NCBI GenBank assembly: GCA_903843965.1
Contig: CAIMRY010000006.1
Location: 1-64,000 of the forward strand
DNA length: 64,000 nt
Source: an uncultured delta proteobacterium
Lineage (GTDB): Bacteria; Desulfobacterota; Desulfovibrionia; Desulfovibrionales; Desulfovibrionaceae
Direction: 5' to 3'
Below the pieces are notes generated by a model that was not told the DNA's origin, did no database searches, and worked only from the letters and a program-made list of their open reading frames with translations. The translations under genes were made by a program, and so were the position numbers. Positions 1 through 64,000 of this stretch are shown one piece after another; the first letter of the stretch is position 1, and each line of letters starts with the position of its first letter.

Positions 1-34
1 CGTCAAATGGGGGGAGGGGAGATGCCTCCGGCGG

Positions 35-179
35 CCGGGGGGAATGATTCCCCCCGGACCCCCCCGGAGGGTCTTGGACCAGAACCGTCCAGTACAAGCC
101 GAAGGGGCTGTTTCAGGCTCCTGCCTGAAACAGCCCCTTCGGCGCAATGGGGAGTCCAGAGGGCCTCAGGCCCTTTGGC
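35..179 (+). repeat. Modular intergenic repeat, copy 1
   Basis: Three modules lie in a row: a G6-AATGATT-C6 palindrome (37-55), a long perfect hairpin (98-143), and a 32-bp box (148-179) that contains the inner palindrome GGGCCTCAGGCCC. The palindrome and the 32-bp box recur at 17679-17792 in the opposite orientation, with a different hairpin between them. The element lies downstream of the acyl-CoA dehydrogenase gene, in about 270 bp that hold no gene. Confidence 0.75.
98..143 (-). terminator. Long perfect hairpin, probable terminator or mRNA 3' end
   Basis: A 21-bp perfect stem (98-118 with 123-143) closes a 4-nt TCCT loop. It lies 130 bp downstream of the stop codon of the minus-strand acyl-CoA dehydrogenase gene. 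There is no T-tract on either side, so intrinsic termination is not assured; it may instead protect the 3' end of the mRNA. Confidence 0.5.
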
Positions 180-270
180 GGGGGCCGCGTCAGCCGTTAC
201 GATGAGCGGTCTTCCGCGAATCTTACGGCTGTCGACAGCATCGATAGGGGCAGCGCCACTGGCTCTTCTT

Positions 271-2334
271 TTACATCGGGTAATCGAGAGCTTCCGGGAT
301 CATGACCCCGGCCAGGGCTTCCCCGGCGCGATCACGGGCGAGGCGCGCGCCCACCAGTGCGGTGTCCAGCTGCAGGCGCAGCAGCTCAAACATGTCCGCC
401 GCCTGGGAGTTGGACGTGCGGGTGTAGCCGTAGACCAGCTCGCCGGTGATGCGCGCCACCTCGCCCGCCGTGCGGGCGGAATGGATGCGCGTCAGGTCGG
501 CGTAGAAGGACAGCAGTCCTTCCAGTCCCTCGGCCACCACGGGATTTTCCGGGCCCTTCTGCTTCAGCTCAACCACATCGGCGATGAAGCAGCGCGCGGC
601 CACCAGCCAGGCCAGGGCGTCGGCCATGGGGAAGGTCACGCCGTGGCGGTTGCTGTTGAACAGCTTCTTGCCGTCGTCGTCCTTGTTGGCCTGCAGGTGC
701 TCCAGGGTCCACAGCCACAGGCGCATGGCCTGGGCCAAGGCGCGGGAGCCGCAGGCGGGCCAGGCGGCGGCCAGCTTGTCCAGGTCGTCGATCCAGTAGG
801 CCATGAGCTCCAGGAACAGCGGGTTGGTCATGGTGGCCACCAGGTGGCGGCGTTGCACAACCTCCGGGCCCTCGTAGGTGGCTTCGAGCTGGCAGTCGGT
901 CCACTTCTGGAACAAAAAGCCCGGGCAGTCCTCGGTGACGCCGTAGCCGCCGACGAGCGCCACGGCCTCGCGCATCATGGTGGCGCCGTGGCCGGTGTTC
1001 CACAGCTTGCAGGCCGGGATGAGCACGTTGCCCTCGGCGTCCTGCACGGCATACTGCACCAGGGTGTCGTTCAAAAGCCCCTGGTAGCGGTCCTCCTCGA
1101 ACAGGGCCTCGCGCTCGGCAGGGGTCATGAAGGACAGGCGCAGGAATTCCTTGGCCTGGGGCTCGATCTTTTTCAGCGCGCTCATCTGGGCGCGCGGGCC
1201 AGTCAGCCCCTGCTCGTGGAACAGGGCCTCCTTGGCGCGTTCGATGGGGTCGAAGTTGTCGGCCTTGCGCGCGGCGTCAAAGCCGAGCGACGCCCCGGCC
1301 TCGCCTGCGGCCCAGATGTCGGCCAGGCGCTGGACCGCGTCCTCCTTCATCTGCAGGCCCTGGTCGAAACGGGGGGTGCCGGGCACGGCCTCGCCGCCGC
1401 GGAAGCGGCCGCGGTGGTAGCGGATCACCGGCTCCACGGCGGACAAAAGCTTGGCCGAGCTCATGATGCCCACCGGGATGCGCGTGCGGTGGAACACCGC
1501 GCCGATGATCTCGGCGTGGCTGTACTTGGGCACGATGACGCCGTCGACGATGGAGTACCCGCCGATGATGCGGCTGGCGGGCACCTTGAGGCTCAACACC
1601 GGGTCGCGCGTGCTGGAGAGCTGGTGCACCATCTTGAGCGTGGGCGCGCCGCGGTCGAACACGCCGGGGTCGTCCTCCTCCAGGATGATCATGCACGAGC
1701 CTTTTATGCGCGGGTCGTCGGACACGACCGCCGCCGTCACAAAATTCGCGAAGTCCATGTTGGTGATGAAGCGGCCGCGCTTGTCGACCTGGAGGACCGG
1801 CTCCTCGCCGTCCTTCCACTCGGCCACGCGCACCTTGCTGCCCAGCATGCCGGTGTCGACGCCGACAAAGGGCAGGGGCTCGGTCAGGGCGAAGGCCCCG
1901 CGCCAGGTGGGGTGGTCCGGGCTGGGGCACGACAGGCTCATGTAGCGCTGGCGCTGCTCGGGTGTGCCTTTTTCGTGGATGGGGGCCAGCGCGAGGTTGT
2001 TGGCCAAGCCGCAGGTGGCGGCCCCGGCGTCGACCCAGGACAGCTCGAAGGTGGTCAGCGAGAGGGCGAAATTCTTGGGGCCGTCGATGTAGCCGCCCTG
2101 GCTGGTGTCCATGTACAGGGCGGTCAGGCCGGAGGCGTCGAAGACGTCCAGCAGGGACTGCTTGCGCTCGGTCCACTCGTGGCTGTTGCGCACGCCGTCG
2201 GCCACCATGCGGGCCACGTGCCCACGGGCCACGCCGCGCGCGGACTGGACCACCATCTGCAGCTCATAGCGGTCGGCGTAGCGCCACATGATCTGGCGGA
2301 CATCATCTCCGGGCAGGGTCGCGAGCTTTGTCAT
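271..2334 (-). CDS. Acyl-CoA dehydrogenase family protein (long form)
   Basis: A 687-residue flavoprotein of the acyl-CoA dehydrogenase family, predicted to oxidise an acyl-CoA and pass electrons to ETF. Family segments are visible: the FAD-contacting GAFALTEP in the middle domain and, further on, GGYGVTEDCPGF, which resembles the C-terminal helical-domain signature. It is longer than the usual 380-400 residues, so it belongs with the roughly 600-residue members that carry an extra C-terminal helical region. The ATG at 2334 follows a TTGAGG ribosome-binding site. EtfB, EtfA and an ETF:quinone oxidoreductase homologue lie 5-10 kb away and are plausible partners. The substrate cannot be told from sequence. 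Confidence 0.85.
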   Translation of the reverse strand: MTKLATLPGDDVRQIMWRYADRYELQMVVQSARGVARGHVARMVADGVRNSHEWTERKQSLLDVFDASGLTALYMDTSQGGYIDGPKNFALSLTTFELSWVDAGAATCGLANNLALAPIHEKGTPEQRQRYMSLSCPSPDHPTWRGAFALTEPLPFVGVDTGMLGSKVRVAEWKDGEEPVLQVDKRGRFITNMDFANFVTAAVVSDDPRIKGSCMIILEEDDPGVFDRGAPTLKMVHQLSSTRDPVLSLKVPASRIIGGYSIVDGVIVPKYSHAEIIGAVFHRTRIPVGIMSSAKLLSAVEPVIRYHRGRFRGGEAVPGTPRFDQGLQMKEDAVQRLADIWAAGEAGASLGFDAARKADNFDPIERAKEALFHEQGLTGPRAQMSALKKIEPQAKEFLRLSFMTPAEREALFEEDRYQGLLNDTLVQYAVQDAEGNVLIPACKLWNTGHGATMMREAVALVGGYGVTEDCPGFLFQKWTDCQLEATYEGPEVVQRRHLVATMTNPLFLELMAYWIDDLDKLAAAWPACGSRALAQAMRLWLWTLEHLQANKDDDGKKLFNSNRHGVTFPMADALAWLVAARCFIADVVELKQKGPENPVVAEGLEGLLSFYADLTRIHSARTAGEVARITGELVYGYTRTSNSQAADMFELLRLQLDTALVGARLARDRAGEALAGVMIPEALDYPM

Positions 2335-2515
2335 GCGTGAACCTCAACTTGCTGTTTTTGTTGACTCCGGGCCAAGGCAGGACGCCGGATTTTGTGGCTC
2401 GTTTACGGCATTCGGGCGCGGGCGTCAAAGGCTAAAGCGGGCGGGGGCTCGCAGGGGGGGCTGGGCCTGAACAGAACCGGGGCTCCCGGCGAGCGGCCGA
2501 AAGCCCCGGCAGGGG

Positions 2516-2824
2516 TTATTTGGGCTCTGCGGGTTTGGCGCGGCGGGCCTTCCACCAGTCCAGGCCGAGCTTGATGGCTGCGGCCCAGCACAAAATGGCA
2601 ACAAAAGAGAGCACCACAAAGCTTGAGCGTAGCCCTCTGCCCCCTGAAAATGCCATCGCCACGAGTACGCCAAATCCAGCGATATGGACACACAACCAGT
2701 ACGTTGGGATTTGCCCGGTCCTGTTCCAGAGCTGACGCAAGATCGTGAGTGACACAATCAGAAGTGCTGGCAACGTGATCCAAAATATTGTGCCATTCCA
2801 TAAGAGATAGAAGGAGTCCTCCAC
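2516..2824 (-). CDS. Small membrane protein, candidate immunity protein of locus A
   Basis: A 102-residue protein with three likely membrane helices (residues about 8-28, 42-60 and 67-88) and a basic C-terminus. No family is recognised. It starts with GTG directly after the TAG of the upstream gene, so the two are translationally coupled. Position and size are typical of the immunity partner of a toxin that acts on the inner membrane or periplasm. The role is inferred from context: the other candidate effectors in the window are likewise followed at once by small membrane or exported proteins. Confidence 0.55.
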   Translation of the reverse strand: MEDSFYLLWNGTIFWITLPALLIVSLTILRQLWNRTGQIPTYWLCVHIAGFGVLVAMAFSGGRGLRSSFVVLSFVAILCWAAAIKLGLDWWKARRAKPAEPK

Positions 2825-3610
2825 CTAGCGTTTTCTCCTGTAGACCTGCTCGCACACATCGTCGATACGTTGGCCCAGGTCTTTGGTGCTGCGTTCTTGG
2901 CCACCGTTCCACACATCGTCAACAGTTCGCGCCATGCCAACGACCTTATTGATTGGAATGGTTATGGCTGGATTGCCGACCACGCTGGCCACGCGGTCTA
3001 ATCCAAAGTATTCCGCACCCTTGGTCGCCGCCGTATCCCATCCATTGTACCCAATATCCTTGAGCACTGTTTTCCCCACATCTTTCGTGACTTCCCAGGC
3101 CGCCTTGCCGCCAAACTCCACACCCTTCTTCAGGTCCTCGTTGTTCCGCGCGTCCCAGGTCTTGCCGAGCGCCTCGCCTGTGGCGTCCCAGCCCTTGCTC
3201 ACGGCCTCGCCGATGCCCGCGCCGATGGTCGAGGCTGCCTCGCCGAAGGCGTTCTTCCGGTCGACGTAGTCCAGGTGCTCCTGCGTGGCCGAGAAGAGCG
3301 TCCAGGGCTCGGCGGGCGGCGTAATGAGCCCGGTCTCGCTGTCCGCGCCCGCCAGCTTGCCCGGCCCGAAGCCGCCGGTCACCCCGCTGCCGCCAAAGTC
3401 GCCGCCACCGCCAGCATACCCGACGTCAGTGTCGGCCTTGCCGCCCGAAAAGCCGGAAGGCCGCCAGTCCGGCGGTTTGGCCACCACCCACCAGTCCGGC
3501 TCGCCGGGCTCGCGCGTGCGGCCGTTGTATCCTTCGCCGGGCTGCAGTACTTCATGCGCGCCGGTCTCGTCGGCGATCCACAACAGGTTGCCGTCCTTGT
3601 CGTAGGGCAT
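2825..3610 (-). CDS. Putative effector/toxin of locus A
   Basis: A 261-residue protein of no recognised family. Residues 1-90 are rich in Gly, Trp and Pro with a low-complexity Gly stretch. Residues 100-190 are Ala/Gly-rich amphipathic helix. The block GEALGKTWDARNNEDLKKG resembles GEALGKTAEAYATNEDLQK in the displaced Rhs tip at 27470-27979, which links this gene to toxin tips. The ATG at 3610 has a clear GGAGG site 7 bases upstream; a longer reading frame exists upstream but runs antisense through the neighbouring gene. It is followed at once by a small membrane protein. A membrane-active toxin is a reasonable guess, not shown. Confidence 0.55.
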   Translation of the reverse strand: MPYDKDGNLLWIADETGAHEVLQPGEGYNGRTREPGEPDWWVVAKPPDWRPSGFSGGKADTDVGYAGGGGDFGGSGVTGGFGPGKLAGADSETGLITPPAEPWTLFSATQEHLDYVDRKNAFGEAASTIGAGIGEAVSKGWDATGEALGKTWDARNNEDLKKGVEFGGKAAWEVTKDVGKTVLKDIGYNGWDTAATKGAEYFGLDRVASVVGNPAITIPINKVVGMARTVDDVWNGGQERSTKDLGQRIDDVCEQVYRRKR

Positions 3611-3667
3611 AGCGTTCCTCCAGTATAATTTCAACGATTTGGTGCAGCCCCCGCCGGGGGGGGGGGC

Positions 3668-3686
3668 GGGGGGAATCATTCCCCCC
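3668..3686. repeat. G6-AATCATT-C6 palindrome, copy 2
   Basis: The same 19-bp palindrome as at 37-55 and 17774-17792, here in a G-run-rich 116-bp gap between the adaptor-like gene and the putative effector gene. The 32-bp box and the long hairpin of the full element are absent. Confidence 0.7.
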
Positions 3687-3726
3687 GGCCTGCGGAGCAT
3701 ATCGCCTTGGTCTTCTCTTCTCCCCT

Positions 3727-4308
3727 CTACCTGCCCATCTTGGCCGCCAGCCAGGTGGTGGGCGCGGGCGCGGCAATGGGGCTGGACTCGCGGGCGTCGA
3801 CCCCGCGCGCCTCGCGCAGCTTTTCGGCGTAGATGGACCAGAAGGCCTGGCCCAGGCTCGTGGAGGCCGTGAGCGGGTAGGCCAGCGTGGCCGAGAGCCG
3901 CGCGGACAGCGCCTCGCACAAGAGCGGGTCGAACAGGCGCGGGTCGTCCAGGCGGCGGATGTAGGCGATGGACAGCGGCCCGGTCTCGTCGCACAGCACC
4001 AGCCCGGCCTGCACCTCCCAAGCGGCGAGCGAGTTGCCGCCCGTGGCCACGCCCAGCACGCGCAGGCAGTCTGTGGGCAGGGGGTAGGCGTTGGACCATT
4101 TCCAGGCCGGGGCCGTGGCGCTTGCGGCCAGCTCCACCAGCGCGCTGGCGCAGTTCCAGGGGTGGGCGCGCAGCACGGCGTCGCGCACGCTTGCCCAGCG
4201 CTGGTTGCACAGTCGGGCGGCCTTGGTGTTGTCGGCAAGGGAGGCGATGGCCTCCTCGCCCAGGTCGGTCAGGGCGCTGTTGCAAATCTCGATGACGCTG
4301 GTGGCCAT
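3727..4308 (-). CDS. Phage T7 gp11-like tail tubular / adaptor protein
   Basis: A 193-residue protein resembling the podovirus tail tubular (head-tail adaptor) family. The signs are an N-terminus starting VIEICNSALTDLGEE, then RDAVLRAHPWNCA, then LPTDCLRVL, all in the usual family order. In phages this protein forms a ring between portal and tail. Here no other phage structural gene is visible; it is the first gene of a three-gene unit with a putative effector and a membrane protein. The ATG at 4308 lies about 55 bp downstream of a promoter shared with two other toxin loci. It may be a phage remnant or a reused part. Confidence 0.65.
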   Translation of the reverse strand: MATSVIEICNSALTDLGEEAIASLADNTKAARLCNQRWASVRDAVLRAHPWNCASALVELAASATAPAWKWSNAYPLPTDCLRVLGVATGGNSLAAWEVQAGLVLCDETGPLSIAYIRRLDDPRLFDPLLCEALSARLSATLAYPLTASTSLGQAFWSIYAEKLREARGVDARESSPIAAPAPTTWLAAKMGR

Positions 4309-4369
4309 TGTGGACCTCCGGGGGGTTTTCGCGCCATGCGGGTGATTCCGGGCGCGCGGGTTCGCGGCC

Positions 4370-4430
4370 ATCATACCCCCGGTTTCCGGGCCGGACAAAA
4401 ATGCCCTGTTTTTGGCCGGTAAAAGGACGA
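4370..4430 (-). promoter_or_regulatory. Shared toxin-locus promoter, copy A
   Basis: Read on the minus strand: a first GTCC box at about 4425-4428, a CGGCCAAAA core, a -35 TTGTCC at 4398-4393, a 17-bp spacer, and a -10 TATGAT at 4375-4370. Spacing and bases match copies at 24624-24684 and 54823-54883 closely. It drives the unit 4308 to 2516. Confidence 0.75.
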
Positions 4431-4520
4431 TAATTCCGGGTTGACAGGATTTCTGAAATTCCTCTGTGCACAACTCGCCGCTTAAGGTATTCATTTGAAA
4501 GCAACTGGAGGATACCCGCC

Positions 4521-4781
4521 ATGACACGAAACAAGACTTCTCAGATGGTTTTGCCTGCACAGTCGCTGATGATCAAACGGTCCGTTCTCGCCTCCGCCTG
4601 GCTTCTCTGCGCGTGGCTCCTGCTCTGCGCAGGAGCCACGCCCGCCGCCGCCGCCCAGCCCGCACGCCAGGACATGGCCGACATGGCGGGCATGGACGAA
4701 CCCACAGTGCAGCCGAGCCACCCACCGGGGGAAACAGGACGACCCAGAGTTAACGTACAAGCCATCAGATTTTTTCATTAA
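4521..4781 (+). CDS. Truncated exported protein related to the cytochrome b N-terminus
   Basis: An 86-residue product with a good GGAGG site and ATG. It has a hydrophobic signal-like segment (residues about 20-45, ending near AAAAQ), then DMADMAGMDEP. The start MTR, the membrane segment and this Met/Asp motif match the first 70 residues of the cytochrome b gene at 5475 (MEGMAGMEAP). It appears to be a truncated copy of that gene whose body has been lost. Expression is possible but function is doubtful. Confidence 0.45.
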   Translation: MTRNKTSQMVLPAQSLMIKRSVLASAWLLCAWLLLCAGATPAAAAQPARQDMADMAGMDEPTVQPSHPPGETGRPRVNVQAIRFFH

Positions 4782-5101
4782 AACACAGAGGGTCGCCCAA
4801 ATCACCCTGGAGAACAACCCTCCCCGTCTCGCATCCACAATCTGGATCATAAAGACCTGAGCATGAAACTCCACTTCTGGGTCGCCTGATCATGCGCGGA
4901 CTCGAAGTGCAGACAACTGCACATGAACTCATGGGAACGTGCAAGCACATTCCCATTATCAGACTAGATTGGGAGGATTCGATTAACAACATGCTGAAAA
5001 TACGTTAAATTACTGTTGGCACATGGTCTGCATAGGCGGCTGTGACCGAGGGACAACGCCCCTCTGGGCCTTCCATCCTCAACCTGTGCAAGGTGACCGA
5101 C
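4782..5101. other. Gene-free stretch
   Basis: AT-richer DNA between two gene fragments, with no convincing reading frame on either strand and no recognised transposase remnant. It is probably decayed sequence. Confidence 0.5.
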
Positions 5102-5345
5102 ATGAACAGATGCTCCACCCCCCTCGTTGCCGCCGCGCCAGCCTTGGTCTTTCCACCTCCCTGGCGCTTGCTGTGGACATCACACCCAAAGTTCCGGCCA
5201 AGACCGGCACCTCCGCTGCCGCCACCATGCCCATGGATATTGGTCTAGGCATGATGACTCCGGCGGCATGATGGGCCAGGACATTGCGAACGGCAAGATG
5301 GTTGAGGCCTTTCTCTCCGGCCTTGGGCGGGGCAACACGGACTAA
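5102..5345 (+). pseudogene. Frameshifted small exported protein
   Basis: An ATG at 5102 opens a signal-peptide-like stretch (MNRCSTPLVAAA). The likely continuation, LSTSLALAVDITPKVPAKTG, lies in a second frame, and a Met-containing tail (GGMMGQDIANGKMVEAF) lies in a third frame up to 5345. Reading through two shifts gives a secreted Met-containing protein like the one at 7045. I infer a decayed member of that family; sequencing error could also explain part of it. Confidence 0.35.
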
Positions 5346-5474
5346 CACAATCGGCGACACCACTACGGGCTGAGGCCAGGTCATTTGTTCGAAACTGAGC
5401 CACCGGAACAGCATTTTTCGTGACTCCGACACCTCAGTGTAGTATCTGTCATCACTAACCTGGAGGACCAGATC

Positions 5475-7001
5475 ATGACCAGACACATCAAGTCATCCGC
5501 ACTGACGGATTCATCAACGCCAAGGCTCCCGAGACGCAAGACCCTGCTGCTGGCCATAGGACTGCTGGTGTCGCTGCTTATTCTCAGTGCCGGTGCCGCG
5601 TTCGCCGCCACAGCCCAAGACACGCACAAGGAACCGTCCATGGAGGGCATGGCGGGCATGGAGGCGCCAACGGCGAAACAAACCAAGGCGGCCCCAGCGC
5701 CCAAGGCTGCGCACCAGGAACCGGCTGAGGTGCATGTCGCCGCAGAGGCGAAGCATGCCCCGGAAGGCGCCGTCGCCAAAGACGCGCACGATGAACCGGC
5801 CATGGAAGGCATGGACATGGGCGGGGCCGAGGCCTCGGAGCAGCATGGAGCCAACGCAGGCCATGGCCACGGCGTTCCGGGCATCGGCTACATCGGGCTG
5901 GCCAAGGGGACTGGGGCCATCGACCCGGCGCTGCTGAAGGATTTCAAGGAGCGGGTGTCCACGGAGGCCATGAGCAAGGGCAAGCTGGATCAGGTCCGTT
6001 TCGCCTTCTTCGCGCTCTCCTTCCTCATGGTCTGTTTGGCCTACGCCAGGATAGCCAAGCTGGAGCCGCTCACCAGGAAGCTGCGCGCAGCCGTTGACTG
6101 GCACTCCCTGGGCACGGTGACGGGCATCATCCTGTGCGGACTTGTGATTCCGTCGGGCATCATCATCACCTTCTTCTTCATGCCCACCTCCACCGGCGTC
6201 TATGCCAGCGTGGAGGCCATGACGGCCAGTCCGGCCCTGGCCTTCTTCAGGAACCTGCACAACTGGTCCAGCGAGGTCTTCATCTGGCTGATGCTGCTGC
6301 ATGCGGCCCGGACCATCTCCACGCACACCTTCCTGGGCAAGCGCAAGTTCATCTGGCTGGCTGGCGCGGTGGCCAGCGCCGTGGCCTGGGTCGCCTTCAT
6401 CTCCGGCAGCTTCATGCGCGGCGACCAGGAGGCCATCGAAGGCTTCGAGCACATGATGTACTCCTTTGGGCTGGTCCCTGGGGGCAGCGTCGTCTCGCAG
6501 TTCTTCTCCGGCGACCTGACCCTGATCCGCCTGACCACGCTCCACGTCATCGCCACCATCTTCATCATGGCCGTGTTCGTGGCCATGCACGTGCTGATGC
6601 GCAAGGTGCACGTGCTGGTGGAGTCCCGCTGGAAGACGGCGACCATCTACTCCCTGGTTCTGACCGCCCTCATGGTGGTGCAGAGCATCTACATGGAAGC
6701 CCCCTTTGTCCGCGGGCTGGCGAACATCCCGACGCTCTCCGGCATCGAGTACACCAAGCCGCCCTGGCCCATCTACTTCCTGATCCAGGGCGAGAACTGG
6801 TTCGGCGCAAACGCCATGGTCCTGATCCTGACCGTCACTTTCGTCCCGTTGATCATATTGCCCTATGTGGTCGAGCTGCTGCCCATGACGGACCAGCGCA
6901 AGCGGCAGGTGGGCGAGGGCGCTTTCTATGCAGGCGTCTTTGCGCTGTTGCTTGTGTCCTTCATCGCCGCCGGGGGCAAGATCATCGCGCACATATTCTA
7001 G
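5475..7001 (+). CDS. Cytochrome b/b6-type membrane protein with Met/His-rich periplasmic arm
   Basis: A 508-residue protein. Residues 1-45 hold a membrane anchor. Residues 50-140 are a periplasmic arm rich in Ala, Met and His (MEGMAGMEAP, MEGMDMGG, HGANAGHGHG). The rest is a cytochrome b core with about eight membrane helices. Haem-ligand pairs are visible as HNW...LLH (14 apart) and HVI...AMH (15 apart); the 15-residue second spacing is that of cytochrome b6. KPPWPIYF corresponds to the subunit IV PEWY region. It probably oxidises menaquinol, but no Rieske or c-type subunit is adjacent, so the acceptor is unknown. The Met/His arm suggests metal binding. Confidence 0.75.
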   Translation: MTRHIKSSALTDSSTPRLPRRKTLLLAIGLLVSLLILSAGAAFAATAQDTHKEPSMEGMAGMEAPTAKQTKAAPAPKAAHQEPAEVHVAAEAKHAPEGAVAKDAHDEPAMEGMDMGGAEASEQHGANAGHGHGVPGIGYIGLAKGTGAIDPALLKDFKERVSTEAMSKGKLDQVRFAFFALSFLMVCLAYARIAKLEPLTRKLRAAVDWHSLGTVTGIILCGLVIPSGIIITFFFMPTSTGVYASVEAMTASPALAFFRNLHNWSSEVFIWLMLLHAARTISTHTFLGKRKFIWLAGAVASAVAWVAFISGSFMRGDQEAIEGFEHMMYSFGLVPGGSVVSQFFSGDLTLIRLTTLHVIATIFIMAVFVAMHVLMRKVHVLVESRWKTATIYSLVLTALMVVQSIYMEAPFVRGLANIPTLSGIEYTKPPWPIYFLIQGENWFGANAMVLILTVTFVPLIILPYVVELLPMTDQRKRQVGEGAFYAGVFALLLVSFIAAGGKIIAHIF

Positions 7002-7044
7002 TACTGACCGCAACATCGCAACATTCAACCCGAAGGAGTTCCGT

Positions 7045-7479
7045 ATGAAGAAGATGACGACCCTCAAAAAGTCACTGCTGACTGCGGTTGTTTTTGCCGC
7101 CATGGCCTTTCCGACCCTTTCCGCAGCTGCCGAGCAGACTCCTGGCAGCATGATGGGCAGCGGCCAGACCATGGCGCGCAGCGGCCAGGGCATGATGATG
7201 GACGCCAAGGGAACTGCCGCGATGATGCGGGGCGGCAACATGCTGATGCAAGGCGGGAACACGATGATGGACGCCAAGCGCATGTCCCTTGGCGAGAAGA
7301 TGATGTTGGACGGCCAGACCATGATGGGCAAGGACGACGCCATGGGCAGCGGCCAGACCATGATGCTGGATGGCCAGAAGATGATGATGGACGGCAAGAA
7401 GATGATGATGGACGGCTACGCGAAGATGAAGGACGGCAAGAAGCAGCTGGACACGGACCTGAAGAAGGCCGCGAAGTAG
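7045..7479 (+). CDS. Secreted methionine-rich repeat protein
   Basis: A 144-residue protein with a signal peptide (cleavage probably after LSAAA, about residue 29). The mature part is a chain of imperfect repeats such as GQTMMLDG, GQKMMMDG and GKKMMMDG, and about 30 of 144 residues are Met. The C-terminus is Lys/Asp-rich. The GGAG site and ATG lie 43 bp behind the cytochrome b gene, so the two are likely one operon. Met clusters suit Cu(I) or other soft-metal binding, or scavenging of oxidants; both are inference. No known family is recognised. Confidence 0.65.
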   Translation: MKKMTTLKKSLLTAVVFAAMAFPTLSAAAEQTPGSMMGSGQTMARSGQGMMMDAKGTAAMMRGGNMLMQGGNTMMDAKRMSLGEKMMLDGQTMMGKDDAMGSGQTMMLDGQKMMMDGKKMMMDGYAKMKDGKKQLDTDLKKAAK

Positions 7480-7520
7480 CGTTTCCTTCCTTAACTCTAG
7501 GCACCTATGCGGGGGTGGCG

Positions 7521-7571
7521 TTGGCTGCCCCCGCAGGTTGGCTGCCCCCACAGGTTGACTGCCCCCGCCCC
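7521..7571. repeat. Three 17-bp tandem units
   Basis: Two units differ by one base (TTGGCTGCCCCCGCAGG at 7521 and CACAGG ending at 7538-7554), and a third diverges at its end. A GCGGGGG run at 7509 can pair with CCCCCGC inside the first unit, giving a terminator-like hairpin after the Met-rich gene. No T-tract follows. Confidence 0.5.
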
Positions 7572-7702
7572 TGTCGCATAAGGAGATGCAAGCCGTCGTG
7601 CCAGGGTCGCGGGAAAGTTCCCGCGCCCAGTCTGATTATTTGCGGCAAAGCAAGCCAAGCCGCCCCCTTGCGGGCCTGCGGCTTTGACACCGGGGGACAC
7701 GC

Positions 7703-9694
7703 ATGACCGACACCAGCGCCCAACAACTGCCCGCCGAAAGCCTGCTCACAGGCGTCCTGGTGGATGACGCCGCAGCCGACAAAGCCCCGGCCGACAACTC
7801 ACCCGACCACAACGCCCCTGGCGACGACGCCCTGCCCGAAGGCGCCCTTCCTGATGGCGTGGAGCGCCAGCGCATGGACGTGGACATCGCCTGCGTGGGC
7901 TTTGGCCCGGCCATGGGCGGCTTTCTGCACACCCTGTCCAGGGGGCTCTTGAACGAGGACGGCGCCCCGGCGGTCGAGAGCAAGGCCATGCCCGGCATGC
8001 CGCCCCAGGTCATCTGCTACGAGCGGGCCGACGACATCGGCTTCGGCGTGTCCGGCGTGGTCACCAAGGGCCGCGGCATCAGGGCCAGCTTCCCGGACCT
8101 GGACCTCTCGCAGATACCGCTGGCCACCAGGGTGACGGACGAGAAGGTCGTGTTCCTGCTCGACCCGCACGGGGCCAGCAGGCGGCCTGGGCTCATGCGC
8201 GTGAAGGAGGCCTTTCTGCGCGCCGTGGGCCTGGCCAAAAACCATGCCTATGAACTCCCGTACATCCCGAATTTCCTGCGCAAGGAGCCCGGCTTTTTGC
8301 TCTCCATGGGCCAGTTCAACCAGTGGGCCGGCGGGCAGATCATGGGCCAGGGCGTGGCGCAGATCTGGCCGGGCACGCCCGTGGCCGAACCTTTGATGTT
8401 CGACCAGGTGGTGGTGGGCGTGCGCCTGCAGGACCAGGGCGTGGACAAGCAGGGCAGACCCGAGGCCGGGTTCATGCCCGGCATGGACATACGCAGCCAG
8501 CTCACGGTCGTGGCCGACGGACCCGTGGGCGCGGTGGGCCGCAAGCTGGACGAGAAGCTGGGCCTGCCCACGGGCAACCACGCCCGGGAATGGGCCGTGG
8601 GCATGAAGATGGTGGTGGACCTGCCCGAGGGCTGCGAGCTCAAGGAAGGCCTGGTGCTGCACACGCTCGGCTACCCCGAGCCGGAGATCTTCGGCTTCCT
8701 CTACGTCTACCCCGGCAACATCGCCAGCCTGGGCATCTTCGTGCCCTCCTGGTATGATTCCCCGGTGCGCACCGGCTACCGCTACCTGCAGCACTGGATG
8801 CAGCACCCATACCTCTGGAAGCACCTCAAGGGCGGGCGCATGCGCTCCTGGGGGGCCAAGAGCCTGCAGGAATCCGGCCGCAAGGGCGAGCCGCACCTGG
8901 TGGGCGACGGGTTCGCGCGCATCGGCGAGGGCAGCGGCACCACCAACGTGCTCACCGGTTCCGGCTTTGACGAGGCCTGGACCAGCGGCGTGCTGCTGGG
9001 CGTCAGCGTCCTTGAGCTCTTGAAGGCGGGCAAGCCCTTCACCAAGGACAACCTGACGCGCTCCTACGTGCGCCGCCGCCGCGACTCCTGGCTGGACCGC
9101 GAGGCCAAGATGGCCGAAAAGGCGCGCGACGGCTTCCAGGTGGGCGTCATCCAGGGGCTCATCGGCATGGCCCTGGCCGGACTGACCGACGGCAAGGCCT
9201 TTTGGCCCGGCGCGACCAAAAAGCCGCACGAGCGCATCCCCAGCCTGGAGGACTTTTTCCGGGGCCGCATCCCGGCGGACGAGATCGCCCGGATCCGCAG
9301 CGAGTGCACGCAAAAGGGCCTGCCGCTCCACGGCGCGCTCATGGACCGCGTGGGCTGGCCCAGCATCCAGTTCGACGGGCAGCTGCTCGTCTCGCACCAG
9401 GACGCGCTGCTCCTGGGCGGCAAGGTCCAGGCGCCTGCGGGCTACCGCGACCACGTGACCTTCAAGAGCAGGCACGTCTGCCAGGCCTGCGACGAAAAGG
9501 TCTGCATCGAGGCCTGCTCGGGCCAGGCCATCACCACCAACCCGGACGGCGGCGTTCCCCTGTTCGACCGGGAAAAGTGCGTGCACTGCGGGGCCTGCAT
9601 CTGGAACTGCAGCAAGCCCGCGCCAAAGGGCGGGGAGGGCGCCAACGTGGACTTCCAGGCTGGCGCGGGCGGCCTGCACTCGGCGGAGAACTAA
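7703..9694 (+). CDS. ETF:quinone oxidoreductase-like flavoprotein with C-terminal ferredoxin domain
   Basis: A 663-residue protein. Residues 1-55 are a low-complexity Ala/Pro/Asp extension. Residues 58-560 are an FAD-binding oxidoreductase (an N-terminal nucleotide fold starting VDIACVGFGPAMGG; a late FAD segment GEGSGTTNVLTGSGFDEA). Residues 590-645 are a ferredoxin domain with CQACDEKVCIEAC and CVHCGACIWNC. This layout matches ETF-QO, which passes electrons from ETF to the quinone pool. It is followed by the DsrE selenoprotein gene, then etfB and etfA. It is somewhat longer than mitochondrial ETF-QO because of the N-terminal extension. Confidence 0.8.
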   Translation: MTDTSAQQLPAESLLTGVLVDDAAADKAPADNSPDHNAPGDDALPEGALPDGVERQRMDVDIACVGFGPAMGGFLHTLSRGLLNEDGAPAVESKAMPGMPPQVICYERADDIGFGVSGVVTKGRGIRASFPDLDLSQIPLATRVTDEKVVFLLDPHGASRRPGLMRVKEAFLRAVGLAKNHAYELPYIPNFLRKEPGFLLSMGQFNQWAGGQIMGQGVAQIWPGTPVAEPLMFDQVVVGVRLQDQGVDKQGRPEAGFMPGMDIRSQLTVVADGPVGAVGRKLDEKLGLPTGNHAREWAVGMKMVVDLPEGCELKEGLVLHTLGYPEPEIFGFLYVYPGNIASLGIFVPSWYDSPVRTGYRYLQHWMQHPYLWKHLKGGRMRSWGAKSLQESGRKGEPHLVGDGFARIGEGSGTTNVLTGSGFDEAWTSGVLLGVSVLELLKAGKPFTKDNLTRSYVRRRRDSWLDREAKMAEKARDGFQVGVIQGLIGMALAGLTDGKAFWPGATKKPHERIPSLEDFFRGRIPADEIARIRSECTQKGLPLHGALMDRVGWPSIQFDGQLLVSHQDALLLGGKVQAPAGYRDHVTFKSRHVCQACDEKVCIEACSGQAITTNPDGGVPLFDREKCVHCGACIWNCSKPAPKGGEGANVDFQAGAGGLHSAEN

Positions 9695-9719
9695 CCACGC
9701 CACACCCAGGAGGGACCAG

Positions 9720-10040
9720 ATGCAGATACTGCTCGTGCTTTCCAGCGCCGACCCGGAGATCAAGTGGAACGCCGTGCGTCTGGGCAATGTGCTGCTGGAG
9801 CAGGGCGAGGAGGTCTCGCTGTTCCTGAACGGGCCCGGCGTCGACCTGCTGGCCGGGGACTCGGAGCGCTTCCCCATCGGGCGCGAGGCCAAGGTCTTTG
9901 TGCTGAGCGACGGCGCGCTGGCGGCCTGAGGCAAGTGCATGGACCTCCACGGCGTGGAGGACGGGGAATACGCACCCAGGGCCAACATGAAGAAGCTCAC
10001 CGCGCTCATCAAGGACGCGGACAGGATACTGAACTACTGA
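9720..10040 (+). CDS. DsrE-family selenoprotein (in-frame UGA read as Sec)
   Basis: The frame opens at ATG 9720, meets TGA at 9927-9929 and continues with coherent DsrE-like sequence to a TGA at 10038, giving 106 residues. The internal TGA sits at residue 70 in ALAA-U-GKCMDLHG, where DsrE-family proteins often carry a Cys in a CxxC-like site, so it reads as U-x-x-C. A SECIS-like hairpin starts 14 nt after the TGA. yedF, a marker of selenium-using bacteria, lies 2.7 kb downstream. The protein probably carries redox or sulfur chemistry for the ETF cluster. Conventional calling would stop at residue 69 and miss the active site. Confidence 0.8.
9927..9967 (+). promoter_or_regulatory. UGA codon and SECIS-like hairpin
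   Basis: The UGA (9927-9929) is followed 14 nt later by CCTCCAC-GGC-GTGGAGG (9944-9960), a perfect 7-bp stem with a 3-nt loop starting GG. The apical loop lies about 21 nt after the UGA. Position, small loop and a G early in the loop fit bacterial SECIS elements bound by SelB. Confidence 0.7.
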
Positions 10041-10113
10041 CGCCCGGCGGAGAATAAGCGAGTGATTTCGGGGAACTGGGGCAGAAAAATTCTAGGACCA
10101 CGGGAGGTGGATT

Positions 10114-10680
10114 ATGTCTGAGGATTCCTCTACAGCCCTTCTTCACCGTGTTACCCGTAGGATTTTCGTTTCGTTGTTGCTCTTTTTTGCTCCTGCGCTT
10201 CTCATCGCGGGATTGATGCCAGAATCGAAAAGCGTGGTGCCCGCCCTTGTCATAGCAACCGGTTGTGTCGGCGGGTTTGTCGGCCTCCAGCGCAGATTGA
10301 AGGAGCTGTCTCCGTCAGAACTCGAACTCATCGCCTCATCGATTTACTATACGGCGCTTTCGCCCCTGGTAGGCGGCATATTGGCCCTGCTGCTCTACAT
10401 AATATTTCTGTCAGGCCTTGTTTCCGGTCAACTTTTTCCGAATTTTGTCGCCGATCACATCGCAAGCGCCATGGCCAATGCAACGTCAGCAGCCGGTCAA
10501 GCAAGGACTGACGAAACGTTTGTGTTGATATTCGGGCAGCATGGCGTGGGGTATCAGGACTATGCGAAGTTGATTTTTTGGAGTTTCGTTGCTGGCTTTT
10601 CCGAGCGTTTTGTCACGGATGTGATCAGCCGCCTGGAAGGCTCCGCAGTGAATAATGCCATCAAGGATTTTACGAAATAG
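10114..10680 (+). CDS. Membrane protein of unknown function
   Basis: A 188-residue protein with membrane helices at about residues 18-36, 42-60 and 83-105 and a possible fourth near 160-172 (LIFWSFVAGFSERF). It has a GGGAGGTGG site before ATG. Base composition and codon use are less GC-rich than in the flanking ETF genes. It separates the selenoprotein gene from etfB and looks like an insertion into the ETF cluster. The AGFSERFV segment occurs in other bacterial membrane proteins I cannot name with certainty. Confidence 0.6.
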   Translation: MSEDSSTALLHRVTRRIFVSLLLFFAPALLIAGLMPESKSVVPALVIATGCVGGFVGLQRRLKELSPSELELIASSIYYTALSPLVGGILALLLYIIFLSGLVSGQLFPNFVADHIASAMANATSAAGQARTDETFVLIFGQHGVGYQDYAKLIFWSFVAGFSERFVTDVISRLEGSAVNNAIKDFTK

Positions 10681-10778
10681 GGGATTGAGCCACGTCAGCA
10701 CACGTGGTTGCAAAACAGGAGGCCGTGCCAGCATCTGGTGATTGCTAAAGCACGGTTGCCCACATTCAAGGAGTTTCC

Positions 10779-11582
10779 ATGAAAGGATTGCAGATCGTGG
10801 TTTTGGGCTCCATCGTGCCCGACCCGCTCCAGACCCTGGAGCCCATTGTCGGCCCCACCGGCCCGGCGCTGAAGAACGAGATGATGCTGCCAGCCGTGCT
10901 CGACCCCTGGGCGGGCCACGCCCTGTTCGAGGCCGCCAGCCTGGCCAAGAGGGTCGAGGGCAAGGTCTACCTAGTGGCCCTGGGCCCCAAGGCCAAGCTC
11001 CAGCAGGTGATGATGAGCGTGGCCCAAAAGGTGCCCTTTGAGATCGTGGTGCTCGACGGCCCGGCCAGCGGCTTTGCCGACGCGGCGGAGACGGCGCGCG
11101 CGCTGGCTGGCGCGGTGGAGAAGATCCCCGGCCTGGACAAGGGCAAGCTGCTGCTTTTCGGCGGCTGGCAGTCGGCCTCGCGCGGGACGGGTGCTGTGCT
11201 TTCGATGGTGGGCGAGCTTCTCGGCATCACCGACCAGTTCCAGGGCGTGGACGAGATCAACGTGGCCGAGGACGGCAGCTTCACCGTGCTGGAGCGCATC
11301 GAGGGCGGCAGCTACCAGCAGTCGTCCTGCCAGGGCCTGCCCGCCGCGCTGGGCTGGGCCACGGGCAACCTGCCCGAGCCGCCGAACAATCCCCAGGTGG
11401 GCATGGCCAACATGCGCCTGATCATGCCCGCGCTGCAAAAGGCCGTCCCTGCGCCGCTGAAAGGCGAAGGCCTGCGCTACCAGGGCGTGGAGGTGCCGAG
11501 CCAGCGCCGCGAGACGCGCATCGTCAAGAACGCCTCGGTCGACGAGATCGCCCGCGAGATCGCGGACTGGATCCGGGCCTAG
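10779..11582 (+). CDS. etfB: Electron transfer flavoprotein beta subunit
   Basis: A 267-residue EtfB. It has the adenine-nucleotide alpha/beta fold with LDPWAGHALFEAASLA near residue 41 (the family's DxxAxxxA helix) and a C-terminal segment for subunit contact. It forms a heterodimer with EtfA and carries electrons from acyl-CoA dehydrogenase to ETF:quinone oxidoreductase. etfA follows 24 bp downstream on the same strand. Confidence 0.85.
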   Translation: MKGLQIVVLGSIVPDPLQTLEPIVGPTGPALKNEMMLPAVLDPWAGHALFEAASLAKRVEGKVYLVALGPKAKLQQVMMSVAQKVPFEIVVLDGPASGFADAAETARALAGAVEKIPGLDKGKLLLFGGWQSASRGTGAVLSMVGELLGITDQFQGVDEINVAEDGSFTVLERIEGGSYQQSSCQGLPAALGWATGNLPEPPNNPQVGMANMRLIMPALQKAVPAPLKGEGLRYQGVEVPSQRRETRIVKNASVDEIAREIADWIRA

Positions 11583-11606
11583 GCCCGGCTTGAAGGAGCA
11601 GGACAG

Positions 11607-12617
11607 ATGAACGTGCTTTTCCTTGCGCATACGGATGAAGGCGGCAGCCTCGGCGCTGCTGCCATGGAGGCCCTGGGCGCGGCCAAGGGACTCGGCGGAA
11701 GCCTGCCCATCGAATTGACCGTCGGCCTGTACGGGGCCGAGGTCCAGGCCGCTGCGGACCAGATCGCGGGCTGCGGTGCGGTGAAATTTCTCGGCGTGGC
11801 CGGGGCGGAGTTCGCCAGCGCGCGCTACGGATCGGACGCCTCGGCCTGCGAGGCCCTGGCCAAGGCCGCCGGAGCGGAGCTGATCGTCATGCCCGCAACC
11901 TCCCGCGCCAGCCGCGTGGCTGCTGGCGTGGCCATGCGCCTGGGCGCGGCTGTGGACACGCGGCTGACCGGCCTCGTGGTGGAGGGCGGCAAGATCGTGG
12001 CCACCCGCTGGTTCTACCGCCAGCGTATGGTCGGCAAGATCGAGCGCGACGCGCGGCCCTGGCTGGTCACCGTGGACACGGGCTGCTTCGCCCCGGTCGC
12101 CGCCGCCCCTGGCACGGCCAGCGTGGAGCTGCTCCGCGTGGCCCCGGTCACGCGCACGGTGGTCACGGGCATCAATTCCCCGGCGGCCGACGCCCAGACC
12201 ATCCGGCCCGAGGCCAAGATGCTGCTCGTGGCGGGCGCTGGCTGGGGCAAGTCCCAGGCCGACGGCCAGAAGCACCTGGACGAGGCCTCAAGCCTCATCC
12301 TGGGCCTCTTGCACGCCACCCAGTGCTCGCTCGGCAGCTCCAAGTCTTTGGTCGACCAGAGCGGCGAGGGCGCGGCCCTGCCGTTTTTGACGCACATGCA
12401 CCAGGTGGGCCAGACCGGCTCCACCCCGCGCCACCAGAAGGGCCTGTCCACCTGCTGCCACGGCGAGGAGCCCCACGTGGTGGGCTGGCGCTTCATCAAC
12501 GAACGCCGGGCCATCAACCTCGACGCCAGCTGCGGCTGGGCCCAGGGCAAGGCCGACGTGCTCTACGTGGCCGACGCCTTTGCCGTGGTGGACAAGGTTG
12601 TGGAGTTGTTGCGGTAG
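11607..12617 (+). CDS. etfA: Electron transfer flavoprotein alpha subunit
   Basis: A 336-residue EtfA. The N-terminal half is the alpha/beta domain shared with EtfB. The C-terminal half is the FAD domain, recognisable by LLVAGAGWGKSQAD, SLGSSKSLVDQ, HQVGQTGSTPRHQKG and a late INLDASCGWAQGKADVLYVADAF segment (the usual family form has INKDPEAPIF...AD). A GGAGCAGGAC site lies before the ATG. With EtfB it makes the soluble flavoprotein of this cluster. Confidence 0.85.
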   Translation: MNVLFLAHTDEGGSLGAAAMEALGAAKGLGGSLPIELTVGLYGAEVQAAADQIAGCGAVKFLGVAGAEFASARYGSDASACEALAKAAGAELIVMPATSRASRVAAGVAMRLGAAVDTRLTGLVVEGGKIVATRWFYRQRMVGKIERDARPWLVTVDTGCFAPVAAAPGTASVELLRVAPVTRTVVTGINSPAADAQTIRPEAKMLLVAGAGWGKSQADGQKHLDEASSLILGLLHATQCSLGSSKSLVDQSGEGAALPFLTHMHQVGQTGSTPRHQKGLSTCCHGEEPHVVGWRFINERRAINLDASCGWAQGKADVLYVADAFAVVDKVVELLR

Positions 12618-12786
12618 GTTGTAGATACCTGACAAAGCACAACCGCCGGGGCGGGGTCTTTTGTGGCCCTGTCCCGGTTTTTTGCGCCCGTTTTCCACCG
12701 CCATTTTTTCCTGTCGTTGACAGCCACTGCGCGGGCGGCTAGGCCAAGTCTATCGACACACCTGATTTCACAAAGAGGAGCCGTCT

Positions 12787-13464
12787 ATGTCCGAAGACCT
12801 CATCCTGGATTGCCGTGGCCTGGCTTGCCCCGGCCCGGTCATGCGCTGCCTGGAGCTCATCGAGAAGCAGGCGCCCGCTGGCTTCGTGGTGCTGGTCGAC
12901 GACCCCGCCGCGCGGGAGAACGTCACCCGGCTGCTGGGCGGCAAGGGGTACGCCGTGGCCGTGGCCGAGGTCCTGTCCGAGGGATCGGGCCACAGCCGCC
13001 TTTCCGCCACGCGCCAGGACACGGTCGACAAGGCCCACGCGCCCGGTTCGGCCTCCACGCCCTGTTGCGCCCCGGCCGCGAGCCCGGCCGCCAGCCCGGT
13101 CGCCAGTCCGGTCGCCAGTCCGGTCAACGACAAGGTGACGGTGCTCATCGCGTCCGAGTCCATCGGCGCGGGCAGCGACGAGCTGGGCGGCAAGCTGATG
13201 CTGAACTTCCTGGCCACCCTGCCGGAGCTGGGGCCAAGCCTGTGGCGCATCATCCTGGTCAACGGCGGCGTGCGCCTGGCCACCCAGGGCCACCCCTGCC
13301 TGGACAAGCTCTCGGCCCTGGCCGCTGGCGGGGTCCAGGTGCTGGTCTGCGGCACCTGCCTGACCTACTTCGACCTCATGACGGCCAAGGCCGTGGGCGA
13401 GACCACGAACATGCTCGACGTGGTCACCAGCCTGCACCTGGCGGGCAAGGTCATCCGGGCGTAG
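12787..13464 (+). CDS. yedF: Selenium-metabolism protein YedF (TusA-DsrE fusion)
   Basis: A 225-residue, two-domain protein. Residues 5-75 are TusA-like with the CPxP motif in DCRGLACPGPVMRC. Residues 117-225 are DsrE-like with VCGTCLTYF. The linker (residues 85-115) has a short tandem repeat of PAASPVASPVASPV. YedF of this form occurs in selenium-using prokaryotes and is thought to help deliver sulfur or selenium. It fits the selenoprotein gene upstream. AAGAGGAG precedes the ATG. Confidence 0.85.
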   Translation: MSEDLILDCRGLACPGPVMRCLELIEKQAPAGFVVLVDDPAARENVTRLLGGKGYAVAVAEVLSEGSGHSRLSATRQDTVDKAHAPGSASTPCCAPAASPAASPVASPVASPVNDKVTVLIASESIGAGSDELGGKLMLNFLATLPELGPSLWRIILVNGGVRLATQGHPCLDKLSALAAGGVQVLVCGTCLTYFDLMTAKAVGETTNMLDVVTSLHLAGKVIRA

Positions 13465-13635
13465 CCAGCTGGCGCGAAGCCGGGTCCTGTCCTGCGCAAT
13501 ATGCGCTTGCCGGGTTGCAGACGTATCAGCAGACAACGTTGCAAACGGCGTTGCAAACACGGGCTGAAGCAGGACGCGGCGGCGCTGGCCGGGCGGTCCG
13601 CACCTGACGGACGGACACGCTCGTGGCCCTTGGTC

Positions 13636-13680
13636 AAAGCCGTGGGCGTGACCGCGAACATGCTCGACGTGGCCGCCAGC
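13636..13680 (+). pseudogene. Remnant duplicate of the yedF 3' end
   Basis: About 45 bp encode KAVGVTANMLDVAAS, matching KAVGETTNMLDVVTS near the end of YedF (13386-13431) with roughly 85% base identity. It lies 172 bp after yedF inside a 488-bp stretch with no complete gene. The rest of 13465-13952 shows nothing I can name apart from short GTTGCAAAC repeats near 13540. Confidence 0.45.
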
Positions 13681-13952
13681 CCGAAGTCCGAAACGTGCGG
13701 GCACGATCCACCGCGTCCAGTCGTTTGATTGCGCCAGGCCCGGTCCAGGCCGACGGCGGTTGCGCCCGGTCCTTCCGTTCCGGCGTTTCGTCCCGGCGCT
13801 CCGGGCCGGCCTGGCCTCCGGCTGATTTGATCAGGCCTTGCAGAGGGCCGTTGCGGATCTCCAATGCAGACCGTTGCGGTTGTCCTTGCCAACCCGGCCC
13901 TGACGCGGCAGAATCGGGCAACCCACCCCCCCAGCCAGCAAGGAGCACGACC

Positions 13953-14525
13953 ATGAAGCAGTCCCTCGGCGCCAAGACCCTGGCCCAGCCCACGCCCGTC
14001 TGGGTCATCGGCTCGTACGACGCCACGGGCCAGGCCAATGTCATGACCGCCGCCTGGGGCGGCATCTGCTGCTCCAGCCCGCCCTGCCTGGCCGTATCCA
14101 TCCGCAAGGAGCGCCACAGCTACCCGGCGGTGTTGACGCGCTGCGCCTTCACCGTGAGCGTGCCCTCAGCGCGCCACGCGGCCGAGGCCGACTTCATCGG
14201 CATGGTCAGCGGCAGCGTGGTGGACAAGTTCGCCGCCACCGGGCTCACCCCGGCCCGGAGCGAGCTGGTGGACGCGCCCTATGTTGAGGAATTTCCGCTG
14301 GTCATCGAGTGCAAACTCATCCAGACCCTGGACCTGGGCGCGCACACCCAGTTTATCGGCGAGATCATGGACGTGAAGGCCGACGCCGAGATCCTCGGCC
14401 CCGAGGGCCACATCGACCTGGCGAAGCTTGCGCCGCTGATCTTTGCGCCGGGCGCAAGCCTGTACTACGGCGTGGGCGCGGTGGTGGCCCAGGCCTTCAG
14501 CGTGGGCAAAAAGTTCATCGGATAG
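13953..14525 (+). CDS. Flavin reductase family protein (FMN-binding split barrel)
   Basis: A 190-residue protein of the DIM6/NTAB flavoprotein group: PVWVIGSYDATGQANVMTAAW at the N-terminus, CCSSPPCLAVSIRKERHSY, then FTVSVPS. These proteins bind FMN and pass electrons from reduced pyridine nucleotide or rubredoxin-type donors. The ATG at 13953 is chosen because AAGGAG lies 7 bases upstream; the frame is open further upstream but has no support there. Confidence 0.8.
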   Translation: MKQSLGAKTLAQPTPVWVIGSYDATGQANVMTAAWGGICCSSPPCLAVSIRKERHSYPAVLTRCAFTVSVPSARHAAEADFIGMVSGSVVDKFAATGLTPARSELVDAPYVEEFPLVIECKLIQTLDLGAHTQFIGEIMDVKADAEILGPEGHIDLAKLAPLIFAPGASLYYGVGAVVAQAFSVGKKFIG

Positions 14526-14941
14526 CGGAACAGGGCGCGGGACGGGACAGGGCGCGCAGGCGACGCAGGTCACCGTGATGGGCGCGGGCCTGCGCCCCTG
14601 TGCGCGGGCAGCCTGGGGAAGGCCCAGATGCCCATAAAATTCTAAGACATTTTATAACATCCCGAGACGGCTTGTCTTTCTCTTTTCGCTACGTAGTCAC
14701 CCCGAAGCACCCCACCGGACCTTCGGCCAGCTCAAGCCTTATCATGCAATCGATATCGCACCAGTGTTCTGAAATGGTCTGGATTCCGGCGGACCTATTC
14801 TGCGCTTCTTTTCGCCCGGCCCGGCCCGGCCCGGCCCGGCCCCCTCGCGCCGCCAGCCCGCCGACCATCCTGGCCACCCGGCCAGAGCGCCGACCAGATC
14901 GGACAGCGCGGCCCGGCGGCACAGCCCACTCGGCGGCGCGC
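14526..14941. other. Gene-free stretch
   Basis: Convergent intergenic region of 415 bp. It has a short CCCGG-type simple repeat near 14815-14842 and no clear terminator or RNA gene. Confidence 0.5.
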
Positions 14942-15304
14942 TCAGTCCTTCTCGTGCTCGAAGCGCTGCTCCGCCCTGGACAGGTGGTGGATGAGCACGT
15001 GGGACACGAGGTTGATCCCGGTTCCGGCGAACAGCGCCGGAAGCAGGTACAGGGCGATGCGCAGCTCCCCGTTGAAGAGCCGGTCGTCTGCTGCGGAAAC
15101 GGTCAGCCTGGCCATCTCGCCCAAAACCGAGAGCAGGTACAGGTCGACCCCGGCCAGCAGGACCAGGCTCACGGCGAACAGCAGCACGGCCGGACGCGAG
15201 ATGGTCGTTTTCCAGAACAGGGTGGCGTAGATTCCCGCTGGCAGCACCAGGGAGAAGAGGATCAGGAGGAGGAACTCCAGCTCAAGAAACACGCTTTCCA
15301 TCAT
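14942..15304 (-). CDS. Small integral membrane protein
   Basis: A 120-residue protein with three or four membrane helices (residues about 8-28, 36-60 and 80-103) and a charged C-terminus (RAEQRFEHEKD). Two consecutive ATG codons are available; 15304 is chosen because GGAG lies about 9 bases upstream. No family is recognised. It is a single gene, converging with the flavin reductase gene. Confidence 0.55.
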   Translation of the reverse strand: MMESVFLELEFLLLILFSLVLPAGIYATLFWKTTISRPAVLLFAVSLVLLAGVDLYLLSVLGEMARLTVSAADDRLFNGELRIALYLLPALFAGTGINLVSHVLIHHLSRAEQRFEHEKD

Positions 15305-15471
15305 GCCGCAACTCCTGGCCTTGCCGCTTTGAACCGTTGCAGACCCCACGTTGCGGCATGCTCCTGAGTGTTCTCCGCTCCCGTTCTTCGCTCCGGCAAC
15401 GGCGTGCGCAGGCCCAGCCTAGGGCTGCCGGGCCCGACCGCGCCACAGGCCAGCCCGAGCCTATGCCCGGC

Positions 15472-16230
15472 TCAGACCATCAGGCCGTCGGCCATCCTGA
15501 CCACCCGGTCGGACAGGCCCGCGTACTGCTCGTTGTGCGTGACCATGACCACGCTCATGCCGTCCTTGTGGATCTGGCCCAACAGCTCCATCACCGTCGC
15601 GCCCGTGGCCGAGTCCAGGCTGCCTGTGGGCTCGTCGGCAAAGAGAATGCGCGCGTCCTTGACCAGGGCCCGGGCAATGGCCACGCGCTGCTGCTCCCCG
15701 CCGGAGAGCTGGCCCGGCAGCCGGTGGCCCTTGTCCGCCAGGCCCACGCGCTCCAGGCACTCCAGACCGCGCCGCCGCTGCGCCCCTGAAACGGGCCGAA
15801 GGCCCCGCATGAAGGGCAGAAGGGTGTTCTCCAGCGCCGTCAGGTAGGGCAAAAGGTAGTGGAACTGGAAGATCACCGCGAAGTCGCCGTGGCGCAGGCC
15901 GTCGATGTCGGCCTCGCTGGCGCGGGCCAGGTCCAGGCCGTTGTAGGTCAGCTCGCCGCTGTCGGGTTTGAGCAGGGTCGACAGCACGGACAGAAAGGTG
16001 CTCTTGCCCGAGCCGGAGCGGCCCACGATGGACACGAACTCCCCGGGCGCAACCGCCAGGGACACGCCCTTGAGCGCCTGGGTCGGTGTGCCGTCCTGGG
16101 TGAAGGACTTGGTGACGTTCACGGCTTCGAGAATCGGCGCTTCAAGGCTCGGGGCGTCGAGGCTCGGGGCGTCGACAATCGGGGTCTGTCCGGCGGCGGC
16201 GTCGGGCCGGGTGGATGCGTCGTGGTTCAT
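15472..16230 (-). CDS. ABC transporter ATP-binding protein (LolD/MacB type)
   Basis: A 252-residue ATPase: Walker A GRSGSGKS, signature LSGGEQQRVAIARAL, Walker B ILFADEPTGSLD and H-loop VTHN. This is the class that pairs with FtsX-like permeases. The N-terminus has a repeat-like run (DAPSLDAPSLEAPILEA, residues 19-35). It follows the permease gene by 20 bp and is co-transcribed with it and the DUF2318 gene, suggesting a role in metal handling at the envelope. Confidence 0.85.
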   Translation of the reverse strand: MNHDASTRPDAAAGQTPIVDAPSLDAPSLEAPILEAVNVTKSFTQDGTPTQALKGVSLAVAPGEFVSIVGRSGSGKSTFLSVLSTLLKPDSGELTYNGLDLARASEADIDGLRHGDFAVIFQFHYLLPYLTALENTLLPFMRGLRPVSGAQRRRGLECLERVGLADKGHRLPGQLSGGEQQRVAIARALVKDARILFADEPTGSLDSATGATVMELLGQIHKDGMSVVMVTHNEQYAGLSDRVVRMADGLMV

Positions 16231-16250
16231 GGCTGCGGCTCCTGCATGGC

Positions 16251-17600
16251 CTACAAGGTGACGAGGGCTTCGCTGGGCTCGATGGCCGCAGCCTTCCAGG
16301 CCGGGACCAGGGAGGCCAGGGAGGTCAACAGCGCCAGCACCAGGGCCGTGGCGGCCAGGTGCAGGGGCTCGAAGGACAGGGTCGCGCCCTCGGCCATGTC
16401 CAGCACGGCCAGGATGCGGAAACTGACCCCGTAGCCCGCCACATAGCCGATAAGCCCGGCCAAAAGGCCGATGCTGGCCGCCTCCGCGCAGAAGATGGCG
16501 AACACGCTTTTGCGCGAAAACCCGAGCGAACGCAGGATGCCGATCTCCTTCTTGCGCTCGTTCACGGCGGAGAGCATGGAGATGCCGACCATGGAGCAGC
16601 CCGTGAGCAGGATCACCAGGCTGACGGACAGGATGAGCTTCTTCACGAACTGCACCGAGTACATGCGCTGCTCCACGATGTTGCGCAGGGTTCTTATCTC
16701 CACGTTCACCAGCGCTGCGCCGATCTGGGTCACGATGTCGTCGATGGGGCAGCCGGAGCACAGGGCCGCCACCTCCACAAAATTCGCCTTGCCCGGGTGG
16801 CCCACGGCCTGCTGCACAAAGGTCAGGTCGGCCAGGAGCACGTTGTCGTCCTCGCTGCCGGTGGGGGCAAGGATGCCCGTGACGACCATGTGCGCCTTGC
16901 CCAGGGGCAGCGTGTCGCCCAGCTTCAGGTTCAGCTTGGCCGCAGCGGAGCTGCCCACCAGCACGCCGTTGCCCCTGTACGTGTCCAGCGGCTGGCCCAG
17001 GGGGGCCATGGGGGCCTGGGCCAGGCCCGTGGGGCTGGCTGCGGCCGGAATCGGGGCCGGGATTGATGTCGGGTTCTGGGCCGTATTCTGGGCCGGAACC
17101 GGGGCAGCAGCCGGAGCGTCGTGCATGCCGTCCGTCATTTTGCGCGCGGCGGGCTCCTCGCCGGGGATGGCGCCCTGGGCCACGTCCCAGTAGCCCTTGA
17201 GCTGCTTTTCCTGGGCGAAGCGCACGCCGACGATGGCCACGGCCATGCCCTGCACGCGGTCCATGACCACCAGCTTGGGCGCGATGACCGAAATGTTCTT
17301 GCGCAGCTCGATGCGGTCGATGCGCTCCAGGGTGTCGGCCTCGTCCAGATAGGTCACGTCAAAGAGCATGTCGCCCAGGGCGAAGCCGCCGTAGCTCACG
17401 GTCAGCTTCTCGGTCTTGGGCGAGACCAGGATGTTGGCCCCGAAGCTGACGAGCTTCTTCTCCAGCCCCTCGCCCACCACGCGGGACACGAAATTGAGCG
17501 ACACGATGCTCACCACGCCCAGCGTGAACACGAGCAGCAGCAGAAGCGTGCGCACCCATTTCTTGCGGGCGTTGCGCAGGGCGATGGTCAGGATGTTCAT
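16251..17600 (-). CDS. ABC transporter permease, FtsX/MacB family
   Basis: A 449-residue protein with the MacB-like layout: one N-terminal helix (residues about 15-38), a large extracytoplasmic domain, then three C-terminal helices (about 320-345, 370-395 and 415-440). NERKKEIGILRSLG is the family's cytoplasmic loop. A Pro/Ala-rich low-complexity stretch (residues about 163-195) sits inside the external domain. It lies between the DUF2318 gene and the ATPase gene. This arrangement occurs in iron-uptake clusters, so an iron-related role is likely. Confidence 0.8.
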   Translation of the reverse strand: MNILTIALRNARKKWVRTLLLLLVFTLGVVSIVSLNFVSRVVGEGLEKKLVSFGANILVSPKTEKLTVSYGGFALGDMLFDVTYLDEADTLERIDRIELRKNISVIAPKLVVMDRVQGMAVAIVGVRFAQEKQLKGYWDVAQGAIPGEEPAARKMTDGMHDAPAAAPVPAQNTAQNPTSIPAPIPAAASPTGLAQAPMAPLGQPLDTYRGNGVLVGSSAAAKLNLKLGDTLPLGKAHMVVTGILAPTGSEDDNVLLADLTFVQQAVGHPGKANFVEVAALCSGCPIDDIVTQIGAALVNVEIRTLRNIVEQRMYSVQFVKKLILSVSLVILLTGCSMVGISMLSAVNERKKEIGILRSLGFSRKSVFAIFCAEAASIGLLAGLIGYVAGYGVSFRILAVLDMAEGATLSFEPLHLAATALVLALLTSLASLVPAWKAAAIEPSEALVTL

Positions 17601-17678
17601 GACGGGCCTTTTGGGTTGAGATGACAAGGGGCGCTGCCCCTTGACCCCGCCGGGGGAAGGGGAAAGAGGCCTCCGGCG

Positions 17679-17792
17679 GCCAAAGGGCCTGAGGCCCTCT
17701 GGACTCCCCACTTGGCTGCGGGCTCCGGGACGGTTCCCGTCACGGAGCCCGCAGCGAACAAATGAGGGGGTTCGGGGGGAATCATTCCCCCC
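17679..17792 (-). repeat. Modular intergenic repeat, copy 3
   Basis: On the minus strand it reads: G6-AATGATT-C6 palindrome (17792-17774), a hairpin with a 13-bp perfect stem (17755-17743 with 17727-17715), then the 32-bp box (17710-17679), which is identical to 148-179. The hairpin differs completely from that of copy 1. It lies between the DUF2318 gene and the permease gene, within a likely operon. Confidence 0.75.
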
Positions 17793-17824
17793 GGCGGGGT
17801 GCAGGGGCGGAGCCACTGCGGACG

Positions 17825-18367
17825 TTAGAAGTAGGCCACGCCGGCCTTGAGGTCGGCCTCGCGGATGAGCACGTTTTTGGCGTCGAAGGTGCGGGCCAGG
17901 GGCGAGGGGTTGCAGCCGCCCTTGACCTCCATGACCTTGGTGGAGTGGAAGCGCATGCCGCAGTTGCCGCAGACCATGACGTCGCCGTCCTGGGTGTAGC
18001 CCTTCTTCTCGCGGAAGCAGACGTCGCAGGCGTTCAGCGCGGTGCGCACCACGCCGTCCCTGCTTTTGATGACGAAGAACTGCACGTCCTTGCCGCCGGT
18101 CTTGAAGGTGTAGAAGTGGGCCTTGCCGTCGCTGACCTCGGCCAGGGGCAGGGAGACGGCCCCGGCCTTGGCCGTGACGGTTTTGGGCCCGCCGAAGAGG
18201 CTGAAGGCATGGGCGCGCGGGGCCAGCGAGGTCAGCGACGCCAGCAGCAGCGCCAGGGCCACCAGGGCCGCCAGAAGCACGAGGTGGCCGGGCCCGGTTT
18301 GCGGGGCCGGTACGGCTATGGCGATGGGCCGGGATTCGGGGCGCGATTCGGGGCGGCGTTGGTGCAT
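17825..18367 (-). CDS. DUF2318 Fe-S/metal-binding exported protein
   Basis: A 180-residue protein with an N-terminal membrane or signal segment (residues about 28-53) and a DUF2318 domain: NACDVCFREKKGY, then MVCGNCGMRFHS and KGGCNP, giving five cysteines for metal binding. Proteins of this family accompany iron transporters (FTR1/P19-type systems) with FtsX-like permeases and LolD-like ATPases, as here. The ATG at 18367 has AAGGAG 8 bases upstream. Confidence 0.8.
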   Translation of the reverse strand: MHQRRPESRPESRPIAIAVPAPQTGPGHLVLLAALVALALLLASLTSLAPRAHAFSLFGGPKTVTAKAGAVSLPLAEVSDGKAHFYTFKTGGKDVQFFVIKSRDGVVRTALNACDVCFREKKGYTQDGDVMVCGNCGMRFHSTKVMEVKGGCNPSPLARTFDAKNVLIREADLKAGVAYF

Positions 18368-18658
18368 GGGGTCGGCTCCTTTGTGGGTGTATGGCGGAGG
18401 GCAAGGCCAGGAACGGAGGTGGAAGAGCGGAACCTCCGTCCCCGGCAGTGCAAACCCTCTCTGCACGGTCTGGTTAAGGCAATCTTTGTGCCAGAATGAA
18501 AAGTGGTGCACGGGCAAGTGGTTGACCGCTTTGTCACAGTTCGGCGCAGGCATGCGTGCGCAATGCCTTGCACATCAGGCAACAAGAAATTGCACAAGCG
18601 CGGCCTGGTCGGGCCCTGCGCAAGGCCCAAGAGCCGTCGGTTTTCTCGGCAAAACGGC

Positions 18659-18687
18659 TTGACGTTTCTAGGGGAGTCTGGAATAGA
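18659..18687 (+). promoter_or_regulatory. Possible promoter of the dsr operon
   Basis: TTGACG at 18659-18664, a 17-bp spacer, then AATAGA at 18682-18687. It is the best sigma70-like pair in the 450 bp before the RsbRD-like gene, but the -10 is weak. A short inverted repeat (ACTCC-TAGA-GGAGT, about 18744-18757) follows. Confidence 0.35.
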
Positions 18688-18819
18688 AGCCGTGGGGCAT
18701 TGTTCGCATTTTCACAATAACTGCGCGGGCGTCCGGTCGGGAGACTCCTAGAGGAGTGGGCCTTGACGGGCGTCCTCTTTTCAAGTCGATCATTGGTTGG
18801 CTTAACATGGGGTGGCTGA

Positions 18820-19347
18820 ATGGGGCTTGAGCAAAGGATCGCGGAGCGCTCGGAAGAGCTGGCCGGGAAATGGGCGCTGCTCATCCTGGGCACGTACCCG
18901 CCCGAGACGCAGGCCGTCTGGAAAGCCAATCTGGAGCCCTTCTCCAACCCCGTGGGCCACGCCATCCGCACTGCCGCGGCCGAGCTCATCCCCCTGCTGC
19001 TGGCCTGGAACGACGCCGACGCCGTGGCCCAGGCCCTGGGCCGCATCGTCAAGATCCGCGCCGTGCAGGACTTTGCCCCCAGCCAGGCCCTGTCCTTCGT
19101 TTTTCTTTTCAAAAAGCTTCTGCGCCAGGAATTCCAGAAGGAGCTGTCCGCCCAGGGCGCCCTTGCGGAACTTTTGGCCTTTGAGACCCGGGTGGACAAC
19201 CTGGCGGTCATCGCCTTTGACCTCTACGTAGCGGCGCGCGACCAGGTGCAGCGCATGCGCGTGGAGGAGGTCAAGCGCGCGCACGTGAACATCGTGCGCC
19301 GGGCCAACCTGATGCGTTCGGACGTTGCGGCCCCAAAGGCCGAATGA
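18820..19347 (+). CDS. RsbRD N-terminal-like domain protein preceding dsrM
   Basis: A 175-residue helical, soluble protein. It resembles the RsbRD_N domain found in stressosome proteins and in a small gene commonly placed directly before dsrMKJOP in Desulfovibrio-type sulfate reducers. No haem-binding or Fe-S motif is present. It may sense redox or regulate the complex; this is inferred from position. It precedes dsrM by 73 bp on the same strand. Confidence 0.65.
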   Translation: MGLEQRIAERSEELAGKWALLILGTYPPETQAVWKANLEPFSNPVGHAIRTAAAELIPLLLAWNDADAVAQALGRIVKIRAVQDFAPSQALSFVFLFKKLLRQEFQKELSAQGALAELLAFETRVDNLAVIAFDLYVAARDQVQRMRVEEVKRAHVNIVRRANLMRSDVAAPKAE

Positions 19348-19420
19348 TTTCTCATGGCGGGTGCGGAACCGGCGCGCATGCGCGACCGGGTCGGCCAAAC
19401 TACAAGCGAGGTGACGGCAG

Positions 19421-20455
19421 ATGAAAGCGATCTATTCACTCATTCTGGTCCTGGCCCTGGTGGTGATCGCCACGCTGGGCGCGGGCGCGGCAAAGATGCA
19501 GACCATCTTCGCGTACTGCGTTCCCGGCACGGCGTTCGTCATCTTCGTGGTCGGGTTCGTGTGCAAGATTATCAGCTGGGCCAAACGCCCGGTGCCCTTC
19601 CGCATCCCCACCACCGGCGGCCAGCAGCAGTCGCTGGACTGGATCACGCAGAACAAGTGGGACAACCCCTCCACCGGCCCGCAGACGGCCATGCGCATGC
19701 TCCTTGAGGTGCTCACCTTCCGCTCGCTGTTCCGCAACACCAAGGTGGTGCTGAAGCACGACGGCGGCAAGAACCCGGTGGTGGCGTATGTCTCCAACAA
19801 GTGGCTGTGGCTCTTCGCCATCCTGTTCCACTACTCTTTCTTGATCATCGTGCTGCGCCACATGCGCCTGTTTTTGCAGCCCGTGCCCCAGGTCATCCTG
19901 GGCATCGAGTTCGTGGACGGCATCCTGCAGATCTACGCGCCGGTGCTCTACCAGTCCGACCTGCTCATCCTGGCCGGAGCGGGCTTTCTTTTGGCGCGCC
20001 GCCTGTTCGACGCCCGCCTGCGCTACATCTCGCTGGTGAACGACTACTTCCCGCTGATCCTGATCCTGGCCATCGCCCTGTCCGGCATGTACATGCGCTA
20101 CATCGCCAAGGTCGACGTCATGGCCATCAAGGACGTGGTGATGGTGCTCTCCACCGGGTTCTTCACCCGCACGTACATCGTCCCCACAGGCATCGACGTC
20201 AGCTTCTTCGTGCACGTGTTCCTGGTCAGCACGCTTTTGGTGTACTTCCCCTTCAGCAAGCTGATGCACCTGGGCGGCATTTTCCTCTCGCCCACGCGCA
20301 ACCTGCCCAACGACACCCGCATGCACCACCACGAGAACCCCTGGAACAACCCCGCCATCAAGCCCCACAGCTACGAGGCGTATGAGGATGAGTTCCGCGC
20401 CCCCATGTTCGAGGCCGGACTGCCCCTGGAGAAGAACCCGGAGGAAGCCGCCTGA
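19421..20455 (+). CDS. dsrM: DsrM, cytochrome b subunit of the DsrMKJOP complex
   Basis: A 344-residue membrane protein of the NarI-like cytochrome b family, with about six helices and conserved His residues (ILFHYSFLIIVLRHMR, DVSFFVHVFLVS, KLMHLGG) as haem b ligands. It exchanges electrons between menaquinone and DsrK. First structural gene of dsrMKJOP, with dsrK 58 bp downstream. The C-terminal tail (EAYEDEFRAPMF) is cytoplasmic and typical of the family. Confidence 0.92.
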   Translation: MKAIYSLILVLALVVIATLGAGAAKMQTIFAYCVPGTAFVIFVVGFVCKIISWAKRPVPFRIPTTGGQQQSLDWITQNKWDNPSTGPQTAMRMLLEVLTFRSLFRNTKVVLKHDGGKNPVVAYVSNKWLWLFAILFHYSFLIIVLRHMRLFLQPVPQVILGIEFVDGILQIYAPVLYQSDLLILAGAGFLLARRLFDARLRYISLVNDYFPLILILAIALSGMYMRYIAKVDVMAIKDVVMVLSTGFFTRTYIVPTGIDVSFFVHVFLVSTLLVYFPFSKLMHLGGIFLSPTRNLPNDTRMHHHENPWNNPAIKPHSYEAYEDEFRAPMFEAGLPLEKNPEEAA

Positions 20456-20513
20456 GCACAGGCGCTGGCACCACGGGACAACACGCACGAAACTTTTTCC
20501 GTGAGGAGAAGAC

Positions 20514-22148
20514 ATGGCGAAGATAATCAAACCCGATGAAATGCTCAGGAGCATCAACTACACCCCGCCGGCCACCGGCTGGATGGAGACGCCCAACGAC
20601 CTCTCCCCTGGCCGCTTCGCCTATCCGGCCAAGCTGGACAAGATGGAGTACCTGATCCACGAGATTCCAGGCCAGTTCGGCAACCCGCGCACCTGGAACC
20701 CCACCGACGCCGACTGGCAGCTGCCGTCCAACTGGAAGGAGATCGTGGTCAACGGTTTCCGCGAGCGCCTGGACAAGTACCGTTCGCTCAAGATCTTCAT
20801 GGACATCTGCGTGCGCTGCGGCGCCTGCGCCGACAAGTGCCACTTCTTCATCGGCGGCGGCGACCCCAAGAACATGCCTGTTTTGCGCGCGGAGCTCATG
20901 CGCTCCATCTACCGGGGCGAGTTCACCCTGGCCGGCAAGATCCTGGGCAAGCTCACCGGCGCGCGGGTCATGGAGGAGGACGTCCTCAAGGAATGGTTCC
21001 TCTACTTCTACCAGTGCACGGAGTGCCGCCGCTGCTCGCTCTTCTGCCCCTACGGCATCGACACCGCCGAGGTGACGATGATGGCGCGCGAGCTCATGCA
21101 CCTGGTCGGCATCAACATCAACTGGATCATGGAGCCGGTGGCCAACTGCACCCGCACCGGCAACCACCTGGGCATCCAGCCGCACGCCTTCAAGGACATC
21201 GTCGAGTTCATGGTCGACGACATCGAGACCATCACCGGCAAGCGCATGAATGTGCCGTTGAACGAGAAGGGCCATGAGGTCATCTTCATCACCCCCTCGG
21301 GCGATGTCTTCGCCGATCCGGGCATCTACACCTTCATGGGCTACCTGATGCTCTTCGACGCCATCGGGCTGGACTACACGCTGTCCACCTACGCCAGCGA
21401 GGGCGGCAACTTCGGCCTGTTCACCAGCGCCGACACCATGAAGGCCCTGAACGGCAAGATGTACGCCGAGGCCAACCGCCTGGGGGCCAAGTGGATTCTG
21501 GGCGGCGAGTGCGGCCACATGTGGCGCGTCATCAACCAGTACATGGACACCATGAACGGCTCCATGCAGGGCCCGCAGATGCAGACCCCGGTCAGCCCCA
21601 TCACCGGCACGGTGTTCAACAACGCCAAGCAGACCAAGATGGTGCACATAGCCGAGTTCACGGCCGACCTGATCAAACACGGCAAGCTGAACCTCGACAA
21701 GAGCCGCAACTCCGACATCATCGCCACCTTCCACGACTCCTGCAACCCGGCGCGCGGCATGGGCATGTTTGAGGAGCCCCGCTATGTGCTGAAAAACGTG
21801 GTCGACCAGTTCCACGAGATGCCGCTGGGCACCATCCGCGAGCAGACCTTCTGCTGCGCGGGCGGCAGCGGCCTGAACACCGACGAGATCATGGAGATCC
21901 GCATGCGCGGCGGCCTGCCCCGGGGCAACGCGCTGTCCTACGTGCAGGAAAAGCACGGGGTGAACACCATGGCCTGCGTCTGCGCCATCGACCGCGCCAC
22001 CCTGATCCCCCTGGCCGACTACTGGGCTCCGGGCGTCAAGATCACCGGCCTGCACGAGCTGGTGGCCAACGCGCTGGTCCTGGACGGCGAGATCGAGCGC
22101 ACCGTGAACCTTCGCCAGGAACCCCTGCCGGGCTTTGAGGAGGAATAG
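20514..22148 (+). CDS. dsrK: DsrK, HdrD-like Fe-S subunit
   Basis: A 544-residue cytoplasmic subunit. Two 4Fe-4S motifs lie near residues 100-110 (CVRCGACADKC) and 165-180 (CTECRRCSLFCPYG). CCG-type cysteine motifs follow: HDSCNPAR and TFCCAGGSG for the non-cubane cluster found in heterodisulfide-reductase-like proteins. It is thought to reduce the DsrC trisulfide/disulfide in sulfite reduction. AGGAG precedes the ATG; dsrJ starts 1 bp after its stop. Confidence 0.93.
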   Translation: MAKIIKPDEMLRSINYTPPATGWMETPNDLSPGRFAYPAKLDKMEYLIHEIPGQFGNPRTWNPTDADWQLPSNWKEIVVNGFRERLDKYRSLKIFMDICVRCGACADKCHFFIGGGDPKNMPVLRAELMRSIYRGEFTLAGKILGKLTGARVMEEDVLKEWFLYFYQCTECRRCSLFCPYGIDTAEVTMMARELMHLVGININWIMEPVANCTRTGNHLGIQPHAFKDIVEFMVDDIETITGKRMNVPLNEKGHEVIFITPSGDVFADPGIYTFMGYLMLFDAIGLDYTLSTYASEGGNFGLFTSADTMKALNGKMYAEANRLGAKWILGGECGHMWRVINQYMDTMNGSMQGPQMQTPVSPITGTVFNNAKQTKMVHIAEFTADLIKHGKLNLDKSRNSDIIATFHDSCNPARGMGMFEEPRYVLKNVVDQFHEMPLGTIREQTFCCAGGSGLNTDEIMEIRMRGGLPRGNALSYVQEKHGVNTMACVCAIDRATLIPLADYWAPGVKITGLHELVANALVLDGEIERTVNLRQEPLPGFEEE

Positions 22149-22149
22149 G

Positions 22150-22539
22150 ATGAAACTCTACAACGGCGGCAAAATCATCACCGGACTGGTGATCTTCCTG
22201 GGCATCTTCCTTACCCCGCTGGCCTACAATGCGGGCAAGGCAGCCTACTCCCAGCCGAAGCTCAAGATGCCGGAGAACGAGAAGGAATGCGTCGAGAGCA
22301 AGGAGTTCATGCGCACCAAGCACATGCAGCTCTTGAACGAGTGGCGCGACTTCGCCCTGCGCGACGGCAAACGCGTGTACGTGAACAGCAAGGGCAAGGA
22401 GTTTGAAATCAGTCTGCAGAAGACCTGCATGAAGTGCCATACCAACAAGGCGGAGTTCTGCGACAAGTGTCACAATGACGCATCCGTGACGCCCTACTGT
22501 TGGGATTGCCACATCCAGCCGGAGGGGTTGAAGAAATGA
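22150..22539 (+). CDS. dsrJ: DsrJ, triheme cytochrome c
   Basis: A 129-residue periplasmic cytochrome with an uncleaved N-terminal helix (residues 8-28) and exactly three CxxCH sites: CMKCH, CDKCH and CWDCH. That number is diagnostic for DsrJ. The ATG at 22150 overlaps the end of dsrK closely, and the gene overlaps dsrO at ATGA, showing translational coupling in the operon. Confidence 0.93.
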   Translation: MKLYNGGKIITGLVIFLGIFLTPLAYNAGKAAYSQPKLKMPENEKECVESKEFMRTKHMQLLNEWRDFALRDGKRVYVNSKGKEFEISLQKTCMKCHTNKAEFCDKCHNDASVTPYCWDCHIQPEGLKK

Positions 22540-23306
22540 ACCACACCAGAAGAAACTTCCTGAAGTTTGCGGGACTGACCGCCGCCGGGCTGTGCGTGGC
22601 CTCCGCCGGGAGCGTCATCGCCGCTGGCGTCGGCTCGACAGAAAAGGTGAGCGAGAAGGCCCTGAAAGCCAAGCGCTGGGCCATGGTCATCGACACCAAG
22701 AAGGTCGGCGCCAAGGAAACCATCGAGCCCCTGGTCAAGGCCTGCCACGCCGCGCACAACGTGCCCGACATCCCCGGTCGCCAGAACGTGAAGTGGATCT
22801 GGGGCGCAGGCTTTGACGAGGCCTTTGACCAGCCCAACAACTTCATGGACGAGGGCCTGGAGAAGCGCGAGTTCGTGCTTTTGTGCAACCACTGCACCAA
22901 CCCCTCGTGCGTGCGCGTGTGCCCCACCCAGGCCACCTACCAGCGCCCGGACGGCATTGTGGCCATGGACTACCACCGCTGCATCGGCTGCCGCTACTGC
23001 ATGGCCGCCTGCCCGTACGGCTCGCGCAGCTTCAACTTCATGGAGCCGCGCCTGCACCTGGACTTGAGCAAGCTGAACAAGGAATTCCCCACGCGCATGC
23101 GCGGCGTGGTCGAAAAGTGCAACTTCTGCGTGGAGCGCCTGGCCCAGGGCAAGCAGCCCGCCTGCGTCGAGGTCTCGGAAGGGGCGCTCGTGTTCGGTGA
23201 CCTGTCCGATCCGGCCAGCGAAGTGCGCAAGGTCCTGCGCGAGCACTACACCATCCGGCGCAAGCCGGCGCTCGGCACCGAACCGGGCGTCTACTACATC
23301 ATCTAG
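22536..23306 (+). CDS. dsrO: DsrO, periplasmic ferredoxin-like subunit
   Basis: A 256-residue exported Fe-S protein. The N-terminus RRNFLKFAG plus a hydrophobic segment is a Tat-type signal. The cysteine motifs CNHCTNPSCVRVCP, CIGCRYCMAACPYG and CNFCVERL form several 4Fe-4S sites, as in DmsB/NrfC-type proteins. It sits on the periplasmic side and links DsrJ to DsrP. It starts inside the last codons of dsrJ (ATGA overlap). Confidence 0.92.
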   Translation: MNHTRRNFLKFAGLTAAGLCVASAGSVIAAGVGSTEKVSEKALKAKRWAMVIDTKKVGAKETIEPLVKACHAAHNVPDIPGRQNVKWIWGAGFDEAFDQPNNFMDEGLEKREFVLLCNHCTNPSCVRVCPTQATYQRPDGIVAMDYHRCIGCRYCMAACPYGSRSFNFMEPRLHLDLSKLNKEFPTRMRGVVEKCNFCVERLAQGKQPACVEVSEGALVFGDLSDPASEVRKVLREHYTIRRKPALGTEPGVYYII

Positions 23307-23315
23307 GGGGCGGTC

Positions 23316-24503
23316 ATGCTCGAAAAAGCACTTAAAGGAAGTCCCAAGTACTATGTCTGGGTCGGGTTCCTGCTCCTGATCATCCTGGGCGCATCCGGCA
23401 TCTACATGATGCAGTTGATGCAAGGCCTCACCATCACCGGCATGAGCCGCGACGTGTCCTGGGGCTTCTACATCGCCCAGTTCACCTACCTGGTCGGCGT
23501 GGCCGCCAGCGGCGTCATGATCGTTTTGCCCTACTACTTCCACAACTACAAGAAGTTCAAGGACCTCGTGATCTTCGGCGAGTTCATGGCCATCGGCGCC
23601 GTGGTCATGTGCCTGGGCTTCATCGTGGTCGACATCGGCCAACCCCAGCGCATGCTCAACGTGCTCCTGTACCCCACGCCCAACTCCATCCTGTTCTGGG
23701 ACATGGTCGTCTTGAACGGCTACCTGATCCTGAACGTGCTGGTGGGCTGGACCTGCCTGGAGTGCGACCGCCAGCACCTGCCCCACCCCAAGTGGACCAA
23801 GGTGCTCGCCTACACCTCCATCATCTGGGCCTTCTCCATCCACACGGTGACGGCCTTCCTGTACCAGGGCCTGCCCGGCCGCCACTACTGGCTCACGGCC
23901 ATTTTGGCCGCCCGCTTCCTGGCCAGCGCCTTCTGCTCCGGCCCGGCCATCCTGCTCTTGGTCATCATGCTGACCGAGAAGGTGACCACCTTCAAGGCCA
24001 ACGTCGAGGGCATCGGCACCCTGGCCAAGATCATCACCTACGCCATGTGCGTGAACGTGTTCTTCTTCCTGCTGGAAGTGTTCACGTCCTTCTACTCCAA
24101 CATCCCCGGCCACATGCTGCCCCTGGTCTATCTGTTCAAGGGCGTGCACGGCCACCACGAGCTGGTGCCCTTCATGTGGACGGCCGTGGCGCTGGGCCTG
24201 GGCAGCCTGGTGCTTTTGATCCCGCCCAAGCTGCGCGACAACATCAAGCTGCTGCCCTGGTCGCTGGCCATCCTGGTCATCGCCACCTGGATCGACAAGG
24301 GCCTGGGCCTTCTGATCGGCGGCTTCAACCCCAACCCGTTTGAGCAGATCGCCCCGTACTGGCCCACCGGCAAGGAGCTCATCGTCTCGGCCATGATCTA
24401 CGCGCTGGGCGCCCTGGTGGTGACCATCCTGTTCAAGATCGCCACGGACGTGAAGCAGGAGACCGGCGCGAGCCAGAAGCCCGTGGTCTCCAGCGAAGCC
24501 TAG
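23316..24503 (+). CDS. dsrP: DsrP, NrfD-family membrane subunit
   Basis: A 395-residue polytopic protein with about ten helices, of the NrfD/PsrC family that interacts with menaquinone. It begins 10 bp after dsrO and ends the operon at a strong terminator (24531-24558). Family features include SRDVSWGFYIAQFTYLVG near residue 44 and RFLASAFCSGPA near residue 203. It completes the DsrMKJOP complex. Confidence 0.92.
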   Translation: MLEKALKGSPKYYVWVGFLLLIILGASGIYMMQLMQGLTITGMSRDVSWGFYIAQFTYLVGVAASGVMIVLPYYFHNYKKFKDLVIFGEFMAIGAVVMCLGFIVVDIGQPQRMLNVLLYPTPNSILFWDMVVLNGYLILNVLVGWTCLECDRQHLPHPKWTKVLAYTSIIWAFSIHTVTAFLYQGLPGRHYWLTAILAARFLASAFCSGPAILLLVIMLTEKVTTFKANVEGIGTLAKIITYAMCVNVFFFLLEVFTSFYSNIPGHMLPLVYLFKGVHGHHELVPFMWTAVALGLGSLVLLIPPKLRDNIKLLPWSLAILVIATWIDKGLGLLIGGFNPNPFEQIAPYWPTGKELIVSAMIYALGALVVTILFKIATDVKQETGASQKPVVSSEA

Positions 24504-24530
24504 ACCCGCATCCGCCTCATGCACGACGAA

Positions 24531-24558
24531 GCGCCCCCGCAAGGGGGCGCTTTTTTTT
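24531..24558 (+). terminator. Terminator of the dsr operon
   Basis: GCGCCCCCGC-AAGGGGGCGC forms a stem of about 8 bp with a tight loop, directly followed by eight T residues. It is a textbook intrinsic terminator 28 bp after dsrP. Confidence 0.9.
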
Positions 24559-24623
24559 GCGGCTGTGCAGAACGTTGCTTGGCGCTTTGGGTCGCTCGCC
24601 GAAACCCTGTCAGCCCGCTCTAT

Positions 24624-24684
24624 TTGTCCATTTACCGGCCAAAACCATGCCATTTTTGTCCCGGCCAAAAACCAGTGGTATGCT
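24624..24684 (+). promoter_or_regulatory. Shared toxin-locus promoter, copy B
   Basis: TTGTCC at 24624, CGGCCAAAA at about 24636, a second TTGTCC (-35) at 24656-24661, a 17-bp spacer, and -10 TATGCT at 24679-24684. The start codon of the Rhs gene is about 53 nt after the expected transcription start. It matches copies A and C. Confidence 0.75.
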
Positions 24685-24743
24685 TCCCCAATTTGCTCTC
24701 GGCGTTGTGCCGGGCGCTTCAACCCAATTGGAGGAAGCCTATC

Positions 24744-26015
24744 ATGCCAGCATCACACAACAACCCGTCCCAGTTCCTCTCCCTCAAGCGCGACCCGCAG
24801 GGCCGAATCATTGAACGCGGCATCCATCTGGGTGGCCGCCTGAATGGCCGCCTGGGCGACAGCCCCGAAACCCGGCGCTACACCTATGATTCCGCCGGGC
24901 GGCTGTCCCGCGTCACGGACGGCTCCGGCGCGCTCTGCGAGTCCTACCAGTACGACCACCAGGGCCGCCGCTTGGCCGAGATCAACCCCCTGCGCTTTCG
25001 CGGCGAGCGGCGCTACACCTACCTGGCGAACAACCGCCTGGGCCAGGCCGGGAGCGCCCAGTACGGCCACGACACGGCTGGCTTCCGCAACCTGAAGGTC
25101 GTGGGCGACGCCGAAACCCACTACCACTATGAGCCCTCGGGCCTGCTGCTTGCCGTTGATTTGCCTGACAATGTGAATGGCGGCAGGCGCATCGACTACG
25201 CCTACGACGAAAACGGCCTGCGCACCGCAAAGCGCGTGGACGGGCGCGTGGTCGAGGCCTTTCGCTGGCTCGACCCCCTGCGCCTGGACGAGTTCCACGA
25301 CGGCCACGAGTGGTGGCTGCTGGCGTATCTGCCCGAAGCGGGACAGAACCGCACGCCCGTGGGCCTGACCAACGGCCGGGACTCCTACTTTCTGCTCTGC
25401 GACCAGCTCGGCACGCCGCTGGCCCTTGCCACCACGGATGGCCATGTTGTACAGGCCATGCAATACGACAGCTTCGGCAATCTGCTCTCGGTCCGGGGCA
25501 ACGTGGTGCGGCTGCCGCTCGGGTTCGCCGGGGGCCTGTACGATGCGGACACCGGCCTGACGCGCTTCCCCTGGCGCGACTATGACGCCGACACCGGGCG
25601 GTTCACCGCGCTGGACCCGCTGGGCAAGAAGGGCGGGGATAGCGACTGGTACGGCTATTGCGTTGACGACCCGGTTAACCGGGTGGATGCGTGGGGGTTG
25701 TTTTGGGACGAAACTCCGGGCAAAAGGATTGTCAAAAGCGGAGCAATTGGCGGCATCACTGGCGCTTATAGAGGCTTTCGCATGGGCGCAACTGTTGGCG
25801 AACCAGTGCCTGGCGCTATTGCCGGTGGCCTTGTTGGTTCCGGGAACGGCATGGTGACGCAGGCTATGCTTGAATACCCACCCGTCAAAGAAACAATGGA
25901 GCAGTGGGACACGAATGCAAAGCAGTGGGTAGAAGATTCATGGAACGCTGCTGTCGAAAACGAAGGTGCCTCTGCGGAGCCCTGGCCTTCGCTTTACGGC
26001 ACCACACCAGACTAG
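24744..26015 (+). CDS. Short Rhs/YD-repeat protein with polymorphic toxin tip
   Basis: A 423-residue protein. Residues 50-300 hold YD-type repeats (YTYDSAGRLSRVTDGSG, YQYDHQGRRL, YAYDENGLRTAKR) and the Rhs core end (DYDADTGRFTALDPLGKKGG ... DDPVNRVDAWGL). Residues 320-423 are a variable tip with a glycine-zipper-like segment, suggesting membrane activity. It is far shorter than full Rhs proteins (over 1200 residues) and has no PAAR or signal domain, so delivery is unclear. The ATG at 24744 follows GGAGG. A small membrane protein follows; two displaced tips lie downstream. Confidence 0.8.
   Translation: MPASHNNPSQFLSLKRDPQGRIIERGIHLGGRLNGRLGDSPETRRYTYDSAGRLSRVTDGSGALCESYQYDHQGRRLAEINPLRFRGERRYTYLANNRLGQAGSAQYGHDTAGFRNLKVVGDAETHYHYEPSGLLLAVDLPDNVNGGRRIDYAYDENGLRTAKRVDGRVVEAFRWLDPLRLDEFHDGHEWWLLAYLPEAGQNRTPVGLTNGRDSYFLLCDQLGTPLALATTDGHVVQAMQYDSFGNLLSVRGNVVRLPLGFAGGLYDADTGLTRFPWRDYDADTGRFTALDPLGKKGGDSDWYGYCVDDPVNRVDAWGLFWDETPGKRIVKSGAIGGITGAYRGFRMGATVGEPVPGAIAGGLVGSGNGMVTQAMLEYPPVKETMEQWDTNAKQWVEDSWNAAVENEGASAEPWPSLYGTTPD
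25563..25699 (+). repeat. Rhs core-end repeat, copy 1 (in the intact gene)
   Basis: This segment encodes RFPWRDYD to VDAWGL and recurs at 26367-26503, with a 72-bp uninterrupted identical run between them. A shorter, diverged copy lies at 27489-27573. The repeats end exactly where the variable tip begins, so recombination would exchange tips. Confidence 0.8.
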
Positions 26016-26064
26016 CTGAGCATCCCGGCCCCCGAAAGGGGGCCGGGTATTGAAGGAGATCAAA

Positions 26065-26319
26065 ATGAAGAATTCTTGTTCCCTCTGTGGCGCGCAAGCG
26101 CCAAGGCCAAGACGGAGAATTTTCGCACTAATAGTGCTTATCCTGCTTGCTGCTTTGGGATATTCTGTATTTGAGGGAGGCTTTGGAGCACCCACAGAGA
26201 CCTACGTATGGCTACTTTCAATACCGACAATTATTCTCTGTTTCCGAGACGCCCTGAGGAAGGACGATCCGCCACTGTGCAAGAAATGCCAAGCGAGTAC
26301 ACATGAAAATCCACAGTAA
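26065..26319 (+). CDS. Candidate immunity protein of the intact Rhs tip
   Basis: An 84-residue protein: CSLC near the N-terminus and CKKC near the C-terminus (a zinc-knuckle-like pair), with two membrane helices between (residues about 18-36 and 46-62). It starts 50 bp after the Rhs stop, with GGAG 8 bases before the ATG. Base composition is AT-richer than the Rhs core. Membrane location suits protection against a membrane-acting tip; the role is inferred from position. Confidence 0.55.
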   Translation: MKNSCSLCGAQAPRPRRRIFALIVLILLAALGYSVFEGGFGAPTETYVWLLSIPTIILCFRDALRKDDPPLCKKCQASTHENPQ

Positions 26320-26366
26320 ACATATTTTGTATTGAATGCTGTACGGCAGTTTCACAAAGAGCACCC

Positions 26367-26503
26367 CGCTTCCCCTGGCGCGACTACGACTCAGGCACCG
26401 GGCGGTTCACCGCGCTGGACCCGCTGGGCAAGAAGGGCGGGGATAGCGACTGGTACGGCTATTGCGTGGATGACCCGGTCAACCGGGTGGACGTGTGGGG
26501 GCT
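26367..26503 (+). repeat. Rhs core-end repeat, copy 2 (in displaced tip 1)
   Basis: Second copy of the core-end segment. It is identical to copy 1 over 72 bp (about 26395-26466) and nearly identical on both sides. Confidence 0.8.
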
Positions 26504-26951
26504 TAAGACCTTCAATGTTGGCGTGAGCGGCAGCGCCACAGGCTTCGGCGTTGGTGGAACGGTGAGTGGCTCCATCGGTCGAGACGGGGAAGGAAACTGG
26601 GCTGTTCAAGGGACTGTAGGCGCTGGGCCCGCAGCTGGATACGGTGTTTCTGGCACTGGTTTTGGCCAGTACACCAACGCCACACGCATGGATGACCTTG
26701 CTGGCCAGGGAACGCAGGTTGGCTGGAGCGTTGGAGACATACCGGTCGGGGCGTTCAAACTCGGCCCGGTATTTGGAGGCGACAAAGTTATCGGTGACGG
26801 CTACGAAGGGATGTCCGGGCATATTGGCGTGGGGGTAGGCACACCGGATTTGCACACGAACAAGACCTACACTTGGTCAAAGGATGTGTTCCCCACCGTG
26901 CCCACAGATGTAACGCCTTCAGATGACATTGATCTGTACAACAAGGACTGA
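26367..26951 (+). pseudogene. Displaced Rhs C-terminal tip 1
   Basis: It begins in the Rhs core end (FPWRDYDSGTGRFTALDPLG, then VDVWGL) without a start codon or ribosome-binding site, and continues into a Gly-rich, beta-type tip of about 148 residues (GVSGSATGFGVGGTVSGSIG onward) ending at 26951. It is a typical orphan toxin module: silent now, but able to replace the active tip through the 72-bp identity. The tip family is not recognised. Confidence 0.75.
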
Positions 26952-27007
26952 ACCTGTTTGTCTGGTTGGCGCGCAAGCAACAGCGCGCCAACCAGCACGG
27001 AGAAACA

Positions 27008-27451
27008 ATGGAGATCATCGTCAAAGATAATGATGCTATTCGCAGTCAATACTCTAGTGCGAAGTTTATACGATATCTTTATATTATCCCAGTAATTCTA
27101 TTTTTTGCAGCACTATTAACTTATGATGCCATCTGGATTATTCTGTTTTCAATTCCGCTGTACATTTTCGGTTTCCTTTTTTTACGCCCCCTGCGCATCG
27201 CATCATTCTCTGATGATGCATTCACAGCTGCATGGCCACGAGAGGAAGTCCGCAGCTATAATGAAATTCGCCGCGTCATTAGCATGAGCCCCTATTGCAA
27301 TATACTTAGCTCTATCGTTATCGTCTACACGAAGGGCCTCCTGTTCGAAAAGATCAACATTGCCTGGATACCCGTTGACCAGTGCATCATCGAGCACCTG
27401 AAGGCCCACGGCGTGAAGATCTGGAACCTTTGGTTCTGGCAGGAGAAGTAA
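27008..27451 (+). CDS. Candidate immunity protein of displaced tip 1
   Basis: A 147-residue protein with two membrane helices (residues about 16-34 and 38-58) followed by a soluble domain. It is clearly AT-rich compared with its surroundings, a sign of transfer. CGGAG lies before the ATG at 27008. It follows displaced tip 1 by 56 bp, the usual place for an immunity gene kept after its toxin is displaced. No family is recognised. Confidence 0.55.
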   Translation: MEIIVKDNDAIRSQYSSAKFIRYLYIIPVILFFAALLTYDAIWIILFSIPLYIFGFLFLRPLRIASFSDDAFTAAWPREEVRSYNEIRRVISMSPYCNILSSIVIVYTKGLLFEKINIAWIPVDQCIIEHLKAHGVKIWNLWFWQEK

Positions 27452-27469
27452 ACCGACACCGGGCGCTCC

Positions 27470-27979
27470 ATGGCTCTCCCTCTGTCAGTCGATCCGCTAG
27501 GCAAGAAAGGCGGCGACAAGGACTGGTACGGCTACTGCGTCGATGACCCGGTCAACCGGGTGGATGTGTGGGGGTTAGAAGGCTTCTTGGACGGCGTTCA
27601 GAACATAGCTGATGGCTTTAGCCAGCTCTGGGACAAGGCTCCCGACGGGATCGCCCAGGCGGTGTCCGAAGGAGCCCAGGGCGCGGGAGAGGCCTTGGGC
27701 AAAACTGCGGAGGCGTATGCCACAAACGAGGATTTGCAGAAGTACACCGCCGTTGCACTCGGCGCGGGAGCTGTTCCCATTGCCGCCGCAGCAGGTGTGG
27801 AGGCGTTGCCCGCCCTTGCCGCCGTTGCGGCGCGCAATCCGGACAAGATTGAGAAGGCCTATGATTTCCTGTCTGGCTATTTTGATCCTGGCCCCCCGAA
27901 CATGACTTGGGCCGGGGTGTCGGGGAGTGGCACAAAGGGTGCCCTCGACTTTATGAAGGAACAAATGAGGCAGAAGTGA
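27470..27979 (+). CDS. Displaced Rhs C-terminal tip 2 (homologous to the locus A effector)
   Basis: The frame from ATG 27470 encodes a diverged core end (DPLGKKGGDKDWYGYCVDDP ... VDVWGL) and a tip of about 134 residues rich in Ala/Gly helix (VALGAGAVPIAAAAGVEALP). A Shine-Dalgarno site is not evident, so it may be silent. A scrap of earlier core DNA (CCGACACCGGGCG, 27453) precedes it. GEALGKTAEAYATNEDLQK resembles the effector at 2825-3610. The next gene overlaps its stop (TGATG). Confidence 0.6.
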   Translation: MALPLSVDPLGKKGGDKDWYGYCVDDPVNRVDVWGLEGFLDGVQNIADGFSQLWDKAPDGIAQAVSEGAQGAGEALGKTAEAYATNEDLQKYTAVALGAGAVPIAAAAGVEALPALAAVAARNPDKIEKAYDFLSGYFDPGPPNMTWAGVSGSGTKGALDFMKEQMRQK

Positions 27980-28182
27980 TGAAGAAGGTGAAGGCAGAGG
28001 AAATTGCATTGGGCATAATTTTTGCCTTTCTCGGATGGACTGGCGTCCATAGCGGTGAGATGTACCGCTGGGGAGTTCCTATCATGTATCCAAGGGTATT
28101 TGGATGGGTGCTCATTGTGCTCGGTGTCGGAATTCCTGTTGCTGCGTACATCATGCGGTCTCGACAGAACAAGGACAAGTAA
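27979..28182 (+). CDS. Candidate immunity protein of displaced tip 2
   Basis: A 67-residue protein with two membrane helices (residues about 8-24 and 40-58) and a basic C-terminus. Its ATG overlaps the stop of tip 2, so they are co-translated where the tip is expressed. Its size and coupling parallel the membrane protein at 2516-2824, which follows a related toxin. No direct sequence similarity between the two is obvious. Confidence 0.55.
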   Translation: MKKVKAEEIALGIIFAFLGWTGVHSGEMYRWGVPIMYPRVFGWVLIVLGVGIPVAAYIMRSRQNKDK

Positions 28183-28206
28183 AGAGCTCTGCCTGTATGC
28201 TTGACA

Positions 28207-28238
28207 CAGGGGGCGGAACCATATGGCTCCGCCCCCTG
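28207..28238. terminator. Strong hairpin ending the Rhs locus
   Basis: A near-perfect 32-bp inverted repeat: an 11-bp outer stem CAGGGGGCGGA/TCCGCCCCCTG enclosing the self-complementary CCATATGG. No T-tract follows, so it may act as an mRNA end or boundary structure. Confidence 0.55.
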
Positions 28239-28432
28239 CCTCTACGCCGCCGCCCCCTTCGGGGTTTCAGACCGGGCGCTGCACCGCGCCCTGATGGCCA
28301 AGCCTACCCGCTGCGCGAGAAGGGCGGCAAAATGAGCGGCTGAGCGACATGGGTTGTCCGTGCCCGGCCCACACGGGCCAGCCGTTGCCCTGCGCCCACA
28401 AACTCCAGACCCTGGCCTGGCCAGGAGGGACC

Positions 28433-28582
28433 ATGCGCCTGCGCCTCTCATGGCGCGACATCCCGCCCGCCGCCCTTTTGCTGGCGGTGCTGGCCATCTG
28501 TTACGAGCTGACCCTGGCGCTCATCTGCGTGGCCGCGCTGGTCCTGGGCTTCTCCGCCACGCGACAGAACAACGGGCTGTAG
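28433..28582 (+). CDS. Very small membrane protein
   Basis: A 49-residue product with one or two membrane helices (residues about 11-43) and an AGGAGGG site 6 bases before the ATG. No family is recognised. It converges with the tautomerase gene. Of the short frames here it alone has a good ribosome-binding site. Confidence 0.4.
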   Translation: MRLRLSWRDIPPAALLLAVLAICYELTLALICVAALVLGFSATRQNNGL

Positions 28583-28592
28583 TCGCAGCCCT

Positions 28593-28796
28593 CTATTTTG
28601 CCGCCTTGCGCCGCGTGGTCACGCTCTCCCCGCCGATGCCCCAGTTGTCTGTGTCCACCTCGTCGATGACGACCACGGTGGTGGCCGGGTTCTTGCCCAG
28701 AGTGGTGCGCAAGAGTTCGGTCACGCCCCGGATGAGCGCGGCCTTCTGCTCCGCCGTGACCCCCTCGCGGGTGATCCTGATGTTCACGTACGGCAT
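28593..28796 (-). CDS. 4-oxalocrotonate tautomerase family protein
   Basis: A 67-residue protein. After removal of Met the N-terminal Pro (MPYVNIRIT) is the catalytic base of the family. KAALIRGVTELLRTTLGKNPATTVVVIDEVD matches the family helix-strand pattern. It forms small oligomers that tautomerise keto-enol substrates; the physiological substrate is unknown. GGAGG precedes the ATG. Confidence 0.85.
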   Translation of the reverse strand: MPYVNIRITREGVTAEQKAALIRGVTELLRTTLGKNPATTVVVIDEVDTDNWGIGGESVTTRRKAAK

Positions 28797-28830
28797 GGTT
28801 CCTCCAGTGGTTTCGCGCCCCTGCGCTGTT

Positions 28831-28859
28831 TTGACAATGCGCTTGCCGGAAGGTATATT
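28831..28859 (+). promoter_or_regulatory. Sigma70-type promoter of hisS
   Basis: TTGACA (28831-28836), a 17-bp spacer and TATATT (28854-28859), 39 bp before the hisS ATG. It is the best consensus promoter in the window. Confidence 0.85.
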
Positions 28860-28898
28860 CCCCGCCTTTCACAACCTCAACCACCAAAAACGGAATCC

Positions 28899-30140
28899 AT
28901 GAGCGCCATCCAAAAAATCAAGGGCTTTGCCGACCTGTTCCCCGAGGACGCTGGATGCTTCACGCACATGGAGGCCCAGGCCCGGGCCACCTTCTCCCGC
29001 TATGGCTTCGGCGAACTGCGCACGCCTGTGCTGGAGCGCACCGAGCTGTTCGCCAAGGGCATCGGCGAGGACACCGACGTGGTGGGCAAGGAGATGTATA
29101 CCTTCACCGACCGCGGCGACCGCTCCCTGACCCTGCGGCCCGAGGCCACAGCCGGGGTGCTGCGCGCCGCCATCGAGGCCGGAGGCATCGAGCCGGGCCG
29201 CGCCGCGCGCTACTACACCTTTGGCCCCATGTTCCGCTACGAGCGACCGCAGAAGGGCCGCATGCGCCAGTTCCACCAGATCAACGCCGAGCTTTTGGGC
29301 TCGCCCGAGCCGCAATCAGACGTTGAGGTCATCCTCATGCTGGAGGACTTTTTGTCCTCGCTCGGCATCGCGGACCTCTGCTTCGAGCTGAACTCGCTCG
29401 GTTGCCGCGAGTGCCGCCCGGCCTACCGCAGCGCGCTCACCGCGTATTTCGAGGCGCTCGACCACGAGAAGCTGTGCGAGGACTGCCGCCGCCGCATGCA
29501 CACCAACCCCCTGCGCGTGCTGGACTGCAAGGTGCCGGGCTGCAAGGCCCTGGTGGCCGATGCCCCGGAGATCGGCCAGCACACCTGCGCAGGCTGCCGC
29601 GACCACTTCGCCGCCGTGCTCTCTTTGGTCGACCGCGCCGGGCTCAAATACACGCTGAATCCGCGCCTGGTGCGCGGGCTGGACTACTACCAGCGCACCA
29701 CCTTCGAGGTCACCAGCGGGGCCATCGGCTCCCAGACCGCCGTGGCCGGCGGGGGCCGCTACGACGGCCTGGTGCAGCTGCTGGGCGGGCCGGACGCACC
29801 GGGCGTGGGCTTCGCCTGCGGCATGGAACGCCTGGCCATGCTCATGGCCAGGCCCGAGGCCCCGCGCCCGGACTTCTTCCTGGCCGTGACCGATACTCGT
29901 GAGGGCTCCGGCGCGGTGGACGCGGCCATCCTGCTGGCGCACACGCTCAGGCGGCGCGGGCTTTCCGGCGAGTGCGACTACGCCCCGGGCAGCATGAAAA
30001 GCCGCCTGCGCCACGCCGGGCGCATCCACGCCAGGAAGTGCTACCTCATCGGGGCCGACGAGCTGGACGCGGGCCAGGTGACGGTGAAGGACATGGAGGA
30101 CGGCGGGCAGCTCAAGCTCGACCGCGACATTTTCGACTAG
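28899..30140 (+). CDS. hisS: Histidyl-tRNA synthetase
   Basis: A 413-residue class II synthetase. Motif 2 region YYTFGPMFRYERPQKGRMRQFHQ, histidine-binding LVRGLDYYQRTTFEV, motif 3 GVGFACGMERLAML, and a C-terminal anticodon-binding domain. Length is normal. A consensus promoter stands upstream; it may lead the hisS-aspS-def-fmt series, though 339 bp separate it from aspS. Confidence 0.93.
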   Translation: MSAIQKIKGFADLFPEDAGCFTHMEAQARATFSRYGFGELRTPVLERTELFAKGIGEDTDVVGKEMYTFTDRGDRSLTLRPEATAGVLRAAIEAGGIEPGRAARYYTFGPMFRYERPQKGRMRQFHQINAELLGSPEPQSDVEVILMLEDFLSSLGIADLCFELNSLGCRECRPAYRSALTAYFEALDHEKLCEDCRRRMHTNPLRVLDCKVPGCKALVADAPEIGQHTCAGCRDHFAAVLSLVDRAGLKYTLNPRLVRGLDYYQRTTFEVTSGAIGSQTAVAGGGRYDGLVQLLGGPDAPGVGFACGMERLAMLMARPEAPRPDFFLAVTDTREGSGAVDAAILLAHTLRRRGLSGECDYAPGSMKSRLRHAGRIHARKCYLIGADELDAGQVTVKDMEDGGQLKLDRDIFD

Positions 30141-30479
30141 GGCCCTGCCCGGAATAAGTCGACGGGAGCCATTGACGTGAGGCGTTCACGCGGGAGTTGA
30201 CGAAATCCGGTTTCTGATTCACCGCAGCCGGAACAAGCCCGGGGTGCGAAAGAGCAGGGCCGGGAAGTTTGCCGCCGGTTTCCCGGTGCGCGGGGCGTTG
30301 CGGCGCAATGCATGCATCCAAAGTGCCTCGCGGGTGGTTTTAGCAGCGGACCCTGGCACCTTCGGCGAGACGCTTTTGGCGCGGCGCTTTTGACAAAACA
30401 CTCTTGATACGTTGCCATTGACGAAACACAGAAACATTTACGCCACTCCGGCGCATCCGTATTTTTAAAAGGAACGACA
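30141..30479. other. Intergenic region hisS-aspS
   Basis: No gene is visible. Four TTGACG/TTGACA boxes lie near 30172, 30196, 30390 and 30418, at least one of which probably belongs to an aspS promoter, but none has a good -10 at the right spacing. Confidence 0.4.
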
Positions 30480-32366
30480 ATGACCGACCAGACCACCACC
30501 ACCGCCGCTGCGGGAGAAGAGCGCGACTACGACGAATACCGGGTCATCCAGGACCTGGGCGGCTGGCGGCGCAGCCACCACTGCGCGGAGCTGACGAGCG
30601 CCAACCTGGGCCAGGAAGTGACCCTCATGGGCTGGGTGCAGTTCCGGCGCGACCACGGCGGGCTCATCTTCCTCGACCTGCGCGACCGCGAGGGCCTGAC
30701 CCAGACCGTCATCAGCCCGGAGGTGGCCCCGCAGGCCCACGAGCGCGCCCACGCCATCCGCATCGAGTACGTGGTGGCCCTGCGCGGCATTGTGCGCGCC
30801 AGACCCCAGGGCATGGCCAACCCGGGCATGGCCACCGGAGGCATCGAGGTCTACGTCACCGACTGGAAGCTGCTGAACACCAGCGAGACCCCGCCCTTTC
30901 CCATCGAGGACCGGGTGGACGCCGCCGAGATGCTGCGCCTGAAGTACCGCTACCTGGACCTGCGCCGTCCCCGCCTGGCCAAAAACCTCATCCTGCGCAA
31001 CAAGGCCGCCCAGAGCGTGCGCCGCTACCTCGACTCCCTGGGCTTCCTGGAGATCGAGACCCCGGTGCTCACGAAATCGACCCCTGAAGGGGCGCGCGAC
31101 TTCCTGGTGCCCAGCCGCATGAGCCAGGGCCAGTTCTACGCCCTGCCCCAGAGCCCGCAGATCTTCAAGCAGCTCCTCATGGTGGCCGGGCTGGACCGCT
31201 ATTTCCAGATCGTCAAATGCTTCCGCGACGAGGACCTGCGCGCCGACAGACAACCGGAGTTCACCCAGATCGACATCGAGATGAGCTTCCCGGACGAGGA
31301 GCAGGTCATGGGCATGGCCGAGGGCCTGGTGCGCACGCTCTTTGCCGAGACCATCGGCGCGGCCCTGCCCGCGAGCTTCCCGCGCATGACCTACAAACAG
31401 GCCATGGACGACTATGGCGTGGACAAGCCGGACGTGCGTTTCGGGCTGCGCCTGGCCGACGTGAAGGACATCTTCGCGGGCGGCGGGTTCAAGGTCTTTG
31501 CCGCTGCCCCGGCGCTCAAGGCCATGCGCGTGCCCGGCGGGCTGGAGCTCTCGCGCAAGGAGATTGACGATTATACCGAGTTCGTGAAGATCTACGGCGC
31601 GCAGGGCCTGGCCTGGATCAAGGTCAAGGAGGACAACGAGTGGCAGTCGCCCATCGTCAAGTTCTTCTCTGACGAGGAAAAGGCCAAGCTGGCCCAGCGC
31701 CTGGGCATGGTCCAAGGCGACATCGTGTTCTTCCAGGCCGCGCCCCTGGACGTGGCCAACGCCGCCCTGGGCAACCTGCGCCTCAAGGTGGGCGAACGCT
31801 TCGGGCTTATCGACGAGGGGGCGTTCGCGCCCCTGTGGGTGACGGATTTCCCGCTTTTGGAGTACGACGCCGAGGACAAGCGCTGGGTGGCCAAGCACCA
31901 CCCCTTCACCTCGCCCCAGCCGGGACAGATGGACACCATCGCCTCTGATCCGGGCGGGGCGCTGGCCCGGGCCTACGACCTGGTCTTGAACGGAAGCGAG
32001 ATCGGCGGCGGGTCCATCCGCATCCACACGCCCGCAGCGCAGAAGGCCATGTTCAGCGCGCTGGGCATTGCCGACGACGAGGCCGAGGAGAAGTTCGGCT
32101 TTCTGATCGAGGCGCTGAAATTCGGCGCGCCCCCGCATGGAGGCATTGCCTTTGGCCTGGACCGCATTATCATGATCCTGACCGGGGCCAAGAGCATCCG
32201 CGACGTCATCGCCTTCCCCAAGACCCAGAAGGCCACCTGCCTGATGACCGACGCGCCCAACGTGGTGGCCAAAAAGCAGCTGCGCGAGCTGGGCATCGCA
32301 TTGCGGGAGAAGGCCCAGGACGCACCGGCAGCCGAAAAGCCAGAAGAAAAGAAAGACGAGGCCTAG
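30480..32366 (+). CDS. aspS: Aspartyl-tRNA synthetase
   Basis: A 628-residue bacterial-type AspRS. N-terminal OB-fold (GWVQFRRDHGGLIFLDLRDREG), class II motifs (FKQLLMVAGLDRYFQIVKCFRDED; IAFGLDRIIMILTGAKSIRDVIAFPK at the end), and the bacterial insertion domain between. The tail is Ala/Lys/Glu-rich (residues about 612-628). Charges tRNA-Asp, whose gene lies at 37512. AAAAGGA precedes the ATG; def follows 6 bp after the stop. Confidence 0.93.
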   Translation: MTDQTTTTAAAGEERDYDEYRVIQDLGGWRRSHHCAELTSANLGQEVTLMGWVQFRRDHGGLIFLDLRDREGLTQTVISPEVAPQAHERAHAIRIEYVVALRGIVRARPQGMANPGMATGGIEVYVTDWKLLNTSETPPFPIEDRVDAAEMLRLKYRYLDLRRPRLAKNLILRNKAAQSVRRYLDSLGFLEIETPVLTKSTPEGARDFLVPSRMSQGQFYALPQSPQIFKQLLMVAGLDRYFQIVKCFRDEDLRADRQPEFTQIDIEMSFPDEEQVMGMAEGLVRTLFAETIGAALPASFPRMTYKQAMDDYGVDKPDVRFGLRLADVKDIFAGGGFKVFAAAPALKAMRVPGGLELSRKEIDDYTEFVKIYGAQGLAWIKVKEDNEWQSPIVKFFSDEEKAKLAQRLGMVQGDIVFFQAAPLDVANAALGNLRLKVGERFGLIDEGAFAPLWVTDFPLLEYDAEDKRWVAKHHPFTSPQPGQMDTIASDPGGALARAYDLVLNGSEIGGGSIRIHTPAAQKAMFSALGIADDEAEEKFGFLIEALKFGAPPHGGIAFGLDRIIMILTGAKSIRDVIAFPKTQKATCLMTDAPNVVAKKQLRELGIALREKAQDAPAAEKPEEKKDEA

Positions 32367-32372
32367 AAGCGT

Positions 32373-32876
32373 ATGACCAAGCTTTCCATCCGCACCTACC
32401 CGGACCCGGTGCTGGCCAAGAAGGCCGAGCCCGTGGCCGAGATCACGCCGGAGATCAGCCAGCTCATGGCCGACATGGTGCAGACCATGTACGAGAGCGA
32501 CGGCGTGGGCCTGGCCGCGCCCCAGGTGGGCCACGGCATCCGGCTCATCACCATCGATGAGACCGGGCCAAAAGAGCGCAAGAACCCCCTGGTCATCCTG
32601 AACCCGGTGTTGTCCGACCACGCCGGGGCCAAGGAGAGCGAGGAGTCCTGCCTCAGCCTGCCCACCTTCACCTGCAATGTCACGCGCAGCGAGTGCTGCA
32701 TCGTGCGCGGGCTGAATGAAAAGGGCGAGGACATCGAGATCAAGGCCGAGGGCCTCTTGGCCATCATCCTGCAACACGAATGCGACCACCTGGAGGGCAA
32801 GACCCTGGTCAACCACGCCAGCCGCCTCAAGCGCACCATGTACGACACCAAGGTCAAGAAATGGAAGAAGGACTAG
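32373..32876 (+). CDS. def: Peptide deformylase
   Basis: A 167-residue metalloenzyme that removes the formyl group from nascent proteins. All three motifs are present: GVGLAAPQVG (residues about 46-55), EESCLSLP (Cys metal ligand) and LQHECDHLEG (HExxH metal ligands and catalytic Glu). It overlaps the start of fmt by 16 bp, so formylation and deformylation genes are coupled. Confidence 0.93.
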   Translation: MTKLSIRTYPDPVLAKKAEPVAEITPEISQLMADMVQTMYESDGVGLAAPQVGHGIRLITIDETGPKERKNPLVILNPVLSDHAGAKESEESCLSLPTFTCNVTRSECCIVRGLNEKGEDIEIKAEGLLAIILQHECDHLEGKTLVNHASRLKRTMYDTKVKKWKKD

Positions 32877-33985
32877 ACCTGGACGAGACCAGCCTGCACG
32901 GCCCGCAGGATTTCGGCCTGCCCGACCCGCCGCTGCGCGTGGTCTTCATGGGCACGCCGGACTTTGCGGCGGTGATTTTGCGCGATCTTCTGGCCTGGGC
33001 CGGGTGCACGGTGGTCTGCGTGTACACCCAGCCGGACCGCCCCAGCGGACGCGGGCAGGAGTGCAAGCCCGGCCCGGTGAAGCTGGCCGCCCTTGAAGCG
33101 GGGGTGGCCCAGCCGATCGCAAACCGCCAGCCGATCGAAATCCGCCAGCCGCTGAACTTCAAGGACCAAGCCGACGTGGCCGCGCTCACCGCCCTTGACT
33201 TCGACGTGCTCGTGGTCGCGGCGTACGGGCTCATCCTGCCCCAGGCCGTGCTCGACGCGCCGAAGCTCTTGCCCGTCAACGTGCACGCCTCGCTCTTGCC
33301 GCGCTGGCGCGGGGCCGCGCCCATCCAGCGGGCCCTGGAGGCCGGGGACCAGGTGACCGGCATCACCATCATGCGCATGGTCCTGGGGCTCGACGCCGGG
33401 CCCATGCTCTTGCAGCGGGCCCTGCGCATCGCCGATGCCGACAACGCCGGCAGCCTGCACGACGAGCTCGCCCAGATGGGCGCAGAGACGCTTTTGGAGG
33501 CCCTGGCTCGTCTACCCCAGGGAAAGATCCTGAACCTGCCCCAGGACGATTCTCGCGCGATATACGCGCCCAAGCTGACCAAGGACCAGGGCCGCATCGA
33601 CTGGACCCGCAAGGCCGGGGCTGTGCACAACCACATCCGGGCCATGCACCCCTGGCCAGGGGCCTATTTCGACTGGACCATGCCCGGCGGCCAGGGCGAG
33701 GGCAAGACGCTGACCCTGGCCATCGAGCCGGGCCGCGTGGGCGCGGACCTGCCCGCCGGAACCCGTCCAGGGGCCATCCTCGGCGTTGTGGACTGCCCTG
33801 GCGGCCCAGGCGGCCACGACGGCCAAGACGGCCAAGACGGACAAGACGGACAGGTCGGCAAATGCCTGGCCATCGCCTGCGCGGACAAGGCCTACCTGAC
33901 CCCGCGCGTGACGCCCCAGGGCAAAAAGCCCCAGACCGCCCAGGCCTTCGCCTGCGGCTACCTCAAGAACTCCAGCCAGGGCTAG
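32861..33985 (+). CDS. fmt: Methionyl-tRNA formyltransferase
   Basis: A 374-residue enzyme: RVVFMGTPDFA at the N-terminus, the catalytic VNVHASLLPRWRGAAPIQ near residue 140, and an OB-type C-terminal domain. The start at 32861 is chosen because it is the first ATG in frame and couples to def. The C-terminal domain holds an unusual low-complexity insertion (GGPGGHDGQDGQDGQDGQVG, about residues 312-331) encoded by 9-bp tandem repeats, in a region not needed for catalysis. Confidence 0.92.
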   Translation: MEEGLDLDETSLHGPQDFGLPDPPLRVVFMGTPDFAAVILRDLLAWAGCTVVCVYTQPDRPSGRGQECKPGPVKLAALEAGVAQPIANRQPIEIRQPLNFKDQADVAALTALDFDVLVVAAYGLILPQAVLDAPKLLPVNVHASLLPRWRGAAPIQRALEAGDQVTGITIMRMVLGLDAGPMLLQRALRIADADNAGSLHDELAQMGAETLLEALARLPQGKILNLPQDDSRAIYAPKLTKDQGRIDWTRKAGAVHNHIRAMHPWPGAYFDWTMPGGQGEGKTLTLAIEPGRVGADLPAGTRPGAILGVVDCPGGPGGHDGQDGQDGQDGQVGKCLAIACADKAYLTPRVTPQGKKPQTAQAFACGYLKNSSQG

Positions 33986-33988
33986 CCC

Positions 33989-34756
33989 ATGCCCGAAGCC
34001 GCACAGGGAACCTCGCGCAAGCGCCTGTTCATCGGCCTCATCGCCGGAACCTGCGTGCTTGTCTGCACGCTGTTGGCCCTTTTATGGATCGTGCCCTACG
34101 TGGGTCTGCGCAATATCCATCCGGCCGCGCCGTGGGTGCTGGGCCTGCTCTTGGGCGCGCTGCTGCTCCTGGTGCTCTGGGCCAGTCTGGGGCTTTTGTT
34201 CAGCGTGATTCTGCCCTGGCACCTGCCCCTGGCCAAGCGGGTGCGCGGGGTCACGGTCAAGCTCCTGGTGCCCATGATGAGCCTGCTGGGCCGGGCGCTG
34301 GGCTTTTCCAAGGAGGACATCCACACCTCCTTCATCAAGGTCAACAACGAGCTGGTGCTGCGCGAGCTGGGGCGCTTTTCGGCCTCGCGCATCCTTTTGC
34401 TCATGCCGCACTGCCTGCAGAACAGCCGCTGCGAGATGCGCCTGACCCACGACGTGGACAACTGCAAGCGCTGCGGCAAGTGCCCCATCACCGGCCTGCT
34501 GGAGCTGCGCGACCGCTATGGCGTGCACCTGGCCGTGGCCACGGGCGGCACCATCGCCCGGCGCATCGTGGTCGACAAGCGGCCCAAGGTCATCATCGCC
34601 GTGGCCTGCTACCGCGACCTCTCCAGCGGCATCCAGGACGCGTACCCCCTGCCGGTCTACGGCGTGCTGAACGACCGCCCCTTCGGCCCCTGCCTGGACA
34701 CCACCGTGGCCCTGGACAGGCTGGAGGCCGCGCTGCAGCGCTTTCTGCTGGCGTAG
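33989..34756 (+). CDS. DUF116 membrane protein
   Basis: A 255-residue protein with two N-terminal membrane helices (residues about 13-36 and 48-75) and a cytoplasmic DUF116 domain with cysteine motifs: MPHCLQNSRCEMR, NCKRCGKCPI and VACYRDLSSG. These cysteines suggest an Fe-S cluster. DUF116 genes next to fmt are common in this group of bacteria. Function is unknown. It starts 3 bp after fmt. Confidence 0.8.
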   Translation: MPEAAQGTSRKRLFIGLIAGTCVLVCTLLALLWIVPYVGLRNIHPAAPWVLGLLLGALLLLVLWASLGLLFSVILPWHLPLAKRVRGVTVKLLVPMMSLLGRALGFSKEDIHTSFIKVNNELVLRELGRFSASRILLLMPHCLQNSRCEMRLTHDVDNCKRCGKCPITGLLELRDRYGVHLAVATGGTIARRIVVDKRPKVIIAVACYRDLSSGIQDAYPLPVYGVLNDRPFGPCLDTTVALDRLEAALQRFLLA

Positions 34757-34937
34757 CGATTATTCCCGCCTTTCCTGTTTTCGCCCCCACTTTCCCCTCA
34801 CCCTTCGCCCAGGCCAACGGTCACAGGTGCGGCCAAATTTTTGGACAGAACCGTTGACATTTTATGGGACATGAATAATTTAGACTTAGTCAAAGAGTTA
34901 AGTACTTCATGATGTTGACAGGGACAAAACAAGGGAC

Positions 34938-36110
34938 ATGTTTATGGACATCTTTCTGGACAAAACCGCAGACAATGCTTTGGTTGCCAAAGTCCTGACC
35001 TTCAAGTCCGGCAAGGTCGCCTTGAGCCGGAAATACCGGCGCAGTGCCGTGGGCGAGGACCTCGTGCGTTTCGAGAGCCTGTTTATCGCCTTGTGCGCCC
35101 TGCCGATCCTGCCCGGTTTGGCCGCGCAGCTCGATACCGATCTGATCCGCCGCTCCATCTTCGGCACCGCAGCCATTGAGGGCAACCCGCTTTCCGAGGA
35201 GCGCGTCGGCGAAATCCTGGCCGAGCCACCGGGCGGCCTGCGAGAACGCGCGGAACAGGAAATCATTAACCTGGGGAAGGCCTACGAACAATTTGCCACG
35301 CCTCCGGCGGACAAAACCAAGCAGCCCTTTCTTGTGTCGGAACAGTTCATCAGGGAACTCAATCGGGTGATCACGGCGGACATTGCCCACGAGAACCATT
35401 CGCCCGGACAATACCGCAACACCAAGGTTGCTGTGGGCAATGCGGACCATGGCGGGACGTACGTTCCTCCAAAGATTCTGGCGGACATCCAGCCGCTCAT
35501 GACCGCCTTCGTAGATTGGGTTAACTCCGAGGAGGTGCTGCGCGAGGGGGTGCTGGTGCGCGCGGCCCTGGCCCACTACCACCTGGGGCTCATCCACCCC
35601 TTCGGCGACGGCAATGGCCGCACGGCGAGACTGTTGGAGGCCGTGATTCTGAACCAGGAGGGGTATAGATATGTCCCTGTCATCATGTCCAATTACTATT
35701 ACAAAAGCATCGACGAGTACTTCTTCGCCTTCAGAGAGGCGGAAAAGAGCGTGGAATATGATATCACAGCATTTCTGGCTTTCTTCGCGCGCATTCTCAT
35801 GTCTTCATTGCTGGACGTTCAAGAACGCATCCACTTCTACATCCGGCTGTTCGCCCTGCGGGATTTCTACCGGCACAGCCTGGAAGTTCGCGATGTGACG
35901 AGACGGCAGTATGACCTTTTGCAAATCCTTCTGCCGAACCTCGGGAAAGAGTTCACCCTGAAGGATTTGCACCTCGACCCGCAGTTTGCGCCCCTGTATC
36001 GCCAAGTCTCGGTGAAGACCGCCCGCCGTGATCTGGAACGCATGGTGAACAGAACGCTCTTGATCCGGGGCGAGAAGGGCTACCGCCTCAACCCCTTTGC
36101 GCTCGGGTAG
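34938..36110 (+). CDS. Fic family protein (putative AMP-transferase, class II)
   Basis: A 390-residue protein. The Fic motif HPFGDGNGRTAR is intact (catalytic His about residue 220). An N-terminal inhibitory motif TAAIEG (residues 77-82, regulatory Glu 81) marks a class II, self-inhibited Fic protein. The C-terminal part looks like a winged helix. It would transfer AMP to a target hydroxyl; the target is unknown. No antitoxin gene is beside it. Base composition is less GC-rich than neighbours, and the upstream DNA (34830-34937) is AT-rich with a TTGACA at about 34853. Confidence 0.85.
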   Translation: MFMDIFLDKTADNALVAKVLTFKSGKVALSRKYRRSAVGEDLVRFESLFIALCALPILPGLAAQLDTDLIRRSIFGTAAIEGNPLSEERVGEILAEPPGGLRERAEQEIINLGKAYEQFATPPADKTKQPFLVSEQFIRELNRVITADIAHENHSPGQYRNTKVAVGNADHGGTYVPPKILADIQPLMTAFVDWVNSEEVLREGVLVRAALAHYHLGLIHPFGDGNGRTARLLEAVILNQEGYRYVPVIMSNYYYKSIDEYFFAFREAEKSVEYDITAFLAFFARILMSSLLDVQERIHFYIRLFALRDFYRHSLEVRDVTRRQYDLLQILLPNLGKEFTLKDLHLDPQFAPLYRQVSVKTARRDLERMVNRTLLIRGEKGYRLNPFALG

Positions 36111-36182
36111 CCCGACGCCTCCGAACCGGGTTGGTTGCAATTACAGATGAGTAATCGCAAAGAAGAAAAGCCCCACAAAACG

Positions 36183-36212
36183 AAAAGGGCCGAACCCGTG
36201 CGCGTTCGGCCC
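36183..36212 (-). terminator. Terminator of the TPR gene
   Basis: A 9-bp stem GGGCCGAAC/GTTCGGCCC (36187-36212) with an A-run on its low-coordinate side, which is a T-run on the minus strand. The hairpin and flanks closely resemble the one at 37471-37499. Confidence 0.8.
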
Positions 36213-36231
36213 GTGTTGCGTGCTGGCCGTG

Positions 36232-37368
36232 TCAGTCCTTGGTCGGCGCGTCCGTGTCCGTGTAGGGCTGGCCGGATTTGTACAGCTCCAGCCGGGCCTG
36301 GGCCTGCTTCAGGCGCTCTGGCGGCTTTTTCTCCTTGCCCATGCGCGCCATGACCTCGGCCTGGGCGGCGGCGGCCTCGTCGAAGTTCCCGGCGCGCGCG
36401 TAGGCTGCGGCCAGGCAATCCAGCATGGCGGTCAGATGCTTGCAGGTCCAGGCCTGCCGGGCCAGGCGCACGGCCTCTGCTCCGTCGAGAAAGGCGGTGT
36501 CCGGGCAGGTGGCATAAACCCAGGCGAGGTTGACCAGGGTGTAGGGTTCGCCGGGTTCCAGGCTCAGGGAGGTCTTGTAGTCTGCTATGGCCTCTCGCCA
36601 CTGGCCAAGCTTCTGGTGCACGGCCCCGCGATTGGTATAGTACCGCAGACCCTTGCCGCCCAGGCGGATGGCCTCGTCCATGTCGGCCAGGGCTTTGCGG
36701 TTTTCGCCCAGTTGAGTAAACACCAGGCCTCGCTCGGTCCAGACCTGGGCTTCTGCGGGGTTCAGCTCCAGAGCCTTGTCATAATCCACAAGGCTCTTTT
36801 CCAACCGGTCTGAATGCGCGTAGGCCCAGGCGCGGAGGCAATAGCCGTCGGCCTCGTTCGGCCTCTGGCGCACCAATTCGTCCAGGTCGGGCAGGCTCCG
36901 TTCGCATTGGTTCAGGGAGCACCAGTAGCTGCCGCTGAGGGAGCGCAGGCCGACATCCTTGCCGTCCAGACGGATGGCGGTCTTAAGCTCGCGCAGGGCC
37001 TTATCGTACTCCTTCTGCCTGGCATACAGAAGGCTCCGCTGGGCATAGCCGCGCGCCTGGTCCGGAGCCAAGGCCACGCAGCGGTCGAAGGCGTCTCCGG
37101 CCAATGCTCCATATTTCAGACCCATGAGAACTTCGCCGCGTTTGCACTGGACGGCGGCCTGGTCCTTGTCCGCAAGAGTTCCAGTGGCGAGGCAGAGGTC
37201 CAAGAGCTTCAGTTGGGCGATGGGTTCGGTACGGTGCGTGGCGTTCATGGCGTCTTCGCAGATTTGCGGGCGTCTCGGCGCCGGTTCGGCGGCAATGGCT
37301 TGCGTGGCGCTGGCGAGCAGGGCCATGGCCAGGATGCAGGTCAACAGGGGGTGGCGGAGCGCTGGCAT
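36232..37368 (-). CDS. Exported TPR-repeat protein
   Basis: A 378-residue protein with a signal peptide (cleavage near AIAAEP, about residue 27). It is followed by tetratricopeptide repeats from residue 60 on (for example GYAQRSLLYARQKEYDKALRELKTAI and VWTERGLVFTQLGENRKALADMDEAI) with about seven to eight units. It probably scaffolds a periplasmic assembly. The ATG at 37368 has AGGAGG 5 bases upstream; longer frames run through the tRNA genes and are not real. Confidence 0.8.
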   Translation of the reverse strand: MPALRHPLLTCILAMALLASATQAIAAEPAPRRPQICEDAMNATHRTEPIAQLKLLDLCLATGTLADKDQAAVQCKRGEVLMGLKYGALAGDAFDRCVALAPDQARGYAQRSLLYARQKEYDKALRELKTAIRLDGKDVGLRSLSGSYWCSLNQCERSLPDLDELVRQRPNEADGYCLRAWAYAHSDRLEKSLVDYDKALELNPAEAQVWTERGLVFTQLGENRKALADMDEAIRLGGKGLRYYTNRGAVHQKLGQWREAIADYKTSLSLEPGEPYTLVNLAWVYATCPDTAFLDGAEAVRLARQAWTCKHLTAMLDCLAAAYARAGNFDEAAAAQAEVMARMGKEKKPPERLKQAQARLELYKSGQPYTDTDAPTKD

Positions 37369-37470
37369 GGAACCTCCTGACAAGGCTGTTGTTCCAGCAG
37401 GATACATCAATTGCGCCAAGAAACCAATAACCAAATATGCCCTGTGCCGAAATCGGCTTCGCGCAACGAA

Positions 37471-37499
37471 AAAGGGCCGAACCCTTGCGAGTTCGACCC
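37471..37499 (-). terminator. Terminator of the tRNA pair
   Basis: A 9-bp stem GGGCCGAAC (37474-37482) with GTTCGACCC (37491-37499, one G-T pair), followed on the minus strand by a T5 run. It is a close relative of the hairpin at 36183-36212, including the flanking TGTTGCGTGCTGGC. Confidence 0.8.
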
Positions 37500-37511
37500 T
37501 TGTTGCGTGCT

Positions 37512-37590
37512 GGCGGAGTGGACGGGACTTGAACCCGCGGCCTCCGACGTGACAGGCCGGCGTTATAACCAGCTTAACTACCACTCCGCA
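37512..37590 (-). tRNA. tRNA-Asp (GTC)
   Basis: On the minus strand: a 7-bp acceptor stem GCGGAGT/ACTCCGC, anticodon loop CTGTCAC with anticodon GTC, T-loop GTTCAAG, and an encoded CCA end. Confidence 0.93.
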
Positions 37591-37604
37591 CTGATTGAGA
37601 CCGT

Positions 37605-37679
37605 GGTAGGCGGAACAGGGCTCGAACCTGTGACCTCCGGCTTGTAAGGCCGATGCTCTGCCAGCTGAGCTATCCGCCC
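37605..37679 (-). tRNA. tRNA-Val (TAC)
   Basis: On the minus strand: acceptor stem GGGCGGA/TCCGCCT, D-arm GCTCAGCTGGCAGAGC, anticodon loop CTTACAA with anticodon TAC, T-loop GTTCGAG, and an encoded CCA end. It lies 14 bp upstream of tRNA-Asp in the same transcript. Confidence 0.95.
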
Positions 37680-38186
37680 GGAGGGATAAGAGCGCCCTTT
37701 CCAGCCGCGCATCGGGTTCTGGCCCGTTGCGTTGCCGGTGGGTGCCAACCACGGAGAAATCCTTTGCCACGCCCGGCCCCGCCTGTCAAAGGGTTTTTTT
37801 CCGGAAAATTGTTCGGCCGCCTTGCCCTGGCCGCTGGAGCTGGCGAACGTCCCGTCTCACCTGTCCCCGCACCCGCCCGCGCTCCTGTCCCCATCACCTT
37901 TTCCCCCCTCACCAGTCGGCGGGCCTGTCCGCTGGTCTGTCCCGTGACCCGTCCGGTGGTGCGTGTCGGTGACCCAGCCCCCCAGGTTGCCTGCGCGGGA
38001 CAGCAGGGTTTGGCCTGGCGCTCACAAGCCAGTGCGGCGCAGGCGTGCAGGCCGGGCAGCAGCAGTCGGCGCACTTGTCCCGGTTGAACTCTCGCCCACC
38101 CGGGCCGAGGCCGAAGGCCTTCGCATTCCAACACAGAGCATGCGCAGGGCTGGCGCAGTCAGCGAAAACAGGGGGGTGAGGGGGGG
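37680..38186. other. Gene-free stretch
   Basis: About 500 GC-rich bp between the tRNA pair and the permease gene, upstream of the tRNAs on their strand. It must hold the tRNA promoter, but I see no clear consensus. No gene or repeat is recognised. Confidence 0.4.
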
Positions 38187-39503
38187 CTAACCCTCGCCGC
38201 GCAGGGCCGCGATGGGGTCCAGCCCGGCGGCCTGGCGCGCGGGCTTGAGCCCAAAGACCACGCCGATGCCCACGGCGCTGGCCAGGGACAGGAAGAAGAC
38301 CTTCCACGAGAACAGGATCTGGAGCATGCCCAGGCGCGTCAAGAGCTGGCCCAAGCCCAGCCCCAGCCCCAGGCCCACCAGCCCGCCCACGGCGGTCAAG
38401 AGCGCGGCCTCCAGCAGGAACTGCAGCATCACGTCCTGGCTGGTTGCGCCCACGGCCTTCTTGAGGCCGATTTCGCGGCTTCTCTCGCTCACGCTGATGG
38501 AGAAGAGGTTGGCCAGCACAAACCCGCCCACGGTCATGGCGCTGGCTGCGGTGACGCCCAGAAACGCCACCAGCCCGCCCTTGAAGACCGAGAGGAACTT
38601 CAGCACCTCGTCGGCGGTGATGATGCTGAAGTCGTCGTCTTGGCTCGGGGCCAGGTGGTGGGACATGCGCAGGAACGAGCGCAGGTTCTCGGTGTGGGCG
38701 GCCATGCGCTCCGGCTCCAGAAACTTGATGCGCAGGGCCATGAGAAAGCGCCGGTCCATGTTGAAGCGCGCGGTGAGCGTGGTGATGGGCAGGATCACGC
38801 GGTCGTCGATGTCGCCGCCGCCGCCCGTGGCCCCGCGGTACTTCAACCGGCCGATGACCTGGACCTGGAACTTGTCGACCATGAAGGTGCGGCCCAGCGG
38901 CGAGGCCTCGCCAAAGAGCTCGCGCGCGGGCTTGTCGCCCAGAATGGCCACGCGCGAGCCCAGGCGCACGTCCTCCTCGGATAAATCGCGCCCCTCCACC
39001 AGGGGCCAGTTCCAGGCCTTGGCGTAGTCCTCGGTGGCGCCCACGACCAGGGTGCCCTGGCTGGCGGCGCTCTGGAACTTCAGCGGCACGTCCTGCCTGG
39101 CGCGCATGGGCACCACCAGGTACGCGCCCGGCAGCGACTGCCGGATGCCCCGCAGATCGTCCATGGTCAGGGTGACGGTGCGCGCGCCCACGGCCTGCTT
39201 CTTGAAATTGCCGCCAAAGACCAGGGCCGCATCCGGCCCGAACCACTCCACGATCTCCACGGCCTTGCGCTCGGCCCCGTCCACGGCGGTGACGATGAGC
39301 GTGAGCGAGGCCACGCCGAAGCCCACGCCCAGGATGACGAAGAAGGAGCGCGTCTTGTAGGCCCAGACTGCAGACAGGGCCATGCCCCACAGGCGGGCAA
39401 CGCGCAGGGCCGTCGCCCTCAGCGCACGCAGGCCTGCCGGTGCGGGTGCGCCTGCCAATGCGTCCTGTCCTGTCGATTCGTCCTGACCCGACGTCGCGCT
39501 CAT
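38187..39503 (-). CDS. Lone MacB/FtsX-type permease
   Basis: A 438-residue protein: an N-terminal membrane helix (residues about 50-72), an external domain, and three C-terminal helices. SERSREIGLKKAVGATSQDVMLQFLLEAALLT is the family's cytoplasmic signature. Such permeases work with a LolD/MacB ATPase to export lipoproteins or peptides. No ATPase gene adjoins it, so a partner encoded elsewhere is needed. It starts 12 bp after the aminotransferase gene on the same strand. Confidence 0.8.
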   Translation of the reverse strand: MSATSGQDESTGQDALAGAPAPAGLRALRATALRVARLWGMALSAVWAYKTRSFFVILGVGFGVASLTLIVTAVDGAERKAVEIVEWFGPDAALVFGGNFKKQAVGARTVTLTMDDLRGIRQSLPGAYLVVPMRARQDVPLKFQSAASQGTLVVGATEDYAKAWNWPLVEGRDLSEEDVRLGSRVAILGDKPARELFGEASPLGRTFMVDKFQVQVIGRLKYRGATGGGGDIDDRVILPITTLTARFNMDRRFLMALRIKFLEPERMAAHTENLRSFLRMSHHLAPSQDDDFSIITADEVLKFLSVFKGGLVAFLGVTAASAMTVGGFVLANLFSISVSERSREIGLKKAVGATSQDVMLQFLLEAALLTAVGGLVGLGLGLGLGQLLTRLGMLQILFSWKVFFLSLASAVGIGVVFGLKPARQAAGLDPIAALRGEG

Positions 39504-39514
39504 TTCACCGTCCT

Positions 39515-40732
39515 TCAGTCCTGGCAGCCGTGCTGCATCTCGGCCTCGGCCCGGCCGCCCGCGCTGCGGCAGGTCTCCATGCAGCGCGCCAGGCGGCGGA
39601 TGCCCTCCTCGATGGTGGCCTCGTCGGCGTTGGAATAGTTCAGGCGCAGGGTTTTGTCGCCGCTGCCGTCCACGTGGAAGGCAGCGCCCGGCACAAAGGC
39701 CACCTTTTGCTCCACGGCCAGCTTCAGCAACTTGAGCGACGAGAGCCCGTCGGGCAGGGTGGCCCAGAGGAACATGCCGCCCTCGGGCGCGGTCACGTGC
39801 ACGTCTTTGGGGAAGTGCCGCGCAATGGACGCCTGCATGGCCCGGCACTGGCCGCCGTACAAGGTGCGGATGCGTTCCACGTGGGCCTCGAAGTCGTTGT
39901 CCCGCAGGAAGCGCTCCACCAGCATCTGGTCCAGCGACCCGGTGTGCAGGTCCGCCGCCTGCTTGGCGATGACCAGGCGCTCCATGATCTCGCCCTGGGC
40001 CACGATCCAGCCCAGGCGGAAGCCCGGCGCGGCGATCTTGGAGAAGGTGCCCAGCAAAAGCGAGTTCTCCGGCCGCTGGGCGTATACCGGCGGCAGGTCC
40101 CGGCCCGCAAAGCGCAGCTCGCCGTAGGGGTCGTCCTCCAGGAAGAAGCAGTCGTGGCGGCGCAGCAGCGCGGCCACGGCGGCGCGCTTGTCCTCGGAAT
40201 AGGACAGGCCGGACGGGTTCTGGAAGCTCGTGACCGCGTAGAAGAGCTGGGCCCCGGCAAGGGCCGCGTCCAGGGCGTCCAGGTCCGGGCCGTCGTCCAG
40301 CAGGGGCACGCTGCGCCAGGCCGGGCGGAACAGGGAAAAGGCCTGGATGGCCCCCAGGTAGCCGGGCTTCTCGATGACCACGGGGTCGCCCGCGTTGATG
40401 AGCACCTTGGCCGCCAGGTCCAGCGCCTGCTGCGAGCCGGTGGTGATGAGGATGTCGCCGGGGTCCACGTCCATGCCCTTCTTGGTCTTGTAGCGCGCGG
40501 CTATCCACTGGCGCAGGGGCAGATAGCCCTCGGTGGTGGAGTATTGCAGGGCCGCCGCGCCGGACTCGGCCAGGACGGCCTGGGCGGCGGCGGCGATGGC
40601 GGCCACGGGGAAGGACTCCGGGTTGGGCAGGCCCCCGGCGAAGGAGATGACCGACGGGTCGGCGGTGACTTTAAGGATCTCGCGGATGAACGAGCGCTGC
40701 GCGCCCTGCATGCGCTCTGCAAACTTGGGCAT
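39515..40732 (-). CDS. PLP-dependent aminotransferase (2-aminoadipate/MocR-like class I)
   Basis: A 405-residue fold-type I aminotransferase: ISFAGGLPNPESFP at the N-terminus, TSFQNPSGLSYSEDKR, the acidic pair LEDDPYGEL, the PLP lysine in GTFSKIAAPGFRLGW, and LRLNYSNAD at the end. It resembles LysN-type and related enzymes acting on branched-chain or aromatic amino acids; the exact substrate is not clear. GGAG lies upstream of the ATG at 40732. Confidence 0.85.
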   Translation of the reverse strand: MPKFAERMQGAQRSFIREILKVTADPSVISFAGGLPNPESFPVAAIAAAAQAVLAESGAAALQYSTTEGYLPLRQWIAARYKTKKGMDVDPGDILITTGSQQALDLAAKVLINAGDPVVIEKPGYLGAIQAFSLFRPAWRSVPLLDDGPDLDALDAALAGAQLFYAVTSFQNPSGLSYSEDKRAAVAALLRRHDCFFLEDDPYGELRFAGRDLPPVYAQRPENSLLLGTFSKIAAPGFRLGWIVAQGEIMERLVIAKQAADLHTGSLDQMLVERFLRDNDFEAHVERIRTLYGGQCRAMQASIARHFPKDVHVTAPEGGMFLWATLPDGLSSLKLLKLAVEQKVAFVPGAAFHVDGSGDKTLRLNYSNADEATIEEGIRRLARCMETCRSAGGRAEAEMQHGCQD

Positions 40733-40893
40733 GGTGTGTCCTCCAGGTGCTGCTTCGATGTGAACCGGCAGTCTAGGCCCGGCCTTGTCCGAGATCAAGC
40801 CCCGGCCGGGCGGCAAAGGCGCAAGGTCTTGACAATCCGGTCCACGGGGGCGAGTCTGATATGATTCGTCCGAATCCAAGGAGATCCTCGACC

Positions 40894-41706
40894 ATGACCG
40901 ACGCCACACAGGTGTTCCACGACATCGCCGCCATCCGCGAGAAGAACCCGCTGGTGCTCTCCATCACCAACTACGTCGTCACCAACACCACGGCCAACGC
41001 CCTGCTGGCCCTCGGGGCCTCGCCCATCATGAGCCACGCGGCGGAGGAAATGGCTGAACTGGTGGCCATCAGCGGCGCGCTGGTCATCAACCTGGGCACC
41101 GTGGCCCCGGAATATCTGGCGGCCATGGACCCTGCCTGGGCCGCGGCGGACGAGGCGGGCGTGCCCGTGATCCTCGACCCCGTGGGCGCGGGCGCGAGCA
41201 TGCTGCGCACGGTGACCCCCCTGGCGCTTTTGGCCAACCACAAGGCCGCCATCGTCCGGGGCAACGCCTCGGAGATCATGACCCTGGCGGGCGCCAGCTG
41301 CGCCAGCGCCGGGGCCTCCAAGGGCGTGGACAGCACGGCCAGATCGCTCGACGCCGCCGGCTGCGCCCAGGACCTGGCCCGGCGGCTGGACTGCGTGGTG
41401 GTGGTCAGCGGCGAGGTGGACCTTGTCTGCTCGGCCCAGGGCTGCGCCCGCGTGTTCGGCGGCAGCGCCCTGATGCCCCGGGTGACCGGCCTTGGGTGCA
41501 CGGCCACGGCCCTGTGCGGGGCCTTTGCCGCAGTGAACCCGGACCCGTTCGCGGCCGCGCTTTCGGCCTGCGTGACCATGAAGGTGGCCGGGGAGCTGGC
41601 CGCGGAAAAATCCGCCGGGCCCGGCACCCTGCAACTGCATTTCTACGACGCGCTCTATGCCCTGAATGAAGCGGACCTGGCCACGCGCCTGCGGCTGGAG
41701 CGCTAG
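40894..41706 (+). CDS. thiM: Hydroxyethylthiazole kinase
   Basis: A 270-residue ThiM: NPLVLSITNYVVTNTTANALLALGASP at the N-terminus, LDPVGAGAS, IVRGNASEI, and the ATP/catalytic segment VTGLGCTATALCGAF. It phosphorylates the thiazole alcohol in thiamine salvage. The ATG at 40894 has AAGGAG 11 bases upstream. thiE starts 2 bp after its stop. No TPP riboswitch is visible upstream. Confidence 0.92.
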   Translation: MTDATQVFHDIAAIREKNPLVLSITNYVVTNTTANALLALGASPIMSHAAEEMAELVAISGALVINLGTVAPEYLAAMDPAWAAADEAGVPVILDPVGAGASMLRTVTPLALLANHKAAIVRGNASEIMTLAGASCASAGASKGVDSTARSLDAAGCAQDLARRLDCVVVVSGEVDLVCSAQGCARVFGGSALMPRVTGLGCTATALCGAFAAVNPDPFAAALSACVTMKVAGELAAEKSAGPGTLQLHFYDALYALNEADLATRLRLER

Positions 41707-41708
41707 CC

Positions 41709-42404
41709 ATGCACCGGCAGTTCGTCACGCCCGTCGGTTCCTTTGACAGCGTCAGCCTGCGCCCGGTCTTTGACCCGGCGCTGTACCTGGTCACGGACCA
41801 GCGCCTGTGCGGGGAGAAGTCCGTGCTCGACGTGGTGGGCCTGGCCGTGCGCGGCGGGGCGACCATGGTCCAATTGCGCGAGAAGCGCCTGGACATGCGC
41901 TCCCTGGTGGACCTGGCGCGCGCGCTCAAGGGCCTGCTGGCGCCCTTCGGGGTGCCGCTTGTGATCAACGACCGGGTCGACGTGGCCCTGGCCGTGGAGG
42001 CGTGCGGGGTGCACCTGGGCCAGCACGACATGCCTGCGGAGCTGGCCCGCCACCTGCTGGGCCAGGGCGCGCTCATCGGGCTTTCCGTGGAGCGGCCCGA
42101 GCACATCCGCGAGGCCGAGCGGGTGGATGTGGACTACTACGGGGTCAGCCCGATCTTTCCCACGACCACCAAGGGCGAGCTGAAGAGCTTCTGGGGCCTG
42201 GACGGGCTGGCTGTGGCGCGCCAGGCCACCTCGCGGCCCCTTGTGGCCATCGGAGGCATAACCATTGAGAACGTGGCCGAGGTGGTGCGCGCCGGGGCCG
42301 ACGGCGTGGCCGTGGTCTCGGCCATCTGCGCCGCAGCCGACCCGCTGCGCGCGGCGGAGACCCTGGTCCAGGCCGTGCGCCAGGGCCAGGGCGGCAGACA
42401 GTAG
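41709..42404 (+). CDS. thiE: Thiamine-phosphate synthase
   Basis: A 231-residue TIM-barrel enzyme: LYLVTDQRLC, MVQLREKRLDMR, LVINDRVDVALAVEACGVHLGQHDMP, GVSPIFPTTTKGE and a phosphate-binding GADGVAVVSAI. It joins the pyrimidine and thiazole phosphates. It forms the thiamine salvage pair with thiM and is translationally linked by the 2-bp gap. Confidence 0.92.
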   Translation: MHRQFVTPVGSFDSVSLRPVFDPALYLVTDQRLCGEKSVLDVVGLAVRGGATMVQLREKRLDMRSLVDLARALKGLLAPFGVPLVINDRVDVALAVEACGVHLGQHDMPAELARHLLGQGALIGLSVERPEHIREAERVDVDYYGVSPIFPTTTKGELKSFWGLDGLAVARQATSRPLVAIGGITIENVAEVVRAGADGVAVVSAICAAADPLRAAETLVQAVRQGQGGRQ

Positions 42405-42437
42405 CCCCCCCACCCCGGCCCAGGAACGGCACCCGCG

Positions 42438-42950
42438 ATGACACCCTTCCGGACCCTTGATCTGCGCCGCGCCCGGACCCGGCTTGCGCTGGGCCTCGTG
42501 CTGGGCCTGGTTCTGGCGCTGGCTTGGTGCGGGGCTGGCCTGGCCGCCACCTCCGAGGCCTGTCTGCGGCGCTGCGTGAACACCTGCGAGGCCCGGACCG
42601 CAACCGGCGCGGACGGCGCAAACGCCACGGGCGACGCCAGCGCGGCCTGCCTGCGCCCCTGCCTGCGGGACTGCCCGGTGCACTGCGCCACAGTGGACAC
42701 AGACTGCGCCCTGGGCTGCCTGGACCACGCGCCCAAAGGCCCGCACGCCCCGGACCAGGAGTCCGGCAGCCAGCCCTGGGAGGCGGGCAACGTGCGCGGT
42801 CGGGTGGCCACCCTGGTCGGCGCCTGCGCCGCAACCTGCGAGGTCCGGCCCGACTGCCGCCCCTCGGCCTACGACCAAGGCCCGTCTGAGCTTGCGCCCC
42901 CGGAGGTCCATCGCGGCGGCGCGGGCCCGCGCCCAGGTACGGGCAACTAG
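42438..42950 (+). CDS. Exported cysteine-rich protein
   Basis: A 170-residue protein with a signal segment (residues 15-37) and about 17 cysteines, mostly paired as CxxxC: CLRRCVNTCEA, CLRPCLRDCPVHC and DCALGC. The spacing suggests two related helical hairpins held by disulfides, or a metal site. The C-terminus is Pro/Gly-rich. It starts 33 bp after thiE, but no thiamine link is known. No family is recognised. Confidence 0.6.
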   Translation: MTPFRTLDLRRARTRLALGLVLGLVLALAWCGAGLAATSEACLRRCVNTCEARTATGADGANATGDASAACLRPCLRDCPVHCATVDTDCALGCLDHAPKGPHAPDQESGSQPWEAGNVRGRVATLVGACAATCEVRPDCRPSAYDQGPSELAPPEVHRGGAGPRPGTGN

Positions 42951-43175
42951 GCACAAGCACAGCAACTGTCCGCAACGCAGCGCACTTTGCACTCACATCA
43001 GATTAGGGCATCATTTCAGTGGGCTAGGTCTACTACAACCGTCAGCAACGAGCACCGGATTTTACAACCGCAATGGTTCTCCACAACCGCAACAGGGCCC
43101 CTTGCACGCCTGGATGTGCCCGCACACCGCCCGCAGACTGACCTCCACAGGCTGCGCGCGGGAAAGGAGAGACGC

Positions 43176-44141
43176 ATGGCAGACGCAGCAACCGGATATG
43201 TCATCCGCCGCATGGAGCAAGAAGAGCTGGCCTTCGCTCTGGACCTGGCCAGGGCCGAGGGCTGGAACCCCGGCCTGCACGACGCCCAGGCCTTCTGGCA
43301 GGCCGACCCCCAGGGCCATTTCCTGGGCCTGCTCAACGGTCGGCCCGCAGCCACCATCACCGCCGTGACCTACCCGCGTGACCTGCCCGTCGACGACCGC
43401 GATGCAGGACCGGATCAGTCCTCCGGCTTCGGGTTCCTGGGCCTGTACATCGTTGCGCCGGAGCTGCGCGGGCGCGGGCTGGGCTACCGCCTCTGGGACG
43501 CGGCCCTGAGCACCCTTTCGGCCCCGACCGTGGGCCTGGACGCAGTGCTGGCCCAGCAGGACACCTACCGCAGGAGCGGTTTTGCGCTGGCCCAGCGCAA
43601 CTGCCGCTACCAGGGCCAGTTTTTGGCGCGCGGCGGGGCCGTTCCGGGCGGCGCTCTGCCCGCAGGCCTGCTGCCCCTGGACGGCTTTCCCTTTGACGAG
43701 GTGCTGGCCTATGACCGGCAATGCTTCCCGGCCCGGCGCGAGGGCTTTTTGCGGGCCTGGCTGGCCACGCCGGGGAGCATCGCCCTGGGGCTGCGGCGCG
43801 GCGGCAGGCTGGCCGGATACGGCGTGGTTCGGCCCTGCGGCCTGGGCAGCAAGATCGGGCCGCTTTTCGCCGACGACGACGCAGCCGCCCACGCCCTGTT
43901 CCACGGCCTGTGCCACGGCCTGCGCCACGGCCTTCGCCACGGCCTTCGGAAGACCGTGTCCCCGCTGGCCAAGGCCGGGCCCGTGTTCCTGGACGTGTCC
44001 CTGGCCCATGCCGGGGCCGTGCGCCTGGCCGAGGCCCACGACATGAAGCCGGTGTTCGAGACCGGGCGCATGTACCGCGGCCCGGCCCCGGAAATGGACC
44101 TGGGCCGCGTGTTCGGCATCACCAGCTTCGAGCTGGGCTGA
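43176..44141 (+). CDS. GNAT family N-acetyltransferase
   Basis: A 321-residue protein. The N-terminal GNAT domain has the acetyl-CoA segment LYIVAPELRGRGLGYRLWDAAL (residues about 92-113). The C-terminal half is a second GNAT-like domain as in YitH/HolE-type proteins. Within it, four near-identical 4-residue units (CHGLRHGLRHGLRHGLRK, residues about 246-263) show a recent tandem expansion. AAAGGAGA precedes the ATG at 43176; upstream frame extension lacks a site. Substrate unknown. Confidence 0.75.
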   Translation: MADAATGYVIRRMEQEELAFALDLARAEGWNPGLHDAQAFWQADPQGHFLGLLNGRPAATITAVTYPRDLPVDDRDAGPDQSSGFGFLGLYIVAPELRGRGLGYRLWDAALSTLSAPTVGLDAVLAQQDTYRRSGFALAQRNCRYQGQFLARGGAVPGGALPAGLLPLDGFPFDEVLAYDRQCFPARREGFLRAWLATPGSIALGLRRGGRLAGYGVVRPCGLGSKIGPLFADDDAAAHALFHGLCHGLRHGLRHGLRKTVSPLAKAGPVFLDVSLAHAGAVRLAEAHDMKPVFETGRMYRGPAPEMDLGRVFGITSFELG

Positions 44142-44375
44142 GGCGCGAGGCCAGGGAAGAGGGCGGCAGCAGGGCCACAGCATTTCCGCCGCCCGGCAAA
44201 GAATTCCACCAGGCCCCCCCGGCAGCACCCGTTTTGAATTGGGCTGAAGCCGGACAACGACATGGCCGTAGCCCCCTCCGCCGCCAGCCCCGGGAACAAA
44301 CCTGAAACGCCGCCGACAGCGCCTGCCTTGAATTGGTCCAGCGCCGGTCAAGGCAATCCAACCCCACGAAAGCAA

Positions 44376-44412
44376 AAGGCCGGAGCCCCGACACATGCGG
44401 AGCCCGGCCTTT
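44376..44412. terminator. Bidirectional terminator
   Basis: Stem AAAGGCCGG/CCGGCCTTT between the convergent GNAT and DUF362 genes, with A/T runs on both outer sides. Confidence 0.75.
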
Positions 44413-44424
44413 CGCCGGGCCAGC

Positions 44425-44515
44425 GGGCCGTGGCATCGGGCCTTGGCGTCAGGCCGTGGCATCGGGCCGTGGCATCGGGCCGTGGCGTCAGGTCTTGGCG
44501 TCGGGCCGTGCTGAC
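44425..44515. repeat. Seven 13-bp tandem repeats
   Basis: Units of GGGCCGTGGCATC with variants at positions 1, 6 and 11, in seven copies; the last is partly degenerate. It lies between the terminator and the end of the DUF362 gene. Copy number is likely to vary between strains. Confidence 0.85.
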
Positions 44516-44533
44516 GGAAATAGTCCGCTGCGC

Positions 44534-45655
44534 CTACCGGCCCCCGGAGCAGGGGCAGCCGGGCGCGGCCAGGCTCATGGCCTTTTCCGGGCACATCTCC
44601 TGGCAGCAGAAGCAGCCGATGCACAGCTCCGGGTCCACCACGGCCAGAGGCCCGGCGGGGGTGTCCACCAGGGCCAGGGCCGAAGCCGGGCACTGGGCCA
44701 CGCAGGTGCCGCAGCCGGTGCAGCGCGCCGGGTCGGCCTTGGGCCGCCTGGCGATGCTGCCCTCCAGCATCTCTTGCAGCGCCAGGGAGTGCTGGATGGC
44801 CCCGCCGTCCAGCGGCGGCAGCTTGAAGTCCGGGATGGGAGAAAGCTGGCCCAGCACCCGCAGCGTCTGGTCCGCGAACTCGCCCAGGCCCAGGCTCTGG
44901 GCGTAGGTCAGCATGCGCAGAAGCGCCGGGTCCAGGCCCATCATGCGCGAAATGACCCCGTCCAGGGCCACGGCGTTGTCCGCCGCCAGCACCTTGCCGA
45001 TCCAGCGCAGCTCGGTGCCGGCCGGGCCGTTGCCCTGCATGCCGACTACGGCGTCGACCACGAAGAAGTCCGGCGGGCGGATGCGGAACACGTCGACGAT
45101 GACCTCCTGGAAGCGCTGCGGACTGCCTGCGAGCTTGTGCAGGTGCGCCTTCTGCGCGCCGGGCAGGATGCCGTAGCTGTTTTTGAGCGCGCCGGTGAGC
45201 ACTGTCAGGCCGTGGGTCTTGAACTTGGGCAGGCTGATGAAGACATCGGCCTCCAGCACCGCGCGCGACACGCTGACCTTGGGCAGCAGGTTTGGGTCGC
45301 CCAGGGTGCTGAAGGGCAGCTCCACGGCGTCCAGGCCGATGTTCCGGTAGTGGCCGAGCGCGGCCTCGGTGAGGCCGCAGGTGGCGAAGCAGGCCTCGTT
45401 GGCGCCGTAGCCCATGAGGCCGGGGTTGTCGCCCACGGTGATGTCCGAAGCGCCCTGGTCCAGCAGGCACTCCACCACGGCGCGCAGCACCGCCGGGTGG
45501 GTGGTGATGGCCTCCTCGGGCACGCCCGCGCGCAGCACGTTGGGCTTGACGAGGACCTTGCGGCCGCGCACCGGACGCGGAAAGGCTTCAAAGGCCGCTT
45601 CCACGGCCTGGCGGCAATCCTGGTAGGTGGCGGGCTGGATGAGCACCTGGTGCAT
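44534..45655 (-). CDS. DUF362 protein with C-terminal ferredoxin domain
   Basis: A 373-residue protein. Residues 1-280 are a DUF362 domain (KVLVKPNVLRAGVPEEAITTHP, FISLPKFKTHGLTVLTGALKNSYG). Residues 303-365 carry two 4Fe-4S motifs (CTGCGTCVAQCP and CIGCFCCQEMCPEKA). Function is unknown; family members are widespread in anaerobes and presumed redox-active. The ATG at 45655 is the start of family similarity, with GGAGG about 5 bases upstream. Confidence 0.85.
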   Translation of the reverse strand: MHQVLIQPATYQDCRQAVEAAFEAFPRPVRGRKVLVKPNVLRAGVPEEAITTHPAVLRAVVECLLDQGASDITVGDNPGLMGYGANEACFATCGLTEAALGHYRNIGLDAVELPFSTLGDPNLLPKVSVSRAVLEADVFISLPKFKTHGLTVLTGALKNSYGILPGAQKAHLHKLAGSPQRFQEVIVDVFRIRPPDFFVVDAVVGMQGNGPAGTELRWIGKVLAADNAVALDGVISRMMGLDPALLRMLTYAQSLGLGEFADQTLRVLGQLSPIPDFKLPPLDGGAIQHSLALQEMLEGSIARRPKADPARCTGCGTCVAQCPASALALVDTPAGPLAVVDPELCIGCFCCQEMCPEKAMSLAAPGCPCSGGR

Positions 45656-46132
45656 GGGGGGCCTCCTGGGGCTGAGGGGGGGGTGGACGGATGGAGCGAT
45701 TTTGCTCCTGCGGGCGGGCGGCGTCAACCGGCTGGGATGTGCGGGCAAGGGTGACGGACGGATGAAAGGACCTGTGGATTCGGCTTGCGGTCCCGCGCGG
45801 ATGTTGTCCCGACAGATTGGGCGGACGGGCTGTCCGGACGTGTTGAACTGTGGGCGGGCGAGAAGATGGTCGCGCGGCAAACAGACCGGAGCCCCGCCCA
45901 CACGACGCTGGGCAAGAAAGCGGGCTCTGGCCGTGCAGATGCGGCCACGACCCGGTGCAGCCCTGTTGACGGCGGCCCCGAGAAAGGCTGGCCAGTGCGC
46001 CAACAACGTGCCCGGCTCCAGGGTTCAGGGCCGGAGGCCGCAGCCTGGTCAGTTTCCCTGGCCTGCGGCAACGGGCAACGCGTTCAGCTGCCACGCCCCA
46101 GCCAAAATTTTCGGGGTTGCCCTGGTGCGTAC
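45656..46132. other. Gene-free stretch
   Basis: About 480 GC-rich bp upstream of the DUF362 gene with no convincing frame, repeat or RNA. Confidence 0.4.
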
Positions 46133-46166
46133 AAAAAAACCGGAGCCCCCCGCGAGGGAGCCCCGG
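46133..46166 (-). terminator. Terminator of the His-rich coiled-coil gene
   Basis: Inverted repeat CCGGAGCCCCCC...GAGCCCCGG (46140-46166) followed on the minus strand by a run of seven T (46133-46139). Confidence 0.8.
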
Positions 46167-46224
46167 CCTGAATGTGCACGCTGTTGCACCCGGCGCGCCA
46201 AAATGTCGCAGCCGCCTGCGTCTG

Positions 46225-46725
46225 CTAGTAGTTGTCGCGGCCCTCGCGGTGCATGCGCCGGTCCTGGTCCCTGGGCCCGTCGTGGTCACGGCCATGCCAC
46301 TGCTCAAAGCGCGCATCGTCGTCGTGGTGGTGGCCCCGGTGATAGTCGCGCTCACCGTAGCTGCCGGTGGCCACGCCAACGACAAAGGGATCCACGCGCA
46401 GCTCGTGGGCTATCTGCCCCCAGCTCATGCCGTGGCCGCGCATGGCCTCCACGCGCCGCTCCGGCACGTGGGCGGCCCAGCTCATGGCGTGCACGCGCTC
46501 CTGCTCCAGCTCGGCCTGCTTGTGCGCCAGCCGCTCGCGGGCGCTCTCCATCTCGCGGGGCCGCTCCTGCATGATGCGCTGGAGCTGCTCCACATCGTCC
46601 AGCACCCGCTCGATGCGGTCCAGGGCCTCGTCCATGCCCGACTCGGCCCGGACCGGCGCGGCCAGCAGCAGCCCGGTCAGGCCCGCGCCAGCAAGCAGCG
46701 TGGCCACAAATTTTGCGCTTTTCAT
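46225..46725 (-). CDS. Periplasmic coiled-coil protein with His-rich tail
   Basis: A 166-residue protein with a signal peptide (cleavage near VRAES, residue 27), a helical segment (residues 30-80, RIERVLDDVEQLQRIMQERP) and a tail rich in His and Asp (YHRGHHHDDDARF, then RDHDG and RMHREGRDNY) that probably binds metal. AGGAG lies before the ATG. No family name is certain. Confidence 0.55.
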   Translation of the reverse strand: MKSAKFVATLLAGAGLTGLLLAAPVRAESGMDEALDRIERVLDDVEQLQRIMQERPREMESARERLAHKQAELEQERVHAMSWAAHVPERRVEAMRGHGMSWGQIAHELRVDPFVVGVATGSYGERDYHRGHHHDDDARFEQWHGRDHDGPRDQDRRMHREGRDNY

Positions 46726-46926
46726 CCGTGTGCTCCTGTTGTGTTCCAGTTATGCGCCCCTGGTGCGCAAAACCTTGCGCAGAGTCCAACAGGGAACGCC
46801 GTGTGCCGTCATGGGAGCATAAACAGTGCCACGCGCGGCGCGGCGACGGGAATCCTGTTGGGGCCCTGGCCTGTTCCTGGTCCGGCGTCTGGACCTACTC
46901 CTGGCCCGGCTTCTCGAACTGCTTCT

Positions 46927-46995
46927 GGCCCGGCCTGGCCCGGCCAGGCTTCTTCTTCAGTCAGAATCCGTGGCGGGAGTATTCCCTGTCGCGGC
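46927..46995. repeat. 69-bp direct repeat, left copy
   Basis: Identical over 69 bp to 47689-47757. It contains the last 11 codons, stop and hairpin terminator of the histone-deacetylase-family gene, here cut off from that gene. Confidence 0.9.
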
Positions 46996-47676
46996 ACACA
47001 ATTCTTCGTCATCTTCCATCGATTGCCAGTGCCCACACAACTCGCAAGCCCCACCTTGCCAAGGAACTGTCTGTGCACCGCATTCATCACATTCGACGGC
47101 ACTCACACCCTGCGCCCGAAATGATGCTTCAAGTCGAGCGCCATGTGCGCTGTTAAATTCGTTAAGCTCGTTAAGGAGCACAGACCAAGTGTCATCCGTT
47201 TTAAGTACTGATGAAAGATCGATGTCGAGCTCTGACTTTGCAAAAGAAAAAGTGAAGGATAGGGCGTTTGCAACGATTAATCTCGCGTCCTTTTCCGTCG
47301 TCTCCCATTCATAGTGCTCAATCGCATTTCGTGCGCGGCGCAGTGATTCAATCATCACAACGTCTTTGTCAGAAAAAATTACACCCCCTACGGTCGTTAG
47401 CCTTGATATTGCGGTATTAGTATTAACCGTCTCTGCATCAAGACTTGGAAATTTATCAACATTTTTCCAAACGAATGCAGGGTTGATGCGCCGCAAGCGC
47501 TCCTTTAATAGCAACTCTACGCTATGGGCCGCATGCGAGATGGCATGTTTTAGCCTCGTATGGTCGGTACCAATATCTTTCCACGCAAGCAATTGAACAG
47601 CCTGCATGAGTGAGGTTGCGGCATTATCAAGCAGAGTGAACTTAACCTTCCGAGACAGTCGCGTGGGGTGCATCAT
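46957..47676 (-). CDS. HEPN-domain protein with C-terminal zinc ribbon, putative RNase/defence gene
   Basis: A 239-residue protein. Residues 15-145 are helical, with LRRARNAIEHYEW holding the HEPN motif R-x4-H (R116, H121). Residues 196-214 form a CxxC...CxxC zinc ribbon (CDECG, CELCG). HEPN proteins are often toxin or abortive-infection RNases; a lone gene of this type is a defence candidate. Its last 13 codons come from the 69-bp repeat read in a frame not used by the deacetylase gene. It is markedly AT-rich. GGGGAGA precedes the double ATG at 47676. No paired MNT gene is present. Confidence 0.65.
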   Translation of the reverse strand: MMHPTRLSRKVKFTLLDNAATSLMQAVQLLAWKDIGTDHTRLKHAISHAAHSVELLLKERLRRINPAFVWKNVDKFPSLDAETVNTNTAISRLTTVGGVIFSDKDVVMIESLRRARNAIEHYEWETTEKDARLIVANALSFTFSFAKSELDIDLSSVLKTDDTWSVLLNELNEFNSAHGARLEASFRAQGVSAVECDECGAQTVPWQGGACELCGHWQSMEDDEELCAATGNTPATDSD

Positions 47677-47688
47677 TATCGTCTCCCC
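46996..47688. mobile_element. 693-bp single-gene insertion behind the deacetylase gene
   Basis: AT-rich DNA carrying only the HEPN gene, bounded by exact 69-bp direct repeats of the target 3' end. The target gene keeps its full end and terminator. No transposase or integrase is inside, so it was mobilised in trans or by recombination. Confidence 0.65.
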
Positions 47689-47757
47689 GGCCCGGCCTGG
47701 CCCGGCCAGGCTTCTTCTTCAGTCAGAATCCGTGGCGGGAGTATTCCCTGTCGCGGC
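47689..47757. repeat. 69-bp direct repeat, right copy
   Basis: The copy still joined to the deacetylase gene. It contains the terminator-like hairpin GCCTGGC-CCG-GCCAGGC. Confidence 0.9.
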
Positions 47758-49054
47758 GGTTGATGAACTGGGCATAGCGGTAGCCCTCCTTGACCTGGGC
47801 CTCTTCGTAGATGCTGTAGCCCAGGCTGCGGCAGGCGTCGCAGGCGTGCAGCGGAATCTCAATCCCTAAGCAGGCCGGGTTTTTGGTGGTGCGGCTGACG
47901 ATCTTCAACAAACCACGACAAGAACCGCAAAGGTACAGCTCCTCGGTCTGGGCCTCGGTGATGTCGTCGGTGTCGTAGTAGATGTTCTTGTGGCGCACGA
48001 ACCAGTCGCCGCTGTCCTGATGGACCACGAAGCCGTCCGTGGATTCGGCGGGCGGGTGGAAGTAGACGTTGGGGATGGTGTCGCACAAACGTTCGATGTA
48101 CTCGGCCAGGTCCGGCCGCTGGCGGTGGCGTACGGCGTCGAAGGCGGGCTCGCGCACGCCGGAGTAGTCCAGCCCGGCCAGCGACAGGGCGATGCCGAGG
48201 TTCACGTACGGCAGCGCGCCCTGGATGGCGTACCCGCCCTCCAGCACGGCCAGGTCGGGCTTCAAGAGCTCGGTCATGCGCGCGTAGCCCTGGGCCGTCA
48301 GGTTCATGTTGGTGATGGGGTCGGTGAAGTGGTTGTCCTGCCCGGCGGAGTTGACCACGATCTCCGGCGCGAAGTCGCGCAAGATGGGCAGCACGATGCG
48401 CTCCATGACCATGAGGTAGCCCTCGTCGCCGGTGCCCGGCGGCAGGGGGATGTTGATGGTGCGCCCCAGCGCCCCTGGCCCGCCGCAGTCGGCGGGGAAG
48501 CCGGTGCCGGGGTACAGGGTGCGGCCGTCCTGGTGCAGCGAGATGAAGAGCACGTCCGGGTCGTGCCAGTAGATGTCCTGGGTGCCGTCGCCGTGGTGGC
48601 AGTCGGTGTCGACCACGGCGATTTTCTTCACGCCGTACTTCTCGCGCAGGTGCTCAATCATCACTGCTTCGATGTTGATGTTGCAGAACCCGCGCGAGCC
48701 CTGCACCACCTTCATGGCGTGGTGGCCGGGCGGGCGCACCAGGGCGAAGGCGCGCTTGTGGCGGCCGGTCATGACCAGGTCGGCTGCGGTGATGGTGCCG
48801 CCCGCGGCCACCATGTGCGAGCGCGTGGCCACGGCCTCCACCTCGGGGAAGCAGAAGTGCGCGCGCTCCACGTCCTCGCGGGTGGCCACGCCGGGCTTGT
48901 GCTCGTCCACGCCCTCGATGTCGAACAGACCCTCTTCCTTGAGCTGGTCCTGGGTGTACAGCAGGCGCTCCTCGCGCTCCGGGTGCGTGGGCGAGATGCT
49001 CCAGTCAAAAGCCGGAAACAGGATGATCCCCAGGCTGTCTTTCGCTCCCTGCAT
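47723..49054 (-). CDS. Histone deacetylase family protein (acetoin/acetylpolyamine type)
   Basis: A 443-residue zinc hydrolase. Motifs of the arginase/deacetylase fold are present: RPPGHHAMK, the metal-binding VVDTDCHHGDGTQDIYW, SAGQDNH and LEGGYAIQG. The C-terminal 110 residues add a cysteine-containing region (LCGSCRGLL, HACDACRSLG) that may bind a second zinc and is not part of the core fold. It would deacetylate small molecules or proteins. It starts 3 bp after the hydantoinase stop, so the two are an operon. Confidence 0.85.
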   Translation of the reverse strand: MQGAKDSLGIILFPAFDWSISPTHPEREERLLYTQDQLKEEGLFDIEGVDEHKPGVATREDVERAHFCFPEVEAVATRSHMVAAGGTITAADLVMTGRHKRAFALVRPPGHHAMKVVQGSRGFCNINIEAVMIEHLREKYGVKKIAVVDTDCHHGDGTQDIYWHDPDVLFISLHQDGRTLYPGTGFPADCGGPGALGRTINIPLPPGTGDEGYLMVMERIVLPILRDFAPEIVVNSAGQDNHFTDPITNMNLTAQGYARMTELLKPDLAVLEGGYAIQGALPYVNLGIALSLAGLDYSGVREPAFDAVRHRQRPDLAEYIERLCDTIPNVYFHPPAESTDGFVVHQDSGDWFVRHKNIYYDTDDITEAQTEELYLCGSCRGLLKIVSRTTKNPACLGIEIPLHACDACRSLGYSIYEEAQVKEGYRYAQFINRRDREYSRHGF

Positions 49055-49057
49055 GGC

Positions 49058-50911
49058 CTAGCTCCTCCCGCCCGTATTGCCCGCCGCCTTGTCCGCCAGC
49101 TTGTCCGCAGACATGTCCGACGCCTTGTCCGCCGACCGGCCCACAGGGGCGCTGACGGCCCGGCTCAGGGACTGTCCCGGCGTCCGCCTGCCCGGCGGGG
49201 CCGTGGGCGCGCCGGTGAGCGTGAAGGCCACGCCGGGCTTGATCTGGCATTTGACGCGGATGTTCTTGCCCGTGGTGCGGCCCTCGCTGACCATGTTGAA
49301 ACTGGAGGCGTGGGTGATCTGGGCGTTGTCCCGGTCGGCGAAGACGCCCATCTCGGACAGGTGGGCAAGCATGTGGTTCATGGCGTCGCGTTCGGCGTCG
49401 GCCAGGGCGTAGGTGCGCGGCACGTTTTCGCGGTGGCGCAGGGCCGGGATGAACATCACGCCCTTTTCCGTGTCGGCGAAGAGCTCCAGGCTGGCCGTGT
49501 TGCGCGTCAAGGCCGCGCCGATGGCGTTGGCCACGCCGGAATGCTGCGGCACCACGGTGAACAGCTCGAAGCGCTGGCGCACGGCCTCCTTCATGGCCTC
49601 GGCCGGCCCGCCCATGACGTACACGCGGCCAGGGGCCACGCGGCGGCCCTCCAGCAGCTCGTGGATGGTGTACACGGGCTTGTCGTTGATCTCGGCCAAG
49701 AGCTCCTGGGTCGACGCGTAGATGGCCTCCGCCGCAGCAGCCACGGCCTGCGAGGCCAACATCTCCGGCTGGATGGAGTGCAGGGCCGCGAACTCGGCCA
49801 GGCCCCGGCGCGAAGCGTCGACATTGCCGTGGGCGCAGGCCCCGGTGCAGTTCAGCGCGTCGATGAGGGTGGGCCGCGCATTCACCGGCAGGCCCGCGCC
49901 AGCCGGTATGGAGTCGGCCAGGGACGGGCCCAGGCGGTTGGGGCCCACGCGCACGGCCTCGCCCAGCACGTTGATGGCCGAGTCCCCGCCGATGCCGATG
50001 GAGCGGACCTTGAGCGCGCGCACGAGCGTGGGATGGCTGCCGATGTGGATGCCGTCGTTCTCCACCAGGGGCTGGCCGTCCACGAACACGGCGATGTCTG
50101 TGGTGGTGCCGCCGATGTCCAGGATGATCGAGTCGCGCGTGATGTCGCACAGGGCGATGATGCCCATGACGCTGGCCGCCGGGCCGGAGAAGATGCTCTG
50201 CACGGGCATGCGCCGCGCCTGGGCGAGCGGAAAGGTGCCGCCGTCGGCCTTGAGGGTGTTCACGCGCACGTGGCCCAGGCTCAGCTCGGCCAGGCTCTTC
50301 TCCACGGCCGTGGCAAAAGCGTTGAACACGCGCCAGACCGCGCAGTTGAAATAGGCCGTGGCCAGCCGCCGGGGAAAGTTCAGCCGCCCGCCCAGTTCGT
50401 GGCCCAGGGTCACGTAGTCCGGGCCCTGGCCGCCTGCGGCCCCCAGCAGCTGGCGCAGGGTGTTTTCGTGCAGGGGGTTCCTGGTGCTGAACTTGCCCAC
50501 GCAGCCGAACACGCGCACTCCGCCCGCGCGGCAGCTCTCGATGGCGGCCTTGATCTGGGCTTCGTCCAGGCGGTCGGTCTCGCTGCCGCGGTGGTCGATG
50601 GCGCCGTCGAGCACGTGGTAGTCGCGGCAGAGCATGAACTCGTGCGCGCTGATGCCCGGGCCGGGGATGACCAGCATGCCCACGTCCTCGGTGGTGCCCT
50701 GGACGATGGCGTTGGTGGAGAGCGTGGTGGAGAGGTTCAGCTGGCGCACGCCGCCGGGCTTCACGGTCTTCAAAATCTCGCGCAGGGCCTGGTTCACCGA
50801 GGCGAGCAGGTCCGCCGGATCGGTCCGGACCTTGACCTGCGCGGCCACGCCCGCCTCGCTGAGCGCCACGGCGTCCGTGTGCGTGCCGCCAACATCAATG
50901 CCGAGATACAT
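49058..50911 (-). CDS. Hydantoinase/oxoprolinase family protein
   Basis: A 617-residue protein of the HyuA family, with ATP-binding sites of the actin-like fold: YLGIDVGGTHTDAVAL at the N-terminus and ILDIGGTTTDIAVF in the second domain. It usually opens lactam rings with ATP and often pairs with HyuB, which is absent here. The last 40 residues are a low-complexity tail (SADKASDMSADKLADKAAGN) built from tandem repeats. It precedes the deacetylase gene by 3 bp, so the two may act on one substrate. Confidence 0.85.
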   Translation of the reverse strand: MYLGIDVGGTHTDAVALSEAGVAAQVKVRTDPADLLASVNQALREILKTVKPGGVRQLNLSTTLSTNAIVQGTTEDVGMLVIPGPGISAHEFMLCRDYHVLDGAIDHRGSETDRLDEAQIKAAIESCRAGGVRVFGCVGKFSTRNPLHENTLRQLLGAAGGQGPDYVTLGHELGGRLNFPRRLATAYFNCAVWRVFNAFATAVEKSLAELSLGHVRVNTLKADGGTFPLAQARRMPVQSIFSGPAASVMGIIALCDITRDSIILDIGGTTTDIAVFVDGQPLVENDGIHIGSHPTLVRALKVRSIGIGGDSAINVLGEAVRVGPNRLGPSLADSIPAGAGLPVNARPTLIDALNCTGACAHGNVDASRRGLAEFAALHSIQPEMLASQAVAAAAEAIYASTQELLAEINDKPVYTIHELLEGRRVAPGRVYVMGGPAEAMKEAVRQRFELFTVVPQHSGVANAIGAALTRNTASLELFADTEKGVMFIPALRHRENVPRTYALADAERDAMNHMLAHLSEMGVFADRDNAQITHASSFNMVSEGRTTGKNIRVKCQIKPGVAFTLTGAPTAPPGRRTPGQSLSRAVSAPVGRSADKASDMSADKLADKAAGNTGGRS

Positions 50912-51062
50912 GGGCAGCGCCCCCTTGGTTGTGGTCCCCGGTCAAACAGGCCCAGGCGAAACAGACAAGCCGTAGCACCGCCCGGCAAGGGTCGTAAAGG
51001 GCCCCGCAACCAGCACTTCGGCGGGCGGTCGGTGGGGGTCGGTGGATGGTCGAAGCGGGGGG

Positions 51063-52247
51063 CTAACGTGGTGGCAAGTCTTTTAATTCTACCCTCAAGG
51101 CCTCGATACTGGCTAGTTCAGCATTCTTTGAGTTGCCCACTTGGTGTGAGACAAAATCCTGCATCGGAATTGGCTTTGTGCATATACGACGGCTTGGGAC
51201 TAGAATATATACTATACCATCGTTAAGAGAGCTTTCAAGTTCACATGTGAATTTGCTGAATTCATCAGTAATGACGACGATTCCAGACTTTTTACCGTAT
51301 ACATACAAGACCAGCGCAACGTCATCCCTGAAGCGCTGCAACATGATTGTATGTCCACCAGGCCAAGCCATCAAGCGGTCAAAATTATCATTTATATCCC
51401 AGTATCCGACACCGCGGAGAGGGATATCATGGCGCTCATCCGTTGACTTCGCCCAAAGAGCATCCCTTAGATGTTTTGCGTAAGGCGATATAACGAAATC
51501 ATCACCGAACAGAGAGCTACCTAAGCCGAGTGCAAGCTTCACAAGAAACCTATCAGCAAAACCAATGTCTACTGAAAATGCACAGCCGTGGCTAGTATTG
51601 TTCGACTCAGCTACGCTTCTGTACTGTTTGACCTTCTCAATGAACTCATTGCCGGCCAAGTCTGGCACAATGAACAAATTGTTGCTGCTCGAATCTTGAG
51701 ATAATTGGAAATTGCCAGAGTAGCGTCTATCGTTATAAAAGAAGTCACTAAAAGAGAGCAGCCCAACCTTCAACCAATACGCCTCTGTTGTGGTCCCAAA
51801 TATAATAACATCGCGACCGACCTTCTTCGTGGTAATCGGATTTCCCCCAGCGTAACCGAAAAATTTGTCATCGCGAGGACTTCGACTGTAAACATTCTCA
51901 CCGCTTGGCCCAACCCAGAACTCATACAAATATTCAGCGTCAGAAAGCGCTGGGATATTTCCAATGTACGTATAGGGAACAAGCCCACCGCTAATTGGGT
52001 CAAGATATGTAAAGGCGGAAGCAGCCGCCCCGTTTGTGGTAAACCATGACTTTATGAAAGCACCGTCTACATGTAACCCTGTGGTATTATTACACCTGCT
52101 GCACACCGTACGCGTCTTGAACAGGTCGCCGCAAGCTTTTCCTCCAAGGGCAGAAGGGAAAATGTGTTCGAGGGAAAATTCGTTGATCGGGAACGTTCTG
52201 TTACAATAAATGCACGTCGTTTCAGGGGAAGAAGGTGCTACTACCAT
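51063..52247 (-). CDS. HNH endonuclease-domain protein
   Basis: A 394-residue protein. Residues 12-57 form an HNH site with zinc cysteines: CIYCNRTFPINEFSLEHIFP, then CSRCNNTTG. The remaining 330 residues match no family I know. The gene is strikingly AT-rich against its surroundings and stands alone between a hydantoinase and an intergenic region, as acquired defence genes often do. GAGGT lies 8 bases before the ATG. Confidence 0.7.
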   Translation of the reverse strand: MVVAPSSPETTCIYCNRTFPINEFSLEHIFPSALGGKACGDLFKTRTVCSRCNNTTGLHVDGAFIKSWFTTNGAAASAFTYLDPISGGLVPYTYIGNIPALSDAEYLYEFWVGPSGENVYSRSPRDDKFFGYAGGNPITTKKVGRDVIIFGTTTEAYWLKVGLLSFSDFFYNDRRYSGNFQLSQDSSSNNLFIVPDLAGNEFIEKVKQYRSVAESNNTSHGCAFSVDIGFADRFLVKLALGLGSSLFGDDFVISPYAKHLRDALWAKSTDERHDIPLRGVGYWDINDNFDRLMAWPGGHTIMLQRFRDDVALVLYVYGKKSGIVVITDEFSKFTCELESSLNDGIVYILVPSRRICTKPIPMQDFVSHQVGNSKNAELASIEALRVELKDLPPR

Positions 52248-52517
52248 ATGAATTACCTCAGAATTCTACTCGTGGAAAGTGTAAACTAGCCAAACTTGAA
52301 GGGTGCAGCCCCACGAAGCCTCTCCCCAATGTTATCAGAATATATACCAACCAACATTTAAAATGTAAACGAATACCCTATGGTTCTGCGGATAGTGCAT
52401 AGTGCACTCTCCCGGCACAAGTTAACTTTAGACTCCGCCCGATAGCTTGCCCGCCTGCCCGACTTGCCTCCCAGGCCCTACTTGGAATTGTTGACGGTGC
52501 GTTGCCCCCATTCAAAG

Positions 52518-52561
52518 CCGAAAGGGCTGTCCCAGGCACCTCCTGAAAACAGCCCTTTCGG
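52518..52561 (+). terminator. Hairpin with T-run
   Basis: Stem CCGAAAGGGCTGT/ACAGCCCTTTCGG (13 bp) followed by TTTT. It resembles the core hairpin at 98-143. It lies in the 548-bp gap 52248-52795, which otherwise shows no gene; the first 130 bp of the gap are AT-rich like the HNH gene. Confidence 0.7.
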
Positions 52562-52795
52562 TTTTGGTGAGCAGCGCTGGGCAAAGAGAAGGAACAACAC
52601 AGCGGGCAGCCTTCTGCCCGCGCGGCCCAGCCCGATGCCCGGATTTCGCCCTTGTTGTGCTTCGTTGCGGTCGTTGCGGAATGGACTAGGAAGCACCGGC
52701 TGGGCTTCCTTGCCGGGTTGTGCTTCGGCTGGCATGCTCCCGGCTTAGCAGCCCCGGCCGATAGCCTGCCGGGGCTGCCTGCGGAACGATCGGCC

Positions 52796-53521
52796 CTAGT
52801 TCTTCAGGTCCGCCTCGGGCGCGGGGGCGGGGGCCGGGGGCGGAGCCGGGAGCTCCTGGCGGACGATCTCCTCTGGCAAGGGCCCCTTCGGGGAGGCGCT
52901 GGGCATTGCGGCCGGGGCCGGGGCAGCGGCGGGCGCTGCGGCCGGAGCCACGGCGGTGGACGGCGGCGCGCCCGGACGGCGGGCCTTGAACGCGGCCACG
53001 GTCTTTTCCTTGTCGGCCACGCGGTTCTTCAGGTCGCGCACGAACACGTCGGTCTGGTCCAGCTTGCCCTTGAGCTGGATGCGCTCGGCCTCGTTCTTGG
53101 TGCGGTCCTCGCGCAGGTCGGCCTGGAGCTTGAGGTTGTCCTCCTTCACGCCCAGGCCTGCGGCGTCCACGGCGTCGATGCGCGCGGTGTCCAGGGCCAG
53201 CTCCGCAGCCGTGGCGTTGGCCTTGGCCACCTTGGTGGCAGTGGCGGCGTAGTCGTCCTGGCGGTCGGCCAGTTCCTCCCTGAGCTTGGCCAGAGCCACT
53301 TCCTCGCCAGCCACGGCGTTCTCGAACTCGGCCTTGTCGATGTCGCCGCGCTTGTCGCGGGGCACCTGGGCTACCAGTTGCTTGTCCACGCGCGAGCCGA
53401 ACAGGCTGCCCAGGCTGAAGGCCTGGCCCGGCGCGGGCGCAAGAAAGAGGCCGAGGGCGAGTCCGAGGGAAATGAGGGCGGCGAGGGCGAACGTTGCGGT
53501 GGGATTGCTTTTCGGGTGCAT
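52796..53521 (-). CDS. Exported coiled-coil protein with Pro/Ala tail
   Basis: A 241-residue protein: signal peptide (residues 1-34, ending near GQAFS), a predicted coiled coil (residues 60-175, KLREELADRQDDYAATATKV onward) and a Pro/Ala-rich tail. It probably sits in the periplasm or spans toward the cell wall. No enzymatic motif is visible. GGAGG precedes the ATG at 53521. Confidence 0.6.
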   Translation of the reverse strand: MHPKSNPTATFALAALISLGLALGLFLAPAPGQAFSLGSLFGSRVDKQLVAQVPRDKRGDIDKAEFENAVAGEEVALAKLREELADRQDDYAATATKVAKANATAAELALDTARIDAVDAAGLGVKEDNLKLQADLREDRTKNEAERIQLKGKLDQTDVFVRDLKNRVADKEKTVAAFKARRPGAPPSTAVAPAAAPAAAPAPAAMPSASPKGPLPEEIVRQELPAPPPAPAPAPEADLKN

Positions 53522-53739
53522 GGCGCCTCCGGGGGGATGCTTGGTTGATGGTGCATGCAAACTAGCCCAAAGCGCGCTTTCTGGCAACGGGGCAAGGCGG
53601 GTGCAGCGGGCCCGCCGGGCGTGACCGCGAATATATCCAGTGTCCTCTTGCCCTGCGCCGGATTTCCGATTACGTAGGCGTGTGAAACAGTTGCGCAGCC
53701 GCGCCAGGCCTGAACCGGAAACCGCAAGGAGACATGCCC

Positions 53740-54207
53740 ATGATCTGCCCGTACTGCAAGGAAGAGATCCAGGACGGCGCCGTGCGCTGCAAGCATTGCC
53801 AGGCCACGTTGTCCGCGCCGCAAAACATGGGCGGGTCGATCATCGCGGATGTGGGCAAGAGCTACGACAAGGGCAAGCCCTTTCTGGACGTGCAGAACCT
53901 GAAGCACACGCTGCTCTCCTACGAGGGCCGCCTGAACCGGGCCAAGTACTGGGCCGCCTTCGGCGTCATGCTCGCGGCCTGGGCGCTATCGGCCATGATC
54001 TCGGAAAACCTGTTCCTCTTGGTCTACCTGATCTCGCTGTACTCCAGCATCATTATCGGCATCAAGCGCCTGCATGACCTGGACAAATCCGGGCACTGGA
54101 TGTGGTTCACCCTGGTGCCGCTGTTCAATCTCTACGTGGCCGTGCTGATCATGTTCGTGCCCGGCACCAGCGGCGCAAACAAGTACGGCGAGGACCTGCT
54201 GTCCTAG
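53740..54207 (+). CDS. DUF805 membrane protein with zinc-ribbon N-terminus
   Basis: A 155-residue protein. The N-terminus is a zinc ribbon (CPYCKEEIQDGAVRCKHC); residues 55-150 are a DUF805 domain (RLNRAKYWAAFGVML, IIIGIKRLHDLDKSGHWMW). It has about three membrane helices. Two ATG codons are close: 53734 is only 2 bases behind AAGGAG and 53740 is 8 bases behind it, so 53740 is preferred. Function is unknown. Confidence 0.75.
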   Translation: MICPYCKEEIQDGAVRCKHCQATLSAPQNMGGSIIADVGKSYDKGKPFLDVQNLKHTLLSYEGRLNRAKYWAAFGVMLAAWALSAMISENLFLLVYLISLYSSIIIGIKRLHDLDKSGHWMWFTLVPLFNLYVAVLIMFVPGTSGANKYGEDLLS

Positions 54208-54278
54208 CGCGGCGGTTGCGGGGCCGCCCGCGTCGCGGGGAGCCTTTTCCTATGAACCTGTAGTATTGGGGGGGAGTG

Positions 54279-54572
54279 ATGGCCACAGTCGTCATGTTGA
54301 AGCAGCCGCAGTCCGGGCTGGTGCAGAAAGGCTTCTTCGGATTCAGCTGGACCACGCTGTTTTTCGGCGGTTGGCCCGCCATTTTCAGGGGCGACATCCT
54401 GGTCGGCGTTTTGCTGATCATTTTGCAGCTCTGCACCTTTGGCCTGGCGTCCCTCGTGTGGGCCTTTTTGTACAACAAGTCGTACACGCGCAAGCTGCTG
54501 GAGCGCGGCTACCAGTTCGCCGACAGCGACGGCGTCGTGCTTCGGGCCAAGGCCAAGCTGGGCATGGCCTAA
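54279..54572 (+). CDS. Small membrane protein (DUF2628-like)
   Basis: A 97-residue protein with two membrane helices (residues about 20-55). The FGFSWTTLFFGGWPAIFRGD segment is typical of small bacterial membrane proteins, some called DUF2628. A GGGGAG site lies directly before. It follows the DUF805 gene by 71 bp, probably in one operon. Confidence 0.6.
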   Translation: MATVVMLKQPQSGLVQKGFFGFSWTTLFFGGWPAIFRGDILVGVLLIILQLCTFGLASLVWAFLYNKSYTRKLLERGYQFADSDGVVLRAKAKLGMA

Positions 54573-54709
54573 GCCTGCGTTCCGGCTCGTCCGGGCCAGA
54601 CGGCGCACGGATTGCCTGCGAGGGCCGCCTGCGGCCCGGACGGGGAATCACGCGGGGTGGAGCGGAAGTAAGGGGGGCGATTACGCTCCCCCTGTTCATT
54701 TGGCGGCGC

Positions 54710-54732
54710 GCCCTTATGTAGGAAACTCAAAA
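54710..54732 (+). repeat. Inverted copy of the glnD 3' end, left
   Basis: A 23-bp exact match to the reverse complement of 56322-56344, which lies inside the last codons of glnD (ARPYVGNSK). Sequence outside the exact block is also similar (GGCGGC-type). Together the two copies bracket the Tlde1 locus. Confidence 0.85.
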
Positions 54733-54822
54733 CAACGAATAATCAGGCCGTTACGCGCCAGCGCCCGTCTGTGCGCCACGACCAGCCTCCCGGCTCCCGC
54801 ATACCCTGTCAAGAGGGAAATT

Positions 54823-54883
54823 TTGTCCTTTTAGCGGCCAAAAACGGGTATTTTTGTCCAGCGCATAAAAGCCGTGCTATATT
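54823..54883 (+). promoter_or_regulatory. Shared toxin-locus promoter, copy C
   Basis: TTGTCC at 54823, CGGCCAAAA at about 54835, TTGTCC (-35) at 54854-54859, an 18-bp spacer, and -10 TATATT at 54878-54883. The Tlde1-like gene starts about 20 nt after the expected transcription start. Confidence 0.75.
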
Positions 54884-54910
54884 CCGTTGAAAGACCTTGG
54901 GAGGTCATAT

Positions 54911-55570
54911 ATGGAAACAAGAAGCACGGACAATCGGATTTGGACCAGGGTGAGCGACGACGGCAAGCACGCCGCCGCCGGGATGAGCCTGGGGCCTATG
55001 GGCACGAAACCCGGTGGGGGCGGCGAGGAGCAACCCTACGACGAGCACGGGCGGTATCTCGGAACCGCAGGTTCGGGCGGCATCTCGGGCGGCAGCGAAG
55101 TGCGCGGGAAGGTGACGCCGCCGCCGAAGGACAAGTATCCGCCTCCGCCACCAGCGCCCAAGGAATCGCACCTGGTCTACAGCATCGAGAACCACACCTT
55201 GCGCAACCCTGCAGGCGGAGTCCTGACGGACGAAGCATACAGCGGCAGGGGTCAGCACAGGAACAAGGCCGCGAGCCAAGACTTTGAGGACTTCGGCCCC
55301 ATCCCGGAAGGCAATTGGCGGGTGGAGGAAGTGACGGACCAGGATTATTGCATGAAGCACCATCTGACGCCCCCTGTCTTCCGTTTGGTTCCTGACGAGC
55401 AGACCGAAAAACGGGTGGGAGATGAGGGCATGGGGCGCAAGCCGAGCACGTTCCTCATCCACGGCAACAACAAAGAGAATGATGCCTCCCGAGGCTGCAT
55501 CATCCTGAACAAATCTGCCAGGGAGAAGCTCAGGAACTACGAAGGGGGATGGATCCGTGTCACGAAGTAA
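54911..55570 (+). CDS. Tlde1-like peptidoglycan-targeting effector (DUF2778)
   Basis: A 219-residue protein. Residues 1-70 are a Gly/Pro-rich leader without a signal peptide (KDKYPPPPPAPKES). Residues 95-215 match the Tlde1/DUF2778 domain: YSGRGQHRN, FGPIPEGNW, then FLIHGNN and ASRGCIIL, which supply the catalytic His184 and Cys196 of an L,D-transpeptidase-like fold. Tlde1 proteins are antibacterial effectors that cut or modify cell-wall tetrapeptides in the periplasm. The ATG at 54911 follows GGGAGG. The next gene overlaps by 14 bp and encodes an exported protein, the expected immunity partner. Confidence 0.8.
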   Translation: METRSTDNRIWTRVSDDGKHAAAGMSLGPMGTKPGGGGEEQPYDEHGRYLGTAGSGGISGGSEVRGKVTPPPKDKYPPPPPAPKESHLVYSIENHTLRNPAGGVLTDEAYSGRGQHRNKAASQDFEDFGPIPEGNWRVEEVTDQDYCMKHHLTPPVFRLVPDEQTEKRVGDEGMGRKPSTFLIHGNNKENDASRGCIILNKSAREKLRNYEGGWIRVTK

Positions 55571-56246
55571 TATCTCCGCCGCGCTGGCCCTGTGCCTCTG
55601 CCTCGTCCTTCCCGCCCCGGTTGAGGCGAAGCGCGGCAGCTCTCTCGTGCTCGTGGGTGAAAACGAGCCGGGCTTTCTGGAGCCACGGCTTGAAAAGCCG
55701 CCCTATTCGCCCGTGCTCGACGACGCCCACTATGCCCTTGACGGTCTGGGCGAGCGCCAGGACCAGCGTTTCCATCTGCACAAGACGGCCAAGGACATAC
55801 TGGCGCTGTTCGGACCTGCTCCGCGCACGGTCTTCAATGAGCGTAATGCAATGTACTGCTACGTCTCCTCTCGTCCGGGGGACAGAGCCGCCGTGATATT
55901 CTCACTCGCCCCGGGCGCCCTTTGGAGCGTGTCGGTCCATGCGGACAAATCCGCCATCATCCAGGCCTGGACACGCTGCCGCGAGACGCCCATGGTGAGT
56001 TCCGCCGTGCGCACTCCGGGAGGTCTGCGCCTGGGCATGACCCGCGAGGAGGTGGTTGCCATGTTCGGCGCGCCGCACCGGGTCATTGGCCGCCGCACCA
56101 TCGGCTACGCCTCGTACCGCCCCGTGCGGCCTGGAGAGTATCCGCCAGGCTTCGTCGTCAGCCGGGTCCAGCGCTGGATTGAGATATACCTTGGCGAGGA
56201 CGACTGCGTTGACGGCTTTTTCATTCTGGCCAACGATATTGACTGA
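55557..56246 (+). CDS. Exported protein, candidate immunity to the Tlde1-like effector
   Basis: A 229-residue protein starting with GTG and a signal peptide (residues 1-24, ending PVEAK). The C-terminal half has LRLGMTREEVVAMFGAPHRV, a motif seen in SmpA/BamE-type small envelope folds. It overlaps the effector gene by 14 bp. Immunity proteins of Tlde1 effectors act in the periplasm, so export fits. The role is inferred. Confidence 0.65.
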   Translation: MSRSNISAALALCLCLVLPAPVEAKRGSSLVLVGENEPGFLEPRLEKPPYSPVLDDAHYALDGLGERQDQRFHLHKTAKDILALFGPAPRTVFNERNAMYCYVSSRPGDRAAVIFSLAPGALWSVSVHADKSAIIQAWTRCRETPMVSSAVRTPGGLRLGMTREEVVAMFGAPHRVIGRRTIGYASYRPVRPGEYPPGFVVSRVQRWIEIYLGEDDCVDGFFILANDID

Positions 56247-56312
56247 GGTCGGAAGAGGACGAGGCTGACGTCGGGCGGCAACCTTGCGGTCATCCCAGTG
56301 CAACCAGTTGAA

Positions 56313-59300
56313 TCAAAACAATTTTGAGTTTCCTACATAAGGGCGGGCGGCGGCCAAAAGCGCCTTCTTGATGCCCTCGGCCTGGGCCGGGTCGCTGAGC
56401 TTCTGGCCGTCCTCGCTGCGCACGTAGAAGGAATCGTGGATGCGCCCGGCGGAGGTCGCGATGCGCGCCAGGTGCACCTCCAGCCGCAGGGACGCCAGGG
56501 CCCGCGCCAAGTCGTGCAACAGGCCCAGGCGGTCGGGCGCGGCTATTTCGACCACGGTGTAGAAGTCGCTGGCGTCAAAGTCCACGCGGACCTTGCTGCG
56601 GGCCTTGGGCGCGCGCGAGGGCACGGACAGGGGCGACACGCGCTTCTGCTCCAGGCGGTACTCCAGGGAAAGCTTGCCCAAAAGCGTGTAGCTCACCGCG
56701 CGGCGCACCCGGGCCCAGAGGTCGTCCAGGTACAAGCCCTCGGCCGGCTCCTGCACCACGAACATGTCCAGGGCCATGTTGCCTGCGCCGTTGCCGCCGC
56801 CGTGCGTGCTGGCGGGAGGCAGGCCGGTCCAGGTGAGCACCTCGGCCGAGAGGATGTTCAGGTCGTGCAGGGCCAGCACCCCGGCCATGACAGCAAAGAG
56901 CCCCGGCTGGTCCAGGGCGGCCATGCTGACCTGGAAGGCCCTGGCCCCGGGCAGCGCCACGGCCTCGATCTCCACCACGCCGATGCCCGCCTTGCCCGAG
57001 GGCTTGCGCACCAGGTCCTCGTCCAGGCTTGCGCGGAAGCGCCGGGCCAGGTCCATGTGCCGCACCAGGGTGGGCGCGTCGAGCACCAAGGTGGCGCGGG
57101 CGGGCATGCGCTCCAGGCACTTCTCGGCATAGTCCAGGCCCAGGGGCGGCGCGGCGGCGGACGGCGGGCTGGATGGGCTGGCCGTACCGGATGGGCTGGC
57201 CGGGCCGGATAAGCTGATCGGCACCGGCTGCTCGGCCAGGGCCAGGGCGGCCTGGCGCACCTGGCGGCTGTGCTCCACGGCGCGGGGCGCGGCCAGCGGG
57301 CCGTTGGTCAAAAGGTGCCGGGCCTTCAGGGTCAGCTCGCTGAACAGCGAGGCGGTCCAGGGGTTCCAGGCGCGCGGGCCGGTGGAGCTGGAATCGGCCA
57401 CGGCCAGCAGGTGCAGCATGTCCAGCCGGTCGACGCTGCCGCAGACCTCGGCCAGCCGCGCGGATACGGACTCGTCGGCCAGGTCGCGCCGGGTGGCGGT
57501 TTTGGGGATGAGCAGATGCTCGCGCACCAAAAAGGCCACGTCGGAGATGGTTTCCTGGTCCGCGCCCAGACGGCGCAGCAGGTCCTCGGTCAGGCTCGCG
57601 CCCGCGCCGGAATGGTCGCAGTTGGGCTTGGCCAGGTCGTGGGCGAACCCGGCCAGCAGCAGCCGCTCGTAATGCGGCAGGGACCGGGCGCGCTCAACCA
57701 GCAGGGGGTCTGCCGGGGCCTGGCTGGCCTGTTCCGGCTCGCGCAGGGCGGCCAGGGTGCGCACCACCTCCAGGGTGTGCTTGCCCACGGGGTGGATGTG
57801 GAAGTCGTCGAACTGGACCAGGTGCTCCACCGGCGCGAATTCCGGCACCAGGGCGGCCAGCAGCCCGGTGTCGAGCATGGACTGCAGGGCCGTGGACAGG
57901 CTGGGGGTGCTGGGCGGCGGCAGCTCCTGGTCCAGGCCAGGGGCCCTGGACGGCGCGAAGAAGCCCTTGAGGGCGCGCACCAGGCCGCTGCCCGACTTTG
58001 GCCTGCACGGCTCCGAGATCAGGGACAGGGGTGAGCTTTCGGCGTCGCGCCCGCTGGCGCGGAAAATGGCGATGAGGGCGGCCAGCACGCCGGGCAGGCT
58101 GGCGCAGGCCGCGCGCATATTCACCCCAGGCTGGGGGTCGGCCAGGGCCAGGCGCGTGGCGCGCAGGGCGGACCAGGCCACGGGCCGGGCGGCCTGGGCT
58201 GCGGCCACGTACAGGGCCAGCAGAAGCTCCGGGCCCGGGGGCGGATCCGCAACGGCAAAGGCCACGCCCGTGGGGGTGTCGACGATGCCCTGCGGCGCAC
58301 CGGGCGGCAGGGCCGGGGCGGGCGTGGACGGAGGGAAGACGCACAGCCAGCAGGCCTGGCGCATGGAGCGGATGCGCGTCATGCTCTGGTGCAGGCGCGA
58401 GAGGAAGGCCTCCACCGCCAGTCCCGTGGCCAGGCCGTCATCTTGTCCACTGGCCTGGTCCTTGGCCTGTCCATTGGCCTGGTCATTGGCCTGGACATTG
58501 CCCTGGCCGGGGTTTTGCCCATGTTCCGGCCCGGCCTCGGGCTCGGCCCCGGCAAAGCCCAGGGCGCGCGCCACCTGGGGCTGGTAGTCAAAGGACAGGC
58601 GGTCGGTCTTGCGCCGCGCCGCCAGGTGCAGGGCCGTGCGCGCGGACAGCACAAAGGCGTAGTCCTGGGCCAGCATGGCGTGGTCGCCGGGGGTGAAGGG
58701 CTGGTCGCCGGGGGTGAAGGGCTGGCCGACTGCTTGGCCGACGGACTGGCCGACGGATTGGCCGGAGTTCTGGCCCATCCCGCTCTTCAGGCCCAGCAGC
58801 CAGTGGATTTGGTGCACGTCGCGCAATGCGCCCAGGCCGTTCTTTAGGTCCGGCTCCAAGAGGCCGGAGGAGTCGCCGTACTCTGCGCGGCGCTGGACAT
58901 TGTGCGCCAGCACCCATTGGCCAAAGGGCTCCGCTGCGCAGGCCAGGACCTTTTGCGAAAATTCGCGCCGGAAGCTCTCCAGCACCTGCGCATCCCCCGC
59001 GATGAGCCTGATGTCGAGCAGCGAGGTCAGAACCTGGGTGTCCTCCCGGGCCAGGGCCAGGCCGTCCTTCAGGGCGCGCACGCCGTGCCCCAGGTCCAGC
59101 CCGAGGTCCCAGAGCGGGTGGAACAGCCCGCGCGAGAGCTCCTCCGCGCTTCCGGGCACCGCGCCCTCGTAGAGCACCAGCACGTCCACGTCCGAAGCCG
59201 GGCACAGCTCGCTGCGGCCATAGCCGCCCACGGCCACCAGGGCGAAGGGCGGGCTGGACCCGGCAACGGCAGCGGCCTTGCCCCGGCCAGCATTTGATAC

Positions 59301-59675
59301 AGCGCCCGACAAGGCCTCTGGCCCTGCGGCGGACCCGGCGGTGTGGGTCAGGACCGGGCCGGAAAGGCCAGAAGAGCCAGCACGGGCGCTGCCGCCTTCG
59401 GTACCGGGGACAGGGCTGGCCACGGGTGTTGAAGCGCCAGGGGAGGGAACTCCCGGCGTTATGGCTCCGAACGTTGAAGCGCCTGGGGATGTGCCCAGGG
59501 GGGCCAGTTCGGCCAGGCGCTCCCGGAAATAGGTGTCCATGAGCTGCGCGGCGGCGGCCGGGTAGCCGGTGAGGTCGCCCTTGCGGGCCGCCTCGGCCAG
59601 GTTGGACCGGTCCTGCCGCAGCGCGAGCGCTGAAGGCGGCAGGACCGGTCCGCTGTGTTCGCTTTCCGTGGTCAT
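56313..59675 (-). CDS. glnD: PII uridylyltransferase / uridylyl-removing enzyme
   Basis: A 1120-residue GlnD with all domains: nucleotidyltransferase (VGGYGRSELCPASDVDVLVL, residues about 148-167), HD hydrolase (HPVGKHTLEVVR and FAHDLAKPN) and two C-terminal ACT domains. It senses glutamine and modifies PII (glnB, next door). It is about 230 residues longer than usual because of low-complexity insertions (Gly/Ser/Pro near residue 60-130, Gly/Gln near 300 and 385, Ser/Pro near 850) encoded by short tandem repeats. No strong ribosome-binding site precedes the ATG. Its last codons are duplicated in inverse at 54710. Confidence 0.92.
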   Translation of the reverse strand: MTTESEHSGPVLPPSALALRQDRSNLAEAARKGDLTGYPAAAAQLMDTYFRERLAELAPLGTSPGASTFGAITPGVPSPGASTPVASPVPGTEGGSARAGSSGLSGPVLTHTAGSAAGPEALSGAVSNAGRGKAAAVAGSSPPFALVAVGGYGRSELCPASDVDVLVLYEGAVPGSAEELSRGLFHPLWDLGLDLGHGVRALKDGLALAREDTQVLTSLLDIRLIAGDAQVLESFRREFSQKVLACAAEPFGQWVLAHNVQRRAEYGDSSGLLEPDLKNGLGALRDVHQIHWLLGLKSGMGQNSGQSVGQSVGQAVGQPFTPGDQPFTPGDHAMLAQDYAFVLSARTALHLAARRKTDRLSFDYQPQVARALGFAGAEPEAGPEHGQNPGQGNVQANDQANGQAKDQASGQDDGLATGLAVEAFLSRLHQSMTRIRSMRQACWLCVFPPSTPAPALPPGAPQGIVDTPTGVAFAVADPPPGPELLLALYVAAAQAARPVAWSALRATRLALADPQPGVNMRAACASLPGVLAALIAIFRASGRDAESSPLSLISEPCRPKSGSGLVRALKGFFAPSRAPGLDQELPPPSTPSLSTALQSMLDTGLLAALVPEFAPVEHLVQFDDFHIHPVGKHTLEVVRTLAALREPEQASQAPADPLLVERARSLPHYERLLLAGFAHDLAKPNCDHSGAGASLTEDLLRRLGADQETISDVAFLVREHLLIPKTATRRDLADESVSARLAEVCGSVDRLDMLHLLAVADSSSTGPRAWNPWTASLFSELTLKARHLLTNGPLAAPRAVEHSRQVRQAALALAEQPVPISLSGPASPSGTASPSSPPSAAAPPLGLDYAEKCLERMPARATLVLDAPTLVRHMDLARRFRASLDEDLVRKPSGKAGIGVVEIEAVALPGARAFQVSMAALDQPGLFAVMAGVLALHDLNILSAEVLTWTGLPPASTHGGGNGAGNMALDMFVVQEPAEGLYLDDLWARVRRAVSYTLLGKLSLEYRLEQKRVSPLSVPSRAPKARSKVRVDFDASDFYTVVEIAAPDRLGLLHDLARALASLRLEVHLARIATSAGRIHDSFYVRSEDGQKLSDPAQAEGIKKALLAAARPYVGNSKLF
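56322..56344 (-). repeat. Inverted copy of the glnD 3' end, right
   Basis: The 23-bp block within the last codons of glnD that is duplicated in reverse at 54710-54732. It lies 76 bp beyond the immunity gene. Confidence 0.85.
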
Positions 59676-59703
59676 GGACTACGTTCGGCGGCGGCGGGGG
59701 CGC

Positions 59704-61291
<1,588 letters not shown>

Positions 61292-61892
61292 TGAGGGATC
61301 CTCCTTCCTCTCAGGTCCAGGGAAACGCCCTGCCGATGGAACGCCTCGGCCGGGCTACGCCATTACGATTTTGTCAAATACGCTTTTGTATGCACTGTTC
61401 CACCCAGCCAGCCTTGCTTCCTGCGCAGACTAACACCCTTGTCGGATTGCCCAGGCGGGCCGCACAGACGCCCTATCAGCCTCTGCTACACATTTGTCAG
61501 GATGCCTGCGTTTTCGTTCGCTGTGGCAACTACAAAAGCAAGAGCTGGGCCAAATCGTGCCAATCACTGACAACCATTTTATTTCATTGAAAATCTATGA
61601 ATTGTGTCAGCAAAAGTGTCGTTGCCAGATGTGTCAGGAACGCTAAATCTGTCGGCATCATTTTCATAATTGTCATATTTGCACAGAGTGTGTGCGCTCG
61701 GCAGGGGGTTTGGGTGTCTTCCAGGCGTTTTGGCTGGGCGCAATGAAGTTTCGGGATGGATGCGGGCGGAAGTGATCGGGAAACGAAGAGGGAGTGGGTG
61801 AGCGGGGCTTGCACGCACACAGTCAGGACAGGAATGGGGTTTCCGGTCCGGGCTGCTCAGCGGGATTCGCATCGCGGTCTGCCCTGCAAAGC
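61292..61892. other. Gene-free regulatory stretch upstream of amtB
   Basis: About 600 bp between amtB and the ilvD terminator. The part near 61350-61700 is AT-rich, as for a regulated promoter region. A TGGCACG on the minus strand near 61561 recalls the -24 element of sigma54 promoters, but the -12 GC is missing. No gene or RNA is recognised. Confidence 0.35.
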
Positions 61893-61933
61893 AAAAGGCC
61901 CCTCCCAACGCCTGTGCGCTGGAAGGAGCCTTT
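61893..61933 (-). terminator. Terminator of ilvD
   Basis: AAAAGGCCCCTCCC paired with GGAAGGAGCCTTT, followed on the minus strand by TTTTGCTTTG. It lies about 50 bp after the ilvD stop. Confidence 0.75.
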
Positions 61934-61982
61934 CGCGTCTGGTGAGGCCGGAGCGGAGCCCTGGCCGCCGGAGGCTCTGCTT

Positions 61983-63680
61983 TTATTCCAGCACAGCGCC
62001 CTGGGCTGCGCTGCTCACCCGCGCGGCATAGCGTTTGAGGAACGGCGAGTTGATCTTCTTGCGCTTGGGCTTGAACACGGCCTTGCGCCGGGCCAGCTCG
62101 GCCTCGTCCACCAGCAGGTTCAGCCTGCGGCCGGGGATGTCGATCTCGATCAGGTCGCCATCCTGCACCAGGCCGATCATGCCGCCGCTGGCCGCCTCGG
62201 GCGAGACGTGGCCGATGGCCGCCCCGCGCGAGCCGCCGGAAAAGCGTCCGTCGGTGATCAGCGCCACGCTCTCGCCCAGGCCCATGCCCATGATGGTGCT
62301 GGTGGGGGTGAGCATTTCGCGCATGCCCGGGCCGCCCTTGGGCCCCTCGTAGCGGATGACCACCGCGTCGCCGGGCTTGATGTCTCCGGCCAGGATGGCC
62401 GCACAGGCCTCCTCCTCGGAGTCGTAGGGCCGGGCCTTGGCCGTGGTGCGCATCATGGCCGGGACAACGGCCGACTGCTTGACCACCGCGCCCTGGGGCG
62501 CGAGGTTGCCCATGAGCACCGCGATGCCGCCCTCATGGGCGTAGGGCTCGTTCACAGGCCGAATGACCTCGTAGTCGCGCACGCGGGACTTGTTCTCGGC
62601 CAGGTTCTCGCCCACGGTCTTGCCCGTGCAGGTCATGGCCCCGGTCTCGATGCGCCCGGCGCTCGCCAGCTCGGCCATGACGGCCTGAATGCCGCCAGCG
62701 GCGTGCAGGTCCTGGATGTAGTGCGCACCAGCAGGAGACAGGCGGCACAGGTTCGGCGTGTTGCGGCTCACCTCGTCGAAGATGGTCAGGTCGAGGTCCA
62801 GCCCGGCCTCGCGGAAGATGGCCGGCAGGTGCAGCACGGTGTTGGTGGAGCAGCCGAGCGCCATGTCGAGCGTCACGGCGTTTTTCACGCTTTTTTCGGT
62901 CACGATGTCGCGCGGGCGGATGTCGCGCTTCAAAAGCTCCATGATCTGCATGCCGGCCTCTTTGGCCAGGCGGATGCGCGCGGCGTGCACCGCCGGAATG
63001 GTGCCGTTGCCCGGCAGGGCCAGGCCGATGGTCTCGGACAGGCAGTTCATGGAGTTGGCCGTGAACATGCCCGCGCAGGAGCCGCAGCCCGGACAGGCGT
63101 TGTCCTCCAGCTCGGAGAGCTCGGCCTCGTCCATTTTCCCCAGCTTGACCCGGCCCACGGCCTCGAAAACGTTGATCAGGTCCACGCGCTTGCCGCGCAC
63201 CTCTCCCGCCAGCATCGGCCCGCCGGACACGACTATCGTGGGGATGTTCAGCCGCAGCGCGGCCATGAGCATGCCCGGCACCACCTTGTCGCAGTTGGGC
63301 ACGAGCACCAGGGCGTCAAAGGGGTGGGCCGTGGCCATGATCTCGACCGAGTCAGCGATGAGCTCGCGGCTGGGCAAGGACATGCGCATGCCCTCGTGGT
63401 TCATGGCCAGGCCGTCGCACACGCCGATGACCGGGAACTCCATGGGCGTGCCCCCGGCCATGCGCACCCCGTCCTTCACGGCCTGGGCGATGCGGTCCAG
63501 GTGCATGTGGCCGGGGATGATCTCGTTGGCCGAGTTGGCGATGCCGATGAGCGGGCGGCGCATCTCCTCATGCGTCAGCCCCAGGGCCGAGAGCAGCGAG
63601 CGGTGCGGGGCCTTTTCCAGGCCGCCGGTCATCTTGGAGCTGCGGGCGGTCATCTTCCTGCTGGTCTTGCTGGCGGGCAT
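61983..63680 (-). CDS. ilvD: Dihydroxyacid dehydratase
   Basis: A 565-residue Fe-S dehydratase of branched-chain amino-acid synthesis. Motifs: [36 protein letters not shown] (cluster cysteines), and [23 protein letters not shown] near the C-terminus. It converts dihydroxy acids to 2-keto acids for valine, isoleucine and leucine. GGAAG precedes the ATG at 63680. Confidence 0.93.
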
Positions 63681-63804
63681 GGCTTCCTCCTGATTGGTTC
63701 TGCGCCGGGGGGGGACGGCGAAATGTATGCGCTGGCGGTTCCAGTCCGGCGGCGCGGAAGTGACTTTTTGCGGCGAGGGCGCCTGTGCAGCCTACTTCCG
63801 CGCC

Positions 63805-64000
63805 CTATTTCCTGGCGGCAATGAGGCTGGCCAGCCCGGCCACGCAGGTGGTGCAGAGCACCAGCGCCACGCACTGCGTCAGGGGCAGGAACTCGACCTT
63901 GAGGAACAGCGGAGGCACGTCGAGCACGCTGCGCAGCCAGGACTGCAAAAACTTGAGGCAGAACAGCGACAGCACGCTGCCCAGCAGCCCCTGCACCACG
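63805..64000 (-). CDS. C-terminal end of a membrane protein, possibly FtsX (partial)
   Basis: The frame is open at the window edge. The visible 64 residues include two hydrophobic segments (LLGSVLSLFCLKFL and VALVLCTTCVAGLASLIA) with LKVEFLPL between, ending in AARK. This pattern resembles the last helices of cell-division FtsX, but only the tail is seen, so the call is tentative. Confidence 0.4.
   Translation of the reverse strand, partial: VVQGLLGSVLSLFCLKFLQSWLRSVLDVPPLFLKVEFLPLTQCVALVLCTTCVAGLASLIAARK

Follow-up and report, generated by a model that had tools for sequence, protein, structure and literature searches.

The locus and its genes

The window analysed here is a 64,000-nucleotide stretch of DNA from the genome of an uncultured deltaproteobacterium of the Desulfovibrionaceae (GCA_903843965.1, contig CAIMRY010000006.1; this genome is referred to as G000). 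A gene for a DsrE-like protein lies on the forward strand at 9720–10040, beginning with an ATG at 9720 that has a ribosome-binding-like AGGAGG 6 nt 5' of it (9708–9713, same strand, recognised from the sequence), running through a TGA at codon 70 (9927–9929) for 36 more codons, and ending at a TGA stop at 10038–10040. Read with selenocysteine (Sec) at UGA70, the product has 106 residues and matches PF02635 (DsrE) over residues 2–105 with 32.3 bits against a curated cut-off of 22.7. The motif is U-G-K-C, in which the second residue, Cys73 (codon at 9936–9938), is one that varies across the wider Sec family. A hairpin of the bacterial SECIS type follows at 9944–9960, with a stem of seven perfect pairs (9944–9950 with 9954–9960), a GGC loop (9951–9953) and a spacing of 14 nt between the UGA and the stem. 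The initial annotation had described an in-frame UGA at residue 70 within U-x-x-C, a further 36 residues, and a 7-bp perfect hairpin with a small loop starting with G 14 nt downstream, and all of these positions were found in the sequence as it gave them.

The neighbouring genes are on the same strand. Upstream, at 7703–9694, is an ETF:quinone oxidoreductase-like protein (ETF-QO) with a C-terminal ferredoxin-like part (PF21162, 40.4 bits, cut-off 27.7; its 4Fe-4S matches are all below their cut-offs), which we do not judge to be functionally linked to the selenoprotein. Downstream are two ETF subunits with PF01012 matches (cut-off 26.7), which we call EtfB (10779–11582, 43.8 bits) and EtfA (11607–12617, 76.7 bits), and between the selenoprotein gene and etfB is a 188-residue ORF (10114–10680) with no Pfam match and no tblastn match in 12 other stretches, among them the G001 and G002 ETF clusters. 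The yedF gene that had been noted nearby is at 12787–13464 and encodes a protein of the selenium-metabolism-associated TusA–DsrE type (TIGR03527, 177.8 bits, cut-off 110). Elsewhere in the window, a protein rich in Met-rich, Asp-Gly repeats (MMLDGQ/MMMDGK-like) is encoded at 6928–7479, directly behind a cytochrome b-like gene (5475–7001).

Decoding of UGA70 as selenocysteine

Homologues were found at E ≤ 1e-4 in 45 of 149 related genomes, and in 48 of the 54 match rows a single TGA is the sole in-frame stop; the remaining six comprise four matches that are partial or weak and two full-length Cys forms (G037 and G045). The block U-G-K-C-x-x-x-H-G-V is common to 30 aligned orthologues, with the C present in 29 of them. 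Neither of the two findings that the initial annotation named as refuting it was made, since Sec machinery is present in the genome and homologues run on past residue 69. The codons behind the UGA evolve as coding sequence: in 38 orthologues, pN/pS for codons 71–106 is 0.44 in frame versus 1.20 and 1.14 in the other two frames, with a value of 0.29 upstream of the UGA. Behind the UGA, stops occur in the +1 frame of all 38 orthologues and in the +2 frame of 21, while the complete lack of in-frame stops is partly by construction, as the 38 rows were those with the motif UGKC or UGKR, 106 residues and no TAA or TAG (the G263 copy, with a TAG at residue 16, was thereby dropped). The Sec machinery of the window genome is complete, with SelA (567.9 bits), SelB (388.8 bits), SelD (319.1 bits) and tRNA-Sec (82.9 bits) all over their cut-offs, and its SelD has an in-frame TGA of its own near the N terminus.

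The hairpin was compared across 30 orthologues, in which 99.5% of the stem pair cells are standard. Changes on both sides of the stem account for 16 cells over three pairs, a number that none of 500 shuffles reached; the weakest of the five covariation measures, the number of further pair types, was reached in 37 of the 500, and the signal was abolished when the pairing partner was shifted by between one and three columns. The most variable pair joins position one of codon 76 (Leu, Ile or Val) to position three of codon 80 (Glu or Asp), and because of this coupling the RNA stem appears to constrain the protein sequence. The synonymous rate is also lowered around the hairpin, with pS = 0.29 in codons 71–81 versus 0.73 in codons 82–106. 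When the 42 nt behind the codon were folded and compared with codon-order shuffles (108 of 112 rows; G010, G401 and two rows in which no motif was located were omitted), the median z was −1.43 for 93 Sec forms versus 0.38 for 15 Cys forms, and z was below −1 in 68% of the Sec forms versus 7% of the Cys forms (Mann–Whitney p = 1.2e-7), though single sequences scatter and some Sec forms are unremarkable (e.g. the UGTC pair, median z −0.16). Taken alone, the window hairpin has a stability that is ordinary for its composition (z −0.84 relative to dinucleotide shuffles), so that the support for this putative SECIS element is comparative. An Rfam scan of 9600–10200 matched no family at E ≤ 5.

The conserved UGA, the covarying stem, the purifying selection on codons 71–106 and the full-length Cys homologues lead us to read UGA70 as Sec, and the window gene almost certainly encodes a genuine DsrE-like selenoprotein, as far as comparative sequence data can indicate. 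The initial annotation of a DsrE-family selenoprotein is thus upheld by the PF02635 match and the Sec machinery together with these comparative results. It is scarcely credible that the gene is a pseudogene or codes for a 69-residue protein terminating at the UGA: the ordinary stability of the window hairpin and the decay seen in two relatives (the G010 copy is frameshifted and the G401 copy damaged) would suit such a reading, but the conserved UGA, the selection on the following codons, the compensatory stem changes and the full-length Cys homologues are all against it, and the coding-type evolution of codons 71–106 led us to reject a product that ends at residue 69.

We note that the G263 copy (L138, 6001–6318) has an in-frame TAG where most of the clade has Trp16, in addition to the Sec TGA. 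A pyrrolysine reading was considered and rejected; as no PylS was found over the cut-off in G263, the TAG more probably reflects a nonsense change or an error in sequencing.

Predicted fold and position of the active site

The best of five AlphaFold2 models of the product, obtained with the window sequence and 29 relatives, was kept and has a mean pLDDT of 94.6 (the five spanned 94.6 to 63.9). It has the DsrE/YchN/TusD fold, and in a Foldseek search of the PDB the best match was E. coli YchN (1jx7), followed by DsrE/DsrF-like entries and DsrEFH. Alignments by VIA-align each covered 106 residues, with Z values of 16.2 (3mc3), 15.8 (1jx7), 14.1 (2d1p_A, TusBCD) and 14.0 (2hy5_A, DsrEFH), and the first entry beyond the ten best had a Z of 7.4. 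PDB sequence searches, one using the family profile and one using a Cys form as the query, produced no DsrE-type match.

In a MAFFT alignment of 107 sequences, the column of Sec70 is that of Cys78 in both TusD and YchN, and Cys or Sec is present in all 107, which answers the proposal in the initial annotation that homologues be inspected at this residue (eight of 112 broken, truncated or partial rows were omitted from the alignment and from the tree described below: G010, G136, G112, G110, G263, G401, G451 and G247). Passages in PMC3397948 describe sulfur bound at DsrE-Cys78 and passed on to DsrC, cite TusD-Cys78 as the only essential cysteine, and suggest that the superfamily has its active site at this residue.

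The window genome also has three further PF02635 matches over the cut-off, all without stops. Cys-type DsrE paralogues, one of them with C-M-P-C, are found on contig C13 of this genome (L203, 775–1872) near an ORF read as heterodisulfide-reductase-like, and for this reason a Cys-based sulfur relay may coexist with the Sec form.

Genomic neighbourhood

It had been suggested that the pairing with ETF and ETF:quinone oxidoreductase pointed to a redox step in that pathway, and this is not borne out by a comparison of related loci. ETF genes adjoin the selenoprotein gene in only three of 49 loci (the window and 48 others, some cut by contig ends), where it is flanked by ETF-QO, EtfB and EtfA; these three (G000, G001 and G002) belong to one genus, and a fourth ETF-adjacent site, recognised from coordinates, is in the same genus (G003, in which the copy is at a contig end about 40 bases from ETF-QO). 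We fetched ten ETF-QO loci from the 31 other genomes with an ETF-QO match, of which two ended at a contig edge and eight were readable through EtfA, and in all eight ETF-QO, EtfB and EtfA are consecutive without the selenoprotein gene (G004, G010, G011, G013, G016, G054, G058 and G081; the first four are of the same genus as the window). Both genes occur in 21 related genomes, and in 17 of these they lie on separate contigs or at a distance of over 190 kb. The selenoprotein gene is also present in three families of the order with no ETF-QO match at E ≤ 1e-40. Within the family of the window the two genes do co-occur more often than expected (32 and 35 of 89 genomes have each and 21 have both, with the overlap counted by eye; Fisher p = 0.0002, ignoring ancestry), an association that counts against our reading. 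As the adjacency is confined to one genus and the gene is absent from all eight of the other readable ETF clusters, a functional pairing is unsupported, and the place of the gene beside the ETF genes looks like a local accident that gives no clue to function. This case shows that functional conclusions should not be drawn from the position of one gene next to ETF genes.

Other surroundings differ between lineages. The selenoprotein gene adjoins genes read as ilvB, ilvH and ilvC in four genomes and genes read as rplS and trmD-like in three, and across the window clade we found no conserved neighbour that ties it to sulfur genes. In other clades, a cluster of ArsR-type regulators lies within 1.2 kb of the gene in 11 genomes (upstream in nine) and a second such cluster is near the gene in five, with one representative of each matching HTH_5; a pyridine nucleotide-disulphide oxidoreductase is near Sec or Cys forms in four genomes, and the one representative scanned had a weak sulfide-dehydrogenase match just below the cut-off. 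It should be noted that this clustering of neighbours kept all ORFs and replaced an earlier version that was dominated by long antisense ORFs in GC-rich DNA. The nearness of yedF says little because yedF is widespread in the order (TIGR03527 over the cut-off in 117 of 149 related genomes, compared with 45 of 149 for the selenoprotein gene).

Distribution with dissimilatory sulfite reductase

Across 395 genomes of the phylum, family matches at E ≤ 1e-8 were found in 73, DsrB in 191 (E ≤ 1e-60) and SelB in 353 (E ≤ 1e-75). Sixty-three genomes, spanning 19 family codes, have a match that holds a TGA (in G263 and G401 also a TAG; the position of the TGA was read only at the fetched loci), and all 63 have DsrB. 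SelB occurs in the absence of DsrB in at least 162 genomes, and a TGA-bearing homologue is found in none of these (Fisher p = 9e-20 for the lower bound of 162, ignoring ancestry; the overlaps between the lists for the gene, DsrB and SelB were counted by eye). The ten positive genomes not counted as Sec are G293, G299, G404, G431, G452, G468, G505, G247, G308 and G341, and the six DsrB-negative genomes with a family match all have Cys forms. Two of the 63, G157 and G181, have no SelB at E ≤ 1e-75, and one of these genomes is 85% complete. We also note that G004, a near-complete genome of the window genus, has neither a DsrB match nor a Sec-DsrE gene.

Variation in the U-x-x-C motif

The motif is UGKC in 46 and UGVC in 22 of the 112 rows. 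Cys occupies the third place after Sec in 73 of 94 Sec-motif sequences, and in the other 21 it is replaced by Leu (11), Ser (7), Ala (2) or Arg (1) while Sec stays (the 94 rows leave out the frameshifted G010 and include partial rows, the damaged G401, the TAG-bearing G263 and two identical G029 copies). As judged from these sequences, Sec, rather than the Sec/Cys pair, is the constant of the family. On a tree of 89 Sec rows and 15 Cys rows, the variation at the place of the second Cys requires at least six changes among the Sec rows, and the Sec/Cys state changes four times by gain or loss, with at least three changes forced by well-supported branches; the tree was made by a quick method from 104 columns with the TusC row also left out, and is poorly resolved with 20 of 102 inner branches starred. 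The profile query was built from the window clade, and distant Cys forms are therefore under-sampled.

Some genomes have more than one form. A Cys form (CGTC) and a Sec form (U-K-K-A) are in tandem in L160 (6366–7115, G525) and L185 (6001–6727, G451), as in a heteromeric pair, and another tandem of Cys and Sec forms in L157 (6001–6671, G393) has its members placed in different parts of the tree. Four family matches at three contigs were found in G119 (L093, L088 and L094), including U-Q-K-S and U-G-K-L forms.

A possible role as a sulfur carrier

The reading that we think slightly better than even as an overall explanation is of a Sec-containing DsrE-family protein working as a one-centre sulfur carrier, and for the window protein itself we regard the chances of a sulfur-carrier role as evenly balanced. 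The position of Sec in the active site, the repeated replacement of the partner Cys and the co-occurrence with DsrB together suggest a selenium-centred sulfur relay, and we prefer a sulfur (persulfide) carrier with one selenol, acting in dissimilatory sulfur metabolism, to a redox function within the ETF pathway. SelB and Sec-tRNA would read through UGA70, directed by the predicted hairpin right behind the codon, and the product would probably oligomerise like its relatives. The Sec selenol would then be at the position where, by alignment, TusD and DsrE carry persulfide, and the selenolate could accept sulfane sulfur to form a Se–S intermediate. The sulfur might be handed on to an acceptor thiol, for example of DsrC or of a polysulfide-handling partner, as part of the sulfur transfers that accompany dissimilatory sulfite reduction in the cytoplasm; DsrC specifically is a doubtful acceptor. 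Where present, Cys73 may aid the release of sulfur or shield the selenium, but such a mechanism would not require it.

A more general proposal would be that sulfate and sulfite reducers use Sec-based DsrE proteins as a selenium-centred relay tied to dissimilatory sulfite reductase, in place of the DsrEFH of sulfur oxidisers, that this relay works through a single selenol (Se–S) independently of the U-x-x-C partner, and that Sec has been taken up at the same site more than once. We put this forward tentatively, and think it less likely than not by a clear margin. Several observations count against the carrier reading. The U-x-x-C motif is intact in most of the Sec sequences and in nearly all close relatives, leaving the window clade open to a dithiol-like mechanism, and the ArsR-type regulators and the oxidoreductase near the forms in other clades would also suit a role in redox or polysulfide stress. 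The window genome has Cys-type DsrE paralogues as well, and no conserved neighbour in the window clade ties the gene to sulfur genes. The DsrB association was computed ignoring ancestry, and SelB was not found in two of the 63 genomes.

A rival reading is a thioredoxin-like redox protein in which a cycling Sec70–Cys73 selenenylsulfide serves for the reduction of disulfides, polysulfides or peroxides. The family is listed in published tables by its UxxC motif, a passage in PMC1088965 gives UXXC as the redox motif of DsrE-like selenoproteins, UGKC and UGVC are common among our rows, and Cys73 is kept in 29 of 30 close relatives. We nevertheless consider this reading rather unlikely, as Leu, Ser, Ala or Arg takes the place of Cys73 in 21 of 94 Sec sequences that keep Sec, and the predicted fold is that of DsrE and not of thioredoxin. 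The one-centre sulfur carrier is preferred over a thioredoxin-like pair because the partner Cys is replaced in these sequences while Sec is constant.

Two further readings draw on the gene's surroundings. The protein might carry selenium to SelD or into another selenium pathway together with YedF, which is encoded 2.7 kb away in the window and is described in a passage of PMC5322559 as a TusA–DsrE protein linked to selenium metabolism. This is improbable given that TGA-bearing homologues are found in 63 of 395 genomes against 353 with SelB, and that yedF is much the more widespread gene in the order; a Sec requirement in a protein that delivers selenium would also be circular, though the SelD here needs Sec too. 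About as improbable is a selenium or redox component of the ETF/ETF:quinone oxidoreductase pathway, for which the same-strand adjacency in G000, G001, G002 and G003 and the co-occurrence with ETF-QO in the family would speak, and against which stand the eight other readable ETF clusters without the gene (four in the same genus), the separation of the two genes in 17 of the 21 genomes with both, and the occurrence of the gene in three families lacking an ETF-QO match.

Comparison with known DsrE-family systems

The window protein resembles DsrE of the Allochromatium vinosum DsrEFH complex and TusD of E. coli TusBCD in fold over all 106 residues, but it has Sec where these have Cys, and the identity is low (16–19%). 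Moreover, no dsrF/dsrH (tusC/tusB) partner was recognised beside the selenoprotein gene, where the neighbours match ETF-QO, ETF subunits and YedF rather than DsrF/DsrH (TusC/TusB). YchN (1jx7) is somewhat closer in sequence (23% identity, Z 15.8) and has a C-x-x-C at the same place, so that its active site has Cys where the window protein has Sec. YedF shares a C-terminal DsrE-like part, described in a passage of PMC5322559, which scores 16.0 bits here and is below the Pfam cut-off; unlike the window selenoprotein, it is a two-domain TusA–DsrE protein.

Papers differ on whether DsrEFH is found in sulfate reducers: it is absent from them according to a passage in PMC3397948, whereas two others name dsrE in Desulfococcus multivorans (PMC5109826) and describe a divergent DsrEFH-like complex in Desulfobulbales (PMC13047784).

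The initial annotation was right that DsrE-like selenoproteins have been described in deltaproteobacteria, and the window gene is one more member of an already published selenoprotein family. In the passages available, the Sargasso Sea yielded DsrE-like UxxC selenoproteins in 2005 (PMC1088965), one was listed for Desulfovibrio vulgaris in 2006 (PMC1794560), 'DsrE 1' and 'DsrE 2' were found in ocean metagenomes in 2008 (PMC2398784), and the family is listed in two reviews (PMC9312934 and PMC13188914), the later of which (PMC13188914) names it among selenoproteins whose biological functions are said to 'remain largely [...]'. We recognised no functional study of a Sec-form DsrE in the literature searched, where most subscription journals were outside coverage. 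The published proteins share PF02635 and Sec in U-x-x-C with the window protein and have D. vulgaris among their hosts, and the passages on record give few members and no function. In comparison, the present gene has ETF genes for neighbours in a single genus, and Sec members that lack the second Cys occur in the wider family. With Sec aligned on the sulfur-carrying residue of DsrE and TusD, the supposed resolving Cys repeatedly replaced, and TGA forms found only with dissimilatory sulfite reductase across 395 genomes, this comparison gives the DsrE-like selenoprotein family a testable role.
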